Shown here piece by piece: positions 1 through 43,563 of a stretch of 43,563 bases of DNA (position 1 is its first letter; every line of letters starts with the position of its first letter). The notes under the pieces are model-generated. The model ran no database searches. It worked only from the letters and a program-made list of their open reading frames with translations, and was not told where the DNA came from. Source of the stretch: Thermoguttaceae bacterium. GTDB lineage: Bacteria > Planctomycetota > Planctomycetia > Pirellulales > Thermoguttaceae. Location: positions 1-43,563 of the forward strand of contig JAFSMW010000062.1 of NCBI GenBank assembly GCA_017447745.1, in the 5' to 3' direction. The position numbers and the translations under genes were made by a program.

Positions 1-28
1 TCAAATTGTCAATAGAGTTATTGGTCAT
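1..28 (-). CDS. 5' end of a leftward gene, product unknown (partial)
   Basis: An ATG on the minus strand at 28-26 opens a frame reading MTNNSIDNL to the left edge. An AAGGA-type ribosome site lies about 12 bases upstream. A minus-strand promoter fits further up: TTGCGA at 99-94, a 17-base spacer, and TATACT at 76-71. Only nine codons are visible, so no function can be given. The start could be chance, but promoter, ribosome site and ATG are spaced as expected. Confidence 0.4.
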
Positions 29-83
29 GGCAAGGGGTTCCTTTCTTGAGTAAAGTAAAAATTCTTGCCAAGTATACTCAATT

Positions 84-118
84 TTACCTATTTTCGCAAC
101 CCAAATTTGAACGCACCC
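84..118 (-). repeat. Orphan, inverted end of the MITE-like element
   Basis: Read on the minus strand, this stretch begins GGGTGCG and continues with the same TTGGGTTGCGAAAATAGG end as the full element that starts at 127. It lies head to head with that copy, separated by GTCAATCT. Similarity stops near position 84, so it is a solo end or a truncated second copy. With the neighbouring end it forms a 22-bp perfect inverted repeat (84-105 with 140-161). Confidence 0.7.
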
Positions 119-126
119 GTCAATCT

Positions 127-457
127 GGGTGCGATAAATTTTGGGTTGCGAAAATAGGTAAGATAAGAGACTAAAACGTAGCCCACGCCTTTAGGCGTGG
201 GATTCAAAACGGCATAATATAACGCACGAAGTCCCCTCCCTTCCCCGCGCCAATAGGCGCGGGGACGGGAGGGGAACGGAAACGTTTGGGGAGTGGCGTC
301 TTTGTTTAGTTCCTCAGATAAATCTGGGGGCTACGATTTTTGAATTGTTTTTATTTCCCACGTCTAAAGACGTGGGGATAAGAACAGAGTAATCAGAAGG
401 TTTCGAAAAGGTTTCAAGACATATTCCCTTTCCATGTCCCCCATTTTGAACGCACCC
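127..457 (+). mobile_element. MITE-like element, copy 1 (331 bp, no coding capacity)
   Basis: The element starts GGGTGCG and ends CGCACCC, and is closely similar along its length to 26873-27210. It holds internal hairpins: CCCACGCC/GGCGTGGG around TTTA near 182-201, a long stem at 232-275 with loop AATA, and CCCACGTC/GACGTGGG near 358-377. The flanks carry TCAATCT on both sides (120-126 and 459-465, one extra T on the right), a probable target-site duplication. No open frame of note lies inside, so it would be moved by a transposase encoded elsewhere. Confidence 0.75.
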
Positions 458-491
458 TTCAATCTTGCTAATTGTCTAAACTACGAACTCC

Positions 492-519
492 TTGAACAAT
501 CGGACGTTTTTGATATAAT
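492..519 (+). promoter_or_regulatory. Promoter of prfB
   Basis: TTGAAC at 492-497, a 16-base spacer, and TATAAT at 514-519 match a sigma-70-type promoter. The predicted transcript would start near 526 and leave a leader of about 84 bases before the prfB ATG. Confidence 0.6.
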
Positions 520-609
520 AGATCATGGTTTATAGGACGTTTGTCTCTGTTGACCCCCAACTCTTAACCTCTAACCGCTTTTTAGGCGTTTGAACCGCAA
601 TCGCTAACG

Positions 610-1734
610 ATGGAACAGAAATTTTACGATCGCGCCAAACAGGCTCGAGCTAAACTGATGGAACTGCGCGCGTCTTTGGACTGCGAGGGTCGTGCCGCTC
701 GCGCCAAGGAAATCGAAAACCTCATGGGACAGCCTGGATTCTGGGACGATCAGGACAAGGCGCAGGAGCTTATGGACGAACTCAAGGCGACAAAGGGCGT
801 TATCAAGCCGTTTGACGAGGCTCTTGCCGCTTGCGACGACATGGACGCCATTATGGAAATCGCCGAAGAGGACGAGTCCTGTATTGACGAAGCCGTCGCG
901 GAAATCGACAAGATGGAAAAGACGCTCGAAGAGCTGAGCGTGAAATCGCTCCTGTCCGGCCCGGTTGACAACAACGCGGCTATCGTGTCCATTCAGGCGC
1001 GCGACGGCGGCACCGACGCCAACGACTGGGCGGAAATGCTCTTAAGAATGTACATCAACTGGGCGGAAATGAACTCCTACAAGGTCGAAATCATCGACCG
1101 GCAGGACAACGAGGAGGCGGGCATCAACAGCGCGTCGATTATCATTCGCGGTCCGTTCGCCTTCGGATACCTCAAGGGAGAAACCGGAACGCACCGGCTG
1201 GTTCGAATCAGTCCGTACAACGCAGAAGGAAAACGGCAAACCAGCTTCGCGTCTGTAGACGTCATGCCGGACATTGCCGATTCCGTTAAAGTCGACATCA
1301 AAGAGGAAGACGTCCGGGAAGACGTGTTCCGGTCGTCCGGCGCCGGCGGTCAGCACGTCAACAAGACGTCGTCCGCTATTCGTCTGACTCACATCCCGAC
1401 GGGCATCGTCGTCCAGTGCCAGAACGAACGTTCTCAGCACAAAAACCGCGCCACCGCCTGGAAAATGCTGCGAGCGAAAATGGCGCAAATCGAGGAAGAC
1501 AAACGCGAGGAAATGGCTTACGAGCATTACCAGTCCAAGGCGAAAGTCGGGTTCGGCAGCCAGATCCGAAACTACTTCCTTCACCCAGACCAGAGAGTCA
1601 AAGACGCCCGAACCGGCTACTACGTTGGCAACTTCCACTCCGTTCTCAACGGCAACATCCAGGGCTTTTTAGACGCCTATCTGGAATGGCTCGCCGGAAA
1701 AGACGTCAATTATTCCTCGGCGGAGGAAGAATGA
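610..1734 (+). CDS. prfB: Peptide chain release factor 2 (RF2)
   Basis: RF2 ends translation at UGA and UAA codons. The 374-residue product has the helical N-terminal domain, the codon-recognition loop at 201-203 (SPY, where most RF2 proteins have SPF), and the GGQ peptidyl-hydrolysis motif at 246-248 inside GAGGQHVNKT. Length is normal for the family. Many prfB genes carry an in-frame UGA and a programmed +1 frameshift near codon 25. Here the matching Leu-Asp pair (residues 23-24) is read straight through as TTG GAC, so that autoregulatory switch is absent. The ATG at 610 gives the usual N terminus; there is no clear Shine-Dalgarno site. A heptamer-repeat hairpin begins directly after the stop codon. 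Confidence 0.97.
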   Translation: MEQKFYDRAKQARAKLMELRASLDCEGRAARAKEIENLMGQPGFWDDQDKAQELMDELKATKGVIKPFDEALAACDDMDAIMEIAEEDESCIDEAVAEIDKMEKTLEELSVKSLLSGPVDNNAAIVSIQARDGGTDANDWAEMLLRMYINWAEMNSYKVEIIDRQDNEEAGINSASIIIRGPFAFGYLKGETGTHRLVRISPYNAEGKRQTSFASVDVMPDIADSVKVDIKEEDVREDVFRSSGAGGQHVNKTSSAIRLTHIPTGIVVQCQNERSQHKNRATAWKMLRAKMAQIEEDKREEMAYEHYQSKAKVGFGSQIRNYFLHPDQRVKDARTGYYVGNFHSVLNGNIQGFLDAYLEWLAGKDVNYSSAEEE

Positions 1735-1823
1735 GGCAATAGGGAGTAGGGAATAGGGAGTGGTTTTTAATTCGCCTCCGGCGAATATCTATTCCCTATT
1801 CCCCATTCCCTACTCCCTACTCG
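1735..1823. repeat. Heptamer hairpin repeat, family A (copy 1)
   Basis: The left arm is built from GGGAATA/GGGAGTA-type heptamers, the centre is the palindrome ATTCGCC-TCC-GGCGAAT, and the right arm carries the complementary heptamers (TATTCCC, TACTCCC). The whole unit folds into one long hairpin. It starts right at the prfB stop and lies between convergent genes, so it may also stop transcription. Confidence 0.75.
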
Positions 1824-1829
1824 CAACTC

Positions 1830-3722
1830 TTATGGCGTTACAAGGTACAAGACTTTCGGCGACAGCTTGAGTTTGTACGTCGTTCCTTCGAGTGCTGGAA
1901 GATTAACCGGCTCGCCGAAGCAATCGCAGGCGGATTCGACGGGCGCGGGTAACTTCACTGTTCTTTCCGCTTCAAATCCGGGAAGCCAGACGGCTGTTAC
2001 AGTCTTGCCGTCCGGACGCTTCCAGCTGATTTGGCAGAAATCGTCTTTGAGCCAGCCGGGATTCTGAACGGAGCCGTCCGGGCGCATCTTCGTCAGCGTC
2101 TTCATCGCCAGATAGCCGGTCTTTGGACTCAAGTCGCGATGAACCATTCCAAAGTGATGTTCTCTGTCGACGTCGTCCTGTTCAACCGCCTGGAATTCGT
2201 ACCAGAAGTAACGATTTATTCCCCCGGCAAAGGCGAGAAGGTACGCCTGAGCGAGGAAGACGCCCTGATTCGGCTCGGACGAAACGTTGGTGTTCCCGCC
2301 GTTCATGACGGTTGAAACGATCAGCGCGCCCTTGTAATCGGAATCAAACTTGATAACCACGGCAACGGGGGCGGTGTAATCCTCTTTCGTCGCATTGAGA
2401 ATCGGAATCAGTTTGTCGCCTGGCTTGAGCAAATCGGCGTTGAGAAATCGGCTTCCCTGGTCCTTAACTGCCACCTTGAGAATGTCTTCGTATTCCTTGA
2501 CCGGAACCAGGCGCGCGTGTTCCGGGACGTTCTTTTTCGTCCAGTAAGCTTCCCAGCCGATTCGCAGTGTGTGACGATACGAGTCGGAGGCGTGTCCGCT
2601 GTGCGTCAGGAAACCGTGATCATCCCATTGGCTGACGTAGTATAGCGGCACCCCGCCGACGAGAATCAGCGTCCCGCCGCTGCGAACGTATTCAACCAGA
2701 TTGTCATAATACGGCGTCGGGAAATGCTCGCCCGGCGGCAGAAGCAGACACGGATGAGTTTTGGGCGAAAGCGTTTTGAGCTGTTCAAGGGAAACGTAGT
2801 CAACATCCACGCCGCTGGGAATCGTCGACCCCATAATAACCGGTGGGAACTGTGACGAGGCGTCGTACTTTGAATCGTACAGCGCGGCAAACTTGCCTGG
2901 CAGCCTGTCCGGATAGAGCTGTTTCAGTCCCGCTTCGATAACCTGTCGGTTAGCCGTCCCGAACGCCGGCGGAGTCGCCCAGCCCATCTCGGTAATCCAA
3001 ATCGGACGGTCTTCGCCAGTGTATTTAATCGTCAAGTCGCGGAACTTTTTAATGTCGTCAAGAAATTGATTGCACAGACGAACTGTTACAATCCCGCCGC
3101 GGTATGGGTGAATGTTGACGACGTCAAAATACTTCCCGCCGCCCTCTTTGAGAACGTTTTCGTAATACTCGTGAGGAACGCCCGCCAGCCCGCCAAAGAC
3201 GACCTGTAAATCCGGGTCGATTTCCTTGATAATCTCGTACGTCCTCTTCAGCAGCGTTACATAATCCTTCGCGTTGGGCTGTTTCCAGAAGTTCGGGATG
3301 TTCTCTTCGTTCCAGACTTCCCAATAACGAATCCTGTCCTTGTATCGCGTTACCAGCCGGCGGACGTACTCGCTCCAGTCGTCCAGATGTTGAAATGCCG
3401 GGTTCGCCCATGGCACGTTGTAGTCGAGAATCGGCAGAATCGTAATCCCCGCCTTATCGGCTTCGTCGAGGACTCTGTCCAGATGATTAAAATGCCAGTT
3501 CCCTTTTTTCCATTCGACAGCGTTCCAGGAGAAGTCAGCTCTCGCCCAACGAATTCCCGCCGCCCGCATGGCAGCCAGGTTTGCCGGCATGGCGTCGAAT
3601 TCCTGACCTCCGCCAAGATGAGCGCAAACGCCGTACGGCGATCCGACGTTCGGTTTTTCCGCAGACGTCGTCGCACACAGCGCCAGTAAACTAACGCACA
3701 ACAGTAAAATTCGGTAACGCAT
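1830..3722 (-). CDS. Secreted clan GH-A glycoside hydrolase
   Basis: The 630-residue protein starts with a cleavable signal peptide (about residues 1-21), so it is exported. A TIM-barrel of clan GH-A type follows: WEVWNEEN holds the likely acid/base Glu139 after Asn138, and WITEMGW holds the likely nucleophile Glu245. The exact family (GH39-, GH5- or GH42-like) cannot be settled by eye, and so neither can the substrate; plant or microbial polysaccharide is likely. Residues about 310-385 resemble a glutamine-amidotransferase-like domain (GGTLILVGG), often inserted in such enzymes. It is a single gene, convergent with prfB. The start at 3722 is followed directly by the signal peptide. Confidence 0.85.
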   Translation of the reverse strand: MRYRILLLCVSLLALCATTSAEKPNVGSPYGVCAHLGGGQEFDAMPANLAAMRAAGIRWARADFSWNAVEWKKGNWHFNHLDRVLDEADKAGITILPILDYNVPWANPAFQHLDDWSEYVRRLVTRYKDRIRYWEVWNEENIPNFWKQPNAKDYVTLLKRTYEIIKEIDPDLQVVFGGLAGVPHEYYENVLKEGGGKYFDVVNIHPYRGGIVTVRLCNQFLDDIKKFRDLTIKYTGEDRPIWITEMGWATPPAFGTANRQVIEAGLKQLYPDRLPGKFAALYDSKYDASSQFPPVIMGSTIPSGVDVDYVSLEQLKTLSPKTHPCLLLPPGEHFPTPYYDNLVEYVRSGGTLILVGGVPLYYVSQWDDHGFLTHSGHASDSYRHTLRIGWEAYWTKKNVPEHARLVPVKEYEDILKVAVKDQGSRFLNADLLKPGDKLIPILNATKEDYTAPVAVVIKFDSDYKGALIVSTVMNGGNTNVSSEPNQGVFLAQAYLLAFAGGINRYFWYEFQAVEQDDVDREHHFGMVHRDLSPKTGYLAMKTLTKMRPDGSVQNPGWLKDDFCQISWKRPDGKTVTAVWLPGFEAERTVKLPAPVESACDCFGEPVNLPALEGTTYKLKLSPKVLYLVTP

Positions 3723-3756
3723 GATTAAGTTCCTTTCGGGTTGGGGGGGAAATGGG

Positions 3757-3857
3757 AGCTTTTAGCTTCTAGCTTGGTTATTTTAGTTTCAGGCTTTAAA
3801 AATTAACGCCGAGAATTACAAATGCACAGGCTAACAGCCAGGAGCTAATAGCTAGCG
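3757..3857. repeat. Heptamer hairpin repeat, family C (copy 1)
   Basis: Arms are built of TTTTAGC/TTCTAGC-type heptamers on the left and GCTAATA-type on the right. The inner part shares the core AACGCCGAG..TACAAA..GCACA with copy 3 near 36940. It also contains, in reverse, a 20-of-21 match to a segment of copy 2 (AAAGCCTGAA..TAAAATAAC). It sits just upstream of the glycosidase start. Confidence 0.75.
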
Positions 3858-4072
3858 ACTGCTACCTATAATTCTACCCGATCCCAAAGTAATAATCAAC
3901 GGTTTTGGGAAGAATTCGCTATAAAATACGTCAAAAAAACGGATCGTCCTGTAACTGCGTATCAAAATGGAAAAATTCTCGGTTATTATTTCAAGGGCAA
4001 TCAAAATCAGTAAAGACGGAACGATTATATCATTTCTTGTAAACAATTTTGTATTTTTCAGCAACAAACCCC

Positions 4073-4101
4073 TTGAAATTTGTTGTGAAATTGAATATAC
4101 T
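4073..4101 (+). promoter_or_regulatory. Promoter of the surface-polymer operon
   Basis: TTGAAA at 4073-4078, a 17-base spacer and TATACT at 4096-4101 precede the 4277-7540 operon and leave a leader of about 170 bases. The gap 3858-4276 is otherwise AT-rich, and I see no gene or stable structure in it. Confidence 0.55.
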
Positions 4102-4276
4102 AATATTATATTATAGACTCTTGGTTGTTGTTAGCGTGGTCGAAAAAGTATCTACAACAATTAGAGCTTATATCCACATTTTTGTTTACCAAATTAATAC
4201 TCACAAAGAGTAAAAATTCAACCACACAAACCGATTATTATTTAATCGTTTCATATTTTAAGACAAAGGAACTATT

Positions 4277-4477
4277 ATGTTATTTGCCTACCTTGACCCA
4301 TTTACCGGAAGTATGGTGCTTCAAGTTCTTGCTGCGGGGGTTGTTGCTGTATTGGCATTTTTCCGCCCGCTGTATAATTTTATCTTTGGTAAGAAAGACA
4401 CGCAAAACCAGATAGACGACTGGAATGAAAACGTAAACGCAAACGAACAATCCGATTCAGAGAAAAAAGATGAGTAA
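4277..4477 (+). CDS. Small membrane protein of polysaccharide clusters
   Basis: A 66-residue protein with the N-terminal motif YLDPFTGSMVLQ followed by one hydrophobic segment (about residues 14-37) and a charged, disordered tail. Small proteins with a Y-[IL]-D-P-x-T-G-S start are familiar from exopolysaccharide and cell-surface loci; their role is unknown to me. Its stop overlaps the next start by 8 bases (4470-4477), which indicates translational coupling to the methyltransferase. It is probably inner-membrane bound and may scaffold or regulate its operon partners. Confidence 0.75.
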   Translation: MLFAYLDPFTGSMVLQVLAAGVVAVLAFFRPLYNFIFGKKDTQNQIDDWNENVNANEQSDSEKKDE

Positions 4478-5861
4478 CTTTCAAAATTTTGGTTCGTTTC
4501 GCGACCCCGCAGGTTTGGTTTTTGAAAAAGACGGTTCAATTTACCGGACAGTCAATCAGGCTGGACGCGAGGATTACGAGCTTTTCGTAACAAGCGGTCT
4601 TTCTGAAACGCTTCAAAAAAACGGCTGGATCATTCCGTTTCGGGAAATTGCCGTCTCGCCGTTTGACAGTAAGCCCGCTGACGGAAACGTGTGGAAGTTT
4701 CTCGAGGTGGACCGCGTCCCGTTTATTTCGTATCCGTACGAGTGGTGCTTCTCGCAGCTGCGCGACTCGGCTATATTAACTCTGAAAATACAACAGGCAG
4801 CGCTCGAACACGGCATGACGCTTAAGGACGCTTCCGCCTATAACGTCCAGATGTTCCGCAGCCGCCCGATTTTTATTGACATTCTGTCGTTTGAAAAGTA
4901 CGAGGAGGGTCGACCTTGGACTGCGTACCGTCAATTTTGTATGCACTTTCTTGGTCCACTGCTTCTGATGAGCCGCAAAGACCTGCGCTTCTCAGCGCTG
5001 TTTCGAGACTGGATCGACGGTTTCCCGCTCGATTTCGTCTCGAAAAATCTCCCGTGGCGCAGCCGATTTAGTCCATCGTGTCAGATTCACATTCACGCCC
5101 ATGCGAAAATGCTCCGCAAGTACGAGAGCACGCGAGACCAGTCGCTCAACAAAACGGCAGGGAGCATTTCGCTTGACAAACTCAAACTCCTGATTCGAAA
5201 TCTGCTTGATATGGTTCAATCGATTTCGCTTCCATATCAGGCGACCGAGTGGGGCGACTACTATAACGACACGAATTACACTCAGGGAGCTTTCGGCGCC
5301 AAGCATAAACTCGTTTCGGAGCTTTGCGAACAGCTCCAGCCCAAAAAACTCGTGGACTTGGGCGCAAACTGCGGCGAGTTCTCGCGCGGGCTTCCGTCCT
5401 GCATTGAAACTTTGATTTCTGCCGATATTGACCCGGTGGCGGTCGATAAAAACTACGTGCAAGTCCGCAAAGCGCGGGAGAAAAATCTCTACCCGGTACT
5501 TCAGGATTTGACGAATCCATCTCCAGGAATCGGGTTTCTGAACCGAGAGCGGAAATCGTTTATGGAACGAGCGCGATGCGACGTTTCGCTTTCGCTGGCT
5601 CTGATCCATCATTTGTGCATCGGGAACAATTTGCCGTTCGATTATGTAGCGCAGATGCTTAGCGCGCTGGGCGATCGGGCGATCCTGGAGTTTGTGCCGA
5701 AACAGGACTCGCAGGTTCAGAGGCTTCTTAGCTCCCGCGAAGACATTTTCCCGGATTACAACCTTGAGAGCTGCATCTCGGCATTCAAATCGTATTTCCC
5801 GACTGTCGAAACATTCCCCATCTCGGATTCAGACCGAACGCTGATTTTATTTAGCAAATAA
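4470..5861 (+). CDS. SAM-dependent methyltransferase, envelope-polymer type
   Basis: The 463-residue cytosolic protein carries a class I methyltransferase fold in its C-terminal half. VDLGANCGEF at 295-304 is the SAM-binding motif I; ADIDP follows at the motif II position, and SLSLALIHHL lies further on. The N-terminal 250 residues open FRDPAGLVFEKDG and resemble the N-terminal domain of NoeA-like methyltransferases found near surface-polysaccharide genes; I am less sure of that link. The acceptor is unknown, but gene overlap with the small membrane protein upstream and the 14-base gap to the sulfatase-like transferase suggest modification of a surface polymer or its lipid carrier. Confidence 0.8.
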   Translation: MSNFQNFGSFRDPAGLVFEKDGSIYRTVNQAGREDYELFVTSGLSETLQKNGWIIPFREIAVSPFDSKPADGNVWKFLEVDRVPFISYPYEWCFSQLRDSAILTLKIQQAALEHGMTLKDASAYNVQMFRSRPIFIDILSFEKYEEGRPWTAYRQFCMHFLGPLLLMSRKDLRFSALFRDWIDGFPLDFVSKNLPWRSRFSPSCQIHIHAHAKMLRKYESTRDQSLNKTAGSISLDKLKLLIRNLLDMVQSISLPYQATEWGDYYNDTNYTQGAFGAKHKLVSELCEQLQPKKLVDLGANCGEFSRGLPSCIETLISADIDPVAVDKNYVQVRKAREKNLYPVLQDLTNPSPGIGFLNRERKSFMERARCDVSLSLALIHHLCIGNNLPFDYVAQMLSALGDRAILEFVPKQDSQVQRLLSSREDIFPDYNLESCISAFKSYFPTVETFPISDSDRTLILFSK

Positions 5862-5875
5862 GAAGAAATATTGAA

Positions 5876-7540
5876 ATGAATTTGACCGAAAAAATCTGTA
5901 AATCCCTGCTGGTATCAGGATTGATTGCGTTCCTGTTTTTTTCCGTTTCACTTATTATTTATCTGGGAAATCTGCAGGAGTATTCGTTTACGATTCTTCA
6001 GCTTCTTCTTGTAACCGGTTTATGTTCGATCGGTATTTTCGGGGTTTGCTTTGCGGTTTTGCTCTGCTTTGTACGTTTTAGATGCTTTACTACAGTTCTT
6101 CTGGTCTCAACGTCCATTTTGTTCTGTATGTGGATTCAGAGCAGTTTTTTCCTGTGGCCGTCCGATGATTCCAACCTCATCCAAACGTTTTCGTCGCTTC
6201 CTGTTTACGGAATCATTGAGATTTTGATTTATATTCTCTTTTTTTATCTGGTCTTTCGTTTTCAGAGTTTCGTTATTACACACCTGTATAAATTGGGAAT
6301 CATTCTTTTAATCTCCCAAACCGTGGCAATTATTCCCGCTCTGTCATCTTACGATTCCTCGAAATTTAACCGGCTTCTGAATAATTCAGAGATTTATTCG
6401 AGTATTCATCAAACGTCAAAACAGGAGAATATTTATATTATCCTTCTGGATTCTTTTGGAAACGAATGTTTTAATGAATTGTACAAATCCGAATATGAAA
6501 CTACAAATCATACATTTCATGATTTTGAATATTTTCCACATTTTATAGCGAAGTTTCCATTAACCTTTTACATGGTTCCAACGTTATTAACTGGGAGCGA
6601 TCTGTTTGAAAAGAATTTAAAATGGGATCCCAATAAAGACTATAGCCATCAGTCAATGTCCGTTAAAACCTATTTCAAAGACAAAGAACGGATGTATAAC
6701 TCGGATAATTCTTTGCTTCCCATTCTCGCACAAAAAGGATATACCAATGAGATGTATCCGTTTTGTGGAACGAGTATTTATTTTCCGCAAGATTGCCAGT
6801 GGCTTTCAAATACGACATTTAACGAAGATTCCCTGACCAAGAAGAAGGTGTTTTCATGCCGCGTCTTAGAGGAAACGATCTTGCCTTTTACCTGTTACCG
6901 TCTTTCTCCCCTTTGTTTGAAATATTGGTCTTTTCAATTTTCATATCAATGCCAACAAATCTGTTATAATCTTTATTCAGGCAAAGGTTGGGATTCATTT
7001 CATACCTTGGAATTTTCCAATTTCTCTCGTTTCATGCAACAGGAATTTGTGGATGAAACGCCATTTTTCACACCGCCGGAAGAGCCGCAGCTGGATTCCA
7101 GAAAATATTTTAAGTTATACCATCTTAATGGATGGCACGACTTGGATTTAGAACCGTATTCCCCCTCATCAGAAGCGTATTTAAAGTTCGGCAAAGCATA
7201 TTTTTCTCAAAGACTGGACGCTTTTTTTGACTATCTCAAGAGGTCTGGAAGCTACGATTCCTCGTGGATTATTATTTTGGGGGATCACGGCATGCACTTG
7301 TCGCCAGCTGTTGCACAGTTTAATCCTACGCTTCTTATCAAAAAGCCAGGAAGCCGCCAGGAAAATATTCTCGTAAACGAGGACGTGATTATGATGAGTG
7401 ACATCGCACCGTCGCTTCTTTTCGAGATGGGGATCAAGACCTCTAAACCGTTCTCGATTTGGCGTCAAACCGAAGAGCAGAAACAAGAACGTGAAAAGCT
7501 TTGGGAAGATTTAATTATTAAAAATTCACCAAAGCAATAA
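5876..7540 (+). CDS. Sulfatase-like membrane phospho-/sulfotransferase
   Basis: The 554-residue protein has four or five N-terminal membrane helices (about residues 10-155) and then an extracytoplasmic alkaline-phosphatase-superfamily domain. IYIILLDSFG places metal-ligand Asp192. FPLTFYMVPTLLTG (about 227-240) holds the likely Thr/Ser nucleophile region, and GDHGMH (Asp470, His471) is the second metal site. The layout is that of LtaS, OpgB and EptA-like enzymes that move phosphoglycerol or phosphoethanolamine onto envelope polymers. The donor and acceptor cannot be read from sequence. It is the last gene of the three-gene operon, and its base composition is clearly more AT-rich than neighbouring housekeeping genes. 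Confidence 0.78.
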   Translation: MNLTEKICKSLLVSGLIAFLFFSVSLIIYLGNLQEYSFTILQLLLVTGLCSIGIFGVCFAVLLCFVRFRCFTTVLLVSTSILFCMWIQSSFFLWPSDDSNLIQTFSSLPVYGIIEILIYILFFYLVFRFQSFVITHLYKLGIILLISQTVAIIPALSSYDSSKFNRLLNNSEIYSSIHQTSKQENIYIILLDSFGNECFNELYKSEYETTNHTFHDFEYFPHFIAKFPLTFYMVPTLLTGSDLFEKNLKWDPNKDYSHQSMSVKTYFKDKERMYNSDNSLLPILAQKGYTNEMYPFCGTSIYFPQDCQWLSNTTFNEDSLTKKKVFSCRVLEETILPFTCYRLSPLCLKYWSFQFSYQCQQICYNLYSGKGWDSFHTLEFSNFSRFMQQEFVDETPFFTPPEEPQLDSRKYFKLYHLNGWHDLDLEPYSPSSEAYLKFGKAYFSQRLDAFFDYLKRSGSYDSSWIIILGDHGMHLSPAVAQFNPTLLIKKPGSRQENILVNEDVIMMSDIAPSLLFEMGIKTSKPFSIWRQTEEQKQEREKLWEDLIIKNSPKQ

Positions 7541-7583
7541 CAGATCGACGCTACATAACCAGAAATAACCATCAAAAAACTCA

Positions 7584-7618
7584 AAAAGCCGACGCGGCGT
7601 CCTGCAGCATTGGCTTTT
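7584..7618. terminator. Possible bidirectional terminator
   Basis: AAAAGCC at 7584-7590 pairs with GGCTTTT at 7612-7618, and GACG/CGTC can pair within. It lies between the convergent genes ending at 7540 and 7820. The loop is large, so the call is tentative. I see no gene in 7541-7819. Confidence 0.35.
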
Positions 7619-7819
7619 GGGCTTGTACGGTTCATGGGAAATCGATCCGCACAATCAGGGAAAGAGAAAGATTTGTTTACGTTACGCGGTTTTGGCGCGC
7701 GTCTGGACGTTGTCAAAGAGCCGTTCTCGACCTTCCATTATGTTTTCTGTAATAATATTACTTTCCTCCGCTGGAACGAATGAATTGTCAAATTCTATTA
7801 ACAGAGCAGGGCGTTCCTG

Positions 7820-9502
7820 TTAATCTTTGGGCTTTTCAACCAAAGTGGATAAACTCTTGCCGAAGTCGCTGTCTGGGCGAAGAACGTTTGCCCAAAAGTT
7901 TTGTTCGCTCAGCGGGGCGGTTTTGACGAATTCCCAATGGCGCTTGACCTGTTCCGAGGCGTTCTCTTGAGCCAGAAATTCGTTAAGCTTTTGCCCGTCA
8001 GCCAACTTCTGACCTCCGAAACTGAACCGCGGATTGAAAAATTTTTCAAACTGATTGATCGTTTGTTGGTTGTCAGCTTTAATCAGATTGTTTTTGAAAA
8101 GAGTATCTAAAACAGCGGCAGAATAAGTGTTACAGTTAATTGTTTTGACATGTTCGTCTGTATAGGGAATTGGGCTATAAACCATGCCGTTGGGAAAACG
8201 TTTGTTATACGTTTGTTTGAATTCCTCAATACAATTCCAGGATTTGCTGACGTCTGTAACCGGGATTAGTTTAAGTTGCAGAGCCGGGGCGGGCAAGTCG
8301 TTGGGAGAATGCCCAGCCAGATAGTTTTTTAGTGCGTCTATATCGAACTGATATGCGTTTTCCTGTGGATAACATCGGCTTTGATAGTTGGTAAAGCCGT
8401 CTACGTCTGGAACTACCATGCTTATCATATTGACGTAATAGCCGCGTTGAAGCTTGGTAAATCGCAGCGGTTTTAGACCCAGCTTTTGAAGTTGCGCGTT
8501 TTCCGTTTCCGGGTCTTTGGTTATCAGACAGAATCCGGAATGAGAAAATCCGCCGCAGCGCGACGAATAAATATTGACGCCCTTCACATTATAGGAGGTG
8601 TTATTTGAATAGATGTAAACGCCGCATTCCAGTTCCTTGTCCTTATACGGAATGGCGGGACGGCACAAAACCTCTGTTCCGATGCAGGTTGCAATTATCG
8701 GGAGCAGAATCAAAACGATTCCTGTATAAAAACGAACGCGTGAATGGCGTTTTGAGCAGGCTGTTGGCTTGCATTTAACGAGTAACAATATTTGAATCGC
8801 AAGAAAAGCTGCAATAACAAAGATCGTATCCAGAATATAACCCCATCCGATAACGTTTTTCTCAGTCGAAAAGAAGGATGCGTAATTGGAATCAATGCAA
8901 AGTCCTAAAAAAGATCCGAAGGAAGCCGGTATCAGAATTGACAGCGCTATCCAAAGCAGAGGATACAGAATGTACTTTGATAACCGCATCAATAGCCATT
9001 CTATTCCTTTGCCCACAGGCTGAAGTATTGATTGAATGTATTTGAAAAATTTTGTTTGTTCAATGGGCGTTGTTAAAATCGATTTTGGGGTTTCTTCGAC
9101 GGTTTCTTCAGACGTCTGTTCTGAAGACTCTTCTTTTTCCTCTGTCTCCTGCGGGCTGGCGTCGTCATTGTTACAGCGTGAAAAACAGCAGTTCATTATT
9201 CCGAATCCCAACAAGGCGGCTACTCCGCTTAGAAGTCCGAGAACCGCTCCCAAGCCAGCGCCGAAATAACGGGCTAAAAGGTCAAACGGTTCAAAGGAAG
9301 AATTAATCTGCCAATAAAAGAGTAAGAAAGGAAGCGCTAGTATAAGAAGCAGAAAAAAGCCCAAGTCCGGACCTGCCATTTGTAAAAACGCTCTCAACAG
9401 AAACAGTATTCCCGCCACCAAAAAATAAAGCGTGTTTATCAGAATTCCAAACGTTTTTTTCAGAAACTGAATTATACTTCCTTTGTTTTCGTTGTTATCC
9501 AT
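7820..9502 (-). CDS. Polytopic membrane protein with Cys/His extracytoplasmic domain, unknown function
   Basis: I do not recognise the 560-residue protein. Residues 20-104 hold three hydrophobic helices with a glycine-rich stretch. Residues 112-140 are an acidic Glu/Ser/Thr linker, and three more helices lie at about 178-200, 219-243 and 258-280. The remaining 280 residues are soluble and Cys-rich. Within them GGFSHSGFCLI (His321) and, later, INCNTYSAAVL (Cys457) have the His-before-Cys order of permuted papain-like (NlpC/P60-LRAT type) enzymes. That is an inference from two motifs only. It is transcribed alone, convergent with the sulfatase gene and behind epmB in the same direction (25-base gap). 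Confidence 0.7.
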   Translation of the reverse strand: MDNNENKGSIIQFLKKTFGILINTLYFLVAGILFLLRAFLQMAGPDLGFFLLLILALPFLLFYWQINSSFEPFDLLARYFGAGLGAVLGLLSGVAALLGFGIMNCCFSRCNNDDASPQETEEKEESSEQTSEETVEETPKSILTTPIEQTKFFKYIQSILQPVGKGIEWLLMRLSKYILYPLLWIALSILIPASFGSFLGLCIDSNYASFFSTEKNVIGWGYILDTIFVIAAFLAIQILLLVKCKPTACSKRHSRVRFYTGIVLILLPIIATCIGTEVLCRPAIPYKDKELECGVYIYSNNTSYNVKGVNIYSSRCGGFSHSGFCLITKDPETENAQLQKLGLKPLRFTKLQRGYYVNMISMVVPDVDGFTNYQSRCYPQENAYQFDIDALKNYLAGHSPNDLPAPALQLKLIPVTDVSKSWNCIEEFKQTYNKRFPNGMVYSPIPYTDEHVKTINCNTYSAAVLDTLFKNNLIKADNQQTINQFEKFFNPRFSFGGQKLADGQKLNEFLAQENASEQVKRHWEFVKTAPLSEQNFWANVLRPDSDFGKSLSTLVEKPKD

Positions 9503-9527
9503 AGTCTTTCCTTTTTTGGGGATAGGT

Positions 9528-10589
9528 TTATCCTAAAATTCTTTTCGATCCTTCGCCGGGGACTTCTCTTGCCAAGCGGGGAACGGCGTAGCCGGGAAGC
9601 CGGTTGCGAATCTCTGCGATAAGATCCATCGCGGTTTTATCGTCGACGACAAAATGCGCCGCGCCGGCGACGTGGTCTAACAAATGCAGGTAGTACGGAA
9701 CGACGCCGCAGTCGATGAGCTTTTCGTACAGCGCGCAAAGGGCGTCGGCGGAATCGTTCACTCCTTTGAGCAGGCTTCCCTGCTGAAGCATGACGGCGCC
9801 GGTTCTTCTCAAGCGGTCAAACGCCTCAACGACTTCGTCGTCGATTTCGTTAGCGTGGTTGACGTGCGAGACGAAAAACAGCGTTCTTCTTTTCTCGACG
9901 ACTTCCGAAAACAGCGTCAAAAGTTCGTCGTCAATGCGGGGCGGATAGTAAATCGTCATTCGGGAATGAATGCGGATTCGTTTTACATGCTCAATTGCCA
10001 GCAAGCGGTCGAAAAGCTCTCGAAACTGTTCGTTGTCCAGGCGAAGGGGGTCGCCGCCGGAAAGAATGACCTCATTGACGTCTGGCGACTTTTTTATAAA
10101 ATCAATTGCAGACAGCAGATGCTGAATTTTACTTCCCGACGCTTGACAGCTGGAATCGCCGTTTTGAACGGTTTCTCCAACTTCGTTCTCTTCGCTATTT
10201 TTCAGAGAAAAGCGTCGAAAACAGAATCGACAAGCTCCTCCGCAGGCGTTGGAAGCGATGAGTAAAACCCGTCCAAAATATTTTGCCAGTAAATTTTGCC
10301 CCCTATACTGTTCTTTTAACGGATTTCTGGTATAATCAGGAGGACTGGAAAGTTCATCGACAGACGGAAGCGTCTGTAGGAGGAGCGGATCGCGCGGGTT
10401 TCCGGGCTCAATTCGCCTTGCGAAATGACGGGTAACTCGCACCGGCTGAACCTCCGCAGCTGCGTTTAACGCGGCTAAAGCGTCAGGCGCGTCTGAAAGC
10501 GGGCTTATCTTGTCGGCTGATATGCGCGCGAACGTCAGCAGCTCAGCCGGAGAACTCAGAATTTCGTCAGGATGCGGGAATTGGTACAT
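9528..10589 (-). CDS. epmB: EF-P lysine 2,3-aminomutase EpmB (radical SAM)
   Basis: EpmB turns (S)-alpha-lysine into (R)-beta-lysine, which EpmA then attaches to elongation factor P. The 353-residue protein has the radical-SAM cysteines Cys116, Cys120 and Cys123 in CGGACRFCFRR, the SGGDPL motif, RIRIHSR, the HxNHANE stretch (HVNHANEID) and the PYYLHLLDHVAGAAHF signature typical of EpmB/KamA. It is shorter than catabolic KamA enzymes and matches EpmB in length. Residues about 131-153 form a low-complexity insertion after the cluster loop. It is divergent from efp with 51 bases between the starts, which supports EpmB over a lysine-fermentation enzyme. EpmA, the ligase, is not in the window. Confidence 0.92.
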   Translation of the reverse strand: MYQFPHPDEILSSPAELLTFARISADKISPLSDAPDALAALNAAAEVQPVRVTRHFARRIEPGNPRDPLLLQTLPSVDELSSPPDYTRNPLKEQYRGQNLLAKYFGRVLLIASNACGGACRFCFRRFSLKNSEENEVGETVQNGDSSCQASGSKIQHLLSAIDFIKKSPDVNEVILSGGDPLRLDNEQFRELFDRLLAIEHVKRIRIHSRMTIYYPPRIDDELLTLFSEVVEKRRTLFFVSHVNHANEIDDEVVEAFDRLRRTGAVMLQQGSLLKGVNDSADALCALYEKLIDCGVVPYYLHLLDHVAGAAHFVVDDKTAMDLIAEIRNRLPGYAVPRLAREVPGEGSKRILG

Positions 10590-10608
10590 GATTCACGCAT
10601 ATTATAAT
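10581..10608 (+). promoter_or_regulatory. Promoter of efp, overlapping the epmB start
   Basis: TTGGTA at 10581-10586, a 16-base spacer and TATAAT at 10603-10608 point toward efp. The -35 box lies inside the first codons of epmB, and the near-symmetrical ATTATAAT could also serve the leftward gene. Confidence 0.5.
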
Positions 10609-10640
10609 CAATATTTTTTTTAAGAAAAGGACTACTTACC

Positions 10641-11210
10641 GTGACAACGTACAATACCAGCGATTTCCGTAAAGGATTGAAGGTTCAGATTGACGGCGAC
10701 CCGTACATCATGATTGAATGCAACTTCGTCAAACCGGGCAAAGGACAGGCTCTGTACAAGTGCAAGCTCCGCAACCTCATTCGCGGCACGATTCTTGACC
10801 GCACCTGGAAAAGCGGCGATACCATCGAAGGCACCGACATCGAAGAAATCGACGCTCAGTTCCTCTATGTTCAGGGCGACACCTACGTCTTCATGAACAA
10901 CGAAACCTACGAACAGTACGAACTGTCCAAGGATTTGGTTGACGACGCCTGGAAGTACCTCAAAGAAGGCATGGTTTGCACGATGATGCTCCACAACGAC
11001 AACCCGCTGGGAGTTACGCCGCCCAACCACGTTGTTCTGGAAATTGCCTTTGCGGAACCCGCCGTTCGTGGAAACACCGCTACCAACGTTACCAAAACCG
11101 CCAGACTCGAAACCGGCGCTGACATCATCGTCCCGAACTTTGTCGAACAGGGCGAAAAGATCAAAGTCGACACACGAACCGGCGAATACATCGAAAGAGT
11201 TAAGGAGTAG
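10641..11210 (+). CDS. efp: Translation elongation factor P
   Basis: EF-P relieves ribosomes stalled at proline runs. The 189-residue protein has the normal three-domain length. The modification loop reads KPGKGQ with Lys34 at its tip, the residue that receives beta-lysine in the EpmA/EpmB pathway. The C-terminal signature VKVDTRTGEY-like segment (KVDTRTGEYIERVK) is intact. Translation starts at GTG 10641, behind AAGGA at 10627-10631. Its pairing with epmB across a short divergent promoter region indicates that this EF-P is beta-lysylated. A family A heptamer repeat begins at its stop codon. Confidence 0.97.
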   Translation: MTTYNTSDFRKGLKVQIDGDPYIMIECNFVKPGKGQALYKCKLRNLIRGTILDRTWKSGDTIEGTDIEEIDAQFLYVQGDTYVFMNNETYEQYELSKDLVDDAWKYLKEGMVCTMMLHNDNPLGVTPPNHVVLEIAFAEPAVRGNTATNVTKTARLETGADIIVPNFVEQGEKIKVDTRTGEYIERVKE

Positions 11211-11290
11211 GCAGTAGGCAATAGGCAGTAGGCAGTAGTGAGGCGCTTCGCGTAAACTCCTCACTCCTCACTCCTAATTCCTAACTAACT
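11205..11290. repeat. Heptamer hairpin repeat, family A (copy 2)
   Basis: GGCAGTA/GGCAATA heptamers in the left arm overlap the efp stop. A GGCGCTTCGCG centre follows, then ACTCCTC-type heptamers. The arms are less complementary than in copy 1. It fills the efp-gcvPA gap. Confidence 0.65.
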
Positions 11291-11318
11291 ATCACTCTTT
11301 TTTCCTCACTCCACTAAT

Positions 11319-12656
11319 ATGTACATCCCCTATACTCATTCAGACGAACAGAAGATGCTCGAAGCGATCGGCGTTTCGAGCGTAGAAGAACTCTTTGCTC
11401 ATATTCCGGACGCGGACAAACTTCATCGACCGCTCGACCTGCCGGAAGGCATGACAGAAATGGAAGCGGACGCCGACATTCACCGATTGGCAGCGAAAAA
11501 CGTCGGGGCGTCGAAGGCGACCTGTTTCCTCGGGGCGGGCTGTTACGACCACTTTATTCCCGCCGTGGTCGATTTCGTCGCCAGCAGAAGCGAGTTCCTC
11601 ACGTCTTATACGCCGTATCAGGCGGAAGTCGCTCAGGGTAACCTGCAAGTCATTTTTGAATACCAGACGATGGTCTGCGACCTGACCGGCATGGACGTTT
11701 CCAACGCGGGCATGTACGACGGCGGAACTGCTTTTACAGAAGCGGCTCTGCTAACCGCGGCGGGAAACCCCAAGGCGAAAACGCTCGTCGTGGCTGGCAC
11801 GATTCACCCGGAATACATGGAAATTCTTAAGACGTACACGTCTGGACTGGATTTGACGCTGGACGTTGTCGGTTGTAAAGACGGCGCTATTGACATGGAC
11901 GAACTGAAAAGCAAAGTCGTTTCCGGCGTTGCCGCCGTTCTGGTTGCCAGCCCCAACTTCTTCGGGATTCTGGAAGACGTCCCCGCCATTGCGGAACTGG
12001 TTCACGCCGTCGGCGCGGCGCTGGTCGTTGCGACTGAACCGACGTCTTTGGGATTGCTCAAACGTCCCGGCGACATGGGCGCGGACGTTGTAACCTGCGA
12101 CGGTCAGCCGCTGGGCAACCCGATGTCCTACGGCGGTCCCCACTTGGGAATTCTTGCCGTGAGAGAAAAGTACTTGCGCCGCATGCCGGGTCGACTGGTT
12201 GGTCAAACGACAGACCGCAACGGAAACCGCTGCTGGGTTTTAACGCTTCAGACGCGAGAGCAGCACATTCGCCGCGAAAAGGCGACGTCCAACATCTGTT
12301 CCAACCAGGCTCTCATGACGCTCCGCACGACGGTTTATCTGTCTCTGCTGGGACCGGAAGGACTGAAAGAACTCAGTACCCAAATCGCATCCAAGGCAGA
12401 CTATGCTGCAAAGAAACTCGCCGCTGTCGACGGTTTGGAACTGCGGTTCCCGAATCAGCCGTTCTTCCAGGAATTCGTCGTTCGCGTCAAAGACGGAAAC
12501 GTTCAGAAACGTCTTTCCGCCGCGCTGGACAAGGGCATCTTCGCCGGCGTCGATTTAGGACGATGGTTCCCGGAACTGTCCGACTGCTTCATGGTCGCCG
12601 TTACAGAAAAGCGAACCAAAGAGGAAATTGACGCTCTGGCAGAAGCATTGCAGTAG
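11319..12656 (+). CDS. gcvPA: Glycine dehydrogenase (decarboxylating) subunit 1
   Basis: This is the N-terminal half of the split P-protein of the glycine cleavage system, which decarboxylates glycine and passes the aminomethyl group to the lipoyl arm of GcvH. The 445-residue product has the expected length and family landmarks: MYIPYTHSDEQKMLEAIG at the start, YTPYQAEVAQGNLQ, and GRLVGQTTDRNG near residue 295. The PLP lysine belongs to the partner subunit GcvPB, which is not next to it; no gcvPB, gcvH or gcvT lies in the window, so the operon is broken up here. The gap upstream is repeat DNA and I see no strong promoter in it. Confidence 0.95.
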   Translation: MYIPYTHSDEQKMLEAIGVSSVEELFAHIPDADKLHRPLDLPEGMTEMEADADIHRLAAKNVGASKATCFLGAGCYDHFIPAVVDFVASRSEFLTSYTPYQAEVAQGNLQVIFEYQTMVCDLTGMDVSNAGMYDGGTAFTEAALLTAAGNPKAKTLVVAGTIHPEYMEILKTYTSGLDLTLDVVGCKDGAIDMDELKSKVVSGVAAVLVASPNFFGILEDVPAIAELVHAVGAALVVATEPTSLGLLKRPGDMGADVVTCDGQPLGNPMSYGGPHLGILAVREKYLRRMPGRLVGQTTDRNGNRCWVLTLQTREQHIRREKATSNICSNQALMTLRTTVYLSLLGPEGLKELSTQIASKADYAAKKLAAVDGLELRFPNQPFFQEFVVRVKDGNVQKRLSAALDKGIFAGVDLGRWFPELSDCFMVAVTEKRTKEEIDALAEALQ

Positions 12657-12695
12657 TTTGTAGTCTAATTCATTCCCTACCTAAAGTTTTTTGGA

Positions 12696-12880
12696 AAGGG
12701 GAGTATGAGTGGGCGGCGAGGCGCCGCTCCCAATCCGCGCCGACAAGGTCGGCTCCTGATTGGATGTGGATAGCGCCGAAATCAGCTTTTTCGGAAGCAA
12801 AACCTTGTCCTTCTGCCCGTGCGGCTTCGCACCCGCACGAGACGTATTATAACCGCTCCCGTTGGTCGCTTTTATTTCAG
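12696..12880. repeat. Composite repeat, family F
   Basis: Contains GGCGGCGAGGCGCCGC, GCCCGTGCGGCTTCGC (12815-12830) and CCGCTCCCGTTGGTCGCTT (12853-12871). The 19-mer recurs exactly at 34912-34930 inside the hopene cyclase gene, and the 16-mer recurs at 40091-40106 and, reversed, at 34865-34882. The rest of 12657-13146 holds no gene that I can support. Confidence 0.65.
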
Positions 12881-13022
12881 CGGGCAACGTTAGGCGAAGA
12901 TTAACATTCGGAGCCAATAACGCTCGAATCTCCTATAAAATTCTACGTTGATTATTTTTATTTCACCGCTTTATCGGCACGAAATACTTTTTTCGCGATT
13001 CTAGACAGTTCTGGTTATGAAA

Positions 13023-13040
13023 GCGACGGCAAGCCGTCGC
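13023..13040. repeat. Short palindrome, family G
   Basis: GCGACGGC-AA-GCCGTCGC followed by ACTCC. The same plan, with different stem bases, occurs at 24631-24792. It lies 15 bases upstream of the next promoter. Confidence 0.6.
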
Positions 13041-13054
13041 ACTCCAAAATTCTC

Positions 13055-13084
13055 TTGACAAAACGCTCAGTTCTGGTTTAATAT
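13055..13084 (+). promoter_or_regulatory. Promoter of the Sel1-repeat gene
   Basis: A consensus TTGACA at 13055-13060 is followed after 18 bases by TAATAT at 13079-13084, giving a leader of about 55 bases. Confidence 0.55.
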
Positions 13085-13146
13085 AGTAACGCGATATTAT
13101 TATTGCCATGTAATTTCTTGAAACTGATTATACAAGGAAAACAACG

Positions 13147-16100
13147 ATGTCAACTCGCCAGTTCACGATTACCGTATTCCATTTGATTATATTCGTTTTA
13201 ACGCCTCTGGTTGTCTTTGCGGACGAGCCAGCTGACGAGTTGGGCGAACTTCCACCCGTTCCGACATTTAGAGTTCCTTCAGAGCCAAAAGATGAGGCGA
13301 AGAAGCAAAGCGAAAAGGTCGCTGAAGAATCGGATGATAATGAAATAGAAGATTGGGATGAACTGCCGCCCGTTCCAACGTATAAACCTCAATTCAAGCC
13401 AAAAGACAAGGCAAAAGAGCAGAGCGAAAAAAACGACGAAAAACCGGATGATAAAAGAGAACGATTGATGAAAGAAGCGGAATCCGGCAACGCGGAAGCG
13501 GCTATGGAGTTAGCGAAGGAAGCGGAAAAACGTAATTTCATTGCGGCGGTGGAACAATGGCTCAAAGTTGCGGCGGAAGCTGGCTCTGCAGAAGCCTGGT
13601 ATAAGCTGGGACTTATAGCAATCGAGAAAGATGACGACAATACCGCGTTTGAATGTTTGAAAAAGTCGGCGGACGCTGGATATGAAGACGGTAAAATATA
13701 CCTGGCGTTTGGATACATGGAAGGGCTGGGGACGAAAAAAGACGTCGAGAAGGGCAAGGCGTTATTGCAGTCTGTTGCTGATTCCGGGAACGTTACAGCT
13801 ATTCGAAAACTCGCCAACGCCTATCGTCTGGGAATTGGTTTTGAAAGGGACGAACAGAAAGCTCTGGATTTGTTAACTCAACTATATCAAAATGCAAAAG
13901 ACGACTCTACAAGAGTTATGGCTGCGGCAAATTTGTGGGGAATGAATGACAAAGATGGACTAAAACGAGCAGACGAATTGTTGGACAATGTCGATTTGTC
14001 AGCGCTCCAAACGCTGGCGAGCGCCAATGTTCTATCGTTGTTATCTGTTTCTCTTTTAGAGCATTATTTCCAAAATACGGATAACGATAAAGCGATTGCT
14101 CAGAAACGCTTTTCCCGTCTGATGGATATGCTTCTTAACGCAGGCAATTGGGAGATTGATGAAGGGACGTTATATGCTGTTATGAAAGTCTGTGAAGACA
14201 AAGCAATCGTTCCTGATTCGGAAAAGACGCGGCTGTTTCAAGCGATGGATCAATTAGCAAGCCGCGGCAATCCTGTCGCCATGCTGTGTTTGTCTTATTT
14301 GTATATCAAAGGAATTGGAACGGAGAAAAACCGTTACATGTTTGACTACTGGCTGGATAAGTCCGCCAGCTATGGATACGCGCCCGCTCAATATTATGCG
14401 TTTATCCTTCTGCGCGCCGACGTTCCTGAAATGGGTAAAAGGAAAGACGAATATTTAAAACTCGCCAGCAACGCCCAATTCCCCAATGCGAGATACTTAT
14501 ACTTAATGGGTTGCCTGAACGGTCGTGAGGACTCGTCAGAGGAAATTGAAAAAAAGAAAATTGCTTTAGTAGAGTCTGAGGGATTAATCGAGCAGTATTT
14601 AAAGGACAGGAAAGAGAATAGCCAGGAAGGGAAAGACAACGGCGCGGCTCTCCCGGTTTCGGAGCAGTATCTCAAATGGGGACGAGGATGTATGAGCGTG
14701 GATTATTCCAAAATCCGCGGTAAAGAAATCCAATGTCCAACCGATGTCGATGTATCAAATCCGGATAACACGATAAGCGATCTGTGGCAGTACGATAGCT
14801 ATGTAAATATTGGCGATTTGATTTATCGGGTAGCTTGCTGTTATAAAGAGGAGACTGCGGGCTGTTCGTTTGACAGGGAGAAAGTTCGAGAGCTTCTTTC
14901 GCTGGCAATGGAACTTGGAAACCGGCGCGTGTGGTTCGCTCTTATATACGACTATTGGATGTCTGACGAAGATGAAAAAGCGTTTGAAGAGCTTAAAAAG
15001 GCTATGGACGACAATAAACCCTGGGCTTTTTTAGCGCAATTCATATTTACGTGTTATAACCCCGACGGAACCGAGAACTTCGAGCAGGCGTTTCCGTATC
15101 TTCAAAAAGCGGTTGAATTGGATGCTGGAAGAGCCAATAAATATCTTGGAATGTGTTATATTTTAGGCAAAGGCGTTAAACAGGACGTCAAAAAAGGAGT
15201 TCAAATTTTAGAAGATAATAAAGAGTATGTAATGTTAATGCTCTTGTATGGAAAGGGGCTGGGCGTTGAACAGGACACAGAGAAATCAAAGCGCTATTTT
15301 GCTATGGAATTAGCACGAGACGGCATTAATGACAATGGAAAAATTACAATCGGCGAAATTGACGAAGGGAAATTTTGTTTTAAACGGTACAGTTACGAAG
15401 AAGCGTTAATTTGTGCAGAGTTTTATTTGTATTTCAATAAATACTGTCTTAAACGGATGGAAAAAGAAGGCGTTTCGCATGCTGCAACATTTTGGGGATT
15501 ATCTCAAACAAATGAAAAATCAATGAGAACAATTTTACGTAACGCAGCGAAGCAGGGCGACGCTTTTGATAAGGCAACGGCAGGCGGTATGCTGCTGACC
15601 AGAAGCAACGATCAACAATTGAAACAGGAAGGGGAGGAAGCGCTTCGCAAAGCGGCGCAATCCGGTCAGACAATGGCAATGGTTATTCTGGGGCTTCAAT
15701 CTGTCAAAGCCGGGGGAAAAGAGGATGATCCAGCCAGGAAAATGAAATTGTTAAAAGAAGGGAGACAATGGCTTAAACAGGCGGCTGATAAGGGGAATAT
15801 GCTTGACTATTTGGACGTGACAGAGATGTTTATCGATTCAGGAATACCCGTTGATCTCGAAGAATACCATCGTTACCTGGATTTGGCTGTAGAACTCAAC
15901 TACGCCAAGGCAATGCTTCTCAAAGCGGCTTTTTTGTCGCGCAGCTGCAAGCCGGAAGAGACCGCTGAAGTTCAGAGCCGAGCTGAAAAACTCATTCAAC
16001 AGGCTGCCGAATTAGGCAGTCCAATTGCCAAAGATTTGCTTCAACACTTGGATAATTATAAAAAACAGAGAACAGACGAGTTTAACGCCAAGTTTCATGG

Positions 16101-16272
16101 AAATCCGAATAAAGATTATGATTATCCCGATTCGAGTTCCAAGGAATGGTTTTTTAATAAGGAACAAAAAAGTTCTATTCTTTCCTCTCCATTTGACTCC
16201 TCTCAAAAGAGTAAAGATAACAATTTCTTAAACGGAACAATTCCTTCAATTAACTCAAACATGCGGAATTGA
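13147..16272 (+). CDS. Secreted Sel1-like (TPR-type) repeat protein
   Basis: The 1041-residue protein has a signal peptide (about residues 1-25). Two near-identical Pro/Lys-rich units follow, each beginning ELPPVPT, then many Sel1-like helical repeats. Examples are YLAFGYMEGLGTKKDVEKG, LSYLYIKGIGTEKN and MCYILGKGVKQDVKKG, with the A-x-x-x-L-G-x-x-Y-x-x-G-x-G-x-x-x-D pattern. Such arrays form solenoids that bind other proteins. Because it is exported, a periplasmic or surface adaptor role is likely; the partner is unknown. The C-terminal 60 residues are polar and lack repeats. It has its own promoter and stands alone. Confidence 0.85.
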   Translation: MSTRQFTITVFHLIIFVLTPLVVFADEPADELGELPPVPTFRVPSEPKDEAKKQSEKVAEESDDNEIEDWDELPPVPTYKPQFKPKDKAKEQSEKNDEKPDDKRERLMKEAESGNAEAAMELAKEAEKRNFIAAVEQWLKVAAEAGSAEAWYKLGLIAIEKDDDNTAFECLKKSADAGYEDGKIYLAFGYMEGLGTKKDVEKGKALLQSVADSGNVTAIRKLANAYRLGIGFERDEQKALDLLTQLYQNAKDDSTRVMAAANLWGMNDKDGLKRADELLDNVDLSALQTLASANVLSLLSVSLLEHYFQNTDNDKAIAQKRFSRLMDMLLNAGNWEIDEGTLYAVMKVCEDKAIVPDSEKTRLFQAMDQLASRGNPVAMLCLSYLYIKGIGTEKNRYMFDYWLDKSASYGYAPAQYYAFILLRADVPEMGKRKDEYLKLASNAQFPNARYLYLMGCLNGREDSSEEIEKKKIALVESEGLIEQYLKDRKENSQEGKDNGAALPVSEQYLKWGRGCMSVDYSKIRGKEIQCPTDVDVSNPDNTISDLWQYDSYVNIGDLIYRVACCYKEETAGCSFDREKVRELLSLAMELGNRRVWFALIYDYWMSDEDEKAFEELKKAMDDNKPWAFLAQFIFTCYNPDGTENFEQAFPYLQKAVELDAGRANKYLGMCYILGKGVKQDVKKGVQILEDNKEYVMLMLLYGKGLGVEQDTEKSKRYFAMELARDGINDNGKITIGEIDEGKFCFKRYSYEEALICAEFYLYFNKYCLKRMEKEGVSHAATFWGLSQTNEKSMRTILRNAAKQGDAFDKATAGGMLLTRSNDQQLKQEGEEALRKAAQSGQTMAMVILGLQSVKAGGKEDDPARKMKLLKEGRQWLKQAADKGNMLDYLDVTEMFIDSGIPVDLEEYHRYLDLAVELNYAKAMLLKAAFLSRSCKPEETAEVQSRAEKLIQQAAELGSPIAKDLLQHLDNYKKQRTDEFNAKFHGNPNKDYDYPDSSSKEWFFNKEQKSSILSSPFDSSQKSKDNNFLNGTIPSINSNMRN

Positions 16273-16432
16273 TCAAATTGTCAGCAAGGGAAAGAGACCG
16301 GAATCCCACTCTTGCTGATGGATATTTGCCTATCTTGACAATATTTGCAATTACAACAGATAAAACTACTCATACTCTCTGGAATTTTTTCGAAAAAATT
16401 TTTTTGCTCTGCGAAAAAATCGGATTTTATGA

Positions 16433-16438
16433 TATAAT
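16433..16438 (+). promoter_or_regulatory. Possible -10 box of the PEP-CTERM gene
   Basis: TATAAT in TATGATATAATG, with only a poor -35 match upstream. The rest of 16273-16546 is AT-rich, and I see no other feature in it. Confidence 0.35.
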
Positions 16439-16546
16439 GTATAAGTGAGAACTGTGTACATATAGATACATGTTATCATAAAGACAGTGTATTAATTTGA
16501 ACTTAAATTATTCATTACAATAATAAACCAATTTATACGAATCAAA

Positions 16547-19500
16547 ATGAAACTTACACACACAATCAACGGCGCATTATTGTTTGGCATTATTGCGGCT
16601 GCCATCATGACGTTTGGAATTTTCGCTTCAACGGCGCAGGCGGATCCCGTTTTGCAAGGGTACTGGACGTTCGACTCTGACACGGTTGCCAGCGGAACTT
16701 TTGTGGAATCCTCCGGCTATCAGGCGGCGGGAACGCACGACGGTTTGATTAAGGGAACCGGGGTTTCTTACAATCCTATCGCTGGCGAAGCTGGAAACCA
16801 TCTTTCTTCCGGGAATTACATCTCCTTTACTAACAATACGTATGCTGTTATTCAAAACTCTTCCACAAAAGCAGCTTTGGATAGCCCAAATTATTTAACA
16901 ACTTACGACTTCCATGGCGGAGCCTTTACGATTTCAGCCTGGGTTAAGGGATTGCCTGCAGGCTCCAGCTGGTCGCCTTATATAGCAAAATACGGTGAGA
17001 ACAACTATGGATATCAGCTGCGTCGCTACAGCACAACAACCAGTCCAACTTTTACTTATAGACGTTCGAACGGCGATGACGATCCTGCGCCTAATATTAC
17101 CGGCGCCTATACAAACCTGGACGATGGCAATTGGCATCATCTCGTTGGCGTCTTTGGAGGAACGTACCGAGAACTGTACATGGACGGTCAGCTTATAACG
17201 CGCATTACCGATTCCGCCACCACGGCTGGCGGTGAAGGCGAACCGTTGGTCTTTAGCGGTCGTTATAGCGCTTCTGCTGCTGCGTATCAGGCTTTTGCAA
17301 ACATTTCTCTGGATGACGTTGCGATTTACTCCGGCGCTTTGCGTAACAATCAAATCACGTATCTCAACAACGGCGGAGATCCAACCAAGCTGGAAGCGGC
17401 GGAAGCAAACACCATCAATATCAGCATGGCAACCGGCGGAAAGTGCGATAAAAATACAGACGTTTCCTATTCCGGAAAAACCGGTCATTCGTGGCTCAAC
17501 GGCGAAACGACTTTCTACGGTTCTTCTGGATATTTAAAAACCAACCTCCCTGTTGGGTCTGCCGGTCTTAACGGGTCGTTTACCGCTTCTGTCTGGATTA
17601 ACATGGACGACATTTCCGGCGACCAGGCAATCTTCGGCAACACTACGTGGGGAACCAATAACCAGTCTCTGCATCTTTTAGTGAACAACGGCAACCCAAT
17701 TATGGGTTTCTACAACAACGATTTGAAAGCGGCAGACACAACCCTCAACCCTAATCAGTGGTATTATCTGACATTCCAATACGACGCTGACTCTAAAACG
17801 CAGAGAATCTTCCTCAATGGAGAGCAAGTTGCAGAGCGTACAGGCGTAACGGCATTTGCCGGCGGCAAGACGTTGGAAATCGGCAGAATGAAAGAAACAG
17901 GAAACTCCTATTTCAGAGGGAAAATGAAAGAAGTTTCCATTACAGACGCCGCCCTGTCAGCCTCGGAAATTCAAGCCATGATGAACGCCGACCGCGGCTC
18001 GATTCGCGTTGAAGATTTTTCGATGGGCAAGGGAACCGACGAATGGTATTCTGGCGGCGGCTCGACTTTCGGCGTTGCCTGTTCGTACCAAAATAAATAC
18101 TGTCTGCACAGCTATTATAATATTAGTGATGGTTCAACGTCTACGGTTTCCGGTCAAAGCGCATCCGACTCCATCACGACAGCTCTGTGGGGACCTCAGT
18201 TCACCGTTGCAGACGAACTTCCTGAAAATGCTGCCATTACGTTCTCTGTTGCAGGTTCAGCAACGGCGTTGAACTTCGATAGCCGCACCGCTGGCGGCGC
18301 TGGTGTGGCTCTGTGGGACTTGACAACAGGCGATTTCGTCCGCGATTCCTCCGGGAAAATCATTTCCAAAACTGGAAACAGCAACGCGACCTGGTATAAC
18401 GCTTCGCTTCCGCTTAACGGTCTGGAAGGGCACAACGTTATGCTCGTCGCCATGGACAGACAGACTAACGGCTACGGCTGGATTGGCATTACCGATTTAA
18501 CCGCCGATATATCGCAAATCAGCTATATCGCCGATGCGGCACAGCATCATCTTGTTCTCAACAACTTCAACTTCGATACAGCCGGCGACTTCAACGGCAT
18601 GTACGAAATTGACGCCGATGGAAACAAGCTCGATTCTGTTACACACTTTACAAACGGTTCGCGAAACGGAAGCGCCGCCACTGCCTGGTTTGTTGACGAA
18701 TCCGGTACGATTTCCGCTGGAACAAAGGGATTCCTCAGCACCGGCACCGCCGCCTACGGGGAAGAGCAAACGACAGGCGTTCTTCGTTCTGACCCGTTCC
18801 TCGTTCAGGGCGACATTATGGAATTCCTCATCGCCGGCGGAAACAACATCAGCAACAAGCACATCGATTTAATCGACGCTGACACCGAAGAGGTCTATTT
18901 CTCGGCAACCGGCGACAACACCAACAACTTCATGTACGATTTCTGGAATTTAAAGGACATTCAAGGCAAGTCCGTTTACCTCAAAATCGTAGACGCCGAC
19001 GGCGGTTCGAGCTGGAGTCACATGGAACTCGACCAGATTCGTCAAATCAAATTCGCCCCGACCGAAGCCGAGGTCGCAGCCAGCGAAAAAGCGATTAAAG
19101 CCGGAAATCTGTCTTCCGATAAGAATCTGCCCGGATTTAATGCGGAAGTTTATTCCCTCGATGGAACGGGCATTGACTCGTTGGACGCGTTAGCCAACTA
19201 TATTACCGGCGGAGCTGAACCGGACGATAAGCTTTATCAGTTTTATCTCAGCAAATTCAGAGCCCAAAACTCTGGCATTGACGCTTCTACGACGTTAGAC
19301 ATAGAATCTGCCGGACAGTACACGCTGGCGGTTGCTAACGACGAACCGATCAGAATCACTCTCAATGGCGAAACCGTCTTTGAGTCCGAGGAGGGGACAG
19401 ACGGTTTTCAATTCATCCCACTGACGCTGAGTGAAACAGGTCTGTACGCATTGGATATTCTTTATCTGAACGAGTCCGGCGACGGGGCATCCCTTTACGC

Positions 19501-19681
19501 AGCAGAAGGCGCGTTTGACTCTTGGGATAGCGCTTTCGCGTTGTTGAGCGGTTTTGGCGATGGCTACATTCATGGATTTGCCGATTACTTTGTTCAAAGC
19601 AACGACGTCCCGGAACCGTCAACGTGGGCTTTGCTGATTCTCGGCGCGGCTGGACTGTTGTGCATTCGTAAACGAAAGTAA
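16547..19681 (+). CDS. Large LamG-domain surface protein with PEP-CTERM anchor
   Basis: The 1044-residue protein has a signal peptide (about residues 1-32, ending AQA) and two concanavalin-A/LamG-like jelly rolls. The first spans about 40-275 (GAFTISAWVKG, WHHLVGVFGG) and the second about 300-480 (GSFTASVWINMDD, WYYLTFQYD). A DUF4465-like beta domain with ALWGPQFTV follows, then a related segment, and a PA14-like region near 890-1000. The last 24 residues begin VPEPSTWALLIL and end in a basic RKRK tail, the PEP-CTERM sorting signal recognised by an exosortase. It is therefore probably exported, cut and attached at the outer surface, and may bind glycans. No exosortase lies in the window. Confidence 0.88.
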   Translation: MKLTHTINGALLFGIIAAAIMTFGIFASTAQADPVLQGYWTFDSDTVASGTFVESSGYQAAGTHDGLIKGTGVSYNPIAGEAGNHLSSGNYISFTNNTYAVIQNSSTKAALDSPNYLTTYDFHGGAFTISAWVKGLPAGSSWSPYIAKYGENNYGYQLRRYSTTTSPTFTYRRSNGDDDPAPNITGAYTNLDDGNWHHLVGVFGGTYRELYMDGQLITRITDSATTAGGEGEPLVFSGRYSASAAAYQAFANISLDDVAIYSGALRNNQITYLNNGGDPTKLEAAEANTINISMATGGKCDKNTDVSYSGKTGHSWLNGETTFYGSSGYLKTNLPVGSAGLNGSFTASVWINMDDISGDQAIFGNTTWGTNNQSLHLLVNNGNPIMGFYNNDLKAADTTLNPNQWYYLTFQYDADSKTQRIFLNGEQVAERTGVTAFAGGKTLEIGRMKETGNSYFRGKMKEVSITDAALSASEIQAMMNADRGSIRVEDFSMGKGTDEWYSGGGSTFGVACSYQNKYCLHSYYNISDGSTSTVSGQSASDSITTALWGPQFTVADELPENAAITFSVAGSATALNFDSRTAGGAGVALWDLTTGDFVRDSSGKIISKTGNSNATWYNASLPLNGLEGHNVMLVAMDRQTNGYGWIGITDLTADISQISYIADAAQHHLVLNNFNFDTAGDFNGMYEIDADGNKLDSVTHFTNGSRNGSAATAWFVDESGTISAGTKGFLSTGTAAYGEEQTTGVLRSDPFLVQGDIMEFLIAGGNNISNKHIDLIDADTEEVYFSATGDNTNNFMYDFWNLKDIQGKSVYLKIVDADGGSSWSHMELDQIRQIKFAPTEAEVAASEKAIKAGNLSSDKNLPGFNAEVYSLDGTGIDSLDALANYITGGAEPDDKLYQFYLSKFRAQNSGIDASTTLDIESAGQYTLAVANDEPIRITLNGETVFESEEGTDGFQFIPLTLSETGLYALDILYLNESGDGASLYAAEGAFDSWDSAFALLSGFGDGYIHGFADYFVQSNDVPEPSTWALLILGAAGLLCIRKRK

Positions 19682-19715
19682 ACGCGTCCTTTGGTTCCCA
19701 TTTAGTTATTATTGA

Positions 19716-19745
19716 GGAGTTTCGCTGTGCGGAACTCCCTTTTTT
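19716..19745 (+). terminator. Rho-independent terminator of the PEP-CTERM gene
   Basis: A 9-bp stem GGAGTTTCG/CGGAACTCC with loop CTGTG is followed by six T residues. It lies 35 bases after the stop codon. Confidence 0.75.
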
Positions 19746-19850
19746 CTTGTACTTCATTCGCATGTGGCTACTAAAGATTCGACGGATTAGCCATATTTTA
19801 ACGGGTGCACGCAAATTTTTCTTGCCGTTGCACATAGTTGAGTCCGGTTT

Positions 19851-19918
19851 GTGGGCGTGTCGCCCGCATAGAACCACGTAGTGGTTCAATTTTAATAGCC
19901 GTGGGTTTTAACCCGCGG
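19851..19918. repeat. Palindromic repeat, family E (copy 1)
   Basis: The unit holds GGCGTGTCGCCCGC, then GAACCAC-GTA-GTGGTTC, then AGCC and GTGGGTTTTAACCCGCGG. The same order is seen at 23350-23416, and a degenerate reversed copy lies inside the oleC-like gene at about 21678-21730. Confidence 0.7.
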
Positions 19919-19953
19919 ACCTAAAAGATTAACAAAAAAGAAGTCGACAAATC

Positions 19954-20002
19954 CCCTTTTTTCCCCTCCCGGCGCCGTAGGCGCCGGGAGGGGAAAAAAG
20001 GG
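19954..20002. repeat. Perfect 23-bp stem hairpin
   Basis: The arm 19954-19976 is fully complementary to 19980-20002, leaving loop GTA. The inner core GGCGCC-GTA-GGCGCC resembles the cores of the long hairpins at 243-264, 26997-27016 and 33918-33960, but the outer stem sequence is different. I see no gene in 19746-20318. Confidence 0.8.
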
Positions 20003-20168
20003 ACGGACTCGATTAGGGGGATGTGTAGAGCGCTTTGCCGACCGTAGACTAAAGTCGACGGTTATAGAAATGGCGTTTCTTCGAGACGCGATTCAGCTTC
20101 TCATTTTGTCTGTCTTCGTCGGAAAATTTTGCATGCACCCAATTTTAATCATATCTCTTGCCTTACCA

Positions 20169-20197
20169 TTGACAATTGGAATCTTTTGGGGTATATT
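20169..20197 (+). promoter_or_regulatory. Promoter of the oleC-like gene
   Basis: A consensus TTGACA at 20169-20174, a 17-base spacer and TATATT at 20192-20197. The leader to the GTG start would be about 115 bases. Confidence 0.55.
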
Positions 20198-20318
20198 GAA
20201 TCCGTTTGGGAAAAGCTCTGCTTTTTCCAACCTGTCTTTTGTATTATACGAATTTTGAATTGAAAGGAAACCTGTCAATTCGATTATTCAACCCTTTGCA
20301 TTTTCCAGACTCGAAACC

Positions 20319-22208
<1,890 letters not shown>

Positions 22209-22408
22209 ATTATTCTTTGGCAGACTCAAGAATAGCGTTCAATCAGACGATAAAACTATCAACAGACGTATCGATTTTCGGTATTATTGTGGAATTATAG
22301 TTTTTCCAGCCGAAACGAAGCGAGATAGCAGCCTGTTCCAGATTGAACAACAGATTCTTTCGCGGGTTCGATACGGAAAAAGATATTAGATATTTTTGGA
22401 GTCTTGCC

Positions 22409-22627
22409 ATGAGAACGCTGTATTTTGCCGGTTTACTGCTTACATTAACGCTTTTGAGCGTTATGAATGTCGGTTGCCAGTCCACCGTCGGCGGTATGAT
22501 GTTGCCCAGCCCATATTACCTGGAAGACGATACACAGTATTTCCCCGCCGGTTCGGAACAGCCGCTGTATAATGAACGCGCTGCGTTGCAGAAAGCCTCG
22601 GAAGAAGAAACTATTAAGAGACTCTAA
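22409..22627 (+). CDS. Small lipoprotein
   Basis: Starting at ATG 22409, the 72-residue product has a short charged N terminus (MRT), a hydrophobic core, and the lipobox MNVGC, so it should be lipidated and anchored. The mature part contains LPSPYYLEDDTQYFPAG, which I associate with small conserved planctomycete proteins of unknown role. The longer frame from 22343 would put 22 polar residues ahead of the signal peptide and is less likely. It is followed after 48 bases by a membrane-protein gene in the same direction, perhaps in one transcript. Confidence 0.75.
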   Translation: MRTLYFAGLLLTLTLLSVMNVGCQSTVGGMMLPSPYYLEDDTQYFPAGSEQPLYNERAALQKASEEETIKRL

Positions 22628-22675
22628 GCAGTTGGAGCTGACCGCGAGAAGCTTTTGTCGTGAGGAGTTGGTTTA

Positions 22676-23287
22676 ATGTGGAATTCGGAATTCGGAATTC
22701 GGAATTATCTCAAGCGACCAACTGGAGCGGTCGCGGGAGTGAGTGGCGCTACGCAGCCTCGCCTTTCGCAGCTCATAACTCGCAACTTCGCGCTGCTGAT
22801 AGGTCTGTGCATATTTCTGTTCGCTATTTTTGTATCAGCAGCGTCGGGCGAAGAAAATACAAATTTGGAATCTGAAGTTCAAAATTCGGAATTGGGAACC
22901 GTTTCCAATTCCGAATCGCCTGTTTCGAATACGGAAACGTCTGATTCTGCTCCTAGCCGGAACGGATTTCAGGAATGGAACAACAACGCCGTTCCGATGA
23001 TGAGCCGTCTGTTTGTCTGGATTGGTTTTATTATGTCAATCGGTTTGACGGCAAAAATTCTTACCTCTTTTAACGATCGGCACATTGGTCTGATGACCGT
23101 AATTTTCGTTGGCTGCGCCGGCGCGTTGACGAGTATGATTCTCTTGCCGATGGTCTACGCCAGCGGAGATTTCAAGCCAGTCTCCCCGTTGGGTTTTGGC
23201 GTTGCCGTTCTGGTTGCTTTTTTGATTCTGCTGTTCTATAGCAATATTTTGCGTCTGTTTGGTAAAGACGAAGAAAACAAAGAATAA
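22676..23287 (+). CDS. Membrane protein, unknown function, with repeat-derived N terminus
   Basis: Of 203 residues, four hydrophobic stretches are seen (about 39-58, 115-130, 142-163 and 172-192), and a polar Glu/Ser/Thr loop lies at about 60-100. I do not recognise the family. The first 40 residues come from repeat DNA: GGAATTC heptamers directly after the ATG, then AACTCGC/AACTTCGC. The ancestral start may therefore lie further in. The polar loop contains a 12-bp palindrome, ATTCGGAATTGG with CCAATTCCGAAT, also repeat-like. The C-terminal two thirds look like a genuine coding sequence. Confidence 0.6.
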   Translation: MWNSEFGIRNYLKRPTGAVAGVSGATQPRLSQLITRNFALLIGLCIFLFAIFVSAASGEENTNLESEVQNSELGTVSNSESPVSNTETSDSAPSRNGFQEWNNNAVPMMSRLFVWIGFIMSIGLTAKILTSFNDRHIGLMTVIFVGCAGALTSMILLPMVYASGDFKPVSPLGFGVAVLVAFLILLFYSNILRLFGKDEENKE

Positions 23288-23349
23288 TCAAAAGAATATG
23301 AATTTCTAACGTCTAATGCCCCGCGCATGCACGCCGGGGAACAGGCTGG

Positions 23350-23416
23350 CAGGCGTGTCACCCGCCGAAGACGCATTAGTGGTTAAATATGTCTAGCCGT
23401 GGGTTTTAACCCACGG
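23350..23416. repeat. Palindromic repeat, family E (copy 2)
   Basis: GGCGTGTCACCCGC, ACGCATTAGTGGTT, then TAGCCGTGGGTTTTAACC with a perfect CCGTGGGTT/AACCCACGG stem at 23397-23416. Same module order as 19851-19918. Confidence 0.7.
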
Positions 23417-23454
23417 AACGAAGTGCATTTTTCGAATGGCGTATTGACGCCTTC

Positions 23455-23482
23455 TTGTAATAAACGCTTTTTTCGATATAAT
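23455..23482 (+). promoter_or_regulatory. Promoter of the variable lectin-fold gene
   Basis: TTGTAA at 23455-23460, a 16-base spacer and TATAAT at 23477-23482, giving a leader of about 93 bases to the ATG at 23582. Confidence 0.55.
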
Positions 23483-23581
23483 TTAACAAAGATTCGTTTC
23501 AAACGATGTTAATTGTCCAAAAGTTTGTATCGTAAGAATTCTGGACGTTTTTGTTACCCTTTTTCAGGAGAAAAGTCAACC

Positions 23582-24592
23582 ATGCGAAGAATTGTATTGT
23601 CAGTTTTTGTTTTGGCATTCTTGCTTGCCGCATTTTCGTCATTTAATTTTGCGGATGCGGGAAAAGAGGGATCGCCCGACGATAAAGTCAACCCTGCTGA
23701 CATTGTTAAAATGCTGGAACAGCAAAAACAAGAAAGGATTGATCAGCTGTGGAAAGAGGTTAAAGAGTCTGTTGCCAAGAAGGATTACGAAACTGCCATT
23801 TCCAAATTGGAGGAGATTCTGAAGTTGGATGAGACTTCACAGGACGCTGCGAAAATCCTTACAATGCTAAAAGAATCGACGCCTTCAGTTCCAGCGCCTG
23901 CGCCCGTCCAGACAACGTCTGGAGCGCCCAAAGCGGGCGACCGGAAAGTTGAAACCGTCAACGGCGTGGAATTCGCCTTCCGATGGTGTCCGGCTGGAAA
24001 GTTCATGATGGGGTATGAAGATGGAACTCAACATCAGGTAACGCTGACCAAAGGTTTCTGGATGATGGAAACGGAGGTAACGCAAAAGCAGTGGAAAGCC
24101 ATTATGGGGAACAATCCGAGTTACTTCAAAGGCGACGATTTGCCTGTTGAAGAAGTTTTCTGGCACGACTGCCAGGAATTTTGCAGGAAGAGCGCTCAGC
24201 TTGGTTTGCCCGTTCAGCTTCCAACGGAAGCGCAATGGGAATACGCTTGCCGGGCTGGTACAACAGGGGCGTATGCAGGGAATCTGGACGAAATGGCTTG
24301 GTATGATTCAAATAGCGGAAGTAAAACTCATCCCGTAGGAACGAAGAAGCCCAACGCGTGGGGCTTGTACGACATGCACGGGAATGTTTGGGAGTGGTGC
24401 GCTGATTGGGATGGAGATTATCCCAGTGGGAGTGTAACAGACCCGGCTGGACCTTCGAGTGGCTCCTCCCGCGTCTTCCGCGGCGGCAGCTGGGACGGCC
24501 ACGCCGGGTTCTGCCGGTCGGCGTGCCGCTCCTACTACGAGCCGGGCCCCCGGGGCTACTACCTGGGCTTCCGGGGTGCGTTAGGTCAATAA
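23582..24592 (+). CDS. Secreted SUMF1/C-type-lectin-fold protein, probable DGR target
   Basis: ATG 23582 follows AGGAG at 23566-23570 and starts a 336-residue protein with a signal peptide (to about residue 26). A Lys/Glu-rich helical, TPR-like stretch lies at about 37-95. A Pro/Ala linker follows, then a formylglycine-generating-enzyme (SUMF1) fold from about residue 115 (EFAFRWCPAGKFMMG, TEVTQKQWKAIMG, LPTEAQWEYACRAG, GLYDMHGNVWEWCADW, RVFRGGSW, LGFRG). At the position of the FGE catalytic Cys after GGS[YW] it has Asp305-Gly306, so it should not be an active FGE; such folds also serve as binding proteins. Codons 297-331 all end in G or C, and the surface positions are NNC codons, as expected of a DGR variable region. 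A start at TTG 23513 is less likely because it would precede the signal peptide. Confidence 0.85.
   Translation: MRRIVLSVFVLAFLLAAFSSFNFADAGKEGSPDDKVNPADIVKMLEQQKQERIDQLWKEVKESVAKKDYETAISKLEEILKLDETSQDAAKILTMLKESTPSVPAPAPVQTTSGAPKAGDRKVETVNGVEFAFRWCPAGKFMMGYEDGTQHQVTLTKGFWMMETEVTQKQWKAIMGNNPSYFKGDDLPVEEVFWHDCQEFCRKSAQLGLPVQLPTEAQWEYACRAGTTGAYAGNLDEMAWYDSNSGSKTHPVGTKKPNAWGLYDMHGNVWEWCADWDGDYPSGSVTDPAGPSSGSSRVFRGGSWDGHAGFCRSACRSYYEPGPRGYYLGFRGALGQ
24470..24574 (+). other. Putative DGR variable region (VR)
   Basis: These 35 codons (residues 297-331) are about 76% GC by my count and all end in G or C, in contrast to the codons on either side. Twelve positions that are Asn or variable in known DGR templates are NNC here: GAC, GGC, CAC (305-307), TTC 310, TGC 315, TCC, TAC, TAC (317-319), CCC 323, and GGC, TAC, TAC (325-327). 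Only eight A residues remain, six of them in those codons. This is what adenine-specific copying of an AAC-rich template leaves. The block ends CTGGGCTTCCGG, a usual place for the homing-initiation site. The template repeat and reverse transcriptase are not in this window. Confidence 0.7.
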
Positions 24593-24630
24593 CCCGTCCG
24601 GAAAATGACGAATGTGTGACATTTCGGAGT

Positions 24631-24792
24631 GCGAGAGCGCAGCTCTCGCTTTTATAAGCGAGCGACAGCTCGCGTTTCTCTTCTTCTTTAAGCGGGCGAT
24701 ACGCCCGCGAACCGGAAGTTCTAGCGTTTTCGACGTAGAAACGTTTTTTGTTGTTCTCGACTTTTTCCGAAAAGCGGGAGCTTTGCTCCCGC
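24631..24792. repeat. Cluster of four short palindromes, family G
   Basis: GCGAGAGC-GCA-GCTCTCGC (24631-24649), GCGAGC-GACA-GCTCGC (24658-24673), GCGGGCG-ATA-CGCCCGC (24692-24708) and GCGGGAGC-TTT-GCTCCCGC (24774-24792). The stems begin GCG and end CGC but differ inside with both arms changed. The last is followed by ACTCC, as at 13041. An imperfect hairpin (CGAATGT with ACATTTCG) lies between these and the gene end. They fill the convergent gap 24593-24865. Confidence 0.7.
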
Positions 24793-24865
24793 ACTCCGAC
24801 AGACAGTCCCCTGCCGGCGGCAAGCTCCCCCACTCCGAGAGAACGCCTCGCCAGACTCGACAAAG

Positions 24866-25675
24866 CTAATTCGTTTTTGGCGGAGCTTGAACGGAGGCGT
24901 TTATGCGGCGTCCTGAACGGAGCTGTCGTTTTAACGGAATGAAGACGTACTGCGCCTGAAAGGCGACTTCTGTAATAATCTGATCCAGCCGGCTTCGGAA
25001 ATACGCAAACGCTGCTAAAGAGGGAATGGCGACTATCAGCCCTTCGACCGTTGTAACGAGAGCCAGGTAGATGCCCTGCGCCAATTCCGCCGGTTTGGGC
25101 GTTCCCTGCGTGTTTGCCAGTTCGCTAAAGGCGTAAACCATGCCGACGACCGTTCCCAGCAGCCCCAGCATCGGGGCGATGTTTCCAATAACCGACAAGA
25201 CTTCAATTTTACGTCCGTACTGAGCCGCCTGTTCTGACAGAGAATCTTCCAGAGCTTTTTCGATGTCCGCCCAGTCGCCGTCCGCTTCGGTCAAACCGGC
25301 GTTAATGACGTACGATAAACAACACGGAGATTGACGGCAAAGCTGGTCTGCCTGTAACAGCTGACCGTGAGAAATAAGCTCGCGGGTTTGCTGGGACAAC
25401 CCGTCTGGAATGAAGACCGACTTGCGGAGTTTTCGAAGTTGGTCGATAGCCAACGTTACGCTGGCAATCGACAACGCAAAAATCAGAATGCCAATAGTTC
25501 CGCCTGCGCTGATAATCGTCCAGAACGTTGACTGGGTCTGAACTTCCGGCTGAGCCGCCGTGGCTGGGGCTTGCTGTTGAACGCTCTGAGCAGGAGCAGA
25601 CGCTGCGTCAACCGCTGCATCTTGAGCCATCACGGTAGTTGAAAGCGTCAGCAGGAAAATAAATAATAGTCGCAT
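24866..25675 (-). CDS. MotA/TolQ/ExbB-family proton channel protein
   Basis: The 269-residue inner-membrane protein belongs to the family that uses proton flow to energise outer-membrane transport or envelope constriction. It has a signal sequence or first helix with an exported Ala/Gln-rich stretch (about residues 1-50), a helix at about 52-72, a cytoplasmic domain, and the conserved pair of helices carrying GNIAPMLGLLGTVVGM and LALVTTVEGLIVAIP. I place the start at CAT 25675-25673, which gives MRLLFIFLLTL; the longer frame to 25747 runs through a family B repeat. The ExbD/TolR partner, normally next, is absent: the gene ends beside the convergent lectin-fold gene. Confidence 0.88.
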   Translation of the reverse strand: MRLLFIFLLTLSTTVMAQDAAVDAASAPAQSVQQQAPATAAQPEVQTQSTFWTIISAGGTIGILIFALSIASVTLAIDQLRKLRKSVFIPDGLSQQTRELISHGQLLQADQLCRQSPCCLSYVINAGLTEADGDWADIEKALEDSLSEQAAQYGRKIEVLSVIGNIAPMLGLLGTVVGMVYAFSELANTQGTPKPAELAQGIYLALVTTVEGLIVAIPSLAAFAYFRSRLDQIITEVAFQAQYVFIPLKRQLRSGRRINASVQAPPKTN

Positions 25676-25683
25676 GAATATAA

Positions 25684-25793
25684 TGAGTTGCGAGTTGTGT
25701 GTAGGGGTTAGTGATAAGTTTTTAGTGGTTAGGACGCAAGCGTTCATCTAACTTACCACTTTCCACTTACCACTTACTATTGCCTACTGCCTC
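25684..25793. repeat. Heptamer hairpin repeat, family B (copy 1)
   Basis: Heptamers of the AGTTTTT/AGTGGTT type lead to the centre AGGACGCAAGCGTTC, then TTACCAC-type heptamers. The outer edges carry GAGTTGC (left) and TATTGCCTACTGCC (right), so a family A fragment is attached. It fills the exbB-murB gap and adds a false N-terminal extension to exbB. Confidence 0.7.
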
Positions 25794-25795
25794 CA

Positions 25796-26683
25796 TTACC
25801 AAATTTCCAAATCCAGATTCATCAGAAAGTCCGTTCGTTTATGAACCTGATCTCGAACGAGGTCAATAAGGCGAAGGATGTCTTCCGATGAACATTCCGG
25901 CTCTGCAATGATGTAGTTTGCGTGTCTTTCGGAAATAACGGCTCCTCCAATGCGGGCGCCCTTGAGTCCGGCGCGGTCGATTAATTCGCCAGCAGACGCG
26001 CCTGCTGGACTTTTGAAAATTCTTCCGCAGCATTGGAAGCTCATTGGCTGCTGGGATTTTTTCAAAATCCAGCGTTTTTGCATCTGTTGAGCAAGTTGTT
26101 TGGGATCGTCCGGTTCCAGTTCAAAGGTCGCTTCCAGAATAATGAGCGAGTTGAGGGACTGATCCTGATACGCGGCGGCAAGCTCTTCAGCGGTTTTGGC
26201 AAACGTAGCGCCCTGAAAATCCATTTCAACAGTGGATTTGAGGCAACGGCTGATTTTTGTCATGTTGGAAGCAACGTGAACGTGTAACGCTCCGCCGACG
26301 GATCCAGGAACGCCGATAAAATCTTCCAAGCCAGCAAGACCGGCATGAACCGCTGTCGTTACAACGCGTCCAAGTCGAGCGGCTGCGCCTGCTTTGATAC
26401 AGTTCCCTTCAATTTCGATTTTCTGAAATTCAGGGCTGTCCAGACTGATAACCAGCCCGGAAACGCCGTCGTTGCGAATGAGGACGTTTGAACCTTCGCC
26501 CAAAAGTCGAATTTGAATGCCGGCTTCCGTTGCGGCGGCGACCAGTTCAGCCGCTTGCGCTTGAGTTTCCGGTTGAGCGTAAAATTCTGCCATGCCGCCG
26601 GTTTGGAACCACGTGTGCATAGCCAACGGTTCGTCTCGACGAATAATCGATTTAAACGGATCGTACCACATGTTGATTGTCAA
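25796..26683 (-). CDS. murB: UDP-N-acetylenolpyruvoylglucosamine reductase, deviant active site
   Basis: MurB reduces UDP-GlcNAc-enolpyruvate to UDP-MurNAc in peptidoglycan synthesis. The 295-residue protein has the FAD-domain signatures HTWFQTGG (23-30), LLGEGSNVLIRNDG (60-73) and GVPGSVGGAL (124-133), and a C-terminal SAGELIDRAGLKG. In E. coli the key residues are Arg159, Ser229 and Glu325. By alignment by eye these fall at Gln173 (AYQDQS instead of YR-x-S), Arg221 (CCGRIFKSP, where Ser or Cys is expected after Gly) and Glu293. The usual NAG after GGAL is HVA. Fold and context are clear; activity is doubtful. The start at 26683 follows a promoter-like palindrome. Confidence 0.85.
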   Translation of the reverse strand: MTINMWYDPFKSIIRRDEPLAMHTWFQTGGMAEFYAQPETQAQAAELVAAATEAGIQIRLLGEGSNVLIRNDGVSGLVISLDSPEFQKIEIEGNCIKAGAAARLGRVVTTAVHAGLAGLEDFIGVPGSVGGALHVHVASNMTKISRCLKSTVEMDFQGATFAKTAEELAAAYQDQSLNSLIILEATFELEPDDPKQLAQQMQKRWILKKSQQPMSFQCCGRIFKSPAGASAGELIDRAGLKGARIGGAVISERHANYIIAEPECSSEDILRLIDLVRDQVHKRTDFLMNLDLEIW

Positions 26684-26737
26684 TTAAATTTATGGATAAT
26701 AATGCTAATTCACTCCGCCACAGGGACGGTTCTTAAC

Positions 26738-26760
26738 TGGAATTATAACGTATAATTCCA
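26738..26760 (-). promoter_or_regulatory. Palindromic promoter region of murB
   Basis: TGGAATTATA-ACG-TATAATTCCA is a perfect 10-bp inverted repeat. On the minus strand it contains TATAAT with TGTACA 17 bases upstream, so it may be the murB promoter with an overlapping operator. Confidence 0.45.
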
Positions 26761-26872
26761 ATAATGTACAGAGCAAAGGACGCAAAAAATCAAATTTTCG
26801 TCAAACGTTTCTGTAAAGACGGGGGTGTTTTACGATAATATATCGAATTATGGGCTGTTTTTGTTCGATTTT

Positions 26873-27210
26873 GGGTGCGATAAATCTTGGGTTGCGAAAA
26901 TAGGTAAAATGAACATCTAAAACGTAGCCCACGCCTTTAGGCGTGGGATCCAAAAGGATATAAATAGTATTATAACGCGCGAATTCCACACTCACTCACG
27001 CGCCATTAGGCGCGTGGGTAAGTGTGGAGGGCAAGCGTTTGGGGGAGGATCGCTTTTTTAGTTCCCCAGATAAATCTGGGGGCTACGATTTTTGAATTGT
27101 TTTTATTTCCCACGTCTAAAGAGTGGGGATAGGAACATATAAATCTGGATGCTATAAAAAGGTTTCAAGACTCTTTCCTTTTTTTATGCCCCCCAAATTT
27201 GAACGCACCC
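26873..27210 (+). mobile_element. MITE-like element, copy 2 (338 bp) with 7-bp target duplication
   Basis: Starts GGGTGCG, ends CGCACCC, and is flanked directly on both sides by CGATTTT (26866-26872 and 27211-27217). Shares with copy 1 the end GGGTTGCGAAAATAGG, the CCCACGCC/GGCGTGGG hairpin, AATCTGGGGGCTACG and TTTTTGAATTGTTT. The central stem (26986-27027) is CCACACT..CACGCGCC-ATTA-GGCGCGTG..AGTGTGG. It differs from copy 1 in both arms but stays paired. No gene is supported in it or in 26761-26872. Confidence 0.85.
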
Positions 27211-27238
27211 CGATTTTTAAATCTTTTTCCCCTCCCCA

Positions 27239-27266
27239 TTGACAATTTCTTAAAAAAGTTTATCTT
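27239..27266 (+). promoter_or_regulatory. Promoter of the tRNA-Ile pair
   Basis: TTGACA at 27239-27244, a 16-base spacer and TATCTT at 27261-27266, about 40 bases before the first tRNA. Confidence 0.55.
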
Positions 27267-27307
27267 ATTAAAATCTTAAGGAAAAAACTTCTTTAAGAAA
27301 ACATTGC

Positions 27308-27382
27308 GGGCGTGTAGCTCAGTTTGGTTAGAGCGCGTCCCTGATAAGGACGAGGTCCATGGTTCGAGTCCATGCACGCCCA
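27308..27382 (+). tRNA. tRNA-Ile (GAT), copy 1
   Basis: A 75-base cloverleaf: acceptor GGGCGTG/CACGCCC, anticodon stem CGTCC/GGACG with loop CTGATAA (anticodon GAT at 27343-27345), T arm GGTTCGAGTCC, discriminator A. The 3' CCA is not encoded. Confidence 0.97.
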
Positions 27383-27449
27383 GTGTTTTCAGGAGTTTAT
27401 TTCTTATGGTTGCTAAAATCATGTTCTGACGCTGTCAGACAGATTTTGC

Positions 27450-27524
27450 GGGCGTGTAGCTCAGTTTGGTTAGAGCGCGTCCCTGATAAGGACGAGGTCC
27501 ATGGTTCGAGTCCATGCACGCCCA
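27450..27524 (+). tRNA. tRNA-Ile (GAT), copy 2
   Basis: Identical base for base to the copy at 27308-27382, with the anticodon at 27485-27487; 67 bases separate the two. Both are probably on one transcript. They are outside an rRNA operon, where this tRNA often lies. A short T run follows at 27542-27548. Confidence 0.97.
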
Positions 27525-27655
27525 ATTTTCTTTTTAAAGGCGTTTTTTGAAGTCTGAATGTTTTTTCTGCAACAGGTTTCGCGCCGCTGACTGCTTTTAA
27601 CTTAAAGATTTCGGAAAAAATTTTTTAATTTTTTCTAAAAAATATTGCTCCCCCC

Positions 27656-27710
27656 TTGTGAAAAACGTTATTTCTGATAAAATCACATAAATTTTCGTTT
27701 GCGATATAAT
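27656..27710 (+). promoter_or_regulatory. Promoter region of rpsA
   Basis: TTGTGA at 27656-27661, a 16-base spacer and TAAAAT at 27678-27683; a second TATAAT lies at 27705-27710. The leader is 150-180 bases long, which would leave room for S1 autoregulation, but I see no clear structure. The rest of 27525-27864 is empty. Confidence 0.4.
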
Positions 27711-27864
27711 TGAGGAGTTCTCGATTAATAGAATCGCATAATATAAACAAGCTCTTTTTCGTTTTTCGAGTTAAAGCGACTCGGCGAAAAAGAAGGGCAT
27801 CCCCAAGATAAAACAGTCGGAACCGTCAGACGCGCCCTGTCATCGGTTTCATAGGTAATTTTCA

Positions 27865-29670
27865 ATGGTAAATCGTAATTTGGTGCACAATTTGGACGCT
27901 GCCGCAGGTCTTTCCGAAATGGAAGCTGAGATTAGCCAGGCGTTGGAGAATCAGGATCTGGATGGCGGTAAAGAATGGCGCACGCCGGAAGAATTTGGCG
28001 CTAACCGAATCGTGGAAGGCGTTATCGTTCGCGTAGATAAAGAATTCGTCTTGGTTGACATCGGTTCCAAGAGCGAAGGAGCAATTAAACTTTCAGAATG
28101 GGGCGAAGACGAAGAAGCGCCGCAGGTTGGACAGAAGGTTAAGGCTCTTATCGAAGAGGACGAAGATTCCGAAAAACCGCAAGAGAACCGCGAAATGCTC
28201 ATGCTTTCCAAGCGCAAGGCTGAAAGAATCGAAGCTTGGGAAAACGTTATGAAGCAGGTTCACGAAGGCGACATCGTCGAAGGCGAAGTAACGAAAAAGA
28301 TCAAGGGCGGTTTGTTGGTCGATATTGGCGTCAACGTCTTTTTGCCGGCCTCTCAGGTTGACATCCGTCGTCCGAGCGACATTGCCGATTTTATTGGCAA
28401 GCCGATCAGATGCGTTGTTCTTAAAATTGACGAAGCGCGCCGCAACATCGTTGTCAGCCGCCGCGCTCTGATTGAAGAAGAACGCAAAGAACAAAAACAG
28501 AGACTGCTCTCCGAACTTCAGGAAGGTCAGCTTCGCATCGGTACGGTCAAGAATATCGCCGATTTCGGCGCTTTCGTAGACTTGGGCGGAATCGACGGGT
28601 TGCTCCACATTACAGACATGTCTTGGGGACGCATTAATCATCCGTCTGAAATGGTTCAGATTGACGACCAGATTGAGGTCAAGATTCTGTCTATCGACCG
28701 CGAAAAGGAAAAGATCTCTCTCGGTCTGAAGCAGAAGCTGCCCAGCCCGTGGGAACAGGTTGCCGAAAAGTATCCCGTTGGATCCAAAGTCAAGGGAACG
28801 ATTGTCAGCATTACCAATTACGGCGCATTTGCCAAGCTGGAAGAGGGCATCGAAGGACTTATTCACATTTCCGAAATGTCCTGGACGAAGCGCATCAATC
28901 ATCCAAATGAACTGGTCAGCCTCGGCGACGAAGTTGAAGTTGTCGTGTTGGGAATCAACAAAGACAAGAAAGAGATCTCTCTGGGCATGAAGCAAACCGC
29001 TCCAGACCCCTGGAAAGAAGTCGCTCAGCAATACCCGGTTGGATCAGTCGTTACCGGTACGGTTCGCAACCTCACCAACTACGGCGCGTTCATTCAGATT
29101 CGCGAAAATATCGATGGTCTTCTTCACGTTTCCGACATGTCCTGGACTCGCAAAGTCAGCCATCCGTCTGAAATGGTTAAGAGAGATCAGGTTATCGAAT
29201 GCAAAGTTTTGTCGGTCGACGAAAAGAGCCGCCGCATTGCTTTGGGTCTCAAGCAGATGACCGAAGATCCCTGGACTTCCGATATTCCGAAACGCTTTGC
29301 TCCTGGTCAGCTGGTCAAAGGACGAGTTACCAAGATTACCAATTTTGGCGTTTTCGTTCGTTTGGAAGACGGTCTGGAAGGTTTGCTGCACATCAGCGAA
29401 CTGGCGGATCACAAGGTTGACAATCCGGAAGAAGTCGTTCACGTTGACGATGAAATCGAAGTCAAAATCCTTCGCGTTGACATTGAAGAACGCAAAATCG
29501 GTTTGTCCCGCAAGCGCGTTGAATGGTCGAACGAAGAAGAAACCGCTCAGGAAGCTGCTGAAGAATCTGCCGCTTCTAACTCCAAGCCGACTCCGCCTAC
29601 GGAACTCAAAGGCGGTTTGGGCGGCGGCGACGGAAAACCGTTGTTCTCTCTCAATCCCGACAATGAATAG
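27865..29670 (+). CDS. rpsA: 30S ribosomal protein S1
   Basis: S1 binds mRNA and helps load it on the 30S subunit. The 601-residue protein has six S1 (OB-fold) domains at about residues 48-118, 136-203, 220-290, 305-377, 392-464 and 477-550. Repeats 3-6 carry the strong RNA-binding signature G-x-V-x-x-I-x-x-[FY]-G-A-F and HISE/HISDMSW. The first two are more divergent, as expected for ribosome attachment. The C-terminal 45 residues are acidic and then Gly-rich. Length and domain number match a full-length proteobacterial-type S1. A strong S1 fits a genome where most starts lack a good Shine-Dalgarno site. Confidence 0.96.
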   Translation: MVNRNLVHNLDAAAGLSEMEAEISQALENQDLDGGKEWRTPEEFGANRIVEGVIVRVDKEFVLVDIGSKSEGAIKLSEWGEDEEAPQVGQKVKALIEEDEDSEKPQENREMLMLSKRKAERIEAWENVMKQVHEGDIVEGEVTKKIKGGLLVDIGVNVFLPASQVDIRRPSDIADFIGKPIRCVVLKIDEARRNIVVSRRALIEEERKEQKQRLLSELQEGQLRIGTVKNIADFGAFVDLGGIDGLLHITDMSWGRINHPSEMVQIDDQIEVKILSIDREKEKISLGLKQKLPSPWEQVAEKYPVGSKVKGTIVSITNYGAFAKLEEGIEGLIHISEMSWTKRINHPNELVSLGDEVEVVVLGINKDKKEISLGMKQTAPDPWKEVAQQYPVGSVVTGTVRNLTNYGAFIQIRENIDGLLHVSDMSWTRKVSHPSEMVKRDQVIECKVLSVDEKSRRIALGLKQMTEDPWTSDIPKRFAPGQLVKGRVTKITNFGVFVRLEDGLEGLLHISELADHKVDNPEEVVHVDDEIEVKILRVDIEERKIGLSRKRVEWSNEEETAQEAAEESAASNSKPTPPTELKGGLGGGDGKPLFSLNPDNE

Positions 29671-29682
29671 TATTTGATGTTT

Positions 29683-29755
29683 TAGTGGTAAGTGGTAAGT
29701 TTTAAGTAGTTAGGACGCAAGCGGCGTTCTTACTAACCACTAACCACTTACTACT
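29683..29755. repeat. Heptamer hairpin repeat, family B (copy 2)
   Basis: AGTGGTA AGTGGTA AGTTTTA heptamers, centre AGGACGCAAGCGGCGTT, then ACTAACC ACTAACC ACTTACT heptamers. The arms pair to form one hairpin between rpsA and aroK. Confidence 0.8.
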
Positions 29756-29771
29756 AAAAACTTCTATCTTT

Positions 29772-30290
29772 ATGACAAACATTGCTTTAATCGGCTATCG
29801 CGCAACGGGTAAGACGACTGTCGCCAAAGAGCTGGCAAGCCGACTTTCTGGCTGGAATTGGGTTGACGCAGACGTCGAAATTGAACAGTCTGCCGGGAAG
29901 ACAATCGCCCAAATCTTTCAGGACTCCGGCGAATCCGGTTTTCGCGATTTGGAATCGACGGTTACAGCGGAACTCCTTTTGCGACCTCAAACGATTATTG
30001 CGACCGGCGGCGGGGTGGTTATTCGACAGGAAAACAGGGAACTGCTTAAACGGTCTGCGTTTGTTGTCTGGCTTAAGGCGTCTGCTGATACGATTTATAA
30101 GCGCATGTATTCAGACGAAACAACTGCAACGCGTCGACCGGCGTTAACGGACAACGATCCGTATGTTGAAATTGTTAAAATGCTGAATTTACGCAATTCC
30201 TGGTATGAGCAGACTGCGTCTGTCAGCGTCGATACCGATTTATTGTCTCCGGAACAAATAGCGGACTGGATTTTTCAGCAGCCTTTTTAA
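29772..30290 (+). CDS. aroK: Shikimate kinase
   Basis: Phosphorylates the 3-hydroxyl of shikimate in aromatic amino-acid synthesis, in the cytosol. The 172-residue protein has the Walker A loop GYRATGKT (8-15), the shikimate-binding Asp in VDADVEIE, the FRDLE arginine, the ATGGGVV loop and the lid arginines in RRPAL. Length is normal. It starts at ATG 29772 immediately after a family B repeat and ends at the edge of a family C repeat. No other aro genes are adjacent. The choice of symbol between aroK and aroL follows usual practice for single genes. Confidence 0.93.
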   Translation: MTNIALIGYRATGKTTVAKELASRLSGWNWVDADVEIEQSAGKTIAQIFQDSGESGFRDLESTVTAELLLRPQTIIATGGGVVIRQENRELLKRSAFVVWLKASADTIYKRMYSDETTATRRPALTDNDPYVEIVKMLNLRNSWYEQTASVSVDTDLLSPEQIADWIFQQPF

Positions 30291-30410
30291 GCTACTAGCT
30301 ATTAGCTGCTAGCTTTTAGCTTGCTTACTGGTAGCTCTTACATTATTATTTAAAGCCTGAAGCTAAAATAACAAAGGCTAATAGCTAGTAGCTAATGGCT
30401 AATTGCTAAT
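30291..30410. repeat. Heptamer hairpin repeat, family C (copy 2)
   Basis: Left arm GCTACTA GCTATTA GCTGCTA, right arm GCTAATA GCTAGTA, and a middle with AAAGCCTGAA..TAAAATAAC that occurs reversed in copy 1. It starts directly after the aroK stop. Confidence 0.8.
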
Positions 30411-30427
30411 TCTTTCAAATTTCTCTC

Positions 30428-30456
30428 TTGATTTTTTTTCCAAGAATCTCTATACT
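30428..30456 (+). promoter_or_regulatory. Promoter of the lptD-like gene
   Basis: TTGATT at 30428-30433, a 17-base spacer and TATACT at 30451-30456, about 80 bases before the ATG. Confidence 0.5.
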
Positions 30457-30535
30457 CCCCTCGATTAACTGGGTCCTACTATGCTCTGAAAGTCGTTTTT
30501 TGGAGTATTGGGGAATGGTATTAAGGTTTTAAAAC

Positions 30536-33500
30536 ATGCAGAAATTCCGTATCGCTAACGACATTTCCTTCTCGTTGACGGGCTCGTCTGTCGTCGGGGT
30601 GAAGGCGTATGGATATATAGTCGGAATTCTTTTTGCAATCGTTTTAAATCTGTTTCTTTGTAATTCCGCGCTCGCGCAGATTGCTCAATTTTCACAGCAG
30701 AAGCCGATTACAGTTCAGGGCGACGTTGCTTTTACGTATCAACAGGGTAAAAAAGAGATCTGGATAATTCGTAACAACTGTCAGATTTTGGAAAGCGGTC
30801 GTCCAGTAGCGGAAGCGGCTGAAATGACGCTTTGGCTTGAATACGACCAACGACCGGTTGCTGGCAGCAGCGCAGGTTCTTATTGTCTGACGGTTTATAT
30901 GGAAGGTCAGGTTAAGGCGGCGCCCACTATAAGTAAAGGGTTTATCAGTCAAGCTGGCGACAGCGCCGTTCAGTCTTCCGATTCAAACAACTACGTTTGG
31001 CTGGGCGAGTTTTTATTAATCAACAGACCGCAAATTATTGTCAATATAAAACGAACAACCCCGGGAAACATGCCGGATTCGTACTGGCGAGCGGAACGCT
31101 GCAGAGAGCTTCAGGAGAAAAATGAACTCGGCGCGTCAACCAGAGTCAATTCGATTCTTTCAGATCAGAAAATGCAAACGGCGCCTGTTTATCAGACCGT
31201 CGGACAAAATGCCGCGTCGATAATTGATTCCCCCGGTGGCTTTGAAGTAAACGCAGTTTCGGACGAATGGGGCGAAGATCCTTCTAAAATGCCCTTGGGA
31301 CCAGGTCAACGAAGAATCAAGATTAAGCCTCGAAACGAGAACACCAATACGTCCTGGAAGCATTATCCGGAAATAAATCAGTCGATAGCCTGTATTACTG
31401 GCGGTGTTACAGTTAATATTAAAACTGATAAACTCGCTGAAGCATTGGTAATAACGACGGATAAAATGGTGATTTGGACGACCGGTTTACAGGGCGTTGA
31501 CCTCAACGGGGTACAGCCGCATTCTGTTGATCAGCCGATTGAACTCTATATGGAGGGGAATATTGTATTTAAGCAAGGCGGACGAACGGTTCGCGCTGAA
31601 AGGATGTTCTATGATCTGAAAAAGAAACAGGGAACAATTCTAAATACAGAAATCACCACTCCTGCAGAGGGTTACGACGGTTTGCTGCGAATCAACGCCG
31701 ATATGGTTCATCAGGACAATCCGTGGGAATTCAGCGCGAAAAACGCGTATATAACGTCCAGCCTGATGGGCAAGCCGTCGTATCGAATCCAGATGGACGA
31801 CGTCATCGTTCGAGACGTGGTTACGGAAGAATACGATACGTCGACCGGCAGACCAAAGTTGGACGAAAACGGCATTCTGGTTTCGAAACACGAACAGTAT
31901 ATTACGGGCAATAATACGTCAATTTACGTTTCTGACACGCCGATTTTCTATTGGCCGAAAATGCGAACCAAGCTGGAACGGCCCACGCCGTATTTGTCGT
32001 CCTTGCGCGTTGGGTCAGACAGCGTATACGGGTTCCAGATGTTTACCGGCTGGAACGCTTACGAATTGTTTAACTGCGTCGATCCGCCGAAAGGAACCGA
32101 TCTGACGCTACACCTGGATCCGTTTTCCAATCGCGGCATTGGTCATGGGGCGGATTTCAAATTTGACCGCGAATGGGATTACGGTTTGATTTACGGTCCG
32201 ATTAAGGGCAATATTGATTTCTGGGGCATTTACGATTGGGGTAAAGACAACCTCGGAGAAGGGCGGCGAAGCGTCGAGCCGGAAGTCAAATATCGTTACA
32301 AGCTCTTTGGAAACTTTGAACATAAATTCAGCAATGGGCTGCAGCTTAACGGCGAGGTCGGTCTGATTTCCGATCGCGATTTTATGGAAGAATATTATCG
32401 CGACGACTGGTACACAAAACCGACGCCCAAAACCCGGATTCAGCTTCGACAGGAAATCGGGAATTTTTCGTGGGACGTCGCCGTTCAGGGCAAAGTCAAC
32501 GGCTTTTATACAGAATCCCAGGAAATCCCCAGTTTTCGCATGTATTGGCTTGGACAGAGCCTCATGGGAGACATGCTGACGTGGTATTCCGCGTCGACCG
32601 CGGGACTGTACAACCTTTCGCCGGCGTCGTATCCGGAAGCCATAGAAAATCAGAAGTATTTCGATTATCTCGCCTGGGAACAGGGCAACGTCGGCGGTCG
32701 GTTTACGACGCGTCACGAACTGGATTTGCCGTTTCAGGCAGGCGCGGTAAAGCTGGTTCCGTACATCATGGGCGAAGCCGGCTGGTGGGGCGCAAGCGAA
32801 ACCGCTTCTGTTGACAGGTTCTATGGGCAAGTAGGTCTTCGCGCGTCGCTTCCGATATGGAAAGCGAATCCCTGTTTCAACAGCGACCTGTTTGACGTCC
32901 ACGGACTGGTGCATAAAGTCAACTTTGAAGCGGAATGGTATATTGGAACCTCGTCTCGAAGCCTCTCTGAAATGCCCATGTACGACATGCTGGACGAACA
33001 GTCGATTATCCAGTACAGACACATGTTCAATGAAACCGTCTTTGGCGGACCGATTCCGTGGCGGTTTGACGAGCGCTCCTACGCTTTGAGAAGCGGGCTT
33101 GGAAATCACGTCGCCACGCCGGGACTGGAAATTTTGGACGACTTGCATATAGTTCGGTTCAACGTCAATCAGCGATGGCAGACAAAGCGCCGATCGGCTA
33201 TGCCGGTGGACTGGATTACGCTTGACGCTGGAGTAACGCTCTTTCCCAATGCCAGCCGCGACAATTTCGGCAAAGGAATCGGGTTGCTCAATTACGATTT
33301 CAACTGGCAATTGGGCGATCGATTTGCCGTTACGTCGTCGGGCGTATGGGACTTTTTCGATCAAGGGGTGCATGCGTTTAGCGTTGGCGGACGTCTGATC
33401 AAACCCGGTCGCGGAGAACTCAACGCAGGCGTTTATTGGCTTTCCAATCCCGTTCGCAATACGGTTATTTACGTCAATGCCAAATACTGGATGAGTCCGA

Positions 33501-33736
33501 AATGGCACTTGTCCTTCGGGAGTGAATTTGACATTTCCGGACAGGGCAACATCGGTCAGAGTCTGGCGATCACTCGAGTCGGAGAATCGCTCATCGTCCG
33601 AGCTGGATTCTACGCCGACGCAACGCGCGACGACTACGGCGTCACGCTAACTATCGAACCGCGATTCATCCCCAAAGGATCGTTAAGCAACTCCATGGGC
33701 GGCGTAAAACCCTATGGATACTACGGGCTGGAGTAA
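30536..33736 (+). CDS. LptD-like LPS-assembly outer-membrane protein
   Basis: The 1066-residue protein has a long signal sequence (hydrophobic core about 25-48, cleavage near ALAQ). Periplasmic beta-jellyroll segments of OstA/LptA type follow: ITVQGDVAFTYQQG at about 60, and MEGNIVFKQGGRTVRAERMFYD at about 335-355 with the typical x-A-x-x-x-x-Y-D pattern. From about residue 455 (YVSDTPIFYWPKM) it matches the start of the LptD barrel, which continues as alternating strands to the C terminus. LptD places lipopolysaccharide in the outer leaflet of the outer membrane, so a true diderm envelope is implied. The family is highly divergent outside proteobacteria, so the gene symbol is withheld. No lptE is seen. 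Confidence 0.82.
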   Translation: MQKFRIANDISFSLTGSSVVGVKAYGYIVGILFAIVLNLFLCNSALAQIAQFSQQKPITVQGDVAFTYQQGKKEIWIIRNNCQILESGRPVAEAAEMTLWLEYDQRPVAGSSAGSYCLTVYMEGQVKAAPTISKGFISQAGDSAVQSSDSNNYVWLGEFLLINRPQIIVNIKRTTPGNMPDSYWRAERCRELQEKNELGASTRVNSILSDQKMQTAPVYQTVGQNAASIIDSPGGFEVNAVSDEWGEDPSKMPLGPGQRRIKIKPRNENTNTSWKHYPEINQSIACITGGVTVNIKTDKLAEALVITTDKMVIWTTGLQGVDLNGVQPHSVDQPIELYMEGNIVFKQGGRTVRAERMFYDLKKKQGTILNTEITTPAEGYDGLLRINADMVHQDNPWEFSAKNAYITSSLMGKPSYRIQMDDVIVRDVVTEEYDTSTGRPKLDENGILVSKHEQYITGNNTSIYVSDTPIFYWPKMRTKLERPTPYLSSLRVGSDSVYGFQMFTGWNAYELFNCVDPPKGTDLTLHLDPFSNRGIGHGADFKFDREWDYGLIYGPIKGNIDFWGIYDWGKDNLGEGRRSVEPEVKYRYKLFGNFEHKFSNGLQLNGEVGLISDRDFMEEYYRDDWYTKPTPKTRIQLRQEIGNFSWDVAVQGKVNGFYTESQEIPSFRMYWLGQSLMGDMLTWYSASTAGLYNLSPASYPEAIENQKYFDYLAWEQGNVGGRFTTRHELDLPFQAGAVKLVPYIMGEAGWWGASETASVDRFYGQVGLRASLPIWKANPCFNSDLFDVHGLVHKVNFEAEWYIGTSSRSLSEMPMYDMLDEQSIIQYRHMFNETVFGGPIPWRFDERSYALRSGLGNHVATPGLEILDDLHIVRFNVNQRWQTKRRSAMPVDWITLDAGVTLFPNASRDNFGKGIGLLNYDFNWQLGDRFAVTSSGVWDFFDQGVHAFSVGGRLIKPGRGELNAGVYWLSNPVRNTVIYVNAKYWMSPKWHLSFGSEFDISGQGNIGQSLAITRVGESLIVRAGFYADATRDDYGVTLTIEPRFIPKGSLSNSMGGVKPYGYYGLE

Positions 33737-33835
33737 TGCGGAATGCGGAATTACGCAAGCGCAGTAACAATTATAATTCTTACTGAGTCGCACGCAAATT
33801 TTAATTGCGAATCAGACAAGACGAGAAGCTGAACC

Positions 33836-34080
33836 GCGTCCTGAAAGGACGCAACTCTTGTAACCGTGGGCTTCAGCCCACGGGAAAGTCGCGATAATCT
33901 CCCCTATCGCTTTAGCCGCATTTCCTCCCGCGCCCCCGTTGGGGGCGCGGGAGGAAATGCGTATTCGTCGATATTCAATTATCCATGTTTCCCCTCCGGC
34001 GGTTGAAACCGCCGGTTACAATGAGTTTCGTCCCTGTCGGGACTTAGCGGACTAACGTCCGCTGTCGCTTTCGCGACGTT
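33836..34080. repeat. Tandem hairpin cluster between convergent genes
   Basis: At least seven hairpins in 245 bases: GCGTCC-TGAAA-GGACGC (33836-33852), CCGTGGGC-TTCA-GCCCACGG (33864-33883), a perfect 20-bp stem with loop GTT (33918-33960), CCGGCGG-TTGAAA-CCGCCGG (33996-34015), TCCC-TGTC-GGGA, AGCGGAC-TAAC-GTCCGCT and GTCGC-TTTC-GCGAC. Together they occupy most of the gap between lptD and the hopene cyclase and may end transcription from both sides. Confidence 0.8.
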
Positions 34081-34091
34081 TTCTCCCTCTG

Positions 34092-36551
34092 TTATCCTAC
34101 ATAGAGCTTTAGTCTTGGGCTACCTGAAAAGTCTTCGTCTGAAAAATCGCCATCTTCTGAATCCGGTTGAGTAACGGCGGCGGTCGCTTCTGCAGCAATT
34201 AGAGCAAAATGTCGGGCGGAGTCCATGTTGTCAAATCGACCTTGAACCAGACGACGCAGCGAGGACGCCTGGTCTTCCGGCGCCGAATCGGCGGATGAAG
34301 ACGCGGAATCCGGCGACAGAGAAACGTCCAGCTTGTCGGACAGTTCGACGCTTGCCAGCAGGGCGTTGATTTGTTCTTGAGTGAACCGGCTTTCCCAGTC
34401 GGACAGAGCTTTGAGCGGGAAGTAGTTGCGATAATAATGGTATTTCAGATAAAAGACCAGCGGGAAACCGGTTCCGGTAAACTCCGGTTCTGACCATTGA
34501 CCGTCCGGTTCCTGACGATCCAGAAGATAGCGAATTCCCTTAACGACGGATTCGGACGCGCCTTCTCCGCTGGCGATAAGCCCCAACAACGCCCATGCGG
34601 TTTGTGACGCCGTTGAGTTCCCCGTTCCTTTTAAGAGCGGGTTTTGATAGCTGTCGAGCGTTTCACCCCAGCCGCCGTCTGAATGTTGATGCGCTTTGAG
34701 CCAGTTAACGCCCGCGGCGACCGTCGGGTCTTTCGGGGCGACGCCGACCGCCGCCAGACCGTTGAGAGCCTCGCCCGTTCCGTAGATGTAATTCGCTCCC
34801 CAACGTCCAAACCAGGATCCGTCCGGCAGCTGCTCTTTGCGACAAAACTCAACGGCTCGGTCAAGTGCGAAGCCGCACGGGCGATCCGCGCTGCCGCGCG
34901 CCTGCCGAAATCCGCTCCCGTTGGTCGCTTGTGAATCCTCACTACTGTCTCTTGCCTCTTGCTTCTTGCCTTCCCCCCCGGAACAGCGGTATCCCAACGC
35001 GCCGAGCGCTTCCAGAATTCGTCCTGTAATATCGGACGTGCTGGGGTCAATCATGGCATTGTGATCGGCAAACGGAACGTGACAAAGAAACTGCCGGTTG
35101 TTGTTTTTGTCAAACGACGCCCAGCCGCCGTCGCTGTTTTGCATTCCCATCAGCCACGTAACGCAGCGGTCAATGGCGGCTTGAAGGTTCTCTGGCGAGC
35201 AGAGGTCTTCAGGATTCGCTTTGCCTTCGATGGCGTTTCCTGTTTCGGTTGCATTCCTCAGAGCATCGCTCAATTCATGTATCGCCATAATTGCCATGGC
35301 GGAATCGTCGCAGTCCGGGTAGAAATCGTTATGGTATTCAAACGCCCAGCCGCCTGGGGGGGTACTGGGATTGACCTGCGCCCAGTCGCCTTTTTCCGTG
35401 TGCTGTTTTGGCAAAAGCCATTCCAACGCTTTGCGAACGGATTTTGACGCTGGGGAGTCTCCTTCGACCCGGATTCCGCCCGCCGCTAAAGCGCGAAGAG
35501 TCAAAACGGTGTCCCAAATCGGAGACAGACATGGTACGCCGTGAGCGGACGGGTTCCCGTTGGCGTCAATGCCGTCGTCGACAATGAGTTTATGGAATTC
35601 GTTGAGAAAATACTGGACTTCCGGCGATTCGTCGGCGTATCCTTGCGCTTTCATGGCGACAAGTCCCCAAATAATCGGCGGTTGAATCGCGCCGGGACCG
35701 TCGCTGTTTTTGCAATGTTCCAGCAGCCAAGAGTTCATCTTATTAATCGCGCTTTTTCGAATAAACCATTTGCCAAACCAGCGCTGATATTTCTTCAAAA
35801 GAACGTCTGTTCCGCGGAAGAATCGCTCCCAAGAGAAGAACCCAGGAGCTTTTTCAATCTGCCCTGGCTTGAGAACTTTCGGAGCTGACAGCGGAGGCCA
35901 CTGTTCCGGCGCGTTGTGAAACAACTCTCGAATTCCCTTTTCGATGGGTAAATGTCGAACTGGACGCAACGCCGAGACAATCGATAGCGGCGCGATAATC
36001 GTTCTCGTCCAGGAACTGACGGCGTACATGTTAATCGGAAACCATTTCGGCAAGAGAATCAACTCCGGCGGCACGGCTGGGCATTGATCGTAGGAAATCT
36101 GTCCCAGCAAAGCCAGATAAAATCGCGTAAAGCTGTTTATTTTATCCGCCCCCCCCATTCTCATAACGGCTTCTCTCGCTCGCTGCATATATGGCGCGTT
36201 GAGAGAATGTCCAGTCAATTTCAGAGCGAAATACGCCTTGACGGTGTTGGTAATAGAATCTTCTCCGCCGGTATACATGGGCCAACCGCCGGTTTCAGAC
36301 TGCGTTAAAAGGAGATGATTTGCCAGCTTTTTTGCCAGCGGGGATTCTTCCTGACCCAAAAACGCAAGCAGAATAACGGCTTCGCCTTCCAGAAGAGCGT
36401 CGCCTTCCAGCTCCGCTCTCCAATGCCCGTCTTCGTTTTGCTGAGAAAAAAAGAAATCCTGACAACGGCGAATCGCTTCATGCAATTCCACCGCAGATGG
36501 CGTTGCGATTGCCAGACGTTTTGATTCAAATGTCTCGTTCATAGCGCTCAA
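34092..36551 (-). CDS. shc: Squalene-hopene cyclase with repeat-derived insertion
   Basis: Cyclises squalene to hopene, the first step to hopanoid membrane lipids, as a monotopic membrane enzyme. The 819-residue protein has the alpha-toroid QW repeats (DGHWRAE, QNSDGGWASF, LPDGSWFGRWG, HSDGGWGE, EPDGQWSE). The catalytic acid motif is DCDDSA at 413-418 (commonly DxDDTA). It is much longer than the usual 630-700. Residues about 524-561 come from repeat DNA at 34869-34982, inserted in frame between two helices, and the C-terminal 80-90 residues are a Ser/Asp-rich tail of unknown role. It is a single gene, convergent with lptD. Confidence 0.93.
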   Translation of the reverse strand: MSAMNETFESKRLAIATPSAVELHEAIRRCQDFFFSQQNEDGHWRAELEGDALLEGEAVILLAFLGQEESPLAKKLANHLLLTQSETGGWPMYTGGEDSITNTVKAYFALKLTGHSLNAPYMQRAREAVMRMGGADKINSFTRFYLALLGQISYDQCPAVPPELILLPKWFPINMYAVSSWTRTIIAPLSIVSALRPVRHLPIEKGIRELFHNAPEQWPPLSAPKVLKPGQIEKAPGFFSWERFFRGTDVLLKKYQRWFGKWFIRKSAINKMNSWLLEHCKNSDGPGAIQPPIIWGLVAMKAQGYADESPEVQYFLNEFHKLIVDDGIDANGNPSAHGVPCLSPIWDTVLTLRALAAGGIRVEGDSPASKSVRKALEWLLPKQHTEKGDWAQVNPSTPPGGWAFEYHNDFYPDCDDSAMAIMAIHELSDALRNATETGNAIEGKANPEDLCSPENLQAAIDRCVTWLMGMQNSDGGWASFDKNNNRQFLCHVPFADHNAMIDPSTSDITGRILEALGALGYRCSGGEGKKQEARDSSEDSQATNGSGFRQARGSADRPCGFALDRAVEFCRKEQLPDGSWFGRWGANYIYGTGEALNGLAAVGVAPKDPTVAAGVNWLKAHQHSDGGWGETLDSYQNPLLKGTGNSTASQTAWALLGLIASGEGASESVVKGIRYLLDRQEPDGQWSEPEFTGTGFPLVFYLKYHYYRNYFPLKALSDWESRFTQEQINALLASVELSDKLDVSLSPDSASSSADSAPEDQASSLRRLVQGRFDNMDSARHFALIAAEATAAVTQPDSEDGDFSDEDFSGSPRLKLYVG
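34869..34982. repeat. Repeat insertion inside the hopene cyclase gene
   Basis: Holds GTGCGAAGCCGCACGGGC (from 34865), the exact 19-mer CCGCTCCCGTTGGTCGCTT (34912-34930) shared with 12853-12871, and TTGCCTC/TTGCTTC heptamers (about 34940-34972). It adds about 38 residues without breaking the frame. Confidence 0.75.
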
Positions 36552-36623
36552 TCGACGTCAAAGGCTTTTGAATCGTTGGTTCTCAGAGTTCCGTTCTGAT
36601 TTTGTATCCAACTGAAGCCCTTT

Positions 36624-36639
36624 GACTAATATATTAGTC
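36624..36639 (-). promoter_or_regulatory. Palindrome upstream of the hopene cyclase gene
   Basis: GACTAATATATTAGTC is a perfect 16-base palindrome 73 bases before the start. It overlaps a TTGAAT/TATTAG promoter-like pair on the minus strand, so it may be an operator. Confidence 0.35.
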
Positions 36640-36829
36640 CATACAATATTCAAAATCGATATAACCAGTTTATCCATTATGCCAATTCATACAACCCCTA
36701 ATCAAGAGTTTTGCTCTGATTTTTTGATTTTTTTAAAGTTGGCGTCGTTAAAATCACTCATATTTTCTCTATTTTGAAACTGGGACGGGCTTCTATGTGT
36801 AATATTGACTATTTGCGTAAAATTTCCTC

Positions 36830-36858
36830 TTGCTAGATTACCCAAAATACTGTATCAT
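36830..36858 (+). promoter_or_regulatory. Promoter of the parvulin gene
   Basis: TTGCTA at 36830-36835, a 17-base spacer and TATCAT at 36853-36858. The leader of about 145 bases would contain the family C repeat. Confidence 0.4.
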
Positions 36859-36881
36859 AAAAATGGCTCAGACTTTTAATT

Positions 36882-36993
36882 AAGCTTTTAGCTTCTAGCA
36901 TTTAGCTTTGCGATTTTAGCTATCAGCTTAAAATGTTAACGCCGAGTACTACAAAAGCACAAGCTAATAGCTAGCAACCAATAGCTAGTAGCT
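36882..36993. repeat. Heptamer hairpin repeat, family C (copy 3)
   Basis: TTTTAGC/TTCTAGC heptamers, core AACGCCGAG..TACAAA..GCACA as in copy 1, and GCTAATA/GCTAGTA heptamers at the right. The rest of 36552-37010 is AT-rich with no gene seen. Confidence 0.75.
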
Positions 36994-37010
36994 TTTTAGC
37001 GGCTTATTAA

Positions 37011-38714
37011 ATGATTTTTAATCCGATGTTTATACGAGTTCCTGTTTTTTTCAAATTGATAATAACGCTGACGTTGTTCAGTTCTGTAGCGCTGGGTCAG
37101 GACGGCTACGAATCGCCCGTTTTGGACGACGAAGATTTTACTCAGCCCTTTCAACGGAGAATCAATGAAAGGAACGCGGCGCAACAGTCCGTCCAACAGA
37201 TCCCGACTGGTCAAAACGCTCCTGTAAAACAGCCTGTCCCGGAAAAGCAAAAACGCGGAGGTCTTTTTGATCGTGGGGCGTCTGCCAATCAAAGCGGAAA
37301 AAATAATTCCGCAGCGTCCGCTCCAAAACCTGTCGAAAACGATAAAAACGCTAAATCGTCATGGTGGAAATTCTGGGAAAAGAAGGAGAAAAATCCCGAG
37401 CCGGAAATGACGCCTTCAAATTATCCTGCGCCTCAGCAAACGAATCCTCGCACGACGTCAAACGCTCCCCGGTACGAGCAGACAGCGCCCCGGAATGAGC
37501 AGCCTCCTCGGTACGACCAGCCCGCTCCGCCGGCATATCAAAACCCAAGTTCAGGCAATTCAAGTGTGAATCCTCCTGTTTCCTCTACAGCGCAAACACA
37601 AATTCGAACTGCAACCGGAACTGAGATGAAACCAACCGCTCAGGCGGACGTCCAAACCCAGCAATACGATTGGTCGCAATCCCGATATGACAGCATGAGG
37701 GCGGGGAATCTGCCAGGACAACAACCGTTTCTCACCTATAACGGCGCTAAAATCGTAGCGAAAGTGGAGAACGCCGTAATTCTCGAAAGCGACGTCCAGG
37801 CGGGAGTTAGAAAACGAATCGCCAAAATGCAGCGAGAAGCCAAAAAGAACGGCGCTGATCCGCTGACGGAAAACGAGCTTCAACGAGAGATTCAAATGTG
37901 GCATGTTCAGGTTCTTCAGGAACTGGTTCAGCATCACGTAATGTTTACCAGAGCCTGCGCTTCCATTCCAAGAGAAAATCTCGAAAACGTCAAAGCCGCT
38001 GTCGACAAGGCGTTTGACGACAAACAGCTTCCTGTTATGATTAAAGAATACGGCGTCGCTTCGCAATGGGAACTGGAACAGGCGCTCAAGGCGGAGGGAT
38101 CGTGTATCGAAAAAGAAAAGAAAAAATTCTTTGAGCAGTCCATTGGAATCCAGTGGCTGCAAATGCAGGCGGATCCGGTTAAAGAAATACGTCACGATCA
38201 AATTATGGAGTATTACAATAGCCATATTGATCAGTATACCATCACGCCCAAGGCTCGCTGGGAAGAGCTGGTTGTATTCAAGTTCAAGTTTCCTTCTCGC
38301 GAAGAGGCGTACAAGGCGATTCAAAAGATGGGACAGGCAGTTGTAGCGGGAAAGCCGTTTGCAGAGGTTGCAAAACAGAGCTCTCAGGGCGTTACCGCTT
38401 CCGACGGCGGAAAACGAGACTGGGTTTCTCCCGGCGTGTTGAACAGCGAACCTCTCAATAAGGCGATTTTTGAACAGCCGGTCGGAGAACTCAGCCCCCG
38501 AATTCTCGAAGACGAAAACTGCTTTTATATCGTTCGCGTTCTGGAACGGCACGGGAAAAGAATGATTCCCTTTGAAGAAGCTCAAACGGAAATTCGTAAA
38601 AAACTGACGTCCGAACAGGAAGAAGCAAACCGTAGAAAAGCATTCGAAAAAGTGTTCAGCGAAGCCAAAGTTACAATTGTGGGCAACGAACAATCGAATG
38701 AAAAGCCGGAATAG
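37011..38714 (+). CDS. Secreted parvulin-type peptidyl-prolyl isomerase (SurA/PpiC-like)
   Basis: The 567-residue exported protein (signal peptide to about residue 29) has a 200-residue Pro/Gln/Asn-rich, probably disordered N-terminal part. A SurA_N-type helical chaperone segment (about 245-330) and a parvulin rotamase domain (about 412-511: ARWEELVVFKF, FAEVAKQSSQG, SDGGKRDWVSPG, IFEQPVGELSP) follow. SurA-like proteins help outer-membrane beta-barrels fold in the periplasm, which fits the LptD-like protein two genes upstream. The low-complexity part may span the periplasm. It is followed after 49 bases by the lactonase-fold gene. Confidence 0.88.
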   Translation: MIFNPMFIRVPVFFKLIITLTLFSSVALGQDGYESPVLDDEDFTQPFQRRINERNAAQQSVQQIPTGQNAPVKQPVPEKQKRGGLFDRGASANQSGKNNSAASAPKPVENDKNAKSSWWKFWEKKEKNPEPEMTPSNYPAPQQTNPRTTSNAPRYEQTAPRNEQPPRYDQPAPPAYQNPSSGNSSVNPPVSSTAQTQIRTATGTEMKPTAQADVQTQQYDWSQSRYDSMRAGNLPGQQPFLTYNGAKIVAKVENAVILESDVQAGVRKRIAKMQREAKKNGADPLTENELQREIQMWHVQVLQELVQHHVMFTRACASIPRENLENVKAAVDKAFDDKQLPVMIKEYGVASQWELEQALKAEGSCIEKEKKKFFEQSIGIQWLQMQADPVKEIRHDQIMEYYNSHIDQYTITPKARWEELVVFKFKFPSREEAYKAIQKMGQAVVAGKPFAEVAKQSSQGVTASDGGKRDWVSPGVLNSEPLNKAIFEQPVGELSPRILEDENCFYIVRVLERHGKRMIPFEEAQTEIRKKLTSEQEEANRRKAFEKVFSEAKVTIVGNEQSNEKPE

Positions 38715-38763
38715 TTTTTAATTTGGAATACGTAACAAAAAAAGACAATCACATGGTTTTATC

Positions 38764-39951
38764 ATGAAACAAACATCCCCTTTTTTATACGCGATTATCG
38801 CGTGCGCTGCAATCATGACAAATCTTTCCGCCGTCAAAGCTGAAGAGCGAGTTTTTTATATCGGAACTCAGGCGTCGCCGACATCCTCCCCCGATATTGA
38901 AGTCAGTCGAGGAATTTATCGAGGAGTGTTTAACGACCAGACTGGCGAGATCAAGATTCTCGGTTTGGCGGCGGAAGCGAAGAACCCGTCGTTTGTCGTC
39001 AAACATCCGACGCTCAACTGCTATTATTCCGTCTCCGGGCATGGCATAGACGGTCAGGGATCAGTTGACGCCTGGGAAAAACAGGACGACGGTTCGCTCA
39101 AAAAGATCAATTCTCAACGATCCGGCGGTCAGGGGCCGTGCCATTTGTCCGTGCATCCCAACGGGAAATGTCTGTTTGTTGCGAACTATTCCGGCGGTCA
39201 GGCGGCGATGATTCAAATTCTGTCAGACGGCAGTCTGGGAGAAGTTTTATCCGATCAACACGTCGGATACGGTCCCAATACGGTTCGGCAGGAAAGGGCG
39301 CACGCGCACTGGATGAACGTCGACCCGACCGGGAAACGCGTTTTGTGCTGCGATTTAGGGTGCGATAAAGTTTACTCCATGCTCCTTGGCGACGAGTCTT
39401 TTGAATGGCAGCCGAACCCGAAGTTCCCCTTCGCTCAGGTTTCCAGCGGAGCAGGGTGCCGACACGCTATTTTTTCAGCTGACGGGACGTATTTGTTTGT
39501 TCTCAACGAGCTGTCGTCAACCATTGACGTCTTTCTGTACGATTCCAAAAGCGGTTCCATGACAGTCGTTCAGTCCGATACAACTTTGCCGAAGGACTTC
39601 CGCGGAACGAACAAGGCTGCGGCGATTTGCGATCTGAAAACCGAAGAGGACGAATTTGTCTATTGTTCCAATCGCGGAGCAAACCTGCTGACGGTTTTCA
39701 AAGTCAATTCCGGAGAGATCCGCGGCGATCGCGAACAGTGCGGAACCGTCCTCGAAACCGTTCAGTATATAACCTCCGGCGGGAACGCGCCGCGATTCGT
39801 CGGTATCGACCCGACCGGAAAATTCCTTCTGTCGTGCAATAAAAAGACGTGCAACATCGTCGTTTACGCCATCGATCAGAAAACCGGAAAGCTGACCCAG
39901 ACCGGGTTTGAAGCCAACGTCGGCTGGCCGCTGTCGATTGCCTGGGAATAA
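38764..39951 (+). CDS. Secreted lactonase-family seven-bladed beta-propeller
   Basis: The 395-residue protein starts with a signal peptide (about residues 1-27). It has the repeated blade pattern of the 6-phosphogluconolactonase (YbhE/Pgl) family: VKHPTLNCYYSVS, GQGPCHLSVHPNGKCLFVANYSGG, AHWMNVDPTGKRVLCCDLGCDKV, CRHAIFSADGTYLFVLNEL, and PRFVGIDPTGKFLLSCNK. The cytosolic members hydrolyse 6-phosphogluconolactone. This one is exported, so it probably acts on another lactone or only binds a ligand; secreted paralogues are common in planctomycetes. Start ATG 38764 is preceded by no clear ribosome site. Confidence 0.88.
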   Translation: MKQTSPFLYAIIACAAIMTNLSAVKAEERVFYIGTQASPTSSPDIEVSRGIYRGVFNDQTGEIKILGLAAEAKNPSFVVKHPTLNCYYSVSGHGIDGQGSVDAWEKQDDGSLKKINSQRSGGQGPCHLSVHPNGKCLFVANYSGGQAAMIQILSDGSLGEVLSDQHVGYGPNTVRQERAHAHWMNVDPTGKRVLCCDLGCDKVYSMLLGDESFEWQPNPKFPFAQVSSGAGCRHAIFSADGTYLFVLNELSSTIDVFLYDSKSGSMTVVQSDTTLPKDFRGTNKAAAICDLKTEEDEFVYCSNRGANLLTVFKVNSGEIRGDREQCGTVLETVQYITSGGNAPRFVGIDPTGKFLLSCNKKTCNIVVYAIDQKTGKLTQTGFEANVGWPLSIAWE

Positions 39952-40023
39952 GATTTGAACATTTTGATTGTCTTATTCAGACAATTTTCTGTTTTTCTTA
40001 CTGATAAATTGATAAAAATCGTG

Positions 40024-40029
40024 TATAAT
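40024..40029 (+). promoter_or_regulatory. Possible -10 box of the glycosyltransferase pair
   Basis: TATAAT preceded by TG; no good -35 at normal spacing. A family F fragment (GCCCGTGCGGCTTCGC at 40091-40106) lies between it and the start codon. Confidence 0.3.
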
Positions 40030-40135
40030 ATAGAAAAACGTTCATAACCGACAGGTGCGGCGCGAACAGGGAGCGGCGTCTCGCCGTTTCGCCCGTGCGG
40101 CTTCGCCCCTTTCATGTATTTACACGAAAAACAAT

Positions 40136-40954
40136 ATGGATAATCCAACAAATATCCCCTATACAACTCAATGGTACAACAACATCCGCAGCGTGATTGG
40201 CGAATCCGCTTGTAAAACGCTGGGGCTGTTCGCCATTCCAGACGACTTTGAACTGTCGGTTGTCATTCCGGTTTACAACGAAGAAAAAACGCTGGAAACG
40301 TTAGTCAGAGCCGTCGCCAGCGTTCCGATTCGCAAACAGATTATTTTGGTTGACGACTGCAGCAAAGACAACTCCCGATCTGTAATGCAGGAACTGGAAC
40401 TGACGATTCCTGACGAATGGAACCGGGTAACGTTAGGGTATCACGACGTCAACCAGGGCAAAGGCGCCGCATTAAGAACTGGGTTCGCTCAGGCGGAAGG
40501 CGACGTTGTGATTATTCAAGACGCCGACCTGGAATACGATCCCAATGAATACCCCCGACTGCTCAAGCCGATTCTTGACGGCAAGGCGGACGTCGTTTAT
40601 GGAAGCCGATTTTTGGGCGACCAGCCGCACCGAGTCCTTTATTACTGGCATTCCATGGGAAACAAGTTCTTGACGACTCTGTCGAACTGGTTTACCGATC
40701 TCAATTTGACGGACATGGAGACGTGCTATAAGCTCTTTCGTCGAGAGTGCATTCAGGAAATTCTTCCTGAACTGCAACAAAACCGCTTTGGCTTCGAACC
40801 GGAAGTTACCGCGCGTCTTGCTCGAAAAAAGTATCGTATTTACGAAATGAGCATCAGCTATTCCGGGCGAACGTACGAAGAAGGTAAAAAAATTGGCTGG
40901 AAAGACGGATTCCGAGCGCTGTACTGCATTGTTCGGTACGGACTGTTCAGGTAA
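40136..40954 (+). CDS. GT2 glycosyltransferase, polyprenyl-phosphate sugar synthase type
   Basis: The 272-residue cytosolic enzyme has the GT-A fold: [14 protein letters not shown] near residue 40, VDDCSKDNS near 75, and the metal-binding QDADLEYDP near 128. The YGSRFLG and later motifs resemble DPM1/ArnC-like enzymes that transfer a sugar from a nucleotide to polyprenyl phosphate. It lacks C-terminal membrane helices. I start it at ATG 40136; the longer frame from 40055 would be encoded by a family F repeat. The GT-C-type membrane protein begins 7 bases after its stop, so the pair probably makes and then uses a lipid-linked sugar. Confidence 0.9.
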
Positions 40955-40961
40955 CGTTTAG

Positions 40962-42314
40962 ATGAAATACGCGCTTTCGCTTCTACTGGCGGTTGGCTTG
41001 ACGTTATTTATTTGGATCGGATGCGTCAATCGGGAGTATTTGTCAGATTATAAACTCGCTTTTAATCCGGATGCAATAACCTATTTGGATTTGGGGCAGA
41101 ACGTTTGGGTTTACGGCGCATATTCCAGACGTCTCGCGCCGCCATATACGCCGGATTTCAAATGGACGCCGGTATTCCCCGTTTTGGCTGGCGGCGCCGA
41201 TTGCTTATTGGGAACTGCCGGGGTTTTTGTCTTGAACATTGTCTTGTCTGCGCTTTCGTGTTTGATTGTTTATCGCCTTGTAGAGTATTACTTCAACGCT
41301 AAAGCGGGAACGGCTGCGTCCTGTTTGTTTGCGCTGGATACGCTGATATGGTCGCTAAACTTTCAAGCGATGTCAGACGTTGCTTTTGTTACATTTGTTT
41401 TAGTTGGGCTTTATTTTACGCTGCCAGCGCTGTTTCCCAAAGACGAAACTCAAACGCCTGCTTTCTGGCGTCTGATTCCAGGCGGCTTGGGGTTGAGCGT
41501 TGCAATTTTGACTCGTCCGACGGGGCTGTATTTGCCGATTGTCATTTTGCTCTGCTATGCGATAAAAGCGTTGTTTTCCAGAACGAATCTGATTCGTTCT
41601 TCCGTTTTCGCGCTGACATTCCTGTTGTGTTCCTTCTCGCTTGCCGGATTGTGGATGTTTCGTAATTATCAGACCTTTGGAATTTTTACTCTTTCCAGCA
41701 ACGAGAATATTGTCATGGTTTACTATACCGGCGGCGGAGCGTGGCAGACGGAGTTTAATTGCAGCCTTTCAGAAGCGCAGGACAAGATTCAAAAAGAATT
41801 TAACCTCCCCTCTGACGAAGTTTGTCATAACGCTGATGCATTCGGTAAAGATCCCGCTGAAATTGACCGTCAGCTCAAAGCGTGTAAACGCGACGTTTTG
41901 TTGAAATATCCAGTTTCATTGATTAAATCCGCGATGATTGGCGTTCCGAAATCGCTTATTGCTCATGAAACCGGAATATTCGCCCAACTGACAAAACAGG
42001 ACTGGCAAGGCGCAGGCAATCTGTTTTCCAATTCGCCAATACTGATTTTAATCTTTGTTTGGAGCGTTCTGTTCCAGATAATCGTTATTTGCGGAGGGCT
42101 GATTGGAATGATCGGTTCCTGGATTAAAAGTCCCAATTCGCGTTGGGCGATTTTCTGCGTAGCAGGAATAGCGGCTTATTTTATCCTCACGATGGGACTG
42201 TCCGGAGCGGACTGCTGCGCTCGATATCGTCTTCCGCTAATGCCGGTTTTAATCGCTTTTGCCGCTATAACGATAACAACCCTTTGGGAAAAATACAAAG
42301 CGCCTAAAGAATAA
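40962..42314 (+). CDS. GT-C-type membrane glycosyltransferase (ArnT/PMT-like)
   Basis: The 450-residue protein has about ten membrane helices from residue 3 to the C terminus. The first external loop contains YKLAFNPDAITYLDLG, with an acidic pair in the place where GT-C enzymes hold catalytic Asp/Glu. Such enzymes transfer a sugar from polyprenyl phosphate to lipid A, protein or a polymer outside the membrane. Acceptor and sugar cannot be told. The 7-base gap to the GT2 gene indicates one operon and suggests the GT2 product is its donor synthase. The large loop about residues 260-320 is soluble and probably binds the acceptor. Confidence 0.8.
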   Translation: MKYALSLLLAVGLTLFIWIGCVNREYLSDYKLAFNPDAITYLDLGQNVWVYGAYSRRLAPPYTPDFKWTPVFPVLAGGADCLLGTAGVFVLNIVLSALSCLIVYRLVEYYFNAKAGTAASCLFALDTLIWSLNFQAMSDVAFVTFVLVGLYFTLPALFPKDETQTPAFWRLIPGGLGLSVAILTRPTGLYLPIVILLCYAIKALFSRTNLIRSSVFALTFLLCSFSLAGLWMFRNYQTFGIFTLSSNENIVMVYYTGGGAWQTEFNCSLSEAQDKIQKEFNLPSDEVCHNADAFGKDPAEIDRQLKACKRDVLLKYPVSLIKSAMIGVPKSLIAHETGIFAQLTKQDWQGAGNLFSNSPILILIFVWSVLFQIIVICGGLIGMIGSWIKSPNSRWAIFCVAGIAAYFILTMGLSGADCCARYRLPLMPVLIAFAAITITTLWEKYKAPKE

Positions 42315-42339
42315 ATAAAGACTCTTCTGGTAAGTTGGC

Positions 42340-42420
42340 GCCCGCTCATAACCAACGGGGAGCGCGAAGCGGCTCTGCTGCCGACAGTCTCTTTTCCTCG
42401 TTTCGCCGCTTGCGTAAAAA
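42340..42420. repeat. Family F-like repeat fragment
   Basis: Contains, reversed, a close match to CGCTCCCGTTGGT (ACCAACGGGGAGCG near 42352), followed by CGAAGCGGCTCTGCTGCCGAC. Part of the gap 42315-42591. Confidence 0.5.
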
Positions 42421-42446
42421 GATAACGACTTTTGCGCAATATTGAA

Positions 42447-42474
42447 TTGACTTCTAAACTATTGCGAGTATAAT
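42447..42474 (+). promoter_or_regulatory. Promoter of araA
   Basis: TTGACT at 42447-42452, a 16-base spacer and TATAAT at 42469-42474. The leader of about 110 bases is largely the family B hairpin. I see no AraC-type or AraR-type operator that I could name. Confidence 0.6.
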
Positions 42475-42483
42475 AAGAAAGTA

Positions 42484-42568
42484 ATTAGTGGTAAGTTTTA
42501 AGTGGTTAGGACGCAAGCGATCCTCTAACTTACCACTTACTACTTACTACTAACCACTTATTACTAAT
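42484..42568. repeat. Heptamer hairpin repeat, family B (copy 3)
   Basis: AGTGGTA/AGTTTTA heptamers, centre AGGACGCAAGCGATCCT, then TTACCAC and TACTTAC heptamers. It would be transcribed as part of the araA leader. Confidence 0.75.
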
Positions 42569-42591
42569 CGTCCTTTACCCCTCAATTCGCC

Positions 42592-43563
42592 ATGACCATT
42601 TACGAAAACAACGAAATCTGGTTTGTAACCGGCGCGCAGCTGCTTTATGGCGGCGAGACGGTCAAAATTGTCGACTCCCATTCTCAGGCGATTGTCAACG
42701 GCTTGAACGAGTCCGGACGTCTGCCGATGAACGTCGTCTATAAAGGGACGGCGAACTCGGCGGCGGAAGTCGCGGAAGTCTTCGCCAAGGCAAACGTCGA
42801 CCCGCGCTGCGTTGGAGTTATCGCCTGGATGCACACGTTTTCTCCCGCCAAAATGTGGATTCACGGCTTGAAATCCTTCCAGAAGCCGCTGCTGCACCTG
42901 CACACGCAGTTCAATCGGGAAATCCCATGGGCTGACATCGATATGGACTACATGAACCTCAACCAGAGCGCTCATGGCGACCGCGAATTCGGGCATATCG
43001 TTTCCCGGCTGAGAATCAACCGCAAAGTCGTTGTCGGGTTCTGGCAGGAGGAATCGACCGCAGCGCAAGTCGCGTCGTGGATGAGAGTCTGCGCTGCGTG
43101 GGCGGATCAGCAGAATCTTAAAGTCGTCCGATTTGGCGACAACATGAACAACGTTGCCGTTACTGACGGCGACAAAGTCGAGGCGGAAAAGGTTCTTGGA
43201 TACCACGTCGACTATTATCCCATCGGCGACCTCGCTGCCGTTCAGGCAGATGTAACAGACGCTCAAATCGCCGACCTGATCGCTCAGTACGAAGACCAGT
43301 ACGAGCTGGCGCCCAACGCTCAAAAAGACGGCGCGGACCGGAATCAGGTTGTCGAAGCCGCCCGGGAAGAACTCGCCATTCGCCAGTTCCTCGCCGACAA
43401 GGGCGCGTTTGCCTTCACGACCAACTTTGACGCTCTGCACGGCATGAACCAGCTTCCGGGTCTGGCGTCACAGCGGCTCATGGCGGAAGGATACGGATTC
43501 GGCGCGGAAGGCGACTGGAAAACCGCCGCTCTGGTTCGTCTGTTTAAGGTCATGACAAAGGGA
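42592..43563 (+). CDS. araA: L-arabinose isomerase (partial, 3' end outside window)
   Basis: Converts L-arabinose to L-ribulose, the entry step of arabinose use. The first 324 residues of about 500 are present, and the frame is open to the window end. Family landmarks are WFVTGAQLLYG near the start, WMHTFSPAKMW, HLHTQFNREIPW, MNLNQSAHGDREF, GFWQEE and, near the edge, LASQRLMAEGYGFGAEGDWK. That last segment holds the first catalytic Glu (Glu306 in E. coli). The second catalytic Glu lies beyond the edge. Start ATG 42592 has no strong ribosome site. Together with the secreted GH-A hydrolase it suggests use of plant polysaccharide sugars. Confidence 0.96.
   Translation, partial: MTIYENNEIWFVTGAQLLYGGETVKIVDSHSQAIVNGLNESGRLPMNVVYKGTANSAAEVAEVFAKANVDPRCVGVIAWMHTFSPAKMWIHGLKSFQKPLLHLHTQFNREIPWADIDMDYMNLNQSAHGDREFGHIVSRLRINRKVVVGFWQEESTAAQVASWMRVCAAWADQQNLKVVRFGDNMNNVAVTDGDKVEAEKVLGYHVDYYPIGDLAAVQADVTDAQIADLIAQYEDQYELAPNAQKDGADRNQVVEAAREELAIRQFLADKGAFAFTTNFDALHGMNQLPGLASQRLMAEGYGFGAEGDWKTAALVRLFKVMTKG

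Follow-up and report, generated by a model that had tools for sequence, protein, structure and literature searches.

The window analysed here comprises 43,563 nt and corresponds to contig C18 in the draft assembly of G000 (4.35 Mb), i.e., a Thermoguttaceae gut MAG of the Planctomycetota, whose closest named relatives are Thermoguttaceae MAGs. It contains a short element that starts with GGGTGCG, ends with CGCACCC and is directly flanked on both sides by CGATTTT (26866-27217), as the initial annotation had described. The following features define the element, its borders, its second copy and the sequence downstream.

26873-27210, forward strand: ISKra4-type MITE of 338 bp, assigned by its ends, its copies in the same genome and the flanking repeats
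26866-26872, no strand: left copy of the direct repeat CGATTTT, 7 bp, supported by the empty site in the relatives G001, G002 and G003
27211-27217, no strand: right copy of the direct repeat CGATTTT, 7 bp, from the sequence
26873-26922, forward strand: left arm, the first 38 bp of which match the corresponding end of the autonomous IS at 34/38 positions
27188-27210, forward strand: right end, which agrees at 22/23 positions with that of the autonomous IS (copies in G000)
127-457, forward strand: second copy of the MITE, 331 bp, with flanks GTCAATCT and TTCAATCT
27239-27266, forward strand: promoter-like TTGACA-16-TATCTT before a tRNA-Ile pair, alignable in three relatives

The element is short, multicopy, bounded by terminal inverted repeats (15/20 bp) and free of genes, i.e., it shows the traits of a MITE. 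The longest open stretch in any frame spans 52 codons, which agrees with the lack of coding capacity stated earlier. Its fold is well beyond that of shuffled sequences (z = -8.3 as DNA, -8.8 as RNA), and the inner chain of hairpins is confirmed as well. For the second copy, TCAATCT on both sides, with one extra T, had been reported; we see these flanks as 8 bp with one mismatch (GTCAATCT at 119-126 vs. TTCAATCT at 458-465).

Just downstream of the element lie two tandem tRNA-Ile(GAT) genes (27308-27382 and 27450-27524) with equal Rfam score. The MITE is inserted 28 bp upstream of the promoter-like sequence, which is preserved despite the insertion; an effect on the tRNA-Ile genes is possible. 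The Rfam search returned only the two tRNAs and no family match for the hairpin element, and we therefore abandoned a known RNA as explanation of the hairpins.

With the 338-bp element as query, at least 40 places in its own genome were matched in full or in part, plus further fragments. The genome-wide search with the two ends, which had been proposed as a check, yielded 43 occurrences of the left-end and 60 of the right-end pattern, counts that take in the ends of the autonomous IS, compared to 0 in the reversed controls. Through gain or loss of internal modules, the copies fall into size groups of about 270, 330-350 and 405 bp.

We also compared the flanks of 33 copies for which both sides are available, a few of them from relatives. 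In the 8-bp register, flank identity is 0.655 vs. 0.263 for paired flanks of different copies (n=33), and 16/33 copies match at 7 or more of the 8 positions vs. 0.19% of the control pairs. None of the other registers stands out, save for a weak excess at 9 bp, and within this set the window copy 26873-27210 is the sole one whose flanks agree fully at 7 bp. That is, the target duplication of the family is 8 bp, from which the window copy deviates with its 7 bp, such that the perfect 7-bp duplication initially reported holds for this copy but not for the family. The window copy's repeat has probably lost one of 8 bases. The concern that other copies might lack direct repeats or fixed ends is answered by these numbers and by the fixed ends themselves.

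Empty sites, likewise suggested as a check, were found in relatives. When one repeat is removed, the joined flanks of the window copy can be aligned to the unoccupied sites of G001, G002 and G003, with no gap where the flanks meet. The cleanest case is another copy (L072), which has GTCTAGGA on both sides in G000, while a single GTCTAGGA is present in G001. Fixed ends over dozens of copies, direct repeats, empty sites and a full element all support the MITE reading.

This full element, whose ends agree with those of the MITE and enclose a transposase as had been asked for, is an IS of 1454 bp in G003 (L107:508-1961) with the 8-bp duplication TAAACCGG on both sides, i.e., the MITE has its ends in common with an autonomous IS of the same genome or genus. 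The IS carries two overlapping frames joined at a run of nine A, where a -1 shift would fuse both; the frame split suggests programmed -1 frameshifting or transcript slippage. The best NCBIfam model for its second frame (ORF2) is NF033572 (ISKra4; E 8.8e-52, 351/422 positions) with 176.6 bits at a cut-off of 205, and a genus-wide ISKra4 family scan gave the same result. Given a score below the curated cut-off, the transposase would at best be a divergent ISKra4 member. We take the ISKra4 family to be of DDE type, and the mobilisation by a DDE transposase proposed initially is then in accordance with the ISKra4-like partner.

Target duplications of the ISKra4 family are about 8-9 bp long. Those of the IS studied here are 8-9 bp as well (TAAACCGG, TCCAAATG, TCTAACTC and GAAGTAGAA; 9 bp in one IS copy). 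Since three left and three right IS ends of G000 pair up via TCCAAATG, TCTAACTC and GAAGTAGAA, several IS copies with 8-9-bp duplications are present in the window's own genome. A complete assembly of the IS exists in the sister species only; G000 shows ends alone. Many IS-type end sequences are located at contig ends, as is typical of longer repeats at which an assembly is interrupted, and the ISKra4 family scan of G000 found no full transposase gene because the IS collapsed at these contig ends. The transposase of the G003 IS is 100% identical to one from RGIG2232 (goat duodenum). The window itself starts with such an IS end.

1-118, reverse strand: left end and first ORF1 codons of the autonomous ISKra4-type IS; the contig breaks inside the IS

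Within window positions 1-126, the IS end is separated from the MITE copy at 127 by 8 bp (GTCAATCT), which double as the left target repeat of the MITE. Either the same target was used by the IS or both moved together.

The interior of the MITE consists of a cassette with three hairpins and a downstream unit with a fourth one.

26923-27087, forward strand: REPIN-like cassette CGTAG...CTACG; the C235 Y1 gene has homologous cassettes on either side
26926-26949, forward strand: hairpin H1, REP-like, with GTAG foot and CCCACGCC-TTTA-GGCGTGGG
26985-27026, forward strand: hairpin H2 with a stem of about 20 bp, of hypervariable sequence with compensatory changes between copies
27064-27087, forward strand: hairpin H3, inverted REP-like, with CCCCAGA-TAAA-TCTGGGG and then CTACG
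27109-27128, forward strand: hairpin H4, CCCACGTC-TAAA-GAGTGGGG, downstream unit, the family stem minus one base

The arrangement CGTAG-H1 ... H3-CTACG forms an inverted pair of palindromes with GT(A/G)G feet as found in REP/REPIN sequences. H1 and H3 are kept in sequence as well as in pairing, while the sequence of H2 is not conserved and differs between copies also in length. Among 69 distinct cassettes from G000 and its relatives we observe 59 different 5' arms of H2. Covariation, counted by script, shows that H2 arms pair at 96% of the positions within a copy vs. 66% when combined with arms from different copies; pairing is thus kept through changes on both sides. The 58 distinct H2 arm pairs provide a natural series on how palindromes keep their pairing while the sequence changes. 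The H4 unit forms tandem repeats in some free copies and is missing from the elements of about 270 bp. The distance from the left end to H3 is 192-195 bp in most copies, a near-constant spacing that fits one capture and subsequent copying; copies with a distance of 259-263 bp contain an extra upstream module.

A chain of hairpins had been called unusual for a MITE; we agree and add a putative origin, namely palindrome cassettes associated with Y1 transposases. Positions 51-282 of the element match (Blast, fetched loci) the cassettes on both sides of a Y1 transposase gene at C235:8038-8499 (162 codons) with 71% and E-values of 2e-23 and 1e-19. Two more small Y1 genes of the genome (C90, C22) have their own palindromes on both sides as well. 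All three genes are single-copy in G000, unlike typical active IS200, and their proteins score above the NCBIfam IS200 cut-off, i.e., they match TnpA-IS200 (PF01797/NF033573) with both HUH and Y motifs; the surroundings of the tyrosine read QYIKNQKAHH. No C235 Y1 gene was detected in the three relatives, though cassettes are present there. True RAYTs were considered for the Y1 genes and dropped, since NP(L/V)(R/K)xG is absent and the class 2 signature Y---NP is lacking; the NF047646 model gave no match for C235 and a score below threshold for C90. By the motif examined the Y1 proteins are not RAYTs; we thus propose that the arrangement would work like a REPtron but do not claim REPtron membership.

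Cassette material of the other two Y1 genes is also found between ISKra4-type ends. Two such elements (L069 and L125) contain cassette material of C22 (E 1e-40, 1e-32) and C90 (E 3e-19, 8e-13), and L125 is flanked by the perfect target duplication AAAGCTGT. The window harbours a comparable case.

19803-20140, forward strand: element with the related ends GGGTGCACGCAAATTTT and AAAATTTTGCATGCACCC that encloses C90 and C22 Y1-gene cassette material

Its ends are related but different and may represent a second shell subfamily. A possible 8-bp repeat (TATTTTAA/AATTTTAA) emerges when an additional C is tolerated on the left. A worn C22-type cassette with an end-like GTCGCACGCAAATTTT on one side is located at 33787-34018.

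Within the fetched loci of G000, we detected 78 H3-CTACG sites. Both MITE ends are present in 28 of them and neither in 28; the number of free cassettes is an upper bound, because some keep worn MITE-end remnants (L172, L177, L185) while others have none. One end was found in 17 sites, and in 8 of these the contig stops before the opposite side is reached; 5/78 sites are truncated on one side and lack an end on the opposite one. We sought an empty-site alignment for three free cassettes, which was usable for L180 and, less cleanly, for L186. The free cassette L180 (G000:C123) is absent at the same place in G003 (L206, C55). The corresponding place in G002 (L222, C24) holds a C22-type Y1 gene and cassette beside an apparent worn ISKra4-type end, a weak assignment judged by eye. 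One locus thus appears in three states in three species, i.e., with a Y1 gene, its cassette and an apparently worn MITE end (L222), with a free cassette (L180) and empty (L206).

We consider it likely that the element is an ISKra4-type MITE that carries a REPIN-like, Y1-associated cassette as cargo and was multiplied by the ISKra4 system. The transposase of the ISKra4-type IS would act in trans on the MITE ends, move the element and duplicate mostly 8 bp. End homology, duplication and empty sites are direct observations, and the biochemistry is inferred. Given what is known of their family, the Y1 enzymes (HUH, IS200-type) would recognise single strands of H1/H3, with cleavage at the GTAG/CTAC feet; TnpA-REP of E. 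coli acts in this way (PMC3733652, PMC6006769). The cassette would have entered the MITE shell, whereupon the ISKra4 system may have multiplied shell and cargo, and cassettes of two other Y1 genes would have entered other MITEs with similar ends; we infer this entry because of shared junctions and homology. That is, the hairpin chain may represent repeats of a single-strand transposase captured in the shell of a DDE transposon. A composite system is conceivable, though we propose it only tentatively: the DDE-type shell would serve as docking platform for HUH transposases, which would place, swap and diversify palindrome cassettes at the CGTAG/CTACG feet before the shell spreads them. The G002 locus, where a Y1 gene lies next to an apparently decayed shell end, suggests that such a gene, too, can move with the shell.

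The same apparent decayed end next to the C22-type Y1 gene, as well as the end remnants in several end-less copies (L172, L177, L185), would also be expected if the cassette were the plain body of an ISKra4-type MITE, with end-less and Y1-side copies being decayed and the Y1 gene located there by chance. We regard this as quite improbable, since three different Y1 genes are each flanked by palindromes on both sides, each type with its own set, and several end-less copies have no end remnants; for one of them, the site is empty in G003 (L180/L206). Furthermore, the boundary of the cassette is a GTAG foot as in REP elements (PMC3733652).

The hairpins could also be spread by the ISKra4 system alone, with template-switch repair of cruciforms maintaining the palindromes and no role for Y1 enzymes. 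Replication template switching can keep hairpin arms complementary, whatever the enzyme, and H2 is kept in pairing but not in sequence. H1 and H3, on the other hand, are conserved in sequence and pairing, as expected of a recognition site, and adjoin the Y1 gene, which makes this alternative unlikely. Finally, the very stable fold, the strong compensatory change in H2 and the location just upstream of a tRNA promoter are compatible with a conserved structured non-coding RNA or regulatory element, i.e., with hairpins of the whole 338-bp element selected for RNA function. Such an element would have to be reconciled with insertion at many sites with target duplication, absence from this place in three relatives, the variable sequence and length of H2 and the lack of an Rfam family, and we thus consider it highly improbable.

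The closest known systems include insertion sequences of the ISKra4 family and their MITEs (ISMich2-like group, ISfinder). Transposase homology, ends starting with GGG, the 8-bp duplication and trans-mobilised gene-less derivatives are shared with ISKra4 IS and their MITEs. The transposase studied here differs in being divergent (below the NCBIfam cut-off) and in its apparent -1 shift at nine A, and the MITE differs in that its cargo is not IS-derived. The PATEs of Haloquadratum are gene-less palindromic relatives of IS200-type transposases and derive from IS200/IS605; DDE-type terminal repeats or target duplications are not known from PATEs. Inverted pairs of GTAG-footed palindromes in many copies are common to our cassettes and the REP/REPIN/BIME sequences of TnpA-REP (RAYT) REPtrons (PMC2817692, PMC3116915, PMC3733652, PMC6006769), as is a single-copy Y1 transposase gene flanked by palindromes on both sides. 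In contrast to REPtrons, the Y1 protein is of IS200 type, without class 2 Y---NP and RAYT NP(L/V)(R/K)xG, and many copies lie within DDE-type ends with 8-bp duplications, for which these studies describe no REPIN counterpart. A MITE of Porphyromonas gingivalis is likewise reported to have another repeat class as interior, its cargo being a minisatellite rather than the presumed substrate of another transposase (PMC4596501). Word searches of the literature, which covered few subscription papers, revealed no description of a REP inside a MITE or of ISKra4 MITEs. ISKra4-type MITEs and palindromes around a Y1 gene are each known, and no described precedent for their combination was found in the papers searched. 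Here, repeats associated with a single-strand transposase reside within a DDE-type transposon, i.e., a double-strand one, and three cassette types share one end design. REP-like sequences, whose spread is still debated, would thereby gain a second vehicle.

Two further observations concern the shell. The same 268-bp element with near-identical flanks is present in two species (L059 in G000:C36 and L042 in G003:C52), and this insertion looks older than the split of both. Elements L064, L066, L067 and L070 have the same ends, several of them with target repeats, and interiors (185-430 bp) without the three cassette types; the shell therefore carries other cargo, too.
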